Assembly: GCA_017435525.1 (NCBI GenBank)
Contig: JAFSEW010000050.1
Coordinates: 1 to 47,504 of the forward strand
DNA from: Oscillospiraceae bacterium
GTDB taxonomy: Bacteria; Bacillota; Clostridia; Oscillospirales; Oscillospiraceae
Length of the DNA: 47,504 bases
Direction: 5' to 3'
Shown here: positions 1 to 47,504 of the stretch, piece after piece
Numbering within the stretch: position 1 is the stretch's first letter
How the letters are laid out: the number at the start of each line of letters is the position of its first letter
The notes under the pieces: generated by a model
The model's input: the letters and a program-made list of their open reading frames with translations, nothing else
Told to the model about the DNA's origin: nothing
Database searches by the model: none
Program-made: the position numbers and the translations under genes

Positions 1-915
1 CATCAGCCCGTTCTGATCCACGCCGGTCCCTTTGCTAACATTGCTATCGGCCAGTCCTCCGTTATCGCTGACCGCCTGGCTCTGAAGCTGTTCGACTACC
101 ATGTCACCGAGTCCGGCTTCGCTGCTGACATCGGCTTCGAGAAGTTCTGGAACGTTAAGACCCGTCTGTCCGGCCTGACCCCCAACGTTTCCGTTCTGGT
201 TGCTACCGTCCGCTCCCTGAAGATGCACGGCGGCGGCCCCAAGGTTACCCCCGGCGCTCCCCTGCCCAAGGAGTACAAGGAAGAGAACCTGGAACTGCTG
301 GAGAAGGGTACCTGCAACCTGTTCCACCATGTTAACACCATCAAGAAGTCCGGCATCACTCCCGTTGTGTGCATCAACCGTTTCTTCACCGATACCGACG
401 CTGAAGTCGCTCTGCTGAAGAAGCTGTGTGCTGAGCGCGGCATCCGTTGCGCCGAAAGTAACCACTGGCGTTACGGCGGCGAAGGCGCTGCTGAGCTGGC
501 TCAGGTCGTTGTCGAGGCCTGCGAGACCAAGAACGAAGTTAAGTTCCTGTACGATCTGGATATGCCTCTGCGTCAGCGCGTTGAGCTGATCGCCAAGGAA
601 GTCTACGGTGCTGACGGCGTTATCTGGCAGCCCCTGGCTACCGAGAAGGCTGAGCGCTTCGAGAAGGATCCCAAGTACGCCGACTACTGCACCATGATGG
701 TTAAGACCCACCTGTCCCTGTCCGATGATCCCACCAAGAAGGGTGTGCCCACCGGCTGGAAGCTGACCATCCGCGACATTCTGGAGTACGGCGGTGCCAA
801 GTTCCTGTGCCCCATGGCAGGCACCATCTCCATGATGCCCGGTACTGCTGCTAACCCCGCATACCGCCGCGTGGACGTGGACACCGAGACCGGCAAGGTC
901 AGTGGCCTGTTCTAA
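1..915 (+). CDS. fhs: Formate--tetrahydrofolate ligase, 3' part (5' end outside window)
   Basis: ATP-dependent ligation of formate to tetrahydrofolate, giving 10-formyl-THF, in the cytoplasm. The reading frame is open from base 1 and ends at TAA 913-915, giving 304 residues. The family is about 555 residues, so roughly the N-terminal 45 percent, including the P-loop, lies upstream of the window. Diagnostic stretches seen are [14 protein letters not shown] at the very start, [17 protein letters not shown] near residue 37, and [14 protein letters not shown] near 68. A strong terminator follows directly, so fchA is at least partly a separate unit. fchA and folD downstream supply the next two folate interconversions. 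Confidence 0.95.
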
Positions 916-933
916 TTCACTCGATTCCAATAA

Positions 934-961
934 GCAGAGGCGGGAAACCGCCTCTGCTTTT
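934..961 (+). terminator. Intrinsic terminator after fhs
   Basis: A perfect 10-bp stem (934-943 with 948-957) closes a GAAA tetraloop and is followed by TTTT. It begins 18 bases after the fhs stop codon. Confidence 0.9.
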
Positions 962-975
962 GGAGCATTATCAGA

Positions 976-1043
976 GTTGAAAGTTGAAAGTGGAAAACGG
1001 AAAATTTTTCAAAACTTTCAACTTTCCATTTTCAATTTTCAAC
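976..1043. repeat. AT-rich palindrome built of 7-bp units (GTTGAAA type)
   Basis: The left arm is tandem heptads (GTTGAAA, GTTGAAA, GTGGAAA...). The right arm from about 1010 is the imperfect reverse complement (ACTTTCA, ACTTTCC, ATTTTCA, ATTTTCAAC). The arms differ mainly by A/G exchanges. It fills the gap between the fhs terminator and the fchA ribosome site. An analogous element with a different heptad lies at 21252-21370. Confidence 0.75.
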
Positions 1044-1069
1044 TAATTGACTGAAAGGAAAAGATACCT

Positions 1070-1690
1070 ATGGATATGACAATGGAATCCTGCCGCAAGT
1101 TTGTGGAAGTTCTGGCCTCCGATTCTCCCACCCCCGGTGGCGGCGGCGCTGCTGCTCTGGTTGGCGCTCTGGGTACCGCTCTGGGCAACATGGTCGGCTC
1201 TCTGACCGTGGGCAAGAAGAAGTACGCCGAAGTGGAAGCTGAGATCATTGCTCTGAAGGCTAAGTGCGATGCTCTGCAGAAGGAACTGCTGGATCAGGTC
1301 GAGGCTGACGAAGTTGGCTTCCTGCCTCTGGCTAAGGCCTACGGCATCCCCAAGGACGATCCCAACCGCGATAAGGTCATGACCGAAGCTACCATCATTG
1401 CCTGCTCCACCCCCATGCACATCATGGAGCTGTGCTGCGAGGCTATCGAAGCCATCGCTGTGTTTGCCGCCAAGGGCAGCCGTCTGGCTGTTTCCGATGC
1501 CGGCTGCGGCGCTGTTTGCTGCAAGGCTGCTCTGCAGGCTGCTTCCCTGAACGTCTTCATCAACACCAAGAGCCTGAAGGATCGCGCTGTTGCTGAGGAA
1601 ATGAACGCCAAGTGCCTGGGCATGCTGGACAAGTACTGCGCCATGGCTGACGAGATCTTCAACACTGTCAAGGCCGGCTTCGGCGTCTAA
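1070..1690 (+). CDS. fchA: Methenyltetrahydrofolate cyclohydrolase
   Basis: Interconverts 5,10-methenyl-THF and 10-formyl-THF in the cytoplasm. The 206-residue all-helical protein belongs to the formiminotransferase-cyclodeaminase (FTCD_C) family and has the usual length for FchA of purine- and amino-acid-fermenting clostridia. The N-terminal SPTPGGGGAAALVGALG glycine-rich loop (residues about 19-35) is the family signature. The ATG at 1070 follows GAAAGGA. It sits between fhs and folD, so the three genes cover formate to methylene-THF. Its presence matters because the neighbouring FolD lacks the lysine needed for cyclohydrolase activity. Confidence 0.92.
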   Translation: MDMTMESCRKFVEVLASDSPTPGGGGAAALVGALGTALGNMVGSLTVGKKKYAEVEAEIIALKAKCDALQKELLDQVEADEVGFLPLAKAYGIPKDDPNRDKVMTEATIIACSTPMHIMELCCEAIEAIAVFAAKGSRLAVSDAGCGAVCCKAALQAASLNVFINTKSLKDRAVAEEMNAKCLGMLDKYCAMADEIFNTVKAGFGV

Positions 1691-1809
1691 GCCCGCAGTG
1701 CGGGCGGCCAATGCGTGATCGGCTGATCAATTATCGTTACACCATTGGGTACCGCTCGGTATCGTTACATATTCAAAAAACAAATTATGTTTTGAAGGAG
1801 AAATTTACT

Positions 1810-2682
1810 ATGGCTAAGAGATTACTGGGTAAGGAAGTTAACGAGGCTCTGGTTGCCGCTCTGCAGACCCGTGCCGCTGCTCTGAAGGAGAAGGGTGTTA
1901 CCCCCACTCTGGCAATTCTGCGTCTGGGCGAGAACCCCTCCGACCTGAGCTATGAGAAGGGCGCCACCAAGCGCGCTGAAGAAATCGGCGTTGCCATCAA
2001 GAACTTCATTCTGCCCGAAGCTTCCACCAAGGAAGAAGTCCTGGCTGTTATCGACCAGATCAACGCTGACGACTCCATCCACGGCTGCCTGATGTTCCGT
2101 CCTCTGCCCAAGCACCTGAAGGCTGACCAGGACGAGATCTGCAACCGTCTGGCTCCCAAGAAGGACGTTGACTCCATGACCCATATGTCCAACGCCGGCG
2201 TGTTCGAAGGCCAGGACCTGGGCTACGCTCCCTGCACTCCCGCTGCCTGCATGGAGATCCTGGATCACTACGGCATCGACTGCAAGGGCAAGAAGGCTGT
2301 GGTTATCGGCCGCTCTCTGGTTGTGGGCAAGCCCGCTGCCATGATGCTGATGGCTAAGAACGCTACCATCACCATCTGCCACACCCGTACCGTTGATCCC
2401 GCCGCTATCTGCCGCGAAGCTGACATCATCATCTCCGCTGCCGGTGTTCTGAACAGCCTTACCAAGGACTTCGTCCGCGAAGGCCAGGTCGTTATCGATG
2501 TTTCCATGAACTGGAACCCCGAGAAGATCACCTCCAAGGGCAAGGGCGGCATGTCCGGCGACGCCATCTTCGACGAGGTTGAGCCCATTGTCGAGGCCAT
2601 CACCCCCGTTCCCGGCGGCGTGGGCGCTGTTACCACCTCCGTGCTGATGAAGCACGTTGTGGAGGCTGCTGAGAAGGCCTAA
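1810..2682 (+). CDS. folD: Methylenetetrahydrofolate dehydrogenase (FolD family, probably dehydrogenase only)
   Basis: Oxidises or reduces between methylene-THF and methenyl-THF. The protein has 290 residues. The ATG at 1810 follows AAGGAG at 1795-1800; the frame is open further upstream but without a ribosome site. The N-terminal substrate domain has Tyr48 of the family YxxxK motif, but the position of the catalytic lysine (Y+4) is Ala52, and the glutamine of the VQLPLP motif is Phe96. The KDVDS stretch (residues about 118-122) is kept. The Rossmann half has VVIGRSLVVGKPAAMML and ends in TPVPGGVGAVTTSVL. In characterised FolD enzymes that lysine is needed for cyclohydrolase, so this copy probably relies on FchA for that step. 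Downstream is a ZTP-like riboswitch. Confidence 0.93.
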   Translation: MAKRLLGKEVNEALVAALQTRAAALKEKGVTPTLAILRLGENPSDLSYEKGATKRAEEIGVAIKNFILPEASTKEEVLAVIDQINADDSIHGCLMFRPLPKHLKADQDEICNRLAPKKDVDSMTHMSNAGVFEGQDLGYAPCTPAACMEILDHYGIDCKGKKAVVIGRSLVVGKPAAMMLMAKNATITICHTRTVDPAAICREADIIISAAGVLNSLTKDFVREGQVVIDVSMNWNPEKITSKGKGGMSGDAIFDEVEPIVEAITPVPGGVGAVTTSVLMKHVVEAAEKA

Positions 2683-2696
2683 TCCCATATCCCCTT

Positions 2697-2765
2697 CTGT
2701 ATGACTGACAGGTAAGGCGGGTCACCGCCGGGGAGTACAGAAGTGCAAATGCCGACTGTCTGGGC
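2697..2765 (+). promoter_or_regulatory. ZTP/ZMP riboswitch aptamer (pfl motif)
   Basis: P1: CTGTA 2697-2701 pairs with TACAG 2736-2740. P2: GGCGG 2716-2720 with CCGCC 2725-2729, loop GTCA. P2 is followed by GGGGAG 2730-2735. The 3' conserved piece is GCCGACTGTCTGGGC 2751-2765, matching the CCGCCTGGGC-like core of ZTP riboswitches. The terminator stem starts inside this GGGC, the arrangement expected for ligand-controlled antitermination. The ligand class senses ZMP/ZTP, which builds up when 10-formyl-THF is short. This matches the folate genes just upstream. The call rests on pattern recognition by eye, not on a covariance model. Confidence 0.75.
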
Positions 2766-2800
2766 GATCCGATTCTCCATAGGATCGGATCGCCCTTTTT
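2762..2800 (+). terminator. Riboswitch expression-platform terminator
   Basis: A perfect 12-bp stem (2762-2773 with 2784-2795) is followed by TTTTT 2796-2800. The 5' arm begins with the GGGC of the conserved 3' element of the ZTP aptamer, so ligand binding and terminator formation are mutually exclusive. Confidence 0.88.
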
Positions 2801-2827
2801 CTACAAATTATCTTCGAGGTGTCTGTT

Positions 2828-4171
2828 ATGAATAAGATCAAAAACCTCTCTGAAGGCGCTTTTCTGAAGCTGCTGTTCGGTTTCTTCTCCGTCTGTTTCC
2901 TGGTTGCGGCTTTCTGTATGCCTGACCGGAGCACCATGTTCACCGGCCTGTGGCACATCATCAGCCAGCCCAGCAAGATCTCTGCCAACTATTTCGCCAT
3001 GGGCGGCTACGCTGCCACCTTCCTGAACATGGGTCTTGTGGGCCTGCTGTGCCTTGGACTGTTTGTGGTGTTTAAGGGCACGCCCAACAACGCCTCCACC
3101 CTGGCTGTGCTGCTGACCATAGGCTTCTGCTCCTGGGGCATCAATGTGCTGAATATGTGGTTCTCTGTTCTGGGCGTAGTGGTCTACGGCCTGGTGAAGA
3201 AGGAAAAGATGGGCGGCCTGGTAAACGCCATGCTGTTCTCCACCGGTATTGCTCCGCTGATCACCGAGCTGCTGGTCCGCTATCCCAGCGCCGAGTACAT
3301 CGGCTTCAATGTTCCCGGAGCGCTGATAGCGCTGTTCGTTGGCCTGATTATCGGCTTCTTCCTGCCTGCGGGTCTTGCCCACTCTCCTAAGGTTCACAAG
3401 GGCTTTGACCTTTACAGCGCAGCTCTGCCCATCGGTATGACTGCCTTCTTCCTCAACGCCACCCTCTACAAGACCCTGGGCGTCAGCCTGCCCAAGGCGC
3501 TGTCTGATCTGGCTCCCGAGAGCATGCAGGTTGCTTCCCAGTCCACTGTCAACATCTTCTGCATTGCTGTGTTCGGCCTGTGCATCGTATTCGCATTCCT
3601 GCTGGGCTGCAAGCCCAAGGATTACTGGAAGCTGCTCACCGATCCCGCACTGGTCAGCAACTTCTCCTCCACCTACGGCAACGCCACCTTCCTGATGAAT
3701 GTGGGTGTGTTCGGCCTGTTCATCCTGGGTTACTACAACCTGATCGGAGCCAACTTCAACGGCATTACCTTCGGTATCATCTTCTGCATGCTGGCTACCT
3801 GTAATTCCGGCAGCCATCCCGGCAATGTGTGGCCCATTATGCTGGGCTACTTCGTGGCCTCCGTGGTAGCCGGCTGGCTCTCCACCCTGGTGGGCGGCAA
3901 CTTCACCCTGGCTATCAATGCCCAGGCTATCTGCGTGGGTCTGTGCTACGCCAACGGTCTGAGCCCCATTGCCGATAAGTACGGCTGGCAGTACGGTTTC
4001 ATCGCCGCTGTGATGCACTACCTGCTGGTGACCTCCGTGCCTACCCTCCACGGCGGCTTCTGCCTGTACAACGGCGGCTTCACCGCAGCGCTGATCTGCC
4101 TGATCCTGGTGCCCGAACTGGAAAAGTTCTTCCGCACCAAGGAAGAGCGGAAGCTGGCAAAGGCTAAGTAA
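2828..4171 (+). CDS. DUF1576 polytopic membrane protein, possible transporter
   Basis: 447 residues with about ten hydrophobic segments, matching what I recall of the DUF1576 family, whose function is unknown. The family is described as two related halves. Here FAMGGYAATFLNMGLVGLL (about 55-73) and the later SSTYGNATFLMNVGVFGLF (about 276-294) look like the repeated motif. ATG 2828 follows GAGGTG; a GTG at 2819 is an in-frame alternative. It lies behind a ZTP-type riboswitch with terminator and downstream of fhs-fchA-folD. That suggests import of something that relieves folate or purine shortage, but the substrate is not known. Confidence 0.8.
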   Translation: MNKIKNLSEGAFLKLLFGFFSVCFLVAAFCMPDRSTMFTGLWHIISQPSKISANYFAMGGYAATFLNMGLVGLLCLGLFVVFKGTPNNASTLAVLLTIGFCSWGINVLNMWFSVLGVVVYGLVKKEKMGGLVNAMLFSTGIAPLITELLVRYPSAEYIGFNVPGALIALFVGLIIGFFLPAGLAHSPKVHKGFDLYSAALPIGMTAFFLNATLYKTLGVSLPKALSDLAPESMQVASQSTVNIFCIAVFGLCIVFAFLLGCKPKDYWKLLTDPALVSNFSSTYGNATFLMNVGVFGLFILGYYNLIGANFNGITFGIIFCMLATCNSGSHPGNVWPIMLGYFVASVVAGWLSTLVGGNFTLAINAQAICVGLCYANGLSPIADKYGWQYGFIAAVMHYLLVTSVPTLHGGFCLYNGGFTAALICLILVPELEKFFRTKEERKLAKAK

Positions 4172-4177
4172 TGCTTT

Positions 4178-4202
4178 GTAGGGGAGGGTCTTGACCCTCC
4201 CG
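4178..4202 (+). repeat. REP-like unit 1
   Basis: GTAG, then a GC hairpin GGGAGGGTC/GACCCTCCC with a short TT loop, 7 bases after the DUF1576 stop codon. It is the same unit as at 44356-44380 and, inverted, 44458-44482. Confidence 0.75.
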
Positions 4203-4203
4203 C

Positions 4204-4235
4204 AAAAGGCGTGTTGCATTTGCAACACGCCTTTT
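4204..4235 (+). terminator. Terminator after the DUF1576 gene
   Basis: A perfect 15-bp stem (4204-4218 with 4221-4235) ends in TTTT on the plus strand. Confidence 0.85.
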
Positions 4236-4243
4236 CCTATACG

Positions 4244-4276
4244 CAAAAACCGGGCAACCCTTGCGGGTTGCCCGGT
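4244..4276 (-). terminator. Terminator after pta
   Basis: A perfect 12-bp stem (4249-4260 with 4265-4276), loop 4261-4264. On the minus strand it is followed by TTTTT (complement of 4244-4248). Confidence 0.88.
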
Positions 4277-4290
4277 CTGTTTGGAAAGAA

Positions 4291-5289
4291 TTACACCATT
4301 GCAGCGGTGATGATAGCCATCTTGTAGACTTCCTCGGCGTTGCAGCCACGGGACAGGTCGTTGATGGGAGCAGCCAGACCCTGCAGGATGGGGCCCAGAG
4401 CTTCATAACCGCCCAGACGCTGTGCGATCTTGTAGCCGATGTTACCAGCCTCGATGGTGGGGAAGATGAAGGTGTTGGCGTAGCCGGCAACGGGGGAGCC
4501 GGGGAACTTCAGCTGGCCGACTTCGGGAGCCACAGCTGCGTCGAACTGCATTTCGCCGTCGATAGCCAGGTCGGGAGCCATTTCCTTGGCAACCTTGGTA
4601 GCCTCGTTGGACAGCTTCACAGTGCCGCCCTTGCCGGAACCGTTGGTGGAGAAGCTCAGCATAGCAACCTTGGGGTCAATGCCGAAGACCTTAGCGGTGT
4701 TAGCGGTCTCGATAGCAACCTCAGCCAGCTTCTGTGCAGCGGACAGAACCACATTGCCGTCCTTGTCCACGGAATCCTCGTAACCCAGGTTGATAGCGCA
4801 GTCGCCCATAGCCAGCTTCTCTTCGCCGCGAACCATGATGAAGCAGGAAGAAACCAGGTGAGAGCCCTTCTTGGTCTTGACGATCTGCAGAGCGGGACGG
4901 ACGGTATCAGCGGTGGAGTAGGTAGCGCCGCCCAGCAGGGAGTCAGCATAGCCCATCTTCACCAGCATGGTGCCGAAGTAGTTGCCCTTGGAAAGGGCAG
5001 CCTTGCACTCCTCAGCGCTCATCTTGCCCTTACGCAGCTCAACCATCTTGGCGACCATCTCGTCCATGCCTTCATAAGTAGCGGGGTCCAGAATCTCAAC
5101 GCCTTCGATGTTGAAGCCGCCCTTGGCAGCGTTGGCCTTGACTTCTTCCACATTGCCCACCAGGATGGGGGTCAGGAAGCCGCCTTCCACCAGGCGAGCG
5201 GCAGCTTCCAGGATACGGGCGTCATGGCCTTCGGTGAAGACGATCTTGCGGGGATTGGCCTTCAAAGTTTCAATCATTGCGTTAAACAT
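4291..5289 (-). CDS. pta: Phosphate acetyltransferase
   Basis: Exchanges acetyl-CoA and acetyl phosphate in the cytoplasm, the step before ATP formation by acetate kinase. The 332-residue protein is the normal length of the short Pta family. Diagnostic segments are TEGHDARILEAA (residues about 19-30), GGATYSTADTVRPALQI (about 119-135) and, near the end, GPILQGLAAPINDLSRGC, which favours Pta over phosphate butyryltransferase. ATG at 5289 has GGAGGA upstream. It is a single-gene unit with its own promoter and terminator; ackA is not adjacent. It fits conversion of fermentation acetyl-CoA to acetate. Confidence 0.95.
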   Translation of the reverse strand: MFNAMIETLKANPRKIVFTEGHDARILEAAARLVEGGFLTPILVGNVEEVKANAAKGGFNIEGVEILDPATYEGMDEMVAKMVELRKGKMSAEECKAALSKGNYFGTMLVKMGYADSLLGGATYSTADTVRPALQIVKTKKGSHLVSSCFIMVRGEEKLAMGDCAINLGYEDSVDKDGNVVLSAAQKLAEVAIETANTAKVFGIDPKVAMLSFSTNGSGKGGTVKLSNEATKVAKEMAPDLAIDGEMQFDAAVAPEVGQLKFPGSPVAGYANTFIFPTIEAGNIGYKIAQRLGGYEALGPILQGLAAPINDLSRGCNAEEVYKMAIITAAMV

Positions 5290-5340
5290 GATGACATTCC
5301 TCCAAATTTTACGGGCTTATGCCCAAATTTTTACATCGTA

Positions 5341-5369
5341 ATTATACAACACCTTTTCCCGCTTCGCAA
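5341..5369 (-). promoter_or_regulatory. Promoter for pta
   Basis: On the minus strand, -35 TTGCGA (5364-5369) and -10 TATAAT (5341-5346) with a 17-bp spacer, about 50 bases before the pta start. Confidence 0.75.
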
Positions 5370-5702
5370 CCGGTTTTCCAAAAAAACTCCGAAAAATTAC
5401 GGATACAGAAAACTTTTTAATTTCTTTGACTTTCTCCGGAAAAAATACACAAAAACCAGGAGACACCAGGCAGAATAATTTTGTTTTTCACGATATACCG
5501 GGTGCAAATTTCCAAAGTCCCTTTCTCTTTTATGTGGTCATTTGACCTTTTGTAGCAATTTTTTAACCGCAAATATATTTCCTGTACCGCCGTGGGAAAT
5601 CTTTTGATCAATTTACATGGAAATAATTTCGTTTTTGTTGCAAAACATGGTGTTTTTTCTGTTTTCTACATAAAATCCGTTTCTTTTTGTGCGTTCGGTC
5701 AA
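5370..5702. other. AT-rich intergenic region, no gene seen
   Basis: About 330 bases between the divergent pta and NfeD promoters. It is markedly richer in A and T than its surroundings. I see no ORF with a ribosome site, no hairpin with a T run and no riboswitch pattern. Confidence 0.6.
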
Positions 5703-5731
5703 TTGACGCAGGCGGTCTTTTCTGGTATCCT
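5703..5731 (+). promoter_or_regulatory. Promoter for the NfeD-SPFH unit
   Basis: TTGACG (5703-5708) and TATCCT (5726-5731), 17-bp spacer, 39 bases before the NfeD start. Confidence 0.65.
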
Positions 5732-5770
5732 ATAGCCATCAACCAAACGGAGCAGAAAGGAGGTCGTAAC

Positions 5771-6226
5771 ATGAATTTGGCTGCAATTATTTGGTTCGCT
5801 TTGCTGCTGGTATTTCTGGTTGTGGAAGCTGCCTGCCCCATCCATCTGGTGAGCATCTGGTTTGCTGCCGGTTCTCTGGTGGCAATGATCATTGCGTTTT
5901 TGCACGGCCCTGTGTGGCTGCAGATCGCGCTGTTTCTGATCATTTCCTGCGCACTGGTGGCGCTGCTTTGGCCGTTCATCAAGAAGTTCCTGAATCCCCA
6001 TCTGAAAAAGACCAATATCGATGCCATCATCGGATCTCAGGGCTATGTCACCGCAGAGATTGACAATCTGGCCGCTACGGGTCAGGTCAAGCTTGGTGCC
6101 ATGGAATGGACTGCACGGAGCACTTCCGGCCGGAAGCTTCCCGCAGGTACCCTTGTGAAAGTGGACCGGATTGAAGGCGTAAAGGCTTTTGTTTCCCAGG
6201 TGGAAGTTCCCACCGCTGTTGAGTAA
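5771..6226 (+). CDS. NfeD-like membrane protein
   Basis: 151 residues. The N-terminal half is almost entirely hydrophobic, giving two or three transmembrane segments (about 4-28, 32-47, 50-70). The C-terminal part (about 85-147) has the pattern of the NfeD/YuaF OB-fold, with the motif IIGSQGYVTAEI, then VKLGAMEWTARS and VKVDRIEGVKAFV. NfeD proteins act as partners of SPFH-domain proteins in the membrane, and the SPFH gene follows after 32 bases. ATG 5771 is chosen over upstream starts because AGAAAGGAGG ends 8 bases before it. Confidence 0.85.
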   Translation: MNLAAIIWFALLLVFLVVEAACPIHLVSIWFAAGSLVAMIIAFLHGPVWLQIALFLIISCALVALLWPFIKKFLNPHLKKTNIDAIIGSQGYVTAEIDNLAATGQVKLGAMEWTARSTSGRKLPAGTLVKVDRIEGVKAFVSQVEVPTAVE

Positions 6227-6258
6227 CCGATTCTGAAACTATTTATGGAGGTATTATT

Positions 6259-7176
6259 ATGGGTTGGATTATTGGCGCATTGATCGTTCTCGCACTGATT
6301 CTGGTTATTTCCAATGTCTACGTGGTGCAGCAGTCCCGGGCTTATGTTATTGAGCGTCTGGGCGCATTTGAATCTGTCCAGGGTGTGGGCCTGCACTTCA
6401 AGGTTCCCTTTATTGACCGCATTGCCCGCCGCGTCTCCCTGAAGGAGCAGGTGCTGGACTATCCCCCTCAGCCCGTTATCACCAAGGATAACGTTACCAT
6501 GCAGATCGACACCGTTGTGTATTTCCAGATCACAGACCCCAAACTGTATGCCTACGGCGTGGAGCAGCCCATGGCTGCTATGGAGACCCTCACCGCCACT
6601 ACCCTGCGTAACATCATCGGCGACCTGGAGCTGGACCAGACCCTGACTTCCCGCGACGTGGTCAACACCAAGATGCGCGCTATCCTGGACGAAGCCACCG
6701 ACCCCTGGGGCATCAAGGTCAACCGCGTGGAGCTGAAGAACATTCTTCCTCCCGCTGACATCCAGAGCTCCATGGAAAAGCAGATGAAGGCTGAGCGTGA
6801 CCGCCGCCAGGCCATCCTGCAGGCAGAAGGCCAGAAGAAGTCCGCCATTCTGATCGCAGAAGGTGAGAGAGAGGCCGCCATCCTCCAGGCAGACGCAGAA
6901 AAGCAGGCCGCCATTCTCCGGGCAGAAGCTGAGAAGCAGGCTGCCATCCTGAAGGCCGACGGCGAAGCCCAGGCAATCCTGGCTGTGCAGAAGGCTATGG
7001 CCGATTCTCTGGAGCTGCTGAACCAGAAGGCCCCCAACGACCAGGTGATCAAGCTGAAGTCCATCGAGGCTATGCAGAAGATCGCCGACGGCAAGGCCAC
7101 CAAGATCATTATCCCCAGCGAAATGCAGGGTCTGGTAGGCATGGCCAACGGTATTGTGGAAGGCGTGAAGGAATAA
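6259..7176 (+). CDS. SPFH/Band 7 (stomatin/prohibitin-type) membrane protein
   Basis: 305 residues. One N-terminal membrane helix (about 2-20) is followed by an SPFH domain (SRAYVIERLGAFESVQGVG, RRVSLKEQVLDYPPQPVIT). Next comes a long predicted coiled coil (about 170-250) made of near-repeats of the form (E/D)xQAAIL(K/R/Q)A(E/D). The hydrophobic C-terminal segment has IIIPSEMQGLVGMANG. The pattern matches the bacterial stomatin/QmcA group, which forms oligomeric membrane microdomains. It is co-transcribed with the NfeD-like gene, the usual pairing. ATG 6259 follows GGAGG at 6246-6250. Confidence 0.92.
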   Translation: MGWIIGALIVLALILVISNVYVVQQSRAYVIERLGAFESVQGVGLHFKVPFIDRIARRVSLKEQVLDYPPQPVITKDNVTMQIDTVVYFQITDPKLYAYGVEQPMAAMETLTATTLRNIIGDLELDQTLTSRDVVNTKMRAILDEATDPWGIKVNRVELKNILPPADIQSSMEKQMKAERDRRQAILQAEGQKKSAILIAEGEREAAILQADAEKQAAILRAEAEKQAAILKADGEAQAILAVQKAMADSLELLNQKAPNDQVIKLKSIEAMQKIADGKATKIIIPSEMQGLVGMANGIVEGVKE

Positions 7177-7179
7177 GCT

Positions 7180-7368
7180 ATGGCAAAGGACAACCGCTTT
7201 GTTAAGGTATATTCCGACGGCGCTTTCGGCTCCAATGAGATCTGGGTGGATAAACTCACCGGCGTGAACTATCTGTTCCACGCAGCCGGTTACGGAGGTG
7301 GCCTCACTCCCCTGCTGAACCGGGACGGCACCCCGGTGATAACCTCCGTCCCCAGAGACGAAGAATAA
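7180..7368 (+). CDS. DUF6440-type small protein
   Basis: 62 residues with core motifs EIWVDKLTGVNYLFHAAGYGGGLTPLL, split here as EIWVDKLTGVNYLFH (about 20-34) and AGYGGGLTPLLNRDG (about 36-50). These match my memory of the DUF6440 family of unknown function. It starts 3 bases after the SPFH stop codon and must be translated from the same message. No membrane segment or signal peptide. A terminator follows. Confidence 0.7.
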   Translation: MAKDNRFVKVYSDGAFGSNEIWVDKLTGVNYLFHAAGYGGGLTPLLNRDGTPVITSVPRDEE

Positions 7369-7374
7369 GAAAAT

Positions 7375-7402
7375 GGCAGGACTCCTTTCCGGGAGTCCTG
7401 CC
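7375..7402. terminator. Terminator between DUF6440 gene and RAYT gene
   Basis: An 11-bp stem (7375-7385 with 7392-7402). The downstream side is TATTCTT on the plus strand and TTTCTTATT-like on the minus strand, so it may serve both converging genes. Its right arm touches the RAYT stop codon. Confidence 0.6.
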
Positions 7403-7902
7403 TATTCTTCTGCGTATAACTTGTCCAGTTCCCATTGCTTTGGATTGTTTTGTATATATTCTGCAATTTCATTGTAATCAGCCTGTCCGCGAATCACATG
7501 TTCATAGAACGATGTTTGAAACAGTTTCTCCATACAGGAAACCTGCTTACAGGCTCTGGTAGTCAGTGATTTATATGCACAGACAATATCCGTGACCGTA
7601 GGGCGGGGGCTTGCTCCCGCCGTCTCTTCCAGGCGCAGAATAGCGTGAATGTGGTTTGGCATAATCACATAGGTATCAATTTTCAGCGTTGGGAATCTGT
7701 TTTCCAATTGAAGCAGCTGCTCTTCTGCAATCTCCCCATACTGGGAACATACCGTTTTGGCGGGAGCAAGCCCCCGCCCTACGATATGTGACAGAAGGCA
7801 TTTACGATTATGCGTGCAGATTGTAATAAAGTACGCACCGGCCGTGCTGTAGTCATAATCCGGCATTCTGGGATGCTTACGCCTGGGAAATTCCTTGTTC
7901 AT
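7402..7902 (-). CDS. REP-associated tyrosine transposase (RAYT, Y1/HUH type)
   Basis: 166 residues, a single-strand DNA transposase-like protein of the Y1_Tnp superfamily. It opens with RRKHPRMPDYDYSTAGAYFI, a typical RAYT start. The HUH motif is His84 and His86 in MPNHIHAI. The probable catalytic tyrosine is Tyr143 in DYNEIAEYIQNNPKQW. RAYTs are domesticated single-copy relatives of IS200/IS605 transposases and are linked to REP palindromes. Two in-frame copies of the local REP-like hairpin lie inside this gene (7598-7621 and 7759-7782), coding residues about 95-102 and 41-48. ATG 7902 follows GAGGCGG. No flanking IS ends were seen. Confidence 0.88.
   Translation of the reverse strand: MNKEFPRRKHPRMPDYDYSTAGAYFITICTHNRKCLLSHIVGRGLAPAKTVCSQYGEIAEEQLLQLENRFPTLKIDTYVIMPNHIHAILRLEETAGASPRPTVTDIVCAYKSLTTRACKQVSCMEKLFQTSFYEHVIRGQADYNEIAEYIQNNPKQWELDKLYAEE
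7598..7621 (+). repeat. REP-like unit 2, inside the RAYT gene
   Basis: GTAG followed by GGCGGGGGC/GCTCCCGCC, 24 bp. It is the exact reverse complement of unit 3 and of the unit at 30600-30623. Confidence 0.8.
7759..7782 (-). repeat. REP-like unit 3, inside the RAYT gene
   Basis: The same 24-bp unit as unit 2 on the opposite strand, 137 bases away, so the two form an inverted pair. Its length keeps the RAYT frame. Confidence 0.8.
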
Positions 7903-7924
7903 ATTACCGCCTCTATTTCATATC

Positions 7925-7960
7925 AAAAGATCGGCAAAGGAAATCCTTTGCCGATCTTTT
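7925..7960. terminator. Bidirectional terminator after the fumarase beta gene
   Basis: A perfect 17-bp stem (7925-7941 with 7944-7960) with A-tract and T-tract ends, directly beyond the fumarase beta stop codon. Confidence 0.88.
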
Positions 7961-7966
7961 TGCAAA

Positions 7967-8521
7967 TTATACCTGCTCCAGATATGCCTTGCGGCCCATT
8001 TCGTAGAGGTTGTTGCCCTCGCTGTCGATGATGACGATGGCGGGGAAATCCTCCACTTCCAGGCGGCGGATGGCTTCCGCACCCAGATCTTCATAGGCCA
8101 CGATCTCGGCCTTCTTGATGCACTTGCTCAGCAGCGCGCCGCAGCCGCCGATGGCACCGAAATACACAGCGCCATGCTCCTTCATGGCGGCAACCACTTC
8201 AGGGCCACGCTTGCCCTTGCCGATCATGCCGGTCTGGCCGCACCCAATGAGGGTGGGACTGTAGGCATCCATCCGGTAGGAGGTGGTGGGACCGGCAGAG
8301 CCGATGGCCTGACCTTCCTTTGCGGGGGTGGGGCCCACGAAATAAATCACGGCGTCCTGCATTTCCATGGGGAAGGGCTTGCCCTGGGCAGCCAGCTCGC
8401 ACAGCCGCTTATGGGCCGCGTCACGGGCGGTGTAGATGACGCCGGAGATCAGGCAGCTGTCACCGGCTTTCAGCTGGCGGGCAGCTTCTCTTGTCAGGGG
8501 CGCAGTAATGGAAATTGCCAT
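7967..8521 (-). CDS. Fe-S fumarase-type hydratase, beta subunit (probable mesaconase)
   Basis: 184 residues, the C-terminal half of class I fumarases as a separate subunit. Motifs are LKAGDSCLISGVIYTARDAAHKR split as GDSCLISGVIYTARD (about 20-34), GPTPAKEGQAIGSAGPTTSYR-type substrate loop (about 64-84), and GKGKRGPEV. The start at 8521 (ATG) follows GGAGGTG and lies one base after the alpha stop codon, so the subunits are coupled. In clostridia using the methylaspartate route, enzymes of this family hydrate mesaconate to (S)-citramalate, and this gene sits in that operon. Fumarase or tartrate dehydratase activity cannot be excluded from sequence. Confidence 0.85.
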   Translation of the reverse strand: MAISITAPLTREAARQLKAGDSCLISGVIYTARDAAHKRLCELAAQGKPFPMEMQDAVIYFVGPTPAKEGQAIGSAGPTTSYRMDAYSPTLIGCGQTGMIGKGKRGPEVVAAMKEHGAVYFGAIGGCGALLSKCIKKAEIVAYEDLGAEAIRRLEVEDFPAIVIIDSEGNNLYEMGRKAYLEQV

Positions 8522-8522
8522 A

Positions 8523-9362
8523 TCAAAGCACCTCCGTCTTATGTCTGGTGACATGGCAGTTGATATTCACTGCCACGGGCAGGCCCGCAATGTGGGTGGG
8601 GCACTGCTCAATATTCACTGCCAGAGCAGTGGTCTTGCCGCCGAAGCCCTGAGGGCCGATGCCCAGGGCGTTGACCTTTTCCAGCAGCTCCTGCTCCAGT
8701 TCTGCGTAATATGGAACGGCGTTTCTTTCCTCCACGGAGCGCATCAGGGCCTGCTTAGCCATCAGCGCTGCCTTATCGAAGGTGCCGCCGATGCCCACGC
8801 CCACCACAATGGGAGGACAGGGGTTGGGACCGGCCTCTTCCACGGTCTGCAGCACGAATTCCTTCACGCCCTCCACACCGTCGGAGGGGCGCAGCATCTT
8901 GATGCGGCTCATGTTTTCGCTGCCGAAGCCCTTGGGGGCTACGGTGATTTCCAGCTTATCGCCGGGAACCAGGTCGTAATAGATCATGGCGGGGGTATTG
9001 TCCTTGGTGTTCACCCGGTCCAGAGGGTCCCGGACAACGGACTTGCGCAGGAATCCCTCAGTATAGCCCTGACGGACACCCTCATGGATGGCCTCGTTCA
9101 GGTCGCCCTGGATGTGGACTTCCTGGCCAATCTTCAGAAATACGCAGGCCATGCCGGTATCCTGGCAGATGGGCTGATCCTTCTCGTCGGCAATCTGGTA
9201 GTTCTCGATGATCCTCTCCAGGATCTCCTTTGCCTGGGGCCAGGTTTCCTGGGCGTGGCAGGCGGTGATCCGATCCTTCATATCCTGGGGCAGGTGGCAG
9301 TTGGCTTCAATGCAAAGCCGCTTTACCACTTCTGTAATTTGGGTTGCCTGAATTTCTCTCAT
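8523..9362 (-). CDS. Fe-S fumarase-type hydratase, alpha subunit (probable mesaconase)
   Basis: 279 residues, the 4Fe-4S-bearing subunit. The three cysteine ligands are visible: Cys66 in QPICQDTGM, Cys182 in GPNPCPPIVVGVGIGG and Cys269 in NINCHVTRHK. The ATG at 9362 follows GAGGTG; a TTG four codons upstream lies in the ribosome site and is rejected. It starts 8 bases after the stop codon of the ceramidase-fold gene and is followed by beta after 1 base. Placement downstream of citDEF and near mal makes mesaconate hydration the most likely reaction. Confidence 0.87.
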   Translation of the reverse strand: MREIQATQITEVVKRLCIEANCHLPQDMKDRITACHAQETWPQAKEILERIIENYQIADEKDQPICQDTGMACVFLKIGQEVHIQGDLNEAIHEGVRQGYTEGFLRKSVVRDPLDRVNTKDNTPAMIYYDLVPGDKLEITVAPKGFGSENMSRIKMLRPSDGVEGVKEFVLQTVEEAGPNPCPPIVVGVGIGGTFDKAALMAKQALMRSVEERNAVPYYAELEQELLEKVNALGIGPQGFGGKTTALAVNIEQCPTHIAGLPVAVNINCHVTRHKTEVL

Positions 9363-9370
9363 GACGCACC

Positions 9371-10873
9371 TCAACGGAACATATCGTTGATTTCCTGCAG
9401 AGTCTGGCGCACCAGCTGCTCGCCGCCGATATGGCCGACCTGGCCGCTGGCGATGAAGGCGCTGTAGTGGCCGCCCTCTTCAGCCTTCTTGGTGGGCAGG
9501 TAACCCTCGGCACCGCAGCACAGCTGGATCAGGAAGGTCTGCTCAGCCAGGGAGCGAGCCTTGATCTGGTTGCCATAGTCCAGGAACAGCTCGAAGGGGT
9601 TCGTGGCAATGGCAATGGTGCCCATGCGCAGGATATGGACCTCGGTGGGCAGCACTTCCACGGTTTCCTGCACCGCTGCGCGGCGCAGCACGCCCAGATG
9701 ACGCTGCAGATTTGCGGCATCGTTGTAGTCCACATCGCCTTCCTTATCATCCAGATATTCCTTAATGGCGCGCTTGGCGGCAGCCACTTCGGTCATGGTG
9801 GTGCGGCGCAGAGGCAACATCATGTCTTCCACAACATGCTTAAACTCTACATCCACCTGAGCTTCATCCAGGCCTTCTTCATACACATCGATGATCTCAC
9901 GGGCAATGCGCTTGCCGGTCTTGCGCATACCGGCCAGGTCGAACATAGAGGGATCGGCCTTGCGCTTGGGAGGATTGTTGCGCTTGCAGTTGGGGTCATT
10001 CAGATCGCTTTCCGGCTCCACCCAGCGAACCAGGTCAACGGGGCACTGGTCACCGGCGGCAGAGCACTGAGCCAGCAGGAAGATCTCTTCACCGAAGTGC
10101 TTACGCAGCAGCATCTTCACTTCGCCCCAGAAGTCGGGGGAGACGAACAGACGGTGCTGGACACACTGAGCAGGGCAGGCCAGGTTAGCCACGATACCGG
10201 TGAGCTTCTTAGCTTCATCGAACACATACAGCAGCTCGATGCCGGAGTCGTTGCCGCCTTCCAGACCCACGAACATAGCGGTGTTGGTGTCGCCCCACAT
10301 CTGAGCGGAGCCATCGGAATAGGTAGCACGGCGGCACATGCCCACCACGGCGCGGCCAAAGGCGTTGATAAAGGAACCGGGCTTGCGGTTTTCCCAGGCC
10401 TCAGCAACGGCAGCGGAGATCTGCTTCACCAGCAGCTCCATCACTTCCTGCTTGGTGGCGATTTCGGGGTTGGCGCTGATGTTTTCCTTCTCCACATACT
10501 TCTTGCCGGCAGGCAGGATATCCTGGAGCATGAACTTGCTGCCGGTGCCCACCGCTTCCGGCAGACGGCGGGTGCTGGGATACACAGGGCCGGTGTGGGT
10601 GTGGATGGCGGAGAGAACCACCTTCATGGGGTCCAGGCCGGGAATCTTACCGGCAATGTTCTCACGGACTGCCTTCACCAGGCTGTAGCCGGTGCTGCCC
10701 AGGTCGCAGCTGACCAGGACCACATGATCCTCGCCGGAATCCACTGCCATGGCGGTAACGGTCAGGGGCTTTTCCACATACTGGGAAATACGCTCGGCGA
10801 ACTGGCCTGCCAGAGAAATCTTCTTATCGGGAGTAATGCTCTTTTCAGACCAGCCAAACTTCAAAACGCTCAT
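9371..10873 (-). CDS. Neutral/alkaline ceramidase-like (N-terminal domain) hydrolase, function unknown
   Basis: 500 residues, with no signal peptide and no membrane helix, so probably cytoplasmic, unlike secreted ceramidases. Motifs of the neutral ceramidase N-terminal fold are present: SAIHTHTGP with likely zinc ligands His91 and His93; FVSPDFWGE with Ser245 at the position of the ceramidase nucleophile (SADFPG-like); and AQCSAAGDQCP (about 268-278) at the GAAGDxxP loop. The C-terminal immunoglobulin-like domain of true ceramidases is not evident. The gene lies between citF (13 bases before) and the mesaconase alpha gene (8 bases after), in the same operon. Its link to citramalate metabolism is unexplained; a thioester or amide hydrolase role is only a guess. 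Confidence 0.75.
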   Translation of the reverse strand: MSVLKFGWSEKSITPDKKISLAGQFAERISQYVEKPLTVTAMAVDSGEDHVVLVSCDLGSTGYSLVKAVRENIAGKIPGLDPMKVVLSAIHTHTGPVYPSTRRLPEAVGTGSKFMLQDILPAGKKYVEKENISANPEIATKQEVMELLVKQISAAVAEAWENRKPGSFINAFGRAVVGMCRRATYSDGSAQMWGDTNTAMFVGLEGGNDSGIELLYVFDEAKKLTGIVANLACPAQCVQHRLFVSPDFWGEVKMLLRKHFGEEIFLLAQCSAAGDQCPVDLVRWVEPESDLNDPNCKRNNPPKRKADPSMFDLAGMRKTGKRIAREIIDVYEEGLDEAQVDVEFKHVVEDMMLPLRRTTMTEVAAAKRAIKEYLDDKEGDVDYNDAANLQRHLGVLRRAAVQETVEVLPTEVHILRMGTIAIATNPFELFLDYGNQIKARSLAEQTFLIQLCCGAEGYLPTKKAEEGGHYSAFIASGQVGHIGGEQLVRQTLQEINDMFR

Positions 10874-10886
10874 GTTTGTTTCCTCC

Positions 10887-12290
10887 TTAAATTACATTAT
10901 AAATGGTATCCAGCTTGGTGCCGTCCCGGTAAATAACCTCAGCCACGGCCTTGTCGCCGAACTGCAGATGCCGGGGAGCACCGGTGATTCTTTCGGTCTT
11001 TTCTTTCAGCTCGTGGATATCCACGATGGGCAGACCGGCCTTTACCAGCCGCTGCTTCAGCTCTGCGTTCTTGGGGTTCACGGCGATACCGCCCTGGGTC
11101 ACCAGCACATCGATATCCTTGCCGGGGGTGGAAACGCAGGTCACATGATCGGTAACAATAGGGAGTCTCGCCCGGAACATGGGAGCGATGATCATGCACA
11201 GCTTGGAGCCTGCGGCAGCATCACTGTGGCCGCCGGAGCCGCCCATGATGAAGCCGTTGGAATCGGTGTGGACATTGACATTGAAATCGGTGTCAATTTC
11301 GGTAGCGCCCAGAATCACCACATCCAGGCTGTCCACCACGGCACTGGGAACAGAGGGACCGGCATAGTGCAGCGCGGTGATCTCCCGGTGCCGGGGATCG
11401 CTGCGGATGGATTCCACTGCCTTCAGGTCGAAGCACTGCACATCCAGGAGGCTCCGGAAGCAGCCGGCTTCCAGCATGTCCACCATGTAGCCGGTGATGC
11501 CGCCCAGGCCGTAGCTGCCCTGGATGCCGTCCCGGAGCATGATCTCCTTCAGGAACTTGGCTGCCGCCAGAGAAGCGCCGCCGGCGCCGGTCTGGAAGGA
11601 GAAGCCGTCCTTCAAAAGGCCGGAATTTTCAATGACCTTGGCCGCGTAAGAGGCCATCACCAGACCCACGGGGTCACGGGTGATCTGGGTAGTGCCGGAA
11701 ACAATGCCCTTGGGATTGCCGATGGCATCCACCTGCACCACATAATCCACATAATCTTCGGAGATGGAGAAATCCGCCAGGGGATAGGGCACCAGATTAT
11801 CGGTGATCACTACCACCTTCTTGGCGTACATGGCATCGGCAAAGGCGTAGCCCAGACTGCCGCAGGCAGAGGGGCCGTACTTACCGGAGCAGTTGCCCAT
11901 GGGGTCAGCGGTGGGGGCTGCGATAAAGGCCACATCCACCGGGGTTCTGCCCAAAGCGATATCGCTGGGACGGCCGCCGTGGGTGCGGAACTGCACAGGC
12001 GTGTCCATGATGCCCCGGCTGATCTCACGGCCCAGGCCGGAGGCCATATAGTCCGTGAGGATGTGGGTCACCACACGGTTCTTGATGTGCTCCAGCATGG
12101 GGGTATGGACATCGAAGAAGGAGCTGGCATTGACGGTCAGATCCCGGATGCCTGCCTGGGCAATGGTATCCATGACCATGTTCAGCACATAGTCGCCGTT
12201 GCGCAGATGATGGTGGAAGGATACGGTCATGCCGTCTTTCAGACCGGACAGCGCAATGACTTCCTTCAGAGAATTCACAACCTTGCTCAT
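10887..12290 (-). CDS. citF: Citrate/citramalate lyase alpha subunit (CoA-transferase)
   Basis: 467 residues. The alpha subunit moves the substrate acyl group onto the acyl carrier protein thiol in place of acetate. Clear family segments are SFHHHLRNGDYVLNMV (about 24-39), FRTHGGRPSDI (about 100-110), SFQTGAGGASLA (about 230-241) and the C-terminal DIDVLVTQGGIAVNP. It lacks about 40 N-terminal residues compared with the enterobacterial protein, but ATG 12290 overlaps the citE stop codon as TAATG, so the start is probably right. In this cluster the natural substrate is most likely (S)-citramalate. No citrate carrier gene is nearby. Confidence 0.92.
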   Translation of the reverse strand: MSKVVNSLKEVIALSGLKDGMTVSFHHHLRNGDYVLNMVMDTIAQAGIRDLTVNASSFFDVHTPMLEHIKNRVVTHILTDYMASGLGREISRGIMDTPVQFRTHGGRPSDIALGRTPVDVAFIAAPTADPMGNCSGKYGPSACGSLGYAFADAMYAKKVVVITDNLVPYPLADFSISEDYVDYVVQVDAIGNPKGIVSGTTQITRDPVGLVMASYAAKVIENSGLLKDGFSFQTGAGGASLAAAKFLKEIMLRDGIQGSYGLGGITGYMVDMLEAGCFRSLLDVQCFDLKAVESIRSDPRHREITALHYAGPSVPSAVVDSLDVVILGATEIDTDFNVNVHTDSNGFIMGGSGGHSDAAAGSKLCMIIAPMFRARLPIVTDHVTCVSTPGKDIDVLVTQGGIAVNPKNAELKQRLVKAGLPIVDIHELKEKTERITGAPRHLQFGDKAVAEVIYRDGTKLDTIYNVI

Positions 12291-13168
12291 TACACATCCT
12301 CCCTTCTCAGGCCCAGGGCCTCTGCCGCGGCAATGGTCTGCTGGGCACGGGCTACAATGGGCGCATCAATCATCTTGCCATGCAGGGCAATGACGCCGCG
12401 GCCCTGCTCTTTTGCCAGGGTGATGGCATCCATCACTTCGTAGGCATAGTCGATTTCCTTCTGGGTGGGGCTGAACACCTGGTTGATCACATCCACATGG
12501 CGGGGAGAAATGGAAGCCTTACCGGTAAAGCCCAGGGCCTTGGCTACCCGGGCATCTACCCAGATGCCTTCATCGTCATTGACATCGGTAAAGGGGGTAT
12601 CGTACACAGCCACACCTGCGGCTCTTGCTGCCACCACCAGGCGGGTACGGGCATACTCAATCTCCCGGCTTTCCTTGGTGCGCTTGCACTGCAGGTCAGC
12701 GGTCAGGTCTTCGGCACCCAGGAACAGCGCCTGCACGCGCTTGGACGCGGTAGCAATGGAGAAGGCATTTTCCACGCCCAGGGCCGTCTCGATCAGGGGC
12801 ATCAGGCCGACAGTGTTGTTTGCCAGGCCCAGCTTTTCTTCCAAGGCGGTCATGTAGGCATCGGCAGCCAGTACATCCGCAGCAGAATTGGTCTTGGGCA
12901 GCAGGATCAGGTTGGGCTGCTGGGGCAGCACGGTATCCAGGTCTTTCTGCCAGTAGGGGGTATCAATGGAATTGATACGGACGATGGTCTCGCAGCCCCG
13001 CAGATCCATATAGCGCAGGGTGTTGCGCACCAGGATCCGGGCAGCGTCCTTCTCAGCGGGGGACACGGCGTCCTCCAGGTCGAAAATAATGGCATCGGAG
13101 CCCAGGCAATTACCGTTGATCAGCATATTGGGGGTATTGCCGGGCAAAAACAGCATACTGCGGCGCAT
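12290..13168 (-). CDS. citE: Citrate/citramalate lyase beta subunit (acyl lyase)
   Basis: 292 residues. It cleaves the citryl- or citramalyl-thioester on the acyl carrier protein, here presumably to pyruvate plus acetyl-ACP. A (beta/alpha)8 barrel protein starting RRSMLFLPGNTPNML with the IIFDLEDAVSPAEKDAAR metal-site motif (about 27-44) and GLMPLIETALGV (about 145-156), FLGAEDLTADL (about 172-182). The ATG at 13168 overlaps the citD stop codon as TAATG, and citE overlaps citF in the same way, so the three subunits are translationally coupled. Confidence 0.93.
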   Translation of the reverse strand: MRRSMLFLPGNTPNMLINGNCLGSDAIIFDLEDAVSPAEKDAARILVRNTLRYMDLRGCETIVRINSIDTPYWQKDLDTVLPQQPNLILLPKTNSAADVLAADAYMTALEEKLGLANNTVGLMPLIETALGVENAFSIATASKRVQALFLGAEDLTADLQCKRTKESREIEYARTRLVVAARAAGVAVYDTPFTDVNDDEGIWVDARVAKALGFTGKASISPRHVDVINQVFSPTQKEIDYAYEVMDAITLAKEQGRGVIALHGKMIDAPIVARAQQTIAAAEALGLRREDV

Positions 13169-13437
13169 TACGCATCCCCCTTTCCACGAAGCACGGCGGT
13201 TTCCACTCTGGCGCGGATCACGCAATCCAGAGCGCCCCGGTCATTGACACGGACACAGGCATCGGTAACCTCCAACTCCTGCAGCACGTCCCGGACAGTG
13301 GCCTCAATGGCCGCACCGTACTGCACTTTCACCACAGATTCCAGCTGAATGTCAAGTTCGCCGAATCCCGGCTCGATCTCTACATAGACATCGCTGGACT
13401 CCATGGTGCCGGCAGAGGCAATTTTTTTGATTTCCAA
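13168..13437 (-). CDS. citD: Citrate/citramalate lyase acyl carrier protein (gamma subunit)
   Basis: Carries the 2'-(5''-phosphoribosyl)-3'-dephospho-CoA arm. The motif AGTMESSDV near the N-terminus contains the serine that accepts the prosthetic group, and RGALDCVIRARVETAVLR is the C-terminal signature. Start choice: a GTG at 13470 would give 100 residues, but it lies at the predicted transcription start of the operon promoter and has no leader. TTG 13437 follows AGGGAG and gives 89 residues starting LEIKKIASAG, matching where most CitD proteins begin. TTG is preferred, with moderate certainty. First gene of the minus-strand operon citD-citE-citF-hydrolase-mesaconase. Confidence 0.85.
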   Translation of the reverse strand: MEIKKIASAGTMESSDVYVEIEPGFGELDIQLESVVKVQYGAAIEATVRDVLQELEVTDACVRVNDRGALDCVIRARVETAVLRGKGDA

Positions 13438-13475
13438 AGCAAGCAGCTCCCTTCGTTCTGGTTCTTTCACTGGTA

Positions 13476-13504
13476 ATTGTATATAACTTTCCAGAAGAAT
13501 GCAA
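13476..13504 (-). promoter_or_regulatory. Promoter of the citDEF-mesaconase operon
   Basis: Minus strand: -35 TTGCAT (13499-13504), -10 TACAAT (13476-13481), 17-bp spacer. The -10 lies inside GTAATTGTA (13473-13481), a 9-mer also found upstream of the glmS promoter. Confidence 0.7.
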
Positions 13505-13522
13505 TCTTTTTTGCGTTTTTAT

Positions 13523-13550
13523 TTGCATCCGGCCCGGCTTCATGTATAAT
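13523..13550 (+). promoter_or_regulatory. Promoter of citC-citXG-gntR
   Basis: TTGCAT (13523-13528) and TATAAT (13545-13550), 16-bp spacer. Its -35 and the -35 of the divergent citD promoter are mirror images 18 bases apart, so one bound regulator could control both. Confidence 0.7.
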
Positions 13551-13577
13551 AAAGGAAAACGCAGAAGGAGGCTGGCT

Positions 13578-14567
13578 ATGGAAATACAGCTGCTGCGCCG
13601 CCTGGCAGGTCAGAAACTGGCCCAATGGGCAGCGCTTTTGGAAAAGACCGGGCTTCACGGGCAGCCCGATGGCGATACCACGGTTTTGCTTTATGACCAA
13701 GACGACACCCTGGCTGCCACCGGTACCCGGCAAGGAAATCTGCTGAAATATATTGCCGTAGACCCCGCCTATCAGGGGCAGGATCTCACCGCCCGGGTTC
13801 TCACCGCCCTGCGGCAGGATGCCATGGAAGCAGGCTTGCGGCATCTGTTTCTTTACACCAAGCCCCGGAACGAAAGCATGTTTGCTTCCTTATTCTTCTA
13901 CCCCATCGCCAAGACCGATCAGGTGCTGCTGATGGAAAACCGCCGGGGCGGTATTCAAAGCTTCCTTGCCCAGCAGCCGGTACAGCCGGTTTCCGGCAAA
14001 GTCGGTGCCGCTGTGATGAACTGCAATCCCTTTACCAAAGGGCACCAGTATTTGGTGGAGACTGCCGCCGGAAGCTGCGACCATCTGTATATCTTTGTGC
14101 TTTCCGAGGATAAGAGCCGCTTTTCCGCCGCAGACCGGCTGGAAATGGTACGCCGGGGCACTGCCCATTTACCCAATGTAACGGTGCTGCCCACAGGCCC
14201 TTACCTGATCTCTTCCGCCACCTTCCCTACCTATTTCCTGAAGGACCGGGAGCAGGCGGTCGATATGCAGTGCTTACTGGATATTGAAGTTTTCGCCAGA
14301 CACTACGCTCCCCACTTCGGCATCACCCATCGCTTTGTGGGCACGGAGCCCCTTTCTCCCATGACTGGCCAATATAACGCAGCCCTGAAAGCCCATCTGC
14401 CGGAACGGGGCATCACCGTTACGGAAATTCCCCGGCTGGAAACGGGCGACGCCCCCATCAGCGCCACCGCCGTGCGGCAGGCTCTGGACGAAGGGAAAGA
14501 TTTCCGCCACCTGGTACCTGACACTACTTATGAATATCTGATCCAAGGAGGATTTTGCCATGCCTGA
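13578..14567 (+). CDS. citC: [Citrate (or citramalate) lyase] ligase
   Basis: Acetylates the thiol of the lyase acyl carrier protein with ATP and acetate, switching the lyase on. 329 residues: an N-terminal GNAT-like domain (IAVDPAYQGQDLTARVL, about 58-74) then a nucleotidyltransferase domain with MNCNPFTKGHQYLVETA (about 147-163, containing the TxGH-type motif) and the ISATAVRQAL motif near residue 300. ATG 13578 follows AAGGAGG; an upstream in-frame ATG at 13542 lies within the promoter. It overlaps the next gene by 8 bases. Divergent from citDEF. Confidence 0.93.
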   Translation: MEIQLLRRLAGQKLAQWAALLEKTGLHGQPDGDTTVLLYDQDDTLAATGTRQGNLLKYIAVDPAYQGQDLTARVLTALRQDAMEAGLRHLFLYTKPRNESMFASLFFYPIAKTDQVLLMENRRGGIQSFLAQQPVQPVSGKVGAAVMNCNPFTKGHQYLVETAAGSCDHLYIFVLSEDKSRFSAADRLEMVRRGTAHLPNVTVLPTGPYLISSATFPTYFLKDREQAVDMQCLLDIEVFARHYAPHFGITHRFVGTEPLSPMTGQYNAALKAHLPERGITVTEIPRLETGDAPISATAVRQALDEGKDFRHLVPDTTYEYLIQGGFCHA

Positions 14568-15495
14568 ACGCCGTCCAACCCATATTCTCAGCAGCTACTA
14601 CGCCCCCAGAGGCCACAACCGTATGTATAATCTGGGCCAGTATCTGGCGCAGATGTATCTCTCTCCCAACGATAAGCTCATCGGTGTCATCGGCGACGCC
14701 GGTTCCGGCAAAAGCGCCCTGATCCGGGGCATGTTCCCGGGCCTGGAACTGACCAACGACGATAACGGCGTGTATGTGCGCCCCCTGCCCCTGCTGGAGC
14801 AGGACACCGGCTTCGCCTTCTTCTCCCCCCACACCTATCACCTGGATATCCGCTTCGAAAACGGCTTTACCCAGATGAGTATTCTGGCCGATGCCATCGC
14901 CGAAGCCCTGGACAAGGGCAAGCGGGTGATCGTGGAGCATTTTGACCTGGTGTATCCTATGCTGGGTGCCAACGCCAATCTGCTCATCGGCGTGGGTGAG
15001 CAGGTGCTGATCTCCCGGCCCACCCTCTTCGGCCCGGAGCCTGAAGAAATCAAAAAAGAAGTCTATAAAACCCTTCGCTACCGCCTCATGGCCCACACCG
15101 CGGAAGACCTGTGCGAAATGTATATGGATCACTTCGATGTGGATCGCTGCGGCCACGACGATGTGAAGCACGGCTTTGCTCTGTACTTCCCGGAAACCAA
15201 GCCGGATCTGGATATCGTAGCCTTGGAGCAAACGGTCAAGGATGTGATCGCCCAGGATCTGCCTGTAACTTATGTGGATGAGCAGCATATCCGGGTGGGC
15301 AGCAATCTGCAGAAATGCACCGGCCCCAGAATCCATGTGAGCAGCACCGGCAAGATCGAGAATTTCCGGCTCCTGCACCACTTTATTTATGACCGGTTCA
15401 AGCGCCGCTACCTGCTGGTGGGCTGCGTGGGCGAAAAATCCGATGAAATTCTGGCATCCCTGGATCTGCGGCGGCAGCGCCCCGGCTGGGAATAA
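14560..15495 (+). CDS. P-loop NTPase of unknown function, linked to citramalate lyase activation genes
   Basis: 311 residues. A Walker A motif GDAGSGKS (Gly45-Ser52) sits early, followed by FPGLELTNDDNGVYVRPLPL (about 59-78). No transmembrane segments or signal peptide are seen. I recall similar clostridial proteins carrying an alanyl-tRNA-synthetase second-additional-domain name, but I see no clear HxxxH/CxxxH editing site, so that name should not be trusted. It resembles nucleoside or uridine kinase P-loop proteins only in the first third. It starts inside the end of citC (8-base overlap) and ends 3 bases before citXG, so it is translated with the two lyase-maturation genes. A role in making, loading or checking the lyase cofactor is an inference from position. 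Confidence 0.7.
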   Translation: MPERRPTHILSSYYAPRGHNRMYNLGQYLAQMYLSPNDKLIGVIGDAGSGKSALIRGMFPGLELTNDDNGVYVRPLPLLEQDTGFAFFSPHTYHLDIRFENGFTQMSILADAIAEALDKGKRVIVEHFDLVYPMLGANANLLIGVGEQVLISRPTLFGPEPEEIKKEVYKTLRYRLMAHTAEDLCEMYMDHFDVDRCGHDDVKHGFALYFPETKPDLDIVALEQTVKDVIAQDLPVTYVDEQHIRVGSNLQKCTGPRIHVSSTGKIENFRLLHHFIYDRFKRRYLLVGCVGEKSDEILASLDLRRQRPGWE

Positions 15496-15498
15496 GAT

Positions 15499-16785
15499 AT
15501 GGAAATTTCCCTGATGCAGATGCTGCAGGCCCGGGAGCACCGGGTGCAGCGGCAACAGCAGCTGCAGAAGCAATACGGCAAGCCCCTGATCTGCTTTACC
15601 ATGAATATCGCCGGGCCGGAAAAAAACAGCCCTCTGATCCGGTTTGGCTTCCGGCTGGGCTGCACCCGGCTGGAAGCGGCGCTGAAAGAAATTCCCGTAG
15701 TGCACAGCATCCGGGAGGAATCCGCCACCGGCTGTGAGGGCTACTATGTCTGCGATGCAGACCCCAAAATTCTGAAACATATCACCTGCAAAATTGAAGA
15801 AGCGGATGCTCTGGGACGGCTCTTTGATCTGGATGTCATCACCCAGGAAGGCAAGCAGACCCGTCCTGTTCCCAGAAAGTGCCTGCTGTGCGGCAATCAT
15901 GCCATGGTCTGCGGCCGCAGCCGCGCCCACAGCGTGGCGCAGCTGCAGGAAAAGACCCGGCAGATTCTTATGGATGCCGCGGTGGAAGAAATTTCCCGGC
16001 TGGCCGTGCAGAGCCTGCTCTGTGAGCTATACACCACACCAAAACCGGGTCTGGTGGATCTTCGCAACAGCGGCAGCCATACGGATATGGACTTTGGCAC
16101 CTTCCTGGGCAGCGCCGCTTCTCTTTGGGGATATTTCCGCCGCTGCGTGTCCATCGGTATTGCCACTGCCCAACTGCCCCCGGAAGAAACGTTTCCCCAA
16201 TTGCGGCAGGCAGGTTTGGAAGCGGAAAAAGCCATGTACCGGGCAACCAACGGTGTCAACACCCACAAAGGTGCCATTTTCACAATGGGGCTGTTCTGCG
16301 GCGCAGCCGGCAGGCTGCTGGATTTTGATCCCCATGCTTTGGCTGCGGAATGCGCCGCCATGACAAAGAACCTTTCTCTGGACGGTCACACCACCGCCGG
16401 AGGCAGGCTGTACGCTTCCCACGGCATCACCGGTGCCCGGGGGCAGGCAATGGCGGGATTCCCAACCGTTATCCACACAGGCCTTCCCGCGCTGCAAGCA
16501 GGAAAGCATCTGGGGTTGAACCGGGCAGGCTGCGGCGCGCTGCTGGCAATTCTGGCACAGCTGGATGATACCAATCTGATGAAACGCAGCAGCCCCGAAG
16601 CATTCCGGGCACTGCAGCAGCAGATCCGGGAGCTGACACAAAAAGCCCCCTATCCCACCGCCGAAGTCCTGGAAACACTGGACGACAGATTTATCGCCCA
16701 AAACCTGTCCCCCGGCGGCAGTGCAGACCTGCTGGCGGCAAGCTTTTTCCTGCTGTTCCTCAGCGACTTGACAAAGCCAGAATAA
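15499..16785 (+). CDS. citXG: CitX-CitG fusion: lyase cofactor transferase plus triphosphoribosyl-dephospho-CoA synthase
   Basis: 428 residues. Residues 1 to about 165 are CitX, which attaches the prosthetic group to CitD: EADALGRLFDLDVI (about 100-113) and RKCLLCGNHAMVCGRSR (about 125-141). Residues about 170-428 are CitG, which makes the cofactor precursor from ATP and dephospho-CoA: TPKPGLVDLRNSGSHTDMDF (about 180-199), GVNTHKGAIFTMGLFCGAAG (about 253-272), GCGALLAILAQLDDTNLMKR and SPGGSADLLAASFFL. Fused CitXG proteins are known in other bacteria. It completes the set needed to build an active lyase. Confidence 0.92.
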   Translation: MEISLMQMLQAREHRVQRQQQLQKQYGKPLICFTMNIAGPEKNSPLIRFGFRLGCTRLEAALKEIPVVHSIREESATGCEGYYVCDADPKILKHITCKIEEADALGRLFDLDVITQEGKQTRPVPRKCLLCGNHAMVCGRSRAHSVAQLQEKTRQILMDAAVEEISRLAVQSLLCELYTTPKPGLVDLRNSGSHTDMDFGTFLGSAASLWGYFRRCVSIGIATAQLPPEETFPQLRQAGLEAEKAMYRATNGVNTHKGAIFTMGLFCGAAGRLLDFDPHALAAECAAMTKNLSLDGHTTAGGRLYASHGITGARGQAMAGFPTVIHTGLPALQAGKHLGLNRAGCGALLAILAQLDDTNLMKRSSPEAFRALQQQIRELTQKAPYPTAEVLETLDDRFIAQNLSPGGSADLLAASFFLLFLSDLTKPE

Positions 16786-16829
16786 GCACCTAAAATAAAC
16801 ACAGACCACTTGTAAATGGAGGCTTCGCC

Positions 16830-17813
16830 ATGGATTCTGTATTTCATGTGAACCCCCAATTGGATATTCCCATTTATCAGCAGCTGGTGGACAGAGTCCG
16901 TACCGCGGTGAAGCAGGGCACACTGGCCGATGGGCAGCAGCTGCCCACGGTGCAGGAGCTGGCGGAAGCCCTGGGCGTTGCCAAGGGTACCATCAAGCGG
17001 GCGTATGATGAACTGGAGCATTCCGGCCTGGTAGAAAAGATCCAGGGCCGCGGCACCTTCGTCTGCTACAAGCCTGTGGAGCTGGGCAGCCGGAAGGACC
17101 GGGCCATGGCAGCCATCGATCAGCTGCTGGATTCTCTGGAAGATATGGGCTTCTCTGCCTGGGAAGTGAAGATTTTCCTGGATCTGAAGCTCCGGCAGCG
17201 GGAAAACCGGGAATTCCGGCTGAAAGTGGCCGTGCTGGAATGTAACCCGGAGAATCTTTCTCAGCTTTCCGAGCAGCTGCGCAGCGTGGAAGGGATCGAG
17301 GTCTGTTCTTATCTGATGGACAATGTCCGCAGCTATCCGTATCCCATGGCTGAAAATATGGATCTGATCATCACCACCACGGAGCACGCCCAGGAGATCT
17401 CCGCCTTGCTGGGGGGCAGCTCCAAGCTAGTGCGCATTGCCCTGCGGCCGGAAAGCCGCTGTCTCTCCCGGATCATCCGGATCCGCAAAGATGCCACGGT
17501 GGGCATTCTCAGCGAAAGCGTCCGTTTTGGCCAGATCCTGCTGGGCACCTGCCAGGATTATAACCACAGCATTCATCTAACCCAGCCTGTCCAGCTGTCC
17601 CAGACCCTGGATCTGGAAAGCTACCTGGCCGACAAGGATGCGGTGCTGCTTCCCAAGGACTATGAAAATCACTGCAGCGCCAAAAATCGGCAGCTGCTGG
17701 CGGATTTCGCTGCCCGGAAGCGGCTGATCCCCTGCGCCTATGAAATGGACGAAGGATCCTTCCTGTACCTGGAAGAGCGTGTTCGCCGCGCTCTGGAGGA
17801 AAAACCCATATAA
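16830..17813 (+). CDS. GntR-family transcription regulator with atypical C-terminal domain
   Basis: 327 residues. The N-terminal winged helix-turn-helix (about 12-80) has IYQQLVDRVRTAVKQGTLADG, cut here as IYQQLVDRVRTAVKQG, then LPTVQELAEALGVAKGTIKR and GLVEKIQGRGTFV. It matches the YtrA/YhcF-type GntR subgroup. The remaining 230 residues are not an aminotransferase, FCD or UTRA domain I recognise. They look like two alpha/beta units (LKVAVLECNPENLSQL, MDLIITTTEHAQEI, KDAVLLPKDYENH) reminiscent of a periplasmic-binding-protein-like sensor. It lies between the cit and glm groups and probably controls both, with substrate unknown. Confidence 0.85.
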   Translation: MDSVFHVNPQLDIPIYQQLVDRVRTAVKQGTLADGQQLPTVQELAEALGVAKGTIKRAYDELEHSGLVEKIQGRGTFVCYKPVELGSRKDRAMAAIDQLLDSLEDMGFSAWEVKIFLDLKLRQRENREFRLKVAVLECNPENLSQLSEQLRSVEGIEVCSYLMDNVRSYPYPMAENMDLIITTTEHAQEISALLGGSSKLVRIALRPESRCLSRIIRIRKDATVGILSESVRFGQILLGTCQDYNHSIHLTQPVQLSQTLDLESYLADKDAVLLPKDYENHCSAKNRQLLADFAARKRLIPCAYEMDEGSFLYLEERVRRALEEKPI

Positions 17814-17815
17814 TT

Positions 17816-17852
17816 TTTGCCGCCGTTTTTTCATCAACGGCGGCAAATTTTT
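17816..17852 (+). terminator. Terminator after gntR
   Basis: A perfect 12-bp stem (17816-17827 with 17836-17847) followed by TTTTT 17848-17852. It separates the cit/gntR unit from glmS. Confidence 0.88.
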
Positions 17853-17882
17853 GAATTTGCGTGTAATTGTACTGATTCTTTC

Positions 17883-17911
17883 TTGACAATTGAATTAGTC
17901 CATTATACTAT
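17883..17911 (+). promoter_or_regulatory. Promoter of the glmS-glmL-glmE operon
   Basis: Consensus -35 TTGACA at 17883-17888. The -10 is TACTAT (17906-17911, 17-bp spacer) or TATACT (17904-17909, 15-bp). GTAATTGTA at 17863-17871, shared with the citD promoter, lies just upstream and could be a regulator site. Confidence 0.7.
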
Positions 17912-17966
17912 ATTATCATGGCAAACTACCAAAATTATTCCGAAAAAACTACAGCGAGGTGCAATC

Positions 17967-18395
17967 ATGGAGCAGCGAGAAAAGAAAGTGCTGGTCATCG
18001 GCGTTATCGGCGCAGATGTCCATGCAGTAGGCAACAAGATCCTCTACCATGCCTTTACTGAGGCGGGCTTTGAGGTTGTGAATCTGGGCGTTATGGTCTC
18101 CCAGGAGGAGTACATCGCCGCAGCCATCGAGTCCAACGCAGACGCCATCGTCATCTCTTCCCTGTATGGTCAGGGCGAGCTGGACTGCCGCGGCATGCGC
18201 GAAAAGTGTGACGAGGCCGGTCTGAAGGGTATCCCCCTGCTGGTTGGCGGCAATATCGTCATTGGAAAGCAGAAGTTCGAAGATGTGGAGCGCCGCTTTA
18301 AGGACATGGGCTTTGACCGCGCCTTCCCCCCCGGCACCGCTCCCGAAACCACCATTGAAGCACTGCACGAACTGCTGGACGGTGATAACAAGTGA
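17967..18395 (+). CDS. glmS: Methylaspartate (glutamate) mutase, S component
   Basis: The B12-binding subunit of glutamate mutase, which rearranges (S)-glutamate to (2S,3S)-3-methylaspartate by a radical mechanism. 142 residues against the usual 137. The cobalamin motif DxHxxG is Asp17-Val-His19-Ala-Val-Gly22, where His19 is the lower cobalt ligand. [13 protein letters not shown] (about 65-77) and [11 protein letters not shown] (about 90-100) complete the fold. ATG 17967 follows GCGAGGTG. The stop codon overlaps the glmL GTG start as GTGA. Confidence 0.96.
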
Positions 18396-19783
18396 AACCT
18401 GTCCTGCTCATTGACTTTGGCAGTACATACACCAAACTGACTGCCGTGGATGTGGACAGTGAGACTCTCCTGGGTACCGCCGCTGCCTACACCACCGTGC
18501 AGACCGACATCAACGACGGTCTTTCCAAGGGCCTGGCCCTGCTGGAAGAAAAGACCGGCAAGATTGACTACGCCGAAACCTATGCCTGCTCCTCCGCGGC
18601 AGGCGGCCTGCGGATGGTCACCAGCGGCCTGGTTCCGGAGCTTACCGGTGAGGCAGCAAAGCTGGCCAGCCTGGGCGCCGGTGCAAAAGTGGTTGGTATC
18701 TATGCCTTCCAGCTGACGGAAGACGATCTGGAAGACATTGCAGCCCAGAAGCCGGATATTTTCCTGCTGGTAGGCGGCACCGACGGCGGCAACACCGAGT
18801 GCATCCTCCACAACGCGAAAATGCTGGCCTCCATGAAGCCGGAATTCCCCATTGTGGTAGCGGGCAACCGCACCGCGGCACGGCAGTGCCAGCGGATTCT
18901 GGAAGGGTGCGAAGTTTATGTCTGCCCCAATGTGATGCCCAAGTTCGGCGTGCTGAACATTGAGCCCACCCAGAAGCAGATCCGCCAGATCTTCCTGAAC
19001 CGGATCATCCAGGCCAAGGGCCTTTCGAAAGCAGCGCAGCTTCTGTCTGACATCATGATGCCCACACCCTCTGCGGTGCTGCAGGCCATGGACCTGCTGG
19101 CCCAGGGCTGTGAAGGCGAGCTGGGCATCGGCGATCTGGTGGCTGTGGATGTTGGCGGCGCTACCACCGACGTGTATTCCATTGCCGACGGTATGCCGGA
19201 GCACATGAATACCGTCTACAAGGGTCTGCCGGAGCCTTTCTCCAAGCGTACTGTGGAAGGCGATATCGGCATGCGCTACAGCATTCAGGGCATCGTGGAC
19301 GCCGCGGGTATCGACCGGGTGAGCCAGCTCTCCGGCCTGAGCAAGGCCCGGGTGCAGGAACTGGTGGACTACCTGAAAGAACACACCGACACCGTGCCGA
19401 ACGGCGACAACGAATTGGAAAGCCTGGACTTCGCTCTGGCTTCCATGGCCATTGAAGAGGCCGTGCGCCGTCATGCCGGTACCATTGAAGAAACCTACAC
19501 TATGATGGGTCTGACCTATGTGCAAGCAGGCAAGAACCTGACCAAGGTCAAGCAGATCGTAGTGACCGGCGGCAGCCTGATCCATACCAAGCGTACGGAG
19601 CAGATCGCTGCCCACGCCCTCTATTCCCCCGCACAACCCGCATCTCTGCGGCCCAAGGCCGCCGGTGTATGGGTGGACCGTACTTACATACTGGCCGCAA
19701 TGGGTCTGCTTTCTTCCCATTACCCCGCAGCGGCACTTCGAATTATGAAAAAGGAGCTAGAGTACCATGGACATTCAGAATAA
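18392..19783 (+). CDS. glmL: Methylaspartate mutase accessory protein (MutL/GlmL)
   Basis: 463 residues of the ASKHA (actin/Hsp70-like ATPase) fold. The PHOSPHATE1 motif is [16 protein letters not shown] (about 5-20), and [14 protein letters not shown] (about 250-263) is the second. MutL is encoded between the two mutase components in other glutamate fermenters. It is thought to reactivate or chaperone the B12 enzyme, by analogy with diol dehydratase reactivases. It starts at GTG 18392 overlapping glmS and ends 17 bases into glmE, so all three are translationally coupled. Confidence 0.95.
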
Positions 19784-21215
19784 GCGTATCTCCGACCAGG
19801 AATTCGCGCAGCTTCGCCAGGAAGTCCTGGCCCAGTGGCCTACCGGTAAGGATGTAAATCTGGAAGAGGCCGTTGCCTACCACAAGTCTATGCCCCAGTC
19901 CCGCCTGTTCAGCAAGAAGCTTTCCGACGCCAAGCGTACCGGCCGGACTCTGATCCAGCCCCGTGCCGGTGTTCCCGTTCTGGAAGAGCACATCAAGCTG
20001 CTGCAGTACCTGCAGGACAACGGTGAGGCCGATCTGCTGCCCACCACCATCGACAGCTACACCCGTCAGAACCGCTATGAAGAAGCCGAGAACGGCATCA
20101 ACGAATCCATCCGTCTGGGCAGAGCCATGCTCAACGGCTTCCCCGCTGTGAACCACGGCGTCGCCAAGTGCCGCCAGGTGGTTGAGAGCGTCAACACCCC
20201 CCTGCAGATCCGCCATGGCACACCCGATGCCCGTCTGCTGGCCGAAGTTTCTCTGGCCGGTGGCTTTACCAGCTACGAGGGCGGCGGTATCTCCTACAAC
20301 CTGCCCTACTGCAAGAACATCCCCATGGAGCGCACCATCCGGGACTGGCAGTATGTTGACCGCCTCACCGGTCTGTACGAGGAAATGGGCGTTGCCATCA
20401 ACCGTGAGCCCTACGGCCCCCTGACCGGCACCCTGGTTCCTCCCTGCATCTCCCATGCCGCTGCTGTCATCGAGGCACTGCTGGCTGCTGAGCAGGGCGT
20501 TAAGCACATCACTGTGGGCTACGGCCAGTGCGGTAACCTGGTTCAGGATATCGCTGCTATCCGCACCCTGGAAGAGCTGACCGACGAATATCTCCAGAAG
20601 TACGGCTACAACGATGTGGAAGTTACCACCGTTCTGCACCAGTGGATGGGCGGCTTCCCCGCTGACGAAGCCAAGGCTTTCGGCGTTATCTCCTCCGGCA
20701 GCCTGATCGCTGCTCTGAGCAAGGCCACCAAGGTCATTGTCAAGACGCCTCACGAAGCTGTGGGCATCCCCACCATGGAAGCCAACGCCCAGGGTCTGCG
20801 CTGCACCAAGCAGGTGGTTAACATGCTGGCTGATCAGACTTTCGCACACGCCAGCCTGGAAGACGAGAAAGAAATCATCCGCCGCGAGACCCGTGCCATC
20901 GTGGACAAGTGCTTCGAGCTGGGCAATGGTGACATCGCCGTGGGCGTTTGCCGCGGTGTGGAAGCCGGTGTGCTGGACGTTCCCTTCGCTCCCTGCCGTG
21001 CCAATGCCGGCCTGATGCTGCCCTGCCGCGACAATGACGGCGCTGTGCGTATCCTGAACACCGGCAACCTGCCCTTCGACGCCGAGCTGAAGGCATTCCA
21101 TGCTGCCAAAATCAACGAGCGTGCCAAGGCCGAAAACCGTAAGGCATCCTTCCAGATGGTTATCGATGACGTGTACGCCATCGGCAAGGGCCGTCTGGTG
21201 GGCCGCCCCAGATAA
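19767..21215 (+). CDS. glmE: Methylaspartate mutase, E component
   Basis: 482 residues, the usual length for the substrate-binding TIM-barrel subunit of glutamate mutase. Recognisable segments are [16 protein letters not shown] (about 64-79), [18 protein letters not shown] (about 150-167), [18 protein letters not shown] (about 168-185) and [16 protein letters not shown] (about 252-267). With GlmS it forms the active mutase. ATG 19767 lies inside the end of glmL. The gap to mal holds a palindromic repeat rather than a terminator. Confidence 0.96.
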
Positions 21216-21251
21216 TCAACCGGAAGTAAATACCCACCTATAACTGTTTGT

Positions 21252-21370
21252 AATTGACAATGGAAAATTGACAATTGACAATTATGGGATAGTCTTTGAT
21301 TATGATAATATAAAAATCATTTGCGCAGCAAATTCCGTAATTGTCCATTGTCCATTGTCAACTGTCCATT
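21252..21370. repeat. AT-rich palindrome built of 7-bp units (ATTGACA/ATGGACA type)
   Basis: The left arm 21252-21287 and the right arm 21335-21370 are 36-bp inverted repeats matching at 29 of 36 positions by hand alignment. Each is made of tandem heptads: ATTGACA in the left arm and TGTCCAT in the right. The spacer of 47 bases is AT-rich. The element ends 11 bases before the mal ribosome site. Confidence 0.75.
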
Positions 21371-21396
21371 CTTATTTTAAAAGGGGAATTTATAAA

Positions 21397-22656
21397 ATGA
21401 AAATTGTAGATGTTGTTTGCTCCGCCGGCCGTACCGGCTTCTACTTCGACGATCAGCGCGCCATCAAGCAGGGCGCAGGTCATGACGGCGTGTTCTATGT
21501 GGGCGCTCCCGTCACCGATGGTTTCTCCTCCGTCCGTCAGGCCGGTGAGTCCATCTCCGTGATGCTGGTGCTGGAAGACGGCCAGATCGCCTACGGCGAC
21601 TGCGCTGCCGTGCAGTACTCCGGTGCAGGCGGACGCGATCCTCTGTTCCTGGCCAGCGACTTCATCCCCGTTATCGACGAATTTATCAAGCCCCAGCTGG
21701 TTGGCAAGGAAGCCAACGACTTCCGCGGCCTGTGCGCCATGATGGAAGCCATCCAGGTCAACGGCAAGCGCCTGCACACCGCTATCCGCTACGGTGTTTC
21801 CCAGGCTATCCTGGATGCCGTTGCCAAGGGCACCGGCCGCCTGATGTGCGAAGTTGTGGCTGACGAGTACGGCTGCTCCGTCTCCGATACCCCCATCGAC
21901 ATCTTCACCCAGTCCGGCGACGACCGCTACGACAACTCCGACAAGATGATTATCAAGGGCGCACAGGTTCTGCCCCACGCTCTGATCAACAACGTCAAGG
22001 ACAAGCTGGGCGAGAACGGCGAGAAACTGGAAGAGTATGTGGCATGGCTCCGTGACCGCATTCTGACCCACCGCACCAACGAGAACTACAACCCCGTGTT
22101 CCACATCGATGTGTACGGCACCATCGGCGCCGCTTTCGGTAACACCAACTACAAGGTCATGGCCGATTACATTGAGAAGCTGGGCAAGATCGCAAAGCCC
22201 TTCAAGCTGCGCATCGAAGGCCCCATGGACTGCGATGTGGACGTTCCCACCCAGATGAAGGCTCTGGCCGGCCTGACCGCCGAGCTGGATGCCCGCGGCT
22301 GCGATGTGGAGCTGGTTGCCGACGAGTGGTGCAACACCCTGGAAGACATCAAGCTGTTTGCCGACAATAAGGCCGGCCACATGGTGCAGATCAAGACTCC
22401 CGACCTGGGCGGCATCAACAACACCATCGAAGCCGTGCTGTACTGCAAGGAAAAGGGCATCGGCGCTTACCAGGGCGGTACCTGCAACGAAACCGACCGC
22501 AGCGCTCAGGTCTGCGTCCACTGCGCGATGGCTACCCAGCCTGTGCAGATCCTGGCCAAGCCCGGCATGGGCGTGGACGAGGGCTTTATGATCGTCTACA
22601 ACGAAATGAACCGTATTATTGCCGTGCGCAACGCCAAGAAGGCTGCCGGCAAGTAA
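21397..22656 (+). CDS. mal: Methylaspartate ammonia-lyase
   Basis: Eliminates ammonia from 3-methylaspartate to give mesaconate. 419 residues, enolase superfamily. His194 falls at the same number as the catalytic histidine of the Clostridium tetanomorphum enzyme, and Lys333 in QIKTPDLGGINN corresponds to its catalytic Lys331. Metal ligands are likely Asp238 (HIDVYGTIG), Glu273 (LRIEGPMD) and the aspartate in VADEWCN (about 308-314). CVHCAMATQP near the end is also typical. ATG 21397 follows AAGGGGAA; the open frame upstream runs through the repeat and is not coding. Confidence 0.96.
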   Translation: MKIVDVVCSAGRTGFYFDDQRAIKQGAGHDGVFYVGAPVTDGFSSVRQAGESISVMLVLEDGQIAYGDCAAVQYSGAGGRDPLFLASDFIPVIDEFIKPQLVGKEANDFRGLCAMMEAIQVNGKRLHTAIRYGVSQAILDAVAKGTGRLMCEVVADEYGCSVSDTPIDIFTQSGDDRYDNSDKMIIKGAQVLPHALINNVKDKLGENGEKLEEYVAWLRDRILTHRTNENYNPVFHIDVYGTIGAAFGNTNYKVMADYIEKLGKIAKPFKLRIEGPMDCDVDVPTQMKALAGLTAELDARGCDVELVADEWCNTLEDIKLFADNKAGHMVQIKTPDLGGINNTIEAVLYCKEKGIGAYQGGTCNETDRSAQVCVHCAMATQPVQILAKPGMGVDEGFMIVYNEMNRIIAVRNAKKAAGK

Positions 22657-22657
22657 G

Positions 22658-23362
22658 ATGCTGCTGTATATTGTAAGACATGGCCACCCCGATTACGCCA
22701 CGGATTCCCTGACGGAACGGGGCTGGCTCCAGGCTGAAGCTGTGGGCAAGCGCCTTGCAGCCACAGGCATTGATCAGGTATACGCATCGCCTATGGGTCG
22801 GGCCCGGCAGACTGCCGAGCCCACCTGTCGGCTGCTGGATCTTCCCTGCCACATCGAGCCCTGGGCCCACGAGGTTCAGGACGGGCGCTTGACGGAAGAA
22901 CCCTACGGCAAGCCCATCTCCGTGACCATGGTGCAAAACACCTACTACCGGGAAAACGGCGGCATTGACCTGCCCTATGACCGGGCTTACGAAGCGGTAG
23001 GCTTCCGGGCAAGCGGTATGAAAGATGCCGTAGCCTATATCGAAGAAGGCGGCCGGGATTTCCTGGAACGGCTGGGCTACAAGGAAGAAAACGGTGTATA
23101 CCGGATTCTCCGGGCAAACGAAGATAAAGTGGCGCTGTTCTGCCACAGCATCATGGCCCGGGCATGGATCTCCACATTGCTGCACATCCCCATCCACATG
23201 ATGTGGGCGGGCTTCCACTACACCCACACCGGTGTGACCGTTCTGGAATTCCGCAACAACGCCGACGGCTTCACCGCCCCCAAATGCCTGTGCTACAGCG
23301 ACATGTCTCACCTGTACGCCCACGGGCCGGATATGCACTACGATCTCACCGGCCCTCTGTAA
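22658..23362 (+). CDS. Histidine phosphatase (phosphoglycerate mutase-like) family protein
   Basis: 234 residues. The catalytic RHG motif is IVRHGHPDYATDSLTERG (about 4-21); the second histidine is probably in ALFCHSIMARAW (about 163-174). ATG 22658 is one base after the mal stop codon, without its own clear ribosome site, so it depends on mal translation. The substrate is unknown. The family ranges from phosphoglycerate mutases to cobalamin alpha-ribazole phosphatases; the latter would make sense beside a B12-dependent mutase, but nothing specific in the sequence proves it. Confidence 0.82.
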   Translation: MLLYIVRHGHPDYATDSLTERGWLQAEAVGKRLAATGIDQVYASPMGRARQTAEPTCRLLDLPCHIEPWAHEVQDGRLTEEPYGKPISVTMVQNTYYRENGGIDLPYDRAYEAVGFRASGMKDAVAYIEEGGRDFLERLGYKEENGVYRILRANEDKVALFCHSIMARAWISTLLHIPIHMMWAGFHYTHTGVTVLEFRNNADGFTAPKCLCYSDMSHLYAHGPDMHYDLTGPL

Positions 23363-23375
23363 AGGAGAAATAACT

Positions 23376-24503
23376 ATGGGTTATCAATATTGGAAATACG
23401 AGCAGCTGAACCAGCTGTGCAATGACGCTTTCCAGAAATTCGGCTTCAACGCTGACGAAGCCAAGACCATTACCGATGTGCTGCTGCTTTCCGATGTCTA
23501 CGGCATCGAGAGCCACGGCATGCAGCGTATGTACCGCTACTACAAGAGCATCCAGAAGGGCATGATCGACATCAACGCCAAGGGTGATGTGGTGTTCGAG
23601 ACTCCCGTTTCCGCCGTCATCGACGGTCACGATGGCATGGGCCAGGTCATTGGCCGCAAGGCTATGGAAATGGCCATTGAAAAGGCCAAGACCACCGGTA
23701 TCGGCATGGTTGTGGTGCGCAACTCCAATCACTACGGCATCGCCGGTTACTACGCCAAGCTTGCCTGCGAGCAGGGGCTCATCGGCCTTTCCTGCACCAA
23801 CACCAACCCCATCATGGTTCCCACCTACGGCCGCACCGCTATGCTGGGCACCAACCCCATCGCTGTGGCTATGCCCGCAGAGCCCTACCCCTTCTTCTTC
23901 GACGCTTCCACCACCGTGGTTACCCGTGGCAAGCTGGAGGTTTACAACAAGGCCGGTAAGGCGCTCCATGACGGCTGGGCACTGAATAAGGACGGCCATC
24001 CGAGCAATGACGCGGCGGATGTGCTGGGCAACATCGCGGCCCACAAGGGCGGCGGCATCATGCCTCTGGGCGGCTCCACCGAGGACACCGGCAGCCATAA
24101 GGGCTACGGTTGGGCCATGGTGTGCGAGCTGTTCTCCTCTATTCTCTCCATGGGCACCACCTCTGACCAGACCGGTAAGGGCGGCAAGGGTGGCATCTGC
24201 CATGGCTTTATGGCCATCAATCCCGGCATCTTCGGCGACGCCGAGGGCATCAAGGCACATCTGTCTGCCTATCTGGAAGCCCTGCGCAACGCCCCCAAGG
24301 CTGACGGCCAGACCCGCATCTACACCCACGGTGAGAAGGAAGTGGAAGCCCAGGCTCGCCTGATGGCAGAGGGCATCCCCGTGAACGACAACACCATGGT
24401 GGAAGTTCTGGAGCTGTGCAACTACCTGAACCTGGACTTCAGTAAGTATTTTGGCGACTATATGCCCGAGACTGCCGGCAGCTTCAAGGGCAACTTCTAT
24501 TAA
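23376..24503 (+). CDS. Ldh_2-family malate/L-lactate-type dehydrogenase
   Basis: 375 residues, NAD(P)-dependent oxidoreductase of the malate/L-lactate/ureidoglycolate dehydrogenase family, a fold different from classical Mdh. Signature segments are SDVYGIESHGMQRMYRY (about 39-55), VVRNSNHYGIAGYYA with the catalytic-type His (about 112-126), and GRTAMLGTNPIAVAMPA (about 150-166). It has the usual length. It follows the phosphatase gene by 13 bases and precedes malic enzyme by 18, suggesting work on a 2-hydroxyacid such as malate in this operon. The exact substrate cannot be told from sequence. Confidence 0.88.
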   Translation: MGYQYWKYEQLNQLCNDAFQKFGFNADEAKTITDVLLLSDVYGIESHGMQRMYRYYKSIQKGMIDINAKGDVVFETPVSAVIDGHDGMGQVIGRKAMEMAIEKAKTTGIGMVVVRNSNHYGIAGYYAKLACEQGLIGLSCTNTNPIMVPTYGRTAMLGTNPIAVAMPAEPYPFFFDASTTVVTRGKLEVYNKAGKALHDGWALNKDGHPSNDAADVLGNIAAHKGGGIMPLGGSTEDTGSHKGYGWAMVCELFSSILSMGTTSDQTGKGGKGGICHGFMAINPGIFGDAEGIKAHLSAYLEALRNAPKADGQTRIYTHGEKEVEAQARLMAEGIPVNDNTMVEVLELCNYLNLDFSKYFGDYMPETAGSFKGNFY

Positions 24504-24521
24504 TTCAGGAGGAACAACAGT

Positions 24522-25694
24522 ATGGATTACGCAAAAGAGTCCCTGCGGCTCCACGGTGAGTGGGGCGGCAAGATCGAAGTTATCAGCAAGGTGCCTTGCA
24601 ATACCAAGGAAGACCTGTCCCTGGCCTACACCCCCGGCGTTGCCCAGCCCTGCCTGGAGATCCAGAAGGACATCAACAAGTCCTATGAGCTGACCCGCCG
24701 TCACAACCTCTGCGCCGTTATTACCGACGGCACTGCCGTTCTGGGTCTGGGCGACATCGGCCCCGAGGCCGGTATGCCCGTTATGGAAGGCAAGTGCGCC
24801 CTGTTCAAGGCTTTCGCTGATGTGGACGCCTTCCCCCTGTGCGTTAAGAGCAAGGATGTGGACGAGTTTGTCAACGCTGTTTACCTGATGTCCGGCTCCT
24901 TCGGCGGCATCAACCTGGAGGATATCTCCGCTCCCCGGTGCTTCGAGATCGAGCGGAAGCTGAAGGAAAAGTGCGACATTCCCATCTTCCACGATGACCA
25001 GCACGGCACCGCCGTCATCACTCTGGCCGGTCTGACCAACGCGCTGAAGGTTGTTGGCAAGACCAAGGAAGAAGTCAAGATCGTCACTTCCGGCGCAGGC
25101 GCTGCTGCTATCGCCATTGTGAAGCTGCTGCTGTCTGCCGGCTTCAAGAATGTGATCATGACCGACCGCACCGGCGCTATCTACGAAGGCCGCGAGGGTC
25201 TGAACTGGATCAAGAAGGAAATGGCCCAGGTGACCAACCTGGAGAAGAAGCAGGGCAAGCTGGCTGATGTGATCGTGGGCGCTGATGTGTTCATCGGTGT
25301 TTCCGCTCCCGGCACCCTGACCACCGAGATGGTGAAGACCATGGCTCGTGATGCCATCGTCTTTGCCTGTGCCAACCCCACTCCCGAAATCTTCCCCGAC
25401 GATGCCAAGGCAGGCGGCGCCAAGGTTGTCTCCACCGGCCGCTCCGACTATCCCAACCAGATCAACAATGTTCTGGCATTCCCCGGCATCTTCCGCGGCA
25501 CTTTCGATGTGCGCGCTTCCGACATCAACGAAGAGATGAAGGTGGCAGCAGCTACCGCTCTGGCAAACCTGATCTCCGACGACGAGCTGAATGAGAACTA
25601 CATCATTCCCGCAGCCTTCGACCCCAGAGTGGGCCCCGCTGTGGCAGCCGCCGTTGCCGAAGCCGCCAGAAAGACCGGCGTGGCAAGAATCTGA
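24522..25694 (+). CDS. NAD(P)-dependent malic enzyme, short form
   Basis: Oxidative decarboxylation of malate to pyruvate. 390 residues, the short bacterial form without a phosphotransacetylase domain. Segments are [17 protein letters not shown] (about 28-44), [20 protein letters not shown] (about 66-85), [17 protein letters not shown] (about 132-148) and the metal and cofactor region [16 protein letters not shown] (about 157-172). The Rossmann motif [12 protein letters not shown] is near 190. It is the last gene of the glm operon and is followed by a strong terminator. Pairing with the Ldh_2 enzyme suggests interconversion among malate, oxaloacetate and pyruvate. Confidence 0.94.
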
Positions 25695-25706
25695 TTGCCT
25701 TATAAC

Positions 25707-25742
25707 AAATGCCCCGAAGCCTAACCGGTTTCGGGGCATTTT
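25707..25742 (+). terminator. Terminator after malic enzyme
   Basis: A perfect 12-bp stem (25707-25718 with 25730-25741) ending in a T run. It closes the glm-mal operon. Confidence 0.85.
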
Positions 25743-25787
25743 CTCCGGAAAATTTAAAAACAATCCGTGAATTTTATTGCGTGGCAG

Positions 25788-25815
25788 TTGAAATTTCAGG
25801 TTTTTTCAATATAAT
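25788..25815 (+). promoter_or_regulatory. Promoter for the zinc-ribbon membrane protein
   Basis: TTGAAA (25788-25793) and TATAAT (25810-25815), 16-bp spacer. Confidence 0.65.
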
Positions 25816-25848
25816 GACAATAGACTTCAAGGATAAGGTGATCGATAG

Positions 25849-26262
25849 ATGAACGGATTCGGCGGCTGGCTTCGGCAGCTTGGTGCAAAACTGAAAATTG
25901 GCTTCAGCCGGTTTATGATGGGCCGCTACGGTACGGATAAACTCAACACCGCCATTTTGATAACCGGCGTGGCAATGTGTTTTCTCACGCTTTTTACCAA
26001 AAATAATTTTCTGGACATGCTGCTGACTTTTCTGGCCTACGGCTTTATGTTTTGGGCCATCTTCCGCAGCTTCTCCCGGAATACCTACAAGCGCTATCAG
26101 GAAAACCGGAAATACCTGCAGCTGATGGATCGGATCAAGGATCGGCAGCACCGCTATTTCAACTGCCCCCGGTGCCATCAGGTGGTGCGGGTGCCCAGAG
26201 GAAAAGGCAAAATCGCCATTACCTGCCCCAAGTGCAGGGAAAAGTTTATCAAGAAAACTTAA
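25849..26262 (+). CDS. Small membrane protein with C-terminal zinc ribbon
   Basis: 137 residues. Two hydrophobic segments (about 34-48 and 54-70) form a hairpin, followed by a basic region. A zinc ribbon near the C-terminus has two CxxC knuckles, FNCPRCHQVV and ITCPKCREKF, ending KKT. No named function. It stands alone between its own promoter and a bidirectional terminator. ATG 25849 follows AAGGTGA. Confidence 0.75.
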   Translation: MNGFGGWLRQLGAKLKIGFSRFMMGRYGTDKLNTAILITGVAMCFLTLFTKNNFLDMLLTFLAYGFMFWAIFRSFSRNTYKRYQENRKYLQLMDRIKDRQHRYFNCPRCHQVVRVPRGKGKIAITCPKCREKFIKKT

Positions 26263-26287
26263 AAGAGGAGGCTTTGCCTCCTCTTTT
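26261..26287. terminator. Bidirectional terminator between the zinc-ribbon and MFS genes
   Basis: A perfect 12-bp stem (26261-26272 with 26276-26287), loop TTT, A-rich start and T-rich end. It overlaps both stop codons. Confidence 0.82.
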
Positions 26288-27498
26288 TATACGGTTTGTT
26301 TCTCGCTGACATAGGGGATCTTCAGCACAAATCTGCCCAATGCGCAAGTAAGGCCGAAAAGCACTGTCAGGCCCAGGGAGATAAAGCCCACAGCAGTGGT
26401 CAGGGTCAGCACGCCGAATTTATCGATGATCTGGCCGCCCACGCCGCTGCCCAGCATGGCAACCAACGATTTGGTCAGGCCCAGCACCGCCATGGCTGTA
26501 CTGGCTGCCCGGTGATCCACGATTTTGAACACATAGTTGGCGCCGATGCCATAGAACATGCCGCCGGCAAGACCGGTACCGATGCAAGTAACAAACAGCA
26601 TACCGCCCAGGCTGCCGATCTGCAAATACAGAAAATGTTCCAGTGCCACCAAGCAGCCGGAAGCCACCAGCATAACGGGGTAGGGGGGCAGCTTCCTGGC
26701 TTTGGCAATCAGCAGCATTACCACCACTTCCGTGGCAGCACGGACAGCGCCCACATAGCCTATATTGGCCCGGTCGGTGCCGAATACATCCATCAGGTAG
26801 GACATATCCAGGTTGATGATGCCCAGGAAGGCATCAAAAGCCATAGCCATCAGCAGGTAGCCCAGGAAATAGTAGTTGCCAAACACATATTTCAGAACGC
26901 TGCGCAAGTCGGCAGTCTTTCCCTTGCTTTCTTTGCGGGCATCGCTCTTACTGCTGTTAGCCAGAAGGAAAATCGGTATGGCCATGCAGCCCACGAACAG
27001 GAAGCACACCCAGTTGGGCAGCACCTTGCCGATGAGCAGGCTGGCGATGATGGAGCCAATGACAAACGCACCGGAACCATACTTACGGATGGTGCCGAAG
27101 CTGGCACCGATCTTATCCATCTCCGCACCGATCCAGGAATCCAGCAGCGAATTTCCGCTCTGGCGGCAGACGGTGCTGATAACACACAGGATCAGAAACG
27201 GCACGAACACATTACCCCAAATGCCGCCCACGATGGGAAACAGCAGATGCAGCGGCGCCACAACACCCATCATGCAGGCAAATACCCGGCGTGGGGAGCC
27301 GATCTTATCGCTGAACACACCCACCAGCGGCAGCATAAACATAGCCACAAAACTGCCGGTAGCATTGATCAGGCCGATCTGGTCACTGCCGAAGCCGATC
27401 TGGCGAAAATAGTTGGTGGAGTACATCCAGAAACTGTTGCTGGCGATATACAGAAAGTACATAGCGCCCAGATAGCCGATGGTCTTTTTCTTCTCCAC
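26287..27498 (-). CDS. Major facilitator superfamily transporter
   Basis: 403 residues with about 12 membrane segments in two halves. The loop between segments 2 and 3 has GVFSDKIGSPRR, the MFS motif A (GxxxDxxGxRR). The start is taken as GTG 27498 because GGGGAGG lies 7-8 bases before it; the longer frame begins within that ribosome site. Substrate unknown; the neighbours give no hint. It is a single-gene unit with its own promoter and shares a terminator with the converging gene. Confidence 0.85.
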   Translation of the reverse strand: MEKKKTIGYLGAMYFLYIASNSFWMYSTNYFRQIGFGSDQIGLINATGSFVAMFMLPLVGVFSDKIGSPRRVFACMMGVVAPLHLLFPIVGGIWGNVFVPFLILCVISTVCRQSGNSLLDSWIGAEMDKIGASFGTIRKYGSGAFVIGSIIASLLIGKVLPNWVCFLFVGCMAIPIFLLANSSKSDARKESKGKTADLRSVLKYVFGNYYFLGYLLMAMAFDAFLGIINLDMSYLMDVFGTDRANIGYVGAVRAATEVVVMLLIAKARKLPPYPVMLVASGCLVALEHFLYLQIGSLGGMLFVTCIGTGLAGGMFYGIGANYVFKIVDHRAASTAMAVLGLTKSLVAMLGSGVGGQIIDKFGVLTLTTAVGFISLGLTVLFGLTCALGRFVLKIPYVSEKQTV

Positions 27499-27539
27499 GG
27501 TGTTACCTCCCCGGCATTCCGCCACGGAAACTTTCCCTT

Positions 27540-27568
27540 ATTTTAGAACTTCCAAAAGCATTCGTCAA
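27540..27568 (-). promoter_or_regulatory. Promoter for the MFS gene
   Basis: Minus strand: TTGACG (27563-27568) and TAAAAT (27540-27545), 17-bp spacer. Confidence 0.65.
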
Positions 27569-27633
27569 TAGCAGCATCGGATATTTACGCAGTTTTTCTC
27601 TTGCGGGAATTCCCCAAATCCTTGGAAAATAAG

Positions 27634-27666
27634 CAAAACAACCGGGAACAGTTTTGTTCCCGGTTG
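27634..27666 (-). terminator. Terminator after the XRE cassette
   Basis: A perfect 12-bp stem (27639-27650 with 27655-27666). On the minus strand it is followed by TTTTGC. Confidence 0.75.
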
Positions 27667-27685
27667 CACTTATATCTGGGCGCAT

Positions 27686-27718
27686 CCCAAGGCTCCCTTG
27701 TGTAAAGGGAGCCTTGGG
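27686..27718. repeat. Palindrome of the AAGGCTCCCTT type
   Basis: A perfect 14-bp stem (27686-27699 with 27705-27718), loop GTGTA, no T run. It does not begin with GTAG, so it is separate from the REP-like family. Similar hairpins are, from memory, widespread in gut Firmicutes. Confidence 0.6.
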
Positions 27719-27740
27719 TGCTGCGCAAATCTTTTCCCCG

Positions 27741-27962
27741 TTATTTCTTTGGATAAGGCTCTTTCACATTGGTGCGGCCGATGAGATAATCCACGCTAAC
27801 ACCGTAAAAATCGGCCAGTTGGTTCAACACTTCCGTAGGAATCTCTCTTTTCCCTTTTTCATAGTTAGAATAACAAGCCTGAGAACAATGCAAAAGCTTA
27901 GCTATTTCTTCCTGTTTTAGATCTCGGTCTTCCCGCAAATTGCGGATCTGGTTGTAATACAT
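27741..27962 (-). CDS. XRE-family helix-turn-helix protein (copy 1)
   Basis: 73 residues, essentially one Cro/C1-type DNA-binding domain: LREDRDLKQEEIAKLL then YSNYEKGKREIP and LADFYGVSVDYLIGRTN. It is about two thirds identical to the product of 28209-28430, with the same length and a nearly identical C-terminus (VKEPYPKK against IKEPYPKK), so the two arose by duplication. Last gene of a three-gene minus-strand cassette. The ribosome site is weak. Confidence 0.85.
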   Translation of the reverse strand: MYYNQIRNLREDRDLKQEEIAKLLHCSQACYSNYEKGKREIPTEVLNQLADFYGVSVDYLIGRTNVKEPYPKK

Positions 27963-27974
27963 TTTTATTCAGCC

Positions 27975-28154
27975 TTATTCAATCTCAATATTATTGATGC
28001 CATGTCGCAGAATGATGTTAATTAGTTCATTTCTCGAACGGTTGGTTTCTTTTGACAACTCATCTAATTGTGAAAGGATATCTTCTGCGATACGAACTGT
28101 AATTACACGATTTCCATCTTCACCGCGCCTTTTGATTTTCAAAGGATTCTCCAT
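27975..28154 (-). CDS. Ribbon-helix-helix (Arc/CopG-like) protein
   Basis: 59 residues. GNRVITVRIAEDILSQLDEL (about 14-33) gives the DNA-contacting strand and helix A; NRSRNELINIILRHGI (about 38-53) gives helix B. ATG 28154 follows GAGGTG with 7-base spacing and is preferred to an in-frame start at 28169. It lies between two duplicated XRE genes, 12 bases before copy 1, and is probably co-transcribed with both. Such proteins are often autorepressors or antitoxins, but no toxin is recognisable. Confidence 0.78.
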   Translation of the reverse strand: MENPLKIKRRGEDGNRVITVRIAEDILSQLDELSKETNRSRNELINIILRHGINNIEIE

Positions 28155-28208
28155 ATTGACGCACCTCACATTCTGCTAAAGAACACACCTGAGCCAAATT
28201 TTTTCCTG

Positions 28209-28430
28209 TTACTTCTTCGGATAAGGTTCTTTGATATTGGTACGGCCGATGAGATAATCCACACTGACACCGTAATAATCGGCCAGTTTATGCAGCACCG
28301 CAACAGGCACATTTAATTTGCCTAATTCATAATCAGAATATGTCGTCTGGTGAATCTTTAAGTATTCTGCCACTTCTTTTTGTTTCAAATCTCTATCTTC
28401 ACGCAAATCGCGAATTCGATTTTCTTGCAT
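28209..28430 (-). CDS. XRE-family helix-turn-helix protein (copy 2)
   Basis: 73 residues, a single HTH domain: LREDRDLKQKEVAEYLKIHQ then YSDYELGKLNVP and LADYYGVSVDYLIGRTN. It is the first gene of the cassette and faces the divergent 28526 gene across two palindromic operators, the usual arrangement for an autoregulated Cro/C1-like repressor. Paralogue of copy 1. Confidence 0.87.
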   Translation of the reverse strand: MQENRIRDLREDRDLKQKEVAEYLKIHQTTYSDYELGKLNVPVAVLHKLADYYGVSVDYLIGRTNIKEPYPKK

Positions 28431-28456
28431 AATATCACCCGGAAATATTATGCCCT

Positions 28457-28501
28457 AAGGGAATATCCCTTGTTGCTTTTTAAGGGATATTCCCTTATAA
28501 T
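28457..28501. promoter_or_regulatory. Two 15-bp palindromic operators overlapping a promoter
   Basis: O1 AAGGGAATATCCCTT (28457-28471) and O2 AAGGGATATTCCCTT (28482-28496) are exact reverse complements of each other and each nearly self-palindromic (AAGGGA..TCCCTT). Their centres are 25 bp apart. The plus promoter for the 28526 gene is TTGCTT (28473-28478) and TATAAT (28496-28501) with a 17-bp spacer, so O2 fills the spacer and would block polymerase. The adjacent XRE copy 2 is the obvious candidate ligand. Confidence 0.75.
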
Positions 28502-28525
28502 ATCACTGAAAGGAGGCGATTCTGC

Positions 28526-28756
28526 ATGAACTTATCAACAGCAGAAAAGCTTGACCATTTAGATAATCTGGTCACAAAAGATCCAATATACCAGGAAATG
28601 CTTCATCGCTGCAGTGTCCTGGAAAAGCGGTTTGATGCTATGGTAAAGGCACTTCCGGAGGAAAGCCGGAATTTGGCCTGGGATTTTGTGATGCTGTGCG
28701 AAGATATGAGCCGCCGGGCATTGGAAATTGCCTGCGCGCATATGGAGACACCGTAG
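28526..28756 (+). CDS. Small helical protein of unknown function, repressed by the XRE cassette
   Basis: 76 residues, predicted mostly alpha-helical, acidic, no membrane segment: LSTAEKLDHLDNLV, then EKRFDAMVKALPEESRNLAW and SRRALEIACAHM. I do not recognise the family with confidence. ATG 28526 follows AAGGAGG. Its stop codon TAG is part of the GTAG of a REP-like unit at 28753, so the repeat now sets the C-terminus. Divergent from XRE copy 2 behind paired operators. Confidence 0.72.
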   Translation: MNLSTAEKLDHLDNLVTKDPIYQEMLHRCSVLEKRFDAMVKALPEESRNLAWDFVMLCEDMSRRALEIACAHMETP

Positions 28757-28802
28757 GGGCGACAATCCTGTCGCCCGCGGGAGGCTCAAGAGCCTCCCCT
28801 AC
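28753..28802. repeat. REP-like units 4 and 5, head-to-head pair
   Basis: Unit 4 (28753-28777, plus): GTAGGGG then GCGAC/GTCGC. Unit 5 (28778-28802, minus): GTAGGGG then AGGCTC/GAGCCT. They are directly abutted, both with GTAG at the outer edge and CCCG at the inner edge. The stems differ in sequence while the outer GTAGGGG is conserved. Confidence 0.78.
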
Positions 28803-28812
28803 AGATAAATTG

Positions 28813-28849
28813 AGGGCGTGCTGCATAAGAAGCAACACGCCCTTGTTTT
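28813..28849 (+). terminator. Probable terminator
   Basis: A 12-bp stem with one mismatch (28813-28824 with 28832-28843), followed by TGTTTT. Confidence 0.6.
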
Positions 28850-28854
28850 CTTCT

Positions 28855-28895
28855 GTCATTCTGAGCGGAGGGCGATAGCCCGGAGCCGAAGAATC
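28855..28895. repeat. Dispersed intergenic motif (GTCATTCTGAGCGGAG... type)
   Basis: An imperfect palindrome, with GTCATTCTGAGCGGAGGGC at one end and GCCCGGAGCCGAAGAATCC at the other. From memory it resembles a short repeat common between genes in gut bacteria. Only one copy is in this window, so the call is weak. Confidence 0.4.
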
Positions 28896-28902
28896 CGTAA
28901 CC

Positions 28903-29643
28903 TTAATTCTGGCTGCGGAAGCGGGAGAGGAAATCTCTGGTCTCCTGCTTCTGGGGATCGCCGAACAGCTGCGCCGGGGTGCCTTCCTCGCAGATGACGC
29001 CCTGGTTCATGTAAACCACCCGGGAGCTGACATCTCTAGCGAAAGCCATCTCATGAGTGACCACCAGCATGGTCATGCCCTCCTGGGCCAGCTGCTGCAT
29101 AACACTGAGAACTTCGCCCACCATTTCCGGGTCCAGGGCGGAGGTAGGTTCATCGAACAGCAGCACCTCGGGTTCCATAGCCAGGGCTCTGGCGATTGCC
29201 ACACGCTGCTTCTGGCCGCCGGATATCTGCCGGGGGCGAGCATTGATATAAGGAGCCATACCCACCTTGTTCAGGTAGTACATGGCGGCTTCTCTGGCCG
29301 CTTCCTTGCTCTTTTTCAGCACCTTGATCTGACCCACCATGCAGTTTTCCAGCACGGTCATATTGTTGAACAGGTTGAAGCTCTGGAACACCATACCCAC
29401 ATGGCTGCGGTAATCCGGAGCGTTCACATGGCGGCCCACCACATTCTTGCCGTGGTAGAGGATCTCGCCGGAGGAAGGGGTCTCCAGCAGGTTGACGCAG
29501 CGCAGCAGTGTGGACTTACCGGAGCCGGAAGCGCCGATGATAGAGATCACATCGCCGCGGCTTACGGTAAAATCAATGTCTTTCAGCACTTCATGGGAGC
29601 CGAAGGATTTGCTCAGATGCTTGATTTCCAAAATCTTTTCCAT
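28903..29643 (-). CDS. Amino-acid ABC transporter ATP-binding protein (probable lysine importer)
   Basis: 246 residues, GlnQ/HisP class. Walker A is GASGSGKST (about 38-46), the Q-loop [17 protein letters not shown], the ABC signature ISGGQKQR, Walker [14 protein letters not shown] and the H-loop VVTHEM. ATG 29643 follows AAAGGAG and lies one base after the permease stop codon. Third gene of a substrate-binding protein - permease - ATPase operon behind a lysine riboswitch, so lysine or a related basic amino acid is the likely substrate. Confidence 0.93.
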
Positions 29644-29644
29644 A

Positions 29645-30529
29645 TCAGCGGTCTCCTTTCGGTCTGCCAAACTTCAGTCCCTGGCGCACCTGCTCCCGGT
29701 ACTCCTTGCTTTGCTCGTCAAAGGGGCTGTTGCGGTTGGGGTGGGAGTAAGTACCGGCGGACATGGCCAGGGAATCCTCGCTGACCAGTTCATAGTTATC
29801 CGCGCCGTCCAGCACCTTTTCCAGCCAACGCAGGCCAAAGGAGGCCAGCAGGGTCAGGGTCAGGTAGCCCACCATTTCGATCACCGCAGAGGGGAAATAC
29901 AGCAGGTTCACGCCCACGATGTTCCGGTGGGTGGCGAAAAATTCCACAAAACCGATGACGAACATCACAGAGGTATCCTTGATATTGATGATGAAGTTGT
30001 TGCCGATCTGGGGGATAATATTGCGCAGCGCCTGGGGCATAATGACACTGGTCATAGTCTGCACATGGGTCATGCCGATGGCCTTGGCACCTTCCGTCTG
30101 ACCGGGGTCGATGGAGATAATGCCGCCACGGACGGATTCTGCCATGTAAGCGCCGGTGTTGATGGAAACAACCAGCAGCGCGGCGGTCCAGATACCGGCC
30201 ATACCCTTAAAGGCAATGGCACCGTCGGTAAAATAGGGCAGGCCGTAGAAAATAAACACCGCCTGCAGCACCATGGGGGTACCACGGAACACTTCCACAT
30301 AGATCCGGATCACGGCCCGCAGCAGCTTCAGGAAAAACCGCTTCAGCACATGGTTCTGCTTGGTATAGGGAATGGTATTCAGCACGCCGCACACCAGACC
30401 GATGAGGCAGCCTGCCAGGGTGGCCGCCACGGCCAGGATCAGGGTGTTTTCAATACCGGTGAAATACGCCCCTTTGTAGTTGGCCCAGAGCTTGCCGATA
30501 TCCGCAAAGAGTTTTGCAAACTTATCCAT
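29645..30529 (-). CDS. Amino-acid ABC transporter permease (probable lysine importer)
   Basis: 294 residues, HisM/GlnP family. The TM domain has [20 protein letters not shown] (about 79-98) and the EAA loop [20 protein letters not shown] (about 128-147), which contacts the ATPase. About five membrane helices. After the last helix there is an unusually long hydrophilic tail of about 55 residues ([18 protein letters not shown] and KFGRPKGDR), longer than typical for this family. Between it and the binding-protein gene lie three REP-like hairpins, which may lower the expression of permease relative to binding protein. Confidence 0.92.
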
Positions 30530-30555
30530 AGGTTACAACCTTCCAATCATAAATT

Positions 30556-30623
30556 ATAGGGCAAGGGCTTGCTCCTGCCGGAATATCCCGGAGAATTCCG
30601 GCGGGAGCAAGCCCCCGCCCTAC
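30556..30623. repeat. REP-like units 6 and 7, paired palindrome
   Basis: Unit 6 (about 30556-30581, plus) is a degenerate copy beginning ATAGGGCAAGGGCTTGCTCC. Unit 7 (30600-30623, minus) is identical to units 2 and 3 in the RAYT gene. The inner flank adds a small GGAATATCCCGGAGAATTCC hairpin. Confidence 0.78.
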
Positions 30624-30643
30624 GATGTTATTATAGCACTAAC

Positions 30644-30668
30644 AGGGGAGGGTCTGTGACCCTCCCCT
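30644..30668. repeat. REP-like unit 8, also a possible mRNA end structure
   Basis: A perfect 11-bp stem (AGGGGAGGGTC with GACCCTCCCCT), loop TGT, 11 bases past the binding-protein stop codon. The GTAG foot is lost. It could stabilise the binding-protein mRNA in the operon. Confidence 0.65.
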
Positions 30669-30679
30669 TTGGGTAGCTG

Positions 30680-31543
30680 TTAGATTACGGGCTGGATGGC
30701 GATTGCCTGGTCCATCAGGTTGTTGAAGTCTTCCACGGTCATGGTGCTCAGCACCTTGTCCATAGCTTCCTTCACAGTGGTGTTGCCCTTGACCACGGAG
30801 ATACCGATGTTGATCTCGCCCTGGTCAACCTGGAAGTTGTCCTCGCTGCCGGTGAAGTCCAGCAGAACCAGGTTGTCGTACACGGCGCAGGCGCCCATAG
30901 CGGTGGGCATATCGGTGCAGATGTAATCCACGGTGCCGGAGGTAGCAGCCATGATCATAGCGGAGGAGGTCTCGGAGGCGGGCATCAGCTCAGCGCCTTC
31001 GATCTGGGGCAGGCAGGAATCATACCAGATGGTGCCGGTCTGTGCGGTGCAGGCGCCGGTCAGCTGGGAGATACCGGTGGCAGAGGCCAGGGGGTTATCC
31101 TTCTGGGTGACGCAGACGATGGAGGCGTAGAAGTAGGGGCCTGCCATGTCAACTTCGGCCATACGCTCTTCGGTCATGGACTGACCGGCGATAACGGCAT
31201 CGATCTGACCGGCGTTCAGGGCGGGAGTCAGGCCGTCCCAACCGATGGCCATCACTTCCAGCTGCCAGCCGTTGGCTTCGCAGATCTTCTTGGCGATCAT
31301 CACATCATAACCGTTGGCGTAGGAACCGGGGTTGTTGGCAATGGGAACGGCGCCGTTGCTGTCGTCCATCTGGGTCCAGTTGTAGGGAGCGTAGGCACAT
31401 TCCATACCAACGGTGAGAACGCCGTCTTCCACACCGGTAGCCACAGCGGCTGCGGGGGGCTCGGTTTCCTGGGGCTTTGCGCCGCAGGCGGTCATGGACA
31501 GCACCATCATCAGAGCCAACATCATTGCAATAATCTTCTTCAT
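30680..31543 (-). CDS. Amino-acid ABC transporter substrate-binding lipoprotein (probable lysine)
   Basis: 287 residues, SBP family 3. A lipoprotein signal peptide ends LSMTAC with lipid-modified Cys20; a Thr/Pro/Glu-rich linker follows. Domain segments are GVLTVGMECAYAPYNW (about 43-58), NGYDVMIAKKICE, GLTPALNAGQIDAVIAG (about 101-117) and TEERMAEVDMAGPYFYA. ATG 31543 follows GGAAGGA; the longer frame upstream runs into the riboswitch terminator. First gene of the operon. The lysine riboswitch upstream points to lysine as ligand. Confidence 0.93.
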   Translation of the reverse strand: MKKIIAMMLALMMVLSMTACGAKPQETEPPAAAVATGVEDGVLTVGMECAYAPYNWTQMDDSNGAVPIANNPGSYANGYDVMIAKKICEANGWQLEVMAIGWDGLTPALNAGQIDAVIAGQSMTEERMAEVDMAGPYFYASIVCVTQKDNPLASATGISQLTGACTAQTGTIWYDSCLPQIEGAELMPASETSSAMIMAATSGTVDYICTDMPTAMGACAVYDNLVLLDFTGSEDNFQVDQGEINIGISVVKGNTTVKEAMDKVLSTMTVEDFNNLMDQAIAIQPVI

Positions 31544-31565
31544 TTTCGTTTCTTCCTTCCGATTA

Positions 31566-31615
31566 AAAATAAAACAACCATGAATCGAAAGCATCAAAGG
31601 CGCAATCATTCATGG
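31566..31615 (-). terminator. Lysine-riboswitch terminator
   Basis: On the minus strand CCATGAAT (31608-31615) pairs with ATTCATGG (31578-31585) around a long loop and is followed by TTGTTTTATTTTT. It lies between the aptamer and the binding-protein start. Confidence 0.75.
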
Positions 31616-31631
31616 CATCCTGGTACGGTTA

Positions 31632-31805
31632 CCCATGATAGCACTCCACTTTCGTGACAGTCCGGCACATGTTCTGTGACGGCCCAGGATCAGCATCCGG
31701 GCAGATACTTTCCTTCGGCGAAGCTCCCCTTTCTTTTCCTCCGGCCTGCCCGGCCATGGGAGGGAAGTACTGATGGGCTCCGCGCCTCTACCATTGAGAC
31801 TTCTA
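31632..31805 (-). promoter_or_regulatory. Lysine riboswitch (L-box) aptamer
   Basis: Read on the minus strand: GGTAGAGGCGCGGAG (31778-31792), ATCAGTAC, GGGGAGCTTCGCCGAAGG (31712-31729), GGATGCTGATCCTGGGCC (around 31683-31700), then ACTGTCAC (31654-31661) and the closing strand GTGGAGTGCTATC. Order and core sequence match the five-helix L-box. Together with the terminator it should switch off the importer when lysine is plentiful. Confidence 0.88.
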
Positions 31806-31828
31806 TTCGGTTGTTTTTGAATGGCATA

Positions 31829-31857
31829 CTTATACCACGGACATTTGTCCATGTCAA
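31829..31857 (-). promoter_or_regulatory. Promoter of the lysine importer operon
   Basis: Minus strand: TTGACA (31852-31857), TATAAG (31829-31834), 17-bp spacer. The spacer holds a small palindrome GGACATTTGTCC (31839-31850). Confidence 0.72.
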
Positions 31858-31907
31858 GCGGTTTTGTGAAAAATAGGTATTTTGCAGTATGCACCGTCTG
31901 TATTTTG

Positions 31908-31916
31908 TGATATAAT
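31908..31916 (+). promoter_or_regulatory. Extended -10 promoter for the DUF3786 gene
   Basis: TGATATAAT, an extended -10 (TGnTATAAT), 30 bases before the TTG start. The -35 is weak. Confidence 0.6.
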
Positions 31917-31945
31917 AGGGCAAATTCCCCAAAGGAGATGCTAAT

Positions 31946-32551
31946 TTGGACAATTATCAGCTTTCCCGGGACCGGGCGCAGCAATATTTTCTCAACTTTG
32001 ACCAGGAAAAGTTGATCCGCACCTGGAATCTGCGGCATGATGCCGATACCCTCTTTGTGGCCTTTTTCTGCCGGGAGTATGCCGTCTGCCGCAAAACCGG
32101 CTGTGTGCACCGGGACGATGGCACCGAAGCCGGCTTTGAAGAGGTGCTTTCCATCTTTGACCTTCTGTGCCATGAAGGTAAAAACAAGACCCTCTCCGGC
32201 CGTTGGGCCCCGGTAAACAGTCTGGACGGCATGGGCGCCACCGCCGGTGTGGGCACCGCCTTCCACACGGGAATTTCCGCAATTTTCGACAAAGATCCAG
32301 TCGCCTTTTGTGCCGCTTGTGAAGCGTTAGGCGGTATTCCTGTAAAGATGGGCGATATCGGTTATCAATTCCCGGTATTTGGCCCGCTGTCTGTCATCCT
32401 GAAATTCTATCACAGCGACGAGGATTTCCCTGCCAGCTGCACCCTCCTCTGGGACGCCAATACCCTGCACTTTCTCTTTTACGAAACCACATTTTATATT
32501 GCGGGCTTCCTGCTGCACACCATTGCCGAAACCATACGCAGAGGCCTTTGA
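31946..32551 (+). CDS. DUF3786 domain protein
   Basis: 201 residues. The second half, GGIPVKMGDIGYQFPVFGPL (about 128-147), then FYHSDEDFPASCTLLWDANT and FLFYETTFYIAGFLL, matches the DUF3786 pattern. The family is found in strict anaerobes and has no established function. The start is TTG 31946, with AAAGGAG 8-10 bases before it. Cytoplasmic, no signal peptide. It is followed after 18 bases by a membrane protein gene in the same unit. Confidence 0.8.
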   Translation: MDNYQLSRDRAQQYFLNFDQEKLIRTWNLRHDADTLFVAFFCREYAVCRKTGCVHRDDGTEAGFEEVLSIFDLLCHEGKNKTLSGRWAPVNSLDGMGATAGVGTAFHTGISAIFDKDPVAFCAACEALGGIPVKMGDIGYQFPVFGPLSVILKFYHSDEDFPASCTLLWDANTLHFLFYETTFYIAGFLLHTIAETIRRGL

Positions 32552-32569
32552 TTCAGAAAGGAGCTTTCT

Positions 32570-33142
32570 ATGTTTGATTCCATGCAAAATACCCTCATCG
32601 CCAAGTGGTATCAGTTTTTGCTGATCCTGGGTGCAGGCGGCCTGCTGCTCTCCCTTGTCAGCTTCCTGCCCATCGATGATGCCATGATCACATGGGCCCG
32701 GTATGTGGTGTTCCTGTTCAGCGCCTACTGTCTGCTGCAGCTGCGGTGCGTCAGCGTCCGTTACCGCAAGGCGGCTGTTTTCAAAGGGCTGATGGTGCTG
32801 TGCTCTGTGCTGAACGCCATGATGGCAGCCTCCCTGACCCTTGCTGTATCCGGAATTTCCATTCTGGCCACTTACCTGGAATATGTTGCCCATGCAAAGG
32901 CCATCCAAAAAACGGATGCCGCCCTTTCCCGGAAGTGGTACCGGCTGTTTAATATCGGCCTGCTGGTTTCGGCTCTCAGCGTTCTGGTATCCATGGTGGC
33001 CGCAGCGCTGCTGTCCGTCTCCGGCAGCGGCACCGGGCTGTTCCAGCTGATCTCCTACCTGGTCATTGCCGCAGAGCTGGCGCTGCAGGTTTTCTATCTG
33101 CTTCTGCTGAACCGCACCCGGAAGTGCTTCCTGGAAGAATAA
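32570..33142 (+). CDS. Membrane protein of unknown function
   Basis: 190 residues with four to five hydrophobic segments (about 15-33, 42-56, 72-102, 126-146, 152-180). ATG 32570 follows AAAGGAG. No recognised domain. Co-transcribed with the DUF3786 gene and closed by a terminator. Confidence 0.7.
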   Translation: MFDSMQNTLIAKWYQFLLILGAGGLLLSLVSFLPIDDAMITWARYVVFLFSAYCLLQLRCVSVRYRKAAVFKGLMVLCSVLNAMMAASLTLAVSGISILATYLEYVAHAKAIQKTDAALSRKWYRLFNIGLLVSALSVLVSMVAAALLSVSGSGTGLFQLISYLVIAAELALQVFYLLLLNRTRKCFLEE

Positions 33143-33146
33143 CAAA

Positions 33147-33178
33147 AAAAGCCTTGCGCCAAATGACGCAAGGCTTTT
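33147..33178. terminator. Bidirectional terminator
   Basis: A perfect 12-bp stem (33147-33158 with 33167-33178) with A-tract and T-tract ends. It serves the membrane protein gene (plus) and guaB (minus). Confidence 0.87.
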
Positions 33179-33189
33179 CTTTCACTGTC

Positions 33190-34695
33190 TTACTTCACAG
33201 GGGAAGTGGAGCGCAGGGTGACGTCGTGGGCGCCGCCTTCCACGATGGAGACGGAGGACACCAGAGTCAGCTTGGCATCACGCTGCAGGTCGGGGATGTT
33301 AATGACACCCACATTGCACATGGTGCTCTTGACCTTATACAGGCTGGCCTCCACATTGTCATGCAGGGGGCCTGCGTAGGTGACATAGGAGTCAACGCCT
33401 TCCTCGAAGCTCAGCTTGGTAGAGCCGCCCAGGTCATAGCGCTGCCAGTTACGGGCACGGTTGGAGCCTTCGCCCCAGTACTCCTTCATGTAAGCGCCGT
33501 TGACCATTACCTTGGCCGTGGGGGACTCATCGAAGCGGGCGAAGTAGCGGCCCAGCATCAGGAAGTCGGCACCCATAGCCAGAGCCAGGGTCATGTGGTA
33601 GTCATGGACGATACCGCCGTCGGAGCAGATGGGCACATAGATGCCGGTCTCCTTAAAGTACTCATCACGGGCTGCCGCAACCTCAATCAGGGCAGTGGCC
33701 TGGCCTCTGCCGATACCCTTGGTCTCACGGGTGATGCAGATGGAGCCGCCGCCGATACCCACCTTAACGAAGTCTGCGCCTGCTTCAGCCAGGAAGCGGA
33801 AGCCGTCACGGTCCACAACATTACCGGCACCGATCTTCACGGTCTCGCCGTAGTTCTCACGGACCCAGGCAATGGTCTTGGACTGCCAGCAGGTGTAACC
33901 CTCGGAGGAGTCAATAACCAGGCAGTCTACACCGGCTTCCAGCAGAGCGGGGATACGGGTGGCATAGTCGCGGGTGTTGATACCGGCACCCACCAGGTAG
34001 CGCTTCTTGTCGTCCAGCAGTTCCAGGGGGTTGGCCTTATGGGAAGCGTAGTCCTTGCGGAAGACGAAGTACATCAGATGGTCGTTCTCATCCACGATGG
34101 GCAGGCTGTTCAGCTTGTGCTCCCAGATGATGTCATTGGCTTCCTTCAGGGAAGTGCTTGCGGGAGCGGTGACCAGCTTTTCCCGGGGGGTCATGAAGGA
34201 GCTGACCTTCTCGGTTCCGTCCATACGGCTGACGCGGTAGTCACGGCCGGTGACGATGCCCAGCAGCTTGCCGGTGGCAGTGCCGTCATCGGTAACCGCA
34301 ACGGTGGAGAAGCCGTTGCGCTCCTTCAGGGCCAGAACATCCTTCAAGGTTGCATCAGGAGTCAGGTTGGAAGCGGAAACCACAAAACCTGCCTTGTAAC
34401 CCTTGACCTTAGCCACCATAGCGGCCTGGGATTCGATGGACTGGCTGCCGAAAATGAAGCTGATGCCGCCCTCTTTTGCCAGGGCAATGGCCAGGGTATC
34501 ATTGGAAACAGACTGCATAACTGCAGAAGTCATGGGAATATTCAGAGAAATTGCCGGCTCTTCCTGGCCCTTACGGTACTTGGTCAGGGGCGTGCGCAGG
34601 CTCACACGGTCGGGGATACACTCCTCAGAGGTGTAACCGGGGATCAGAAGATACTCGCTGAAAGTGTGGCTGGGCTCCGGATAATAGTACGCCAT
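33190..34695 (-). CDS. guaB: IMP dehydrogenase
   Basis: Oxidises IMP to XMP, the committed step to GMP. 501 residues with a pair of CBS domains (about 112-225) inside the barrel. The catalytic loop is [20 protein letters not shown] with Cys320, so the usual GPGS is GGGS, as in a recognised variant group. DSSEGYT (about 262-268) and [20 protein letters not shown] carry the substrate sites. [14 protein letters not shown] is the flap region. ATG 34695 follows AGGAGG. It lies 40 bases after the YitT gene and is probably co-transcribed with it. Confidence 0.93.
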
Positions 34696-34735
34696 TTGGA
34701 ATTACCTCCTAAAATAATATGTAAAAGTTACTTGA

Positions 34736-35644
34736 TTATTTATTTCGCAGCGTTTTTCCGCTGTCGTAAATCACTTTTTCAGGGACACTCTTGCTGTCCA
34801 GACGCTTGAAGTTACCGATAACGGCATCCACCTGGCTGACCGTAACAAAGCTGCCGGGGAAGCTGCCCACCAGCTTGGTCAGTTCTACCAGCTGAGAGCT
34901 GTTGATCACACACACCAGAACGGTCTTTTCCGCGCCGGTATACATGCCCTTGCCTTCCATAGCGGTGACGCTGTGGCGCAGCTTTTCAATGATGGCGCTG
35001 CTCAGCGCCTCAGGCTCCTCGGTAATGATCTCGCAGCGCAGCGCGCTGTTGTGCCGGCTGTTCATATTGTCCCGAACAGAGGAAGAGAAGTAGCTGTAGA
35101 TAATGCACATCAACACAGGCTCGATGTTAAAATCATACACAAAATAGGAAGCGATGGCCACGCTGACATTCAGACCAAAGATAATGGAGAAAAAATTGAC
35201 AGCGGGGTTTTTCTTGTGGATCAGTTTGGCAATAAACTCCGTGCCGCCGTAGCAGGCACCGATGCGGTGCATATAGTAGCCGCCGAAGCCGGTGATCATA
35301 CCCGCCACAGCAGGGCCCAGCAGCGTGCTGATGGTGGTGCTGTAGGCAAAGGCGGAAAGATCTATGGTGTCAAAGAGCATCAGGAAGCCGGAAAATGCCA
35401 GGGTATAGAGCAGAGAACGGGTGGCAAAGGGTCTGGCAATCACAAAAAATACCAGAATCGCCAGCGGAACATTCAGGATGATACTGGTATAGCTGAGCTT
35501 AAAGCCCAGAACGTGCTGAATCATGGTAAAAATACCGTTCAGACCTGCCGGGGCAAACTTGTTGGGAAAGACAAACAGCTGATAATTCAGCGCCATCATC
35601 AAGGCGATCAGGACTACCATCAGGTAGGAAACTGTCTTTTTCAT
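34736..35644 (-). CDS. YitT-family membrane protein (DUF161 + DUF2179)
   Basis: 302 residues. The first about 190 form five to six membrane helices with ALNYQLFVFPNKFAPAGLNG (about 18-37) and GFGGYYMHRIGACYGGTEF (about 119-137). The C-terminal cytoplasmic DUF2179 domain (about 205-290) includes KGMYTGAEKTVLVCVI and ELTKLVGSFPGSFVTVSQV. Function is not established; the family is often described as putative transport or secretion proteins. ATG 35644 follows GGGGGAG. First gene of a YitT-guaB unit. Confidence 0.9.
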   Translation of the reverse strand: MKKTVSYLMVVLIALMMALNYQLFVFPNKFAPAGLNGIFTMIQHVLGFKLSYTSIILNVPLAILVFFVIARPFATRSLLYTLAFSGFLMLFDTIDLSAFAYSTTISTLLGPAVAGMITGFGGYYMHRIGACYGGTEFIAKLIHKKNPAVNFFSIIFGLNVSVAIASYFVYDFNIEPVLMCIIYSYFSSSVRDNMNSRHNSALRCEIITEEPEALSSAIIEKLRHSVTAMEGKGMYTGAEKTVLVCVINSSQLVELTKLVGSFPGSFVTVSQVDAVIGNFKRLDSKSVPEKVIYDSGKTLRNK

Positions 35645-35675
35645 CTCATACTCCCCCAGTTTAGGATTATCTTAT

Positions 35676-35704
35676 ATGATACCACAATCGCCCCCAAGGG
35701 TCAA
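35676..35704 (-). promoter_or_regulatory. Promoter of the yitT-guaB unit
   Basis: Minus strand: TTGACC (35699-35704) and TATCAT (35676-35681), 17-bp spacer. Confidence 0.68.
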
Positions 35705-35758
35705 GCGTTCCTTGGCTGGAAATTCCCATATTTTGCTACAAAAATTCCCAGTCTTCAG

Positions 35759-35787
35759 TTGCAATTATTCGTTGTTTATGATATAGT
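35759..35787 (+). promoter_or_regulatory. Promoter of typA
   Basis: TTGCAA (35759-35764) and TATAGT (35782-35787), 17-bp spacer, 53 bases before the start codon. Confidence 0.65.
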
Positions 35788-35840
35788 ACTAAGTTGGAAA
35801 GCAATGTCTTTTGAATTCAGATTTTTAAGGAGTTGTGCAT

Positions 35841-37673
35841 ATGGCAGCACAGGAAAATATTCGTAATATCGCCATTATTGCCCACGTTGACCACGGTAAA
35901 ACCACCCTGGTGGACGAGCTTCTGAAGCAGGGCGGTATCTACCGCGAGAATCAGGCAACCCAGGACCGTGTGATGGACTCCGGTGACCTGGAGCGGGAGC
36001 GCGGTATTACCATTTTGGCTAAAAATACTTCTGTCCGCTACAAGGACTACAAAATCAATATCGTGGATACCCCCGGCCACGCCGATTTCGGCGGTGAGGT
36101 GGAGCGTATCCTGAAAATGGTCAACGGCGTTATCCTGCTGGTGGACGCCGCAGAAGGCCCCATGCCCCAGACCCGCTTCGTGCTGCAGAAGGCACTGGAA
36201 CTGGGCCACAAGGTCATCGTGGCCGTAAATAAGATCGACAAGCCCGATGCCCGGATTCATGAAGTGATGGACGAGGTTCTGGAGCTGCTGCTGGATCTCA
36301 ACGCCACCGACGACCAGTTCAATTCCCCCACCGTCTTCTGCTCCGGCAGACAGGGTACCGCTTCCTACGGCCCCGACGAAGTGGGCAAGGATCTGACGCC
36401 CCTGTTTGAAACCATCGTCAATTACATCGACGCACCCCAGGGTGACGCCGAAGCCCCCCTGCAGCTGCTGGTCAGTTCCATCGACTATAACGACTATGTG
36501 GGCCGTATTGCCGTGGGCCGCGTGGAGCGGGGCACCATTAAGGTGGGTCAGGAAGTGACCATCTGCGACCACCACAACGCCGAACTGCGGCAGAAAGGCA
36601 AAGTGGTTGCCCTGTATGAGTTCGACGGTCTGGGCCGCAACCCCATCACCCAGGCCAGCGCCGGTGAGATCGTGGCCCTGTCCGGCATGGCAGACATCAC
36701 CATCGGCCGTACCCTCTGCGCACCCGACGCTGTGGAGCCGCTGCCCTTTGTGAAGATCAGTGATCCCACCATCGAAATGACCTTCGCCGTCAACGATTCC
36801 CCCTTCGCAGGCCGGGAAGGTAAGTATGTCACCTCCCGCAACCTCCGTGACCGCCTGGAAAAGGAGCTGCTGAAGGATGTTTCCCTGCATGTCACCGAAG
36901 CCAGCACCGATTCTTTCAATGTTGCCGGCCGCGGCGAAATGCACCTGAGTATTCTCATGGAGACCATGCGCCGGGAAGGCTATGAATTTGCCGTATCCAC
37001 CCCCCGTGTGCTGACCAAGGAGATCGACGGCAAGCTCTGCGAGCCCATTGAAAGAATGGTTGCCGATGTGCCCGAAGAGTGCATGGGTTCCGTCATCGAA
37101 AAGATGGGCCGCCGGAAGGGCGACCTGCTGGCCATGACCCCCATGGGAGCTCGCTATCGTCTGGAATTCCTGGTTCCCTCCAGAGGTCTGTTCGGCTACC
37201 GCAGCGAATTCCTCACCGATACTCGTGGCGAGGGCATCATGTCCTCCGTTCTGGATTCCTACGCACCTATGAAGGGTGAAATTGAGCGCCGTCTCACCGG
37301 TTCTTTGATCGCCTTTGAGTCCGGCGAAGCCGTTACCTACGGCCTTCACGCCGCACAGGAGCGGGGCGCCCTGTTCATCGGCCCCGGCACCCCTGTGTAT
37401 GCCGGCATGGTTGTGGGCATCTGCAGCCGCAACGAAGATATGCAGGTGAATGTCTGCAAGAAGAAGCAGCTGACCAATATGCGCGCTTCCGGTTCCGACG
37501 AAGCCCTGCGTCTGGTGAGCCCCAAGGTATTCTCCCTGGAGCAGTGCCTGGAGTTCCTGGCTGATGACGAACTGCTGGAATGCACCCCCAAGAGCCTGCG
37601 TATCCGCAAGCGGGAGCTGGATCATGCCGCCCGTATGCGCGCCATTATGAAGCGCAGAGCCCAGGAGCAGTAA
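35841..37673 (+). CDS. typA: Translational GTPase TypA/BipA
   Basis: 610 residues, the standard length. A ribosome-binding GTPase of the EF-G family, active in 50S assembly under stress. G1 is AHVDHGKTT (about 13-21), G2 lies around RERGITI, G3 is [11 protein letters not shown] and G4 NKIDKPDA. The BipA-specific C-terminal part is present ([21 protein letters not shown], cut as [15 protein letters not shown]). ATG 35841 follows AAGGAG; a GTG two codons upstream is the alternative. The stop codon abuts the pdxY start. Confidence 0.96.
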
Positions 37674-38504
37674 ATGAAAACCGTACTGTCCATTCAGGAC
37701 CTTTCCTGCGCCGGACGGTGCAGCCTTACGGTTGCCCTGCCGGTACTGAGCAGTATGGGCTGCCGGTGCAGCATTCTGCCTACAGCGGTGCTGTCCACCC
37801 ATACCGGGTTCCCCAATCCCCATGTAATTTCCCTGACCGGGGAGATCGAAAAGATCTTCGACCATTTTTCCCGGCTGGATCTGCGCTTTGACGCGGTAAC
37901 CACCGGTTATCTGGCAGACCCCACACAGATTAAAGCCGTCCTGCCTGTGCTGCAGCACTTTCGGAAGCAGGGCAGCCTGATCATTGCCGATCCTGCCATG
38001 GCCGATCACGGCAGACTTTACAGCCGCCTGGATGCATCCCATGTGCAGGCTATGGCGGAAATTTGCCGCCGCGCGGACATTCTGCTGCCCAATGTGACGG
38101 AAGCCGCGCTGCTCACCGGCCTGCCTTACCGGGACCCGGCGGATACTGCCTATGGTAAAGTCCTGGCGGATGCGCTGCTGGCAGAATTCCCTGCCGACAG
38201 CGTACTGATCACCGGCATCCACGGCAGCAAAGGCACCGTCGGTTTTGTGGGCTGCCGCCGTGACACCGGTTCTTTCACCTATGAAACACCGGAAATCCTC
38301 AGACAATTTCACGGCACGGGCGATCTTTTCGCCGCCGTATTTGCCGGCGATATTCTGCACAGCGGTGATCCCCGCCATGCAGGTATGCGGGCTGCAGACT
38401 TTGTAAGGGTCTGTGTGGCCGAGACACCGGAACTGACCCCCCACGGGGTGGAATTCGAATCCCAGCTGTATCGGCTGTTCCCCGCAACTTCCCACCATAC
38501 ATAA
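37674..38504 (+). CDS. pdxY: Pyridoxamine/pyridoxal kinase
   Basis: Phosphorylates pyridoxal, pyridoxamine or pyridoxine to the B6 cofactor. 276 residues, ribokinase-like fold. Segments are LSIQDLSCAGRCSLTVALPVL (first 20 at 5-24), PTAVLSTHTGFPNPH (about 36-50), ADPAMADHGRLYS and the ATP-binding end FHGTGDLFAAVFAGDIL with the catalytic aspartate in GTGDLF (about 207-212). ATG 37674 immediately follows the typA stop codon. Part of a typA-pdxY-capA run. Confidence 0.92.
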   Translation: MKTVLSIQDLSCAGRCSLTVALPVLSSMGCRCSILPTAVLSTHTGFPNPHVISLTGEIEKIFDHFSRLDLRFDAVTTGYLADPTQIKAVLPVLQHFRKQGSLIIADPAMADHGRLYSRLDASHVQAMAEICRRADILLPNVTEAALLTGLPYRDPADTAYGKVLADALLAEFPADSVLITGIHGSKGTVGFVGCRRDTGSFTYETPEILRQFHGTGDLFAAVFAGDILHSGDPRHAGMRAADFVRVCVAETPELTPHGVEFESQLYRLFPATSHHT

Positions 38505-38517
38505 AGGAGATACTGCT

Positions 38518-39756
38518 ATGAACAGATCTGCCGGACGGGGTATCCTGATCTTTTTTATCTGTATACTTTCCGTCTTTCTCCTCCTGCTGATTGGTCTGAC
38601 ATTCTATCTGACGATTCAGAAAAACCAGTCGCTGACTGCTACCGTGCCCTCTGCACCGGAGGTTCCTTCCACCACGGCACCCCAGCAGACCACCGCCCCT
38701 GCGGAGACTACCGCCCCCGAAGTAACCACGGAGCCCACCACCGTTCCCACCACCGAGCCGCAGCCCCAGCATTTCACCCTGACCTTTGCCGGTGACTGCA
38801 CCCTGGGCAATCGGAAGGGCAAGACGGGTAAATCCACCTTCATCGGCACCGTAGGCGAAAATTACGCCCATCCTTTTGCGGATGTGCAGGAATTCTTCGC
38901 CAATGACGACTGCACCTTCGTCAATCTGGAAAACCCCCTGACTGACGGCGGCACCCCCGATGCCAACAAGGAATTCGTGTTCAAGGGCCCCACCAGCTAT
39001 GTGAATATTCTCACCGAGGGCAGCGTGGAATTTGCCAATGTGGTAAACAACCACACCATGGATTACGGCGAAACCGGCTACAATGACACCCTCAGCACCC
39101 TGGACAGCGCCGGTATCCACTACGCCGAGAGAAGGAAAACCGTGGTCTTTACCACCGAAAGCGGCCTGACCATCGGCGTATACGCCGACCTTGACCCCCA
39201 GAATACCAAGCATATCGCGTCTGCCATCGAACAGATGCGCGCCGAAGGCGCGGAAATTGTCATCGTTTCCATGCACTGGGGCTACGAATACTACTATAAG
39301 CACAACGCCACCCAGCAGAAGATCGCCCGCTTCGCCATTGATTCCGGTGCGGACATCGTCTACGGCCATCATCCCCATGTGCTGCAGAAGATTGAGCAGT
39401 ACGGTGACGGCTACATCTTCTACAGCCTGGGCAACTTCTCCTTCGGCGGCAACCCCAATCCTCCTGACAAGGAAACCGCAGTGCTGCAGATGCAGGTAGT
39501 GCGGGAGCCCGACGGTCAGGTGCATCTGGGGGAACTGAACATCATTCCCTGCTTCGTTTCCGGCGCAGGCAATGTGGGCAACGACTATCAGCCTTGCCCC
39601 ATCCCCGAAGACGATCAGTATTCCATTGACCGGGTTATGAAGAAACTGGACGGTTCCTTCCACCTGCAGAAACTGACGGTAAGCTACCGCCAGGATCTGA
39701 ACCCCACCACCTCCACCGACGCGCCCAAGAGCACCGACGGCGGCGGGAATACATAA
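38518..39756 (+). CDS. CapA/PgsA-family membrane-anchored metallophosphatase-like protein
   Basis: 412 residues. The N-terminal membrane anchor (about 9-33) is followed by a Thr/Pro/Glu-rich linker (about 45-82) that should span the cell wall. The PGA_cap domain has LTFAGDCTLGNRKG (about 87-100), FVNLENPLTDGG, VVNNHTMDYG with the NNH metal site, and MHWGYEYYY then YGHHPHVLQKIE with a HHPH metal site. Family members take part in polyglutamate capsule formation, but without other pgs/cap genes nearby that role is unsure. It lies 13 bases after pdxY and ends at a strong terminator. ATG 38518 follows AAAGGAG. Confidence 0.9.
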   Translation: MNRSAGRGILIFFICILSVFLLLLIGLTFYLTIQKNQSLTATVPSAPEVPSTTAPQQTTAPAETTAPEVTTEPTTVPTTEPQPQHFTLTFAGDCTLGNRKGKTGKSTFIGTVGENYAHPFADVQEFFANDDCTFVNLENPLTDGGTPDANKEFVFKGPTSYVNILTEGSVEFANVVNNHTMDYGETGYNDTLSTLDSAGIHYAERRKTVVFTTESGLTIGVYADLDPQNTKHIASAIEQMRAEGAEIVIVSMHWGYEYYYKHNATQQKIARFAIDSGADIVYGHHPHVLQKIEQYGDGYIFYSLGNFSFGGNPNPPDKETAVLQMQVVREPDGQVHLGELNIIPCFVSGAGNVGNDYQPCPIPEDDQYSIDRVMKKLDGSFHLQKLTVSYRQDLNPTTSTDAPKSTDGGGNT

Positions 39757-39760
39757 ATGC

Positions 39761-39813
39761 AGCCCCAAAACAGTTTGACAAAGGATTTTCCTTGCTGTTT
39801 TGGGGCTATTTTT
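39761..39813 (+). terminator. Terminator after capA
   Basis: A perfect 13-bp stem (39761-39773 with 39795-39807) followed by ATTTTTT. Confidence 0.85.
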
Positions 39814-39825
39814 TCAAAAAATCTA

Positions 39826-39854
39826 TTGACCTGGTTGCTTTTTTCGGTTATACT
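39826..39854 (+). promoter_or_regulatory. Promoter of rpmH
   Basis: TTGACC (39826-39831) and TATACT (39849-39854), 17-bp spacer, 91 bases before the rpmH start. Confidence 0.78.
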
Positions 39855-39945
39855 GGTCTAGCGTGACTATTTATGGTCTATAGCTATGTTTTGCTGCAGC
39901 CACAGGCTGTCGAGCATATATGATGAATTGACAGGAGGTGTACTC

Positions 39946-40080
39946 ATGAAGCGTACCTATCAGCCCAGCCGCCGCCACAGATCCAAGGTGCACGGTTTCC
40001 GCCAGAGAATGGCTACTTCCAACGGCCGTAAGGTTCTTGCCCGCCGCCGTGCCAAGGGCCGCAAGGTCCTGTCTGCTTGA
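39946..40080 (+). CDS. rpmH: 50S ribosomal protein L34
   Basis: 44 residues, the full family length: [20 protein letters not shown], then [19 protein letters not shown] and KVLSA. ATG 39946 follows AGGAGGTG. Usually rpmH sits beside dnaA at the replication origin, but here the upstream neighbour is capA. Confidence 0.97.
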
Positions 40081-40129
40081 GTGTCGCCCGGTGGGTAATT
40101 AGACAGCTCATTGCGAAACGGGAGTCTGT

Positions 40130-40165
40130 GCGGGGCGAATGATTTGTTCGCCCCGCTCCCTTTTT
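40130..40165 (+). terminator. Attenuator-like terminator between rpmH and rnpA
   Basis: A perfect 10-bp stem (40130-40139 with 40147-40156) followed by TCCCTTTTT. It should leave L34 more abundant than RnpA, as needed for these two products. Confidence 0.78.
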
Positions 40166-40412
40166 ATCTGGCTCCGGCAAAAAACAAATGCGTCTGCGGC
40201 ACCTTGCGGCCAATTTTCCTTATCAATGCGTTACAGCTTCTTGGAATACACAAAGTATGCCTGCGAAGCTGCGCCTTTTGCTAAGAAAAATTGTCTCGCA
40301 ATTTGCTCTTGCCGATTTGTTTTTTACCTGCGCTTGGTACCCTGATAATCATTTTTTGCTCCCGTTCATCTCATCATCGGCATCCATCACAGGACCGAGG
40401 GGAGAAGATTTT
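40166..40412. other. Spacer between rpmH terminator and rnpA, no gene seen
   Basis: An open frame runs through this stretch in phase with rnpA (from 40188), but it has no ribosome site and no likeness to RnpA. I see no consensus promoter. It may carry read-through transcription into rnpA. Confidence 0.55.
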
Positions 40413-40772
40413 ATGAAATTTTCCAGCAGTTTGAAGAAGAATCATATTTTCAGGCGGTTGTATGCCTCCAAGGGTATTGCCAACTCTTACCTGGTGCTCT
40501 ACGCCCGGCCCAACCGGTCCGGACACAATTACATCGGCATCACCGTAAGCAAAAAGTTGGGCCATGCCGTGGTGCGCAACCGTACCAGACGCCGCATCCG
40601 GGAAGTATATCGGATCCATGAGGACCGCTTCACCTCCGGATGGGACATTGTAGTGGTGGCACGGACCAGGTCCGTGAATGCCGATTTCGGTGATTTAACC
40701 CATGCCTATCTGTCCCTGGCGCAGAAAGCCGGCCTTCTGCGGCCGCTGCCTGAAAGCGAGGTCACACTGTGA
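40413..40772 (+). CDS. rnpA: Ribonuclease P protein component
   Basis: 119 residues, usual length. The protein half of RNase P, which trims tRNA 5' ends. The family motif is [13 protein letters not shown] (about 53-65) after [13 protein letters not shown]. The start ATG 40413 follows GAGGGGAG. Its stop codon overlaps the yidD GTG start as GTGA. Confidence 0.95.
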
Positions 40773-40981
40773 AGGGTGCGATGCTTGCTCTGATCCGCTT
40801 CTATCAGCGCGCGATTTCCCCCGGCAGGTCTGCCTGCTGTCGTTTCCGACCCACCTGCTCCGCTTACGCATACGAAGCTATCACAAAATACGGGGCTTTC
40901 AAGGGTGGCTGGCTTGCTTTCAAGCGGCTGCTCCGGTGCAATCCTTTTTATAAAGGAAGCCCCTATGATCCGGTTCCCTAA
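40769..40981 (+). CDS. yidD: Membrane protein insertion efficiency factor YidD
   Basis: 70 residues with the family signature [20 protein letters not shown] (about 11-30), then [16 protein letters not shown] and [15 protein letters not shown] membrane-associated helper of YidC. GTG 40769 overlaps the end of rnpA; yidC follows after 11 bases. Confidence 0.95.
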
Positions 40982-40992
40982 GGAGGAATATC

Positions 40993-42225
40993 ATGATTCT
41001 CGCATTTAAGCTTTCCGATCTTGTTACAGTTCCCTTTGGCTACCTGCTTTCCTTCCTGTACCAGCTCACCAGCAACTACGGTATCGCTCTGATCATTTTC
41101 GCCGTTCTGGTCAAGCTGATCCTCTACCCCGTCACCGCAAAGGGCAAGAAGGAATCCATGAAGATGTCCCGGCTCACCCCCCGACTGAAGGTGATCCAGG
41201 AGCGTTATGCCAATGACCAGACCAAGCAAAATGAAGCCATCCAGGCTTTGTATAAAGAAGAGGGCGTTTCCATGGGCGGTGGCTGCCTGTGGAGCATGAT
41301 CCCCCTGTTCATTCTGATTCCCCTGTTTACCGTTATCCGTCAGCCCATTGTATACATGCTCCATGAGAATCTGGCTGTAGCCGAGCAGATCGTGGCTGTG
41401 ATCAAGGAGCTGGCCCCCAGCGCTTTCTCCAGCAACAACTACTACGATCAGGTTGTAGCTGCACAGCTGATCCCCCAGTATGCCGAAGCTATCAAGGCCG
41501 CCATCCCCGCTATCAGCGAGGCCACTCTGGAAGGCGTGAACTTCAGCTTCCTGCAGATCAATATGGGCGCTATCCCCCAGTTTAATGTCTTTAAGTGGGA
41601 AGTGTATAACTGGTCCACCATCGGCGCATTCCTGATTCCCCTGCTGTCTGCCGGCAGCCAGGTGCTGAACATGAAGATCTCCATGAACATGAACAACTCT
41701 GTCGTCACCGACGAGAAGGGTATTCAGGACGAGGAGACTGCCAAGAAATCTCAGGCCAACCAGACCAACAATGTGATGATGTGGACCATGCCCCTGATGA
41801 GCCTGTGGATCGGCTTTACCGTTCCCAGCGCACTGAGCCTGTACTGGTTCGTTCAGGGTATCATCTCCATGGTCATGGATGTCTATCTGACCAAGAAGCT
41901 GCGCACCATCTACGATGCCGAGGACGCTCTGCGTCTGCAGAAGGCTCTGGAGCAGGAGCGCATTGAAGCCGAGAAGGAGCGCATCCGCGCTGAGCGCCGT
42001 GCCGCCAACCCCGACGGTATCACCGAGAACACCAGCAAGAAGAAACTGCAGCAGAAGCAGCAGCGTGAAGCTGACGCTGCCAAGGCCGCTGCCGCCAGAG
42101 AATACGCCGAAAAGAAGGGCATCGTTTTTGAGGAAGAGGAGAGTGCCGTTATGTCCGGCATTCCCTCCCGTCCCTACTGCAAGGGCCGTAACTACGATCC
42201 CAACCGCTACACCACGGAGGAATAA
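40993..42225 (+). CDS. yidC: Membrane protein insertase YidC/Oxa1/SpoIIIJ
   Basis: 410 residues. The insertase core spans an N-terminal helix (about 30-52), the coiled hairpin KMSRLTPRLKVIQERYANDQ, the second helix SMIPLFILIPLFTVIRQP (about 98-115) and two later helices (about 208-222, 258-300). The loop between the second and third helices is longer than in Bacillus SpoIIIJ. The C-terminus is a long charged helix rich in Glu, Lys, Arg and Ala (about 310-380) that may reach ribosomes. No lipoprotein signal. ATG 40993 follows AGGAGG. Confidence 0.94.
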   Translation: MILAFKLSDLVTVPFGYLLSFLYQLTSNYGIALIIFAVLVKLILYPVTAKGKKESMKMSRLTPRLKVIQERYANDQTKQNEAIQALYKEEGVSMGGGCLWSMIPLFILIPLFTVIRQPIVYMLHENLAVAEQIVAVIKELAPSAFSSNNYYDQVVAAQLIPQYAEAIKAAIPAISEATLEGVNFSFLQINMGAIPQFNVFKWEVYNWSTIGAFLIPLLSAGSQVLNMKISMNMNNSVVTDEKGIQDEETAKKSQANQTNNVMMWTMPLMSLWIGFTVPSALSLYWFVQGIISMVMDVYLTKKLRTIYDAEDALRLQKALEQERIEAEKERIRAERRAANPDGITENTSKKKLQQKQQREADAAKAAAAREYAEKKGIVFEEEESAVMSGIPSRPYCKGRNYDPNRYTTEE

Positions 42226-42230
42226 TATCA

Positions 42231-43130
42231 ATGGAAAAGACCCTGATTACCACCGGAAAGACCATTGATCTGGCCATTGAAGCCGCGCTGTCTCAGCTGG
42301 GCCTGGAGCGCGACGATGTGTCCGTTCAGGTCCTGGCCCAGGCCAAGTCCGGTTTCCTGGGTTTCGGTGCTGCCCCTGCCAAGGTGCAGGTGACCTACGA
42401 GGCACCGGACCCTGTTCCCGAAGCACCCAAGGTGGCCCTGTCTTCCGCTTCCCGCTCCAAGCCCAAGGCTGCCGCCCCCGTCAAAAAGCCTGAGCCCAAG
42501 GTTGAAGTCAAGCCCGAACCCAAGGCAGAAGCTCCCAAGGCAAAGGAAGAATCTCCCAAGCAGGAAGCCCCCAAGGCACCTAAGGCCCCCAAGCAGGAAA
42601 AGGCCCCCCGTCAGCCCAAGGCCCCCAAGGAAGTGAAGGCTCCCGCCGCTCCCAAGACTTACGCTGTGGCCGAAGCCGGCAGCACCGAAGAGAAGATCGA
42701 GCAGTTCCTGAAGGGTCTGCTGGAGCACATGGGCTCCAACGCCGTGCCCCATGCCTGGAAAGAATCCGAGGATACCTACAAGGTAGACCTGGTGGGCGAC
42801 GATCTGGGTTACCTGATCGGCCGCCGGGGTGACACCCTGGATGCCATCCAGCATCTGTGCAACTACTCCGTCAAGCGCGGTGTGGAAGGCCATATCCGCA
42901 TCAATGTGGATGCCGAGGCCTACCGTGAAAAGCGGGAAGATTCTCTGCGCCGCTATGCCCGGAAGAAGGCACAGCAGGTGCTGAAGGCCCGCCGCCGCAC
43001 CACCCTGGAGCCCATGAACGCCTACGAGCGTCATGTGATCCATGCCACCCTGCAGGAGATGGACAACATCACCACCCACTCCACCGGCACCGAGCCCAAC
43101 CGCCGGGTTGTCATCGAGTACGTACGCTAA
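42231..43130 (+). CDS. jag: RNA-binding protein Jag/KhpB
   Basis: 299 residues. Jag_N domain at the start (TGKTIDLAIEAALSQLGLER, then AKSGFLGFGAAPAKV). A disordered Lys/Pro/Ala/Glu linker spans about residues 64-140. A KH domain has DLGYLIGRRGDTLDAIQHL (about 186-204), and the R3H domain at the C-terminus has MNAYERHVIHATLQ and NRRVVIEYVR. KhpB-type proteins bind many RNAs and affect cell shape and division in Firmicutes. It starts 5 bases after yidC and ends the block at a terminator. Confidence 0.94.
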   Translation: MEKTLITTGKTIDLAIEAALSQLGLERDDVSVQVLAQAKSGFLGFGAAPAKVQVTYEAPDPVPEAPKVALSSASRSKPKAAAPVKKPEPKVEVKPEPKAEAPKAKEESPKQEAPKAPKAPKQEKAPRQPKAPKEVKAPAAPKTYAVAEAGSTEEKIEQFLKGLLEHMGSNAVPHAWKESEDTYKVDLVGDDLGYLIGRRGDTLDAIQHLCNYSVKRGVEGHIRINVDAEAYREKREDSLRRYARKKAQQVLKARRRTTLEPMNAYERHVIHATLQEMDNITTHSTGTEPNRRVVIEYVR

Positions 43131-43137
43131 ACCTGTC

Positions 43138-43170
43138 AAAACCCTCCGGAAGAAATTCCGGAGGGTTTTT
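43138..43170 (+). terminator. Terminator after jag
   Basis: A perfect 13-bp stem (43138-43150 with 43157-43169) continuing into T residues. Confidence 0.87.
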
Positions 43171-43171
43171 C

Positions 43172-43200
43172 TTGCAATAGGGGATGTTCTTTGCTATAGT
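43172..43200 (+). promoter_or_regulatory. Promoter of eutH
   Basis: TTGCAA (43172-43177) and TATAGT (43195-43200), 17-bp spacer, 27 bases before the start codon. Confidence 0.7.
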
Positions 43201-43227
43201 ACCAACGATAGAGTCGGAGGTGACCCC

Positions 43228-44298
43228 ATGAATATTTTGAATATAGTGATTGGCATTTTTGCCATTTTGGGTGCGCTGGATCGGCTGGCGAACAATCGGT
43301 TCGGTTTGGGCGAAGAATTCGAGCGGGGCTTTCATCTGTTCGGCAGCCTTGCCCTGTCCATGATCGGTATGATCGTCATGGTGCCGCTGCTGGCCCGGTG
43401 GATGCAGCCGGTGCTTTCTCTTTTGGGCGGTATCCTGGAGCCCTCTGTGATTCCCGCTTCCCTGATCGCCAACGATATGGGCGGCGCGGCGCTGTCTGTG
43501 CAGGTAGCGGCAGATCCGGAGTTGGGGCTGTTTAACGGTCTGGTGGTTTCCTGCATGATGGGCGGCACCATTGCCTTCACTATTCCCGTTTCTCTCACCG
43601 CCGTACCGAAACAGCAGCACCGGGAGCTTCTGCTGGGCATGCTCTGCGGTATTATCACCATCCCTCTGGGTTGCCTGTTTGCCGGTTTACTGCGGCCTAT
43701 CCCTTTTCTCCGGCTTCTGTGGAATCTGCTGCCGCTATTGGTACTTTCCGGCATTTTGGCTGCGGGATTGATCTTCTGCCCCAATGTGTGCACCAAAATT
43801 TTTCAGGGTCTGGGCTTTGTGGTAAAAGCCTTGATCACCGCGGGTTTGGTGCTTTCCCTGTTGGAATACTTCACCGGCATCGTATTGGTTCCCGGGCTGA
43901 CCTCTCTGGAGGATGCCGCAGCGGTTTCTCTCAGCTGCAGTTTTTTCCTTACTGGCGTACTGCCGCTGCTGGCGCTGCTGAGTAAAGCCATTTCCAAGCC
44001 CATGTCCCGGCTCAGCAAATCCCTGGGGCTGAACGAGCAGTCCGCCCTGGGTTTCGTTGCCACTCTGGCATCCAGCGTAACCACCTTTGCCATGATGGAA
44101 AAGATGGACAAAAAGGGCGTAATGCTCAATGCCGCATTTGCCATCTCGGCAGCTTTTGCCTTTGCCGACCATCTGGCTTTTACCATGGCCTTTAACAAAG
44201 TCTATGCCTTCCCTGTGGTGTTGGCAAAACTCACCGGCGGCCTCAGCGCCGTTGTGCTAGCCTGTCTGCTACACAAAAGGCTGAACAAAGCCCCTTAA
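43228..44298 (+). CDS. eutH: EutH-like ethanolamine permease
   Basis: 356 residues with about ten membrane segments. Matches the EutH family in ASLIANDMGGAALSVQVA (about 84-101), VVSCMMGGTIAFTIPVSL (about 112-129), and NEQSALGFVATLASSVTTFA (about 272-291). EutH lets ethanolamine into the cell. No other eut gene is present in the window, so it is an orphan copy with its own promoter and terminator. ATG 43228 follows GGAGGTG. Confidence 0.85.
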   Translation: MNILNIVIGIFAILGALDRLANNRFGLGEEFERGFHLFGSLALSMIGMIVMVPLLARWMQPVLSLLGGILEPSVIPASLIANDMGGAALSVQVAADPELGLFNGLVVSCMMGGTIAFTIPVSLTAVPKQQHRELLLGMLCGIITIPLGCLFAGLLRPIPFLRLLWNLLPLLVLSGILAAGLIFCPNVCTKIFQGLGFVVKALITAGLVLSLLEYFTGIVLVPGLTSLEDAAAVSLSCSFFLTGVLPLLALLSKAISKPMSRLSKSLGLNEQSALGFVATLASSVTTFAMMEKMDKKGVMLNAAFAISAAFAFADHLAFTMAFNKVYAFPVVLAKLTGGLSAVVLACLLHKRLNKAP

Positions 44299-44303
44299 AC
44301 AAG

Positions 44304-44342
44304 AACACCGGCTTATGGTATTCACCACAAGCCGGTGTTTTA
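44304..44342 (+). terminator. Terminator after eutH
   Basis: A 15-bp stem with one mismatch (44304-44318 with 44325-44339) ending in TTTT. Confidence 0.82.
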
Positions 44343-44355
44343 TTGTACTTGACAT

Positions 44356-44482
44356 GTAGGGGAGGGTCTTGACCCTCCCGCTACCCGGTAGCATTTTCAA
44401 ACGGGTAATTGTAAGTCGTCAGTTCTCAATTATCATCTTCTATGACTGAAGCTGGCACGGGAGGGTCAAGACCCTCCCCTAC
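44356..44482. repeat. REP-like units 9 and 10, facing pair
   Basis: Unit 9 (44356-44380, plus) and unit 10 (44458-44482, minus) are exact reverse complements of each other (GTAGGGGAGGGTC with GACCCTCCCG) and identical to unit 1 at 4178. They enclose a 77-base unique AT-rich spacer. This is the widest-spaced pair in the window. Confidence 0.8.
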
Positions 44483-44498
44483 AAGCGCTCATACAGCA

Positions 44499-45764
44499 TC
44501 ATGCGTTCTGCCGGGATTCAAAGAGCCGCCGTTCCCGTTTTGCCATGGCGAACATCACAAAATACACGACAATCAGAACGCCGTTGGCGATGGCTGCCAC
44601 ACGGAACACGGGGCTGTAGCTGCCAATTTTGTCGTAGAACAGGTTGCTGATGGGGGTGGAGAAGATGGTAGCCAGGGAAGCCATGGCCAGGAAAATGCCG
44701 TTAACACTGAGGCAGGCCTGATAGCCAAACAGCGGCGCCGCCAGCAGCGGGATCATAATGGAGCTCATACACAGGCCTATGGCGAACAGCAAAATACCCA
44801 CATACGAAAGCACCGGGTCTGCCGTCACGCCCAGGATCCACTGACCCGCAACAGCACACACCATGCAGGCGATCGTAATGGGCTTGGGACCGATCTTATC
44901 GCACAACGCACCGCAAAGCAGCTTACCCACTGCCACAGCCAGCATATACACACTCTGATACGCGGCGGCTTCAGAGGCGGAGAAGCCCTGATCCTGGAAA
45001 TGGGGGATCACCACGCCGCTGGTCAGGTACAGCATGACGCAGGTAATCAGCGTGGTGGCACACATTACATAGAACAGCGGATGCCGCAGCAGCTCCTGGA
45101 AGCTGAAGCCGGGCCAGCTGTGATCCTCCTGCCGGGCCTTTTTCTTATTCTTTGGCAGAGCGCCATAGCCAAAGGGCCGCAGGCCCATTTCTTCCGGCCG
45201 GTCACGGAGCAGCAGATAACTCAGCGTGATCACACCCATGATCACTGCCGTAACCATATTGGCTACGCGCCAGTTGTAATCTTCGATCAGCGCTGTAAGA
45301 ATCACCGTCATCAGACTGCCGCCCAGACCCGAGGACATGGACACCAGACCCACAACCAGACCCTGGTGCTTGAAAAACCAATCCTTTACGATCCGCACGG
45401 CACCGGCCGTGAAGCACACGCCGTAGCCCATACCCATCATGATCTTGCTGAAGCAGAAGCCCCAGATGGTCTTGCAGGTGGCAGTCAGCACCAAAGAGAG
45501 GGTAATCAGGATCAGACTGACAATGGCAGATTTTTTATAGCCAAACTTCTGAAACAGGTAGCCGGAAACCATGGTGCCCACTGTGCAGGTGATGCTGTAG
45601 GGAATGGTTGCCAGGGAATAGCTGCCCCGGGTAACTCCCAGCGTTTCCGAAATGGGAATAATATACACACTGGCGCTGTTCAGCAGGCCGCCAAACACGA
45701 TCATTTGCAGAAACACCAGGAAGGCAACTACCCAGTGATAATTCTGTCGAATTCTTTTTATCAT
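44499..45764 (-). CDS. MFS transporter, OFA/monocarboxylate-carrier-like
   Basis: 421 residues with 12 membrane segments. The start MIKRIRQNYHW at 45764 follows GGAGGA; longer frames upstream lack a ribosome site. Features of the oxalate/formate and monocarboxylate carrier branch are GGLLNSASVYIIPISETLGV (about 21-40), the motif GLVVGLVSMSSGLGGSL in segment 5, and ALCDKIGPKPITIA as motif A in the second half. A carboxylate substrate is likely but unproven. An extended -10 TATAGT on the minus strand (45796-45801) is a possible promoter. Confidence 0.85.
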   Translation of the reverse strand: MIKRIRQNYHWVVAFLVFLQMIVFGGLLNSASVYIIPISETLGVTRGSYSLATIPYSITCTVGTMVSGYLFQKFGYKKSAIVSLILITLSLVLTATCKTIWGFCFSKIMMGMGYGVCFTAGAVRIVKDWFFKHQGLVVGLVSMSSGLGGSLMTVILTALIEDYNWRVANMVTAVIMGVITLSYLLLRDRPEEMGLRPFGYGALPKNKKKARQEDHSWPGFSFQELLRHPLFYVMCATTLITCVMLYLTSGVVIPHFQDQGFSASEAAAYQSVYMLAVAVGKLLCGALCDKIGPKPITIACMVCAVAGQWILGVTADPVLSYVGILLFAIGLCMSSIMIPLLAAPLFGYQACLSVNGIFLAMASLATIFSTPISNLFYDKIGSYSPVFRVAAIANGVLIVVYFVMFAMAKRERRLFESRQNA

Positions 45765-45905
45765 GCTCTTAGGTCCTCCTCGGTTGGTTGGTCTAACTAT
45801 ACCATGCCTGCGCAGAAATGCTAGTGGCATTGTCGCCAAAAAACAGGCTGAAAGGATAGGTAATTTGTCCACAGGAAAAATAAGGTTTTCTTTTCGATAA
45901 TCTTA

Positions 45906-45914
45906 TGCTATAAT
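45906..45914 (+). promoter_or_regulatory. Extended -10 promoter for the VanY-type gene
   Basis: TGCTATAAT, an extended -10 element, 32 bases before the TTG start. The -35 is weak. Confidence 0.6.
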
Positions 45915-45946
45915 AAAGCACAGTTACCAAGAAGGAGGCGCAGTCT

Positions 45947-46903
45947 TTGAAATACTATATTCTTGCAGCAGTAATGCTTTTTGCCTTGTGTCTCCAGGGT
46001 TGTGCACCCCTGGCTCAGCCGGAACCTTCCACGGCGCCCCCCACCGCACCTCCGGAAACCACCGCCGCACCCACTACGGTTCCCACGGAGCCGCCCACCG
46101 GCTGGCTGGAAATGAACGGTATGCGCTACTACCGTTTCCCCGACGGCACCCATGCCACCGGATGGTTTGAAGACAGTGGCAAGACCTACTATATCGCCCC
46201 CAACGGCTTCATGCACACCGGTTGGCTGGAGCTGGACGGCAAGACCTACTATTTTCAGGAAGATGGCAGCATGGCTGTGGGCGAAATCCAGATTGATGGC
46301 GTAAACTATCACTTCACCGCTGATGGCTGGCGGATCATTCTGGTAAACCCCTGGAATACTGTGCCGGAAGATTATGACCCCACCCTGGTGGAAATCCCCA
46401 GCGGTCTTGCTACCCAGGGTGTTCTGGTTTCTGAGGAATGCTATGATGCCCTCATCGCCATGCTGGAAGCCTGCAACGCAGACACCCCCCGGGCTGTGGT
46501 GGTAAGCGGCCACCGTACCCACGCCTATCAGGAAAAGCTCTATAAGAACAAGGTTTCCCGGGTGCAGGCCGAAGGCTACAGCTATGAGGAAGCTCTGGTG
46601 GAGGCCGCCAAGGTGGTGGCAATCCCCGGCACCAGCGAGCATCAGCTGGGTCTGGCTGTGGATATCGTGGACAGCCGCTCCTATTCTCTGACCGATTATC
46701 AGGCCACCCTGCCTGCGCAGAAGTGGCTTATGGAGCATTGCTGGGAATATGGCTTTATCCTGCGCTATCCCGCGGATAAGACCCCTGTCACCGGCATTAT
46801 CTACGAGCCCTGGCACTACCGCTATGTGGGCCTGGAGCTTGCCAAGGAACTCTATGATTCCGGCCTGACCCTGGAAGAATATCTGCAGAACCTCACCCAA
46901 TAA
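45947..46903 (+). CDS. D-alanyl-D-alanine carboxypeptidase lipoprotein with wall-binding repeats
   Basis: 318 residues. The start is TTG 45947 after GAAGGAGG. The signal peptide ends in CLQGC with lipid-modified Cys19. A Pro/Thr linker (about 24-50) is followed by three cell-wall-binding (glucan/choline-binding type) repeats of about 20 residues: GWLEMNGMRYYRFPDGT, GWFEDSGKTYYIAPNG, GWLELDGKTYYFQEDG, plus a partial fourth. The VanY/DacB peptidase domain has SGHRTHAYQEKLY (about 186-198), zinc-site motif GTSEHQLGLAVDIVD (about 228-242) and EPWHYRYVG. It trims peptidoglycan stem peptides at the cell surface. Single-gene unit. Confidence 0.92.
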   Translation: MKYYILAAVMLFALCLQGCAPLAQPEPSTAPPTAPPETTAAPTTVPTEPPTGWLEMNGMRYYRFPDGTHATGWFEDSGKTYYIAPNGFMHTGWLELDGKTYYFQEDGSMAVGEIQIDGVNYHFTADGWRIILVNPWNTVPEDYDPTLVEIPSGLATQGVLVSEECYDALIAMLEACNADTPRAVVVSGHRTHAYQEKLYKNKVSRVQAEGYSYEEALVEAAKVVAIPGTSEHQLGLAVDIVDSRSYSLTDYQATLPAQKWLMEHCWEYGFILRYPADKTPVTGIIYEPWHYRYVGLELAKELYDSGLTLEEYLQNLTQ

Positions 46904-46910
46904 GCGCACA

Positions 46911-46943
46911 AATGCCGCCCGATATTTCGGGCGGCATTTTTCC
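46911..46943 (+). terminator. Terminator after the VanY-type gene
   Basis: A perfect 12-bp stem (46911-46922 with 46927-46938) followed by TTTT. Confidence 0.87.
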
Positions 46944-46953
46944 GCATATTGAG

Positions 46954-46987
46954 AAACAGGCACACGGATTGCTCCGTGTGCCTGTTT
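46954..46987. terminator. Hairpin downstream of pckA
   Basis: A perfect 15-bp stem (46954-46968 with 46973-46987), loop TTGC, flanked by AAA and TTT. It probably ends pckA on the minus strand. Confidence 0.75.
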
Positions 46988-47007
46988 TGTTATGTCAGAT
47001 TATTGGG

Positions 47008-47504
47008 TTACAGCTGGGGGCCTGCAGCGACCAGAGCCTTGCCTTCTTCATTGCCGGTGTACTTGTTGAAGTTCTTGATGAAGCGGGCAGCCAGATCCTT
47101 TGCCTTCTCGTCCCAGATAGCGGCATCTGCGTAAGTATCGCGGGGATCCAGGATAGCGGGATCAACGCCGGGCAGAGCGGTGGGAACCTCGAAATCGAAG
47201 TAGGGGATCTTCTTGGTGTCGGCCTTCAGGATGGAGCCGTCCAGGATGGCGTCGATGATGCCGCGGGTATCCTTAATGGAGATACGCTTGCCGGTGCCGT
47301 TCCAGCCGGTGTTGACCAGATATGCCTTCGCGCCGCTCTTCTGCATCTTCTTGACCAGCTCTTCGCCGTACTTGGTGGGGTGCAGCTCCAGGAAAGCAGC
47401 GCCGAAGCAAGCGGAGAAGGTGGGAGTGGGCTCGGTGATGCCGCGCTCGGTGCCGGCCAGCTTGGAGGTGAAGCCGGACAGGAAGTAGTACTGGGTCTGC
47501 TCGG
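47008..47504 (-). CDS. pckA: Phosphoenolpyruvate carboxykinase (ATP), C-terminal part
   Basis: Interconverts oxaloacetate plus ATP with PEP plus CO2. The frame runs from the window edge to the stop codon at 47008-47010, giving 165 codons of a roughly 530-residue enzyme; the start lies outside. Segments seen are [20 protein letters not shown] (about 7-26, arginine and nucleotide site region), [17 protein letters not shown] and [19 protein letters not shown]. In a fermenter of C4 and C5 acids it may work toward oxaloacetate, next to malic enzyme in overall metabolism. Confidence 0.95.

Follow-up and report, generated by a model that had tools for sequence, protein, structure and literature searches.

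The window, by which we mean the whole 47,504-nucleotide stretch of DNA analysed here (from an Oscillospiraceae bacterium whose genome is 77% complete), opens with the one-carbon genes fhs, fchA and folD, followed on the same strand by a riboswitch, its terminator and the gene of a membrane protein of the family DUF1576. The initial annotation had placed a ZTP-type riboswitch behind these three genes and before a DUF1576 membrane protein; Pfam confirms all three upstream genes, fhs being partial, and identifies the controlled gene through PF07613, which matches in two domain copies with 228.5 bits against a gathering threshold of 25. The features, with strand, are the following.

1..915, +: fhs, formate–tetrahydrofolate ligase, C-terminal 304 aa, cut by the contig start (PF01268, 388.4 bits)
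1070..1690, +: fchA, methenyl-THF cyclohydrolase (PF04961, 202.6 bits)
1810..2682, +: folD, methylene-THF dehydrogenase/cyclohydrolase (PF00763, PF02882)
2691..2772, +: ZTP (pfl) riboswitch aptamer (RF01750, 57.5 bits; our own model R1, whose training set includes the window itself, 83.7 bits)
2694-2702 with 2735-2743, +: P1, enclosing P2 (RF01750 match; covariation)
2707-2711 with 2756-2760, +: pseudoknot GACAG/CUGUC (99.5% of cells paired)
2717-2720 with 2725-2728, +: P2 (RF01750 match; covariation)
2730-2735, +: GGGGAG element (read in the sequence)
2750-2753 with 2763-2766 (span 2750..2766), +: P3 with CTGGGC (RF01750 match)
2762..2800, +: intrinsic terminator of 15 pairs, loop CCAT, TTTTT tail (folding, hairpin scan)
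2816..2819, +: probable ribosome-binding site GAGG (sequence)
2828..4171, +: DUF1576 polytopic membrane protein, 447 aa, proposed to serve formate uptake (PF07613; AlphaFold2 model)

The folD stop codon ends at 2682, which leaves 11 nt before the first P1 pair at 2694. For the DUF1576 gene, the ATG at 2828, lying behind the GAGG at 2816-2819, is a likelier start than the GTG at 2819, and the gene on its other side is a convergent pta. The fchA product scores 177.7 bits with NF045657, below the curated cut-off of 275. The same genome has a second ZTP match before homologues of purE and purC, and the window also carries a lysine riboswitch (RF00168, 84.4 bits) at 31631-31798 on the minus strand.

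The aptamer and its overlapping terminator

The Rfam covariance model RF01750 (ZMP-ZTP) matches 2691-2772 on the plus strand over its full length (model positions 1-86 of 86), with 57.5 bits against a gathering threshold of 39 and an E value of 7.7e-07 in a search of the whole window, so the score is not low. P1, P2, the GGGGAG element, the pseudoknot and the P3 core can each be assigned base by base, with a 3′ core of the form GCCGA...CTGGGC, and all the elements that had earlier been folded by hand (P1, P2, GGGGAG and the CTGGGC core) are located in the sequence. The pseudoknot reads GACAG/CUGUC in the window, GACGG/CCGUC being the commoner form among relatives; one pair changes from G-C to A-U in two of 42 distinct rows, those of the window and of locus L077. 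These rows belong to an alignment of 44 matches, including three purE switches and L068, which was fitted to P1, P2 and P3 with the pseudoknot outside the fit. Over the 26 named pairs, 88.2% of the cells are paired, two-sided changes occur in 90 cells where shuffles average 26.3, and they affect 13 pairs where shuffles give 9.4; slid controls all fall below the true pairing, and P3 shows no two-sided change within these 44 rows. Folding energy of the aptamer alone was dropped as support, since its z score against shuffles is −0.29 and 72 of 200 shuffles fold equally well; the evidence for the aptamer thus consists of the covariance model and the covariation. Taken together, we regard it as virtually certain that the element is a ZTP-class riboswitch.

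The hairpin behind it had been described as a 12-bp terminator overlapping the 3′ core; the overlap stands, and the length is to be corrected to 15 pairs, which span 2762-2795 and are followed by TTTTT. On its own this hairpin folds far better than its shuffles (z −6.17). The GGGC of the core, which is the 3′ strand of P3, also forms part of the hairpin's 5′ arm, and P3 and the terminator are therefore mutually exclusive. A single fixed rule finds a T-tailed hairpin starting in the GGGC in 38 of 43 cases (42 loci and the window).

All tests applied here place the riboswitch among the ordinary members of its ON-type class, and its ligand response would be that of the class. The ZTP (pfl) switches, for example that of Clostridium beijerinckii pfl, have P1, P2, P3, a pseudoknot and a terminator that competes with P3, as does the window; they are ON switches, in which the terminator displaces both P3 and the pseudoknot in the absence of ligand and is kept from doing so when ligand is bound (PMC10085676). 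ZTP itself is described as a signal of 10-formyl-THF shortage (PMC7266159). When 10-formyl-THF runs short, ZMP/ZTP would thus accumulate and bind the aptamer, the pseudoknot and P3 would be held and the 15-pair terminator blocked, and RNA polymerase would transcribe through into the DUF1576 gene, a single membrane-protein gene being gated in this way. A simple scan of 2300-4300 finds no sigma-70-like site, and the switch may therefore act as an attenuator inside an operon transcript; this transcriptional ON riboswitch behind folD probably lies inside the fhs-fchA-folD transcription unit, from which the read-through would come. Compared with the usual targets of the class, which according to PMC2864571 are purine and formyl-THF genes, the target in the window is an uncharacterised membrane protein, and the aptamer lies directly behind the folD of fhs-fchA-folD.

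Pairing of the switch with DUF1576 genes in one clade

A scan of genome contigs with the window protein gave 78 loci with DUF1576 proteins 56–86% identical to it, whose titles name, for example, Oscillospiraceae or Clostridia bacteria from gut metagenomes. In a quick tree of 131 rows, built without L147, these 78 loci, the window and L176 (80 rows) cluster together with an SH-aLRT support of 100. The survey of DUF1576 genes for ZTP switches that the initial annotation had called for finds that 41 of the 78 loci have an aptamer no more than 500 nt upstream, with a further one at 1200 nt (L068). These counts come from R1, which was built from seven sequences and recovers the window and five of the 78 loci by construction; Rfam's own model serves as an independent check, and its gathering scan of 16 of the 78 loci places an aptamer upstream of DUF1576 in six. 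On the scale of whole genomes, we searched 40 clade genomes, the window's own and 39 hand-picked from those behind the 78 loci. The Rfam model yields 72 ZTP matches in 37 of them, and 25 of the 72 lie within 500 nt upstream of DUF1576 (the window and 24 loci, among them L008 and L048, which share a genome, and L005, whose 38.3 bits are under gathering); about a third of the ZTP switches in these genomes therefore serve DUF1576.

Counting switches, C1 genes and formate dehydrogenase (FDH)-type genes together, 75 of the 78 loci are tied to a ZTP switch, to fhs, fchA or folD, or to FDH-type genes, in these arrangements.

13 of 78 loci: folD within 600 nt, then switch, then DUF1576
7 of 78: switch with C1 genes farther upstream
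7 of 78: switch with divergent purE
14 of 78: switch without such neighbours in view
29 of 78: behind C1 genes, with the nearest 500 nt free of a switch; in 22, folD is at most 200 nt away
2 of 78: C1 genes in another arrangement (L028, L073)
3 of 78: FDH-type genes near (L030, L074, L082)
3 of 78: no link (L024, L031 and L078, with 187, 409 and 809 nt of upstream DNA)

The distribution of the switch implies more than one gain or loss. Its presence requires 18 changes over 77 rows of the quick tree (L024, L031 and L176 left aside) against a shuffled mean of 25.6, a rough figure, given that 33 of the 127 inner branches, a quarter, are weak.

Several further arrangements were seen at clade loci. 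Behind folD in L081, positions 3900-4000 hold a 3′ core and terminator without P1 and P2, a probable remnant of a ZTP switch. Two ZTP matches stand back to back, one facing purE and the other DUF1576, in L029, L032, L035, L036, L037, L072 and L079. A single genome contributes both L008 and L048, each of these DUF1576 genes having its own ZTP switch, and L049 has a tandem DUF1576 pair (464-1789 and 1906-3444) behind an fhs match. In L014, L017, L034, L039 and L048, the switch and DUF1576 are preceded on the same strand by a gene of the Na+/H+ exchanger family (PF00999). Finally, the FTHFS RNA motif RF02981, perhaps another sensor for the fhs operon, is found upstream of an fhs match in four of 31 clade loci scanned (L012:468-582, L027:157-274, L052:484-599 and L061:508-626), none of which has a ZTP switch at DUF1576.

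Formate genes around DUF1576, and FNT genes in the same slots in relatives

Fhs converts formate to 10-formyl-THF, and other formate genes recur beside DUF1576. In L073, L074 and L082, of which the first two are nearly alike, FDH-type genes lie upstream of DUF1576 together with homologues of NuoE and NuoF; in L030, a protein of the FdhD-MobA type adjoins it. The N-terminal part of FdhA in the former three is 57–58% identical to its counterpart in L151, whose DUF1576 protein (36% identical) is among the nearest kin outside the clade and has the gene of a formate dehydrogenase alpha subunit some 240 nt upstream of its own. That subunit matches TIGR01591 in three pieces, each singly under the cut-off, and contains an in-frame TGA at the selenocysteine position of such enzymes. 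In L180, another near relative outside the clade, a pyruvate formate-lyase gene (TIGR01255; 1092 bits, above the cut-off of 994) precedes DUF1576 by about 2.4 kb, and the interval contains a tRNA and a weak radical SAM match. No formate gene was found in the stretches viewed for the near kin L177-L179.

In relatives, members of the FNT family (FocA and kin, PF01226) are found in these same slots, either following fhs-fchA(-folD) or downstream of a ZTP switch. One genome (G528, locus L204) has the order fhs-fchA-folD-FNT, and one of the window's own family that has no DUF1576 match (G502, L202) has fhs-fchA-FNT. In G623 (L193), a ZTP match with a hairpin of the same kind stands 93 nt before an FNT match. 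Five loci (L194-L198) have a ZTP switch followed by purE and purC, the FNT match coming 3.7–3.8 kb after the switch; an AIR synthase gene intervenes in L196, and a formyl transferase gene follows in L194. In these five, the FNT-type gene is short and sits within the ZTP-led run that opens with purE-purC. The proteins of L193, L194 and L196 fall below the curated NCBIfam cut-offs for fnt and focA; they are assigned to FNT by Pfam and are not proven FocA. The four FNT proteins scanned have 203–269 aa, compared with 447 aa and two domain copies for the DUF1576 protein. With 63 of 65 FNT places and PFL places down to an E value of 3e-149 taken into the count, the switch stands no more than 1.3 kb before a PFL-like gene in at least 57 of the 148 matches listed for the order, and before FNT genes in six pairs.

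The gene content of whole genomes was compared between the 40 clade genomes, which are hand-picked, near kin and by their titles mostly metagenome assemblies, and a sample of 197 genomes of the order. FNT matches are found in 64 of the 197 and in none of the 40; PFL-like matches in 147 of the 197 and in six of the 40, leaving 34 clade genomes without. Within the order, FNT is more frequent in genomes lacking PFL (27 of 50) than in those that have it (37 of 147), a pattern that would follow if imported formate took the place of formate made in the cell, whereas none of the 34 clade genomes without PFL has FNT. Fisher tests give 4e-4 within the order and 2e-8 and 2e-12 for the clade comparisons, values that exaggerate the contrast, since the genomes are related and the two samples were assembled in different ways. 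Individual genomes qualify the pattern. One of the window's genus (G542) has fhs-fchA-folD-DUF1576 plus a PFL-like gene, and one of its family (G615) has no match for DUF1576, PFL or FNT, so that absence of PFL and FNT need not demand DUF1576. Ten of the 24 order genomes with any DUF1576 match, among them G528, also have FNT.

The link to one-carbon genes has a clear outer boundary. DUF1576 occurs in 40 of 398 genomes of the phylum, 36 of them with paired strong domain matches and four with short or weak ones. Four of these 40 phylum genomes have a riboswitch match in a whole-genome search, and in the window's genome only does the switch lie near DUF1576 on the same contig. None of the 36 distant loci (22–36% identical, stretches of 3.7–15 kb) has fhs, fchA, folD, purE or purC above 50 bits, the fhs query being the C-terminal part, and an association with C1 genes throughout the DUF1576 family is therefore rejected. 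The commonest Pfam family in neighbouring ORFs of these loci is HATPase_c (14 of the 107 scanned, from 135). An ORF of about 111–118 aa lies close behind several distant DUF1576 genes (L126:7958-8299, L127:4642-4983, L137:6598-6951 and others), and in three of eight such small ORFs scanned HATPase_c is above the cut-off. A HATPase-type protein was rejected as a partner, since it adjoins several distant members and not the window gene. In three kin (L123, L145 and L149), DUF1576 lies behind a gene with PYC_OADA and HMGL-like domains. The formate reading is accordingly limited to the clade and perhaps its nearest kin, rather than to the whole DUF1576 family.

What the DUF1576 protein may transport

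An AlphaFold2 model built with 79 clade sequences is mostly helical (pLDDT 89.3, pTM 0.90). Against Pfam at E ≤ 0.001, the window protein matches PF07613 alone, with neither PF01226 nor PF03253. Foldseek finds no match at E ≤ 0.001 in the PDB or in a viral fold library. Among the best 50 of 449 matches the FNT fold is absent, and the most probable are urea transporters: 3k3g with a probability of 0.90 (TM 0.34/0.42, E 0.14) and 8xdh with 0.57. The model thus shows a weak fold likeness to urea transporters (PF03253), and sequence likeness was not seen; profile comparison by hhalign with a thin alignment of three such sequences gives a probability of 0.1, and homology to these transporters was set aside as a weak lead. 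The single match of a PDB sequence search (E 0.59) was taken as chance.

The initial annotation had offered a purine, a folate or a one-carbon source as candidate imports of the protein. The one-carbon suggestion is supported, with a context that points to formate; purine or folate neighbours are unseen except for purE in seven loci. Three kinds of evidence lead us to favour formate: the fhs, fdh and pfl neighbours; the absence of FNT, and in most cases of PFL, from the clade genomes searched; and the FNT genes in shared slots. To these is added that the same switch class precedes the formate producer pfl in the order. On this genomic context, the DUF1576 protein of the window's clade probably imports formate for use by Fhs, standing in for PFL and FNT. 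The mechanism above would then close as a loop, in which the protein brings formate (or formic acid) in from outside, Fhs converts it to 10-formyl-THF, and purine synthesis resumes.

Four alternatives have to be weighed against this reading. First, DUF1576 may import a purine, nucleoside or folate, easing the same shortage further down. This would also be a sensible target for a ZTP switch, and each of the seven loci with divergent purE has a ZTP match; but the recurring neighbours are fhs-fchA-folD and FDH-type genes rather than genes for purine or folate uptake (neighbours were named in part, so that a farther salvage gene could be missed), and relatives put FNT genes in the same slots. We consider it unlikely. 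Second, and slightly less probable again, the substrate could be a different small carboxylate, or an amino acid, from which one-carbon units derive (glycine, serine or glyoxylate, for example). FolD offers an established alternative route to 10-formyl-THF from serine-derived methylene-THF and is encoded in the same operon, and the DUF1576 genes of L123, L145 and L149 lie behind a carboxylase-type gene; formate, on the other hand, is the common denominator of fhs, fdh and pfl. Third, export of formate (with Fhs reversed) or of a Z-nucleotide product such as the riboside is improbable. FDH and PFL neighbours are compatible with either direction of transport, and a switch that senses Z-nucleotides could drive their removal, but discarding formate fits poorly with a gene that would be switched ON when 10-formyl-THF is short, and the absence of a PFL-like gene from 34 of the 40 clade genomes also speaks against export. 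Finally, it is very improbable indeed that the riboswitch is real but paired with DUF1576 by chance or by hitch-hiking on folD: although 22 of the 78 loci have DUF1576 within 200 nt behind folD without a switch, 21 of the 41 switch loci have no folD upstream on the same strand within the up to 4 kb examined (404 nt in L058, for example), so that the switch goes with DUF1576; switches number about 1.8 per genome in the 40 genomes, which likewise speaks against chance.

Formate uptake by the clade protein is thus the reading that we carry forward. The broader proposal has, in our judgement, about an even chance of holding: the DUF1576 clade would be a new family for formate uptake, unrelated to FNT and replacing both PFL and FNT, by which purines would be made from the formate of neighbours with the ZTP switch as sensor of demand. 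Many relatives of the window bacterium come from animal guts, and a paucity or absence of formate dehydrogenase genes in gut acetogens is interpreted as adaptation to formate-rich habitats (PMC10103890). The literature searched, which leaves most subscription journals outside its coverage, contains no mention of DUF1576 or PF07613. Kim et al. (2015) is reportedly the paper that validated the ZTP class, and the pairing with DUF1576 could appear there. The novelty lies in the target: within a single clade, the switch is repeatedly paired with a DUF1576 gene, the surroundings of which are consistent with uptake of formate.

For a protein family without known function, these findings provide a sharp and testable hypothesis. 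If it is true, bacteria would have another, unrelated solution to formate uptake, and one riboswitch class would serve a single need through three kinds of target: the making of formate by pfl, its uptake by FNT proteins and, probably, its uptake by another protein. It would furthermore show how uncultured gut bacteria live on the formate of others.
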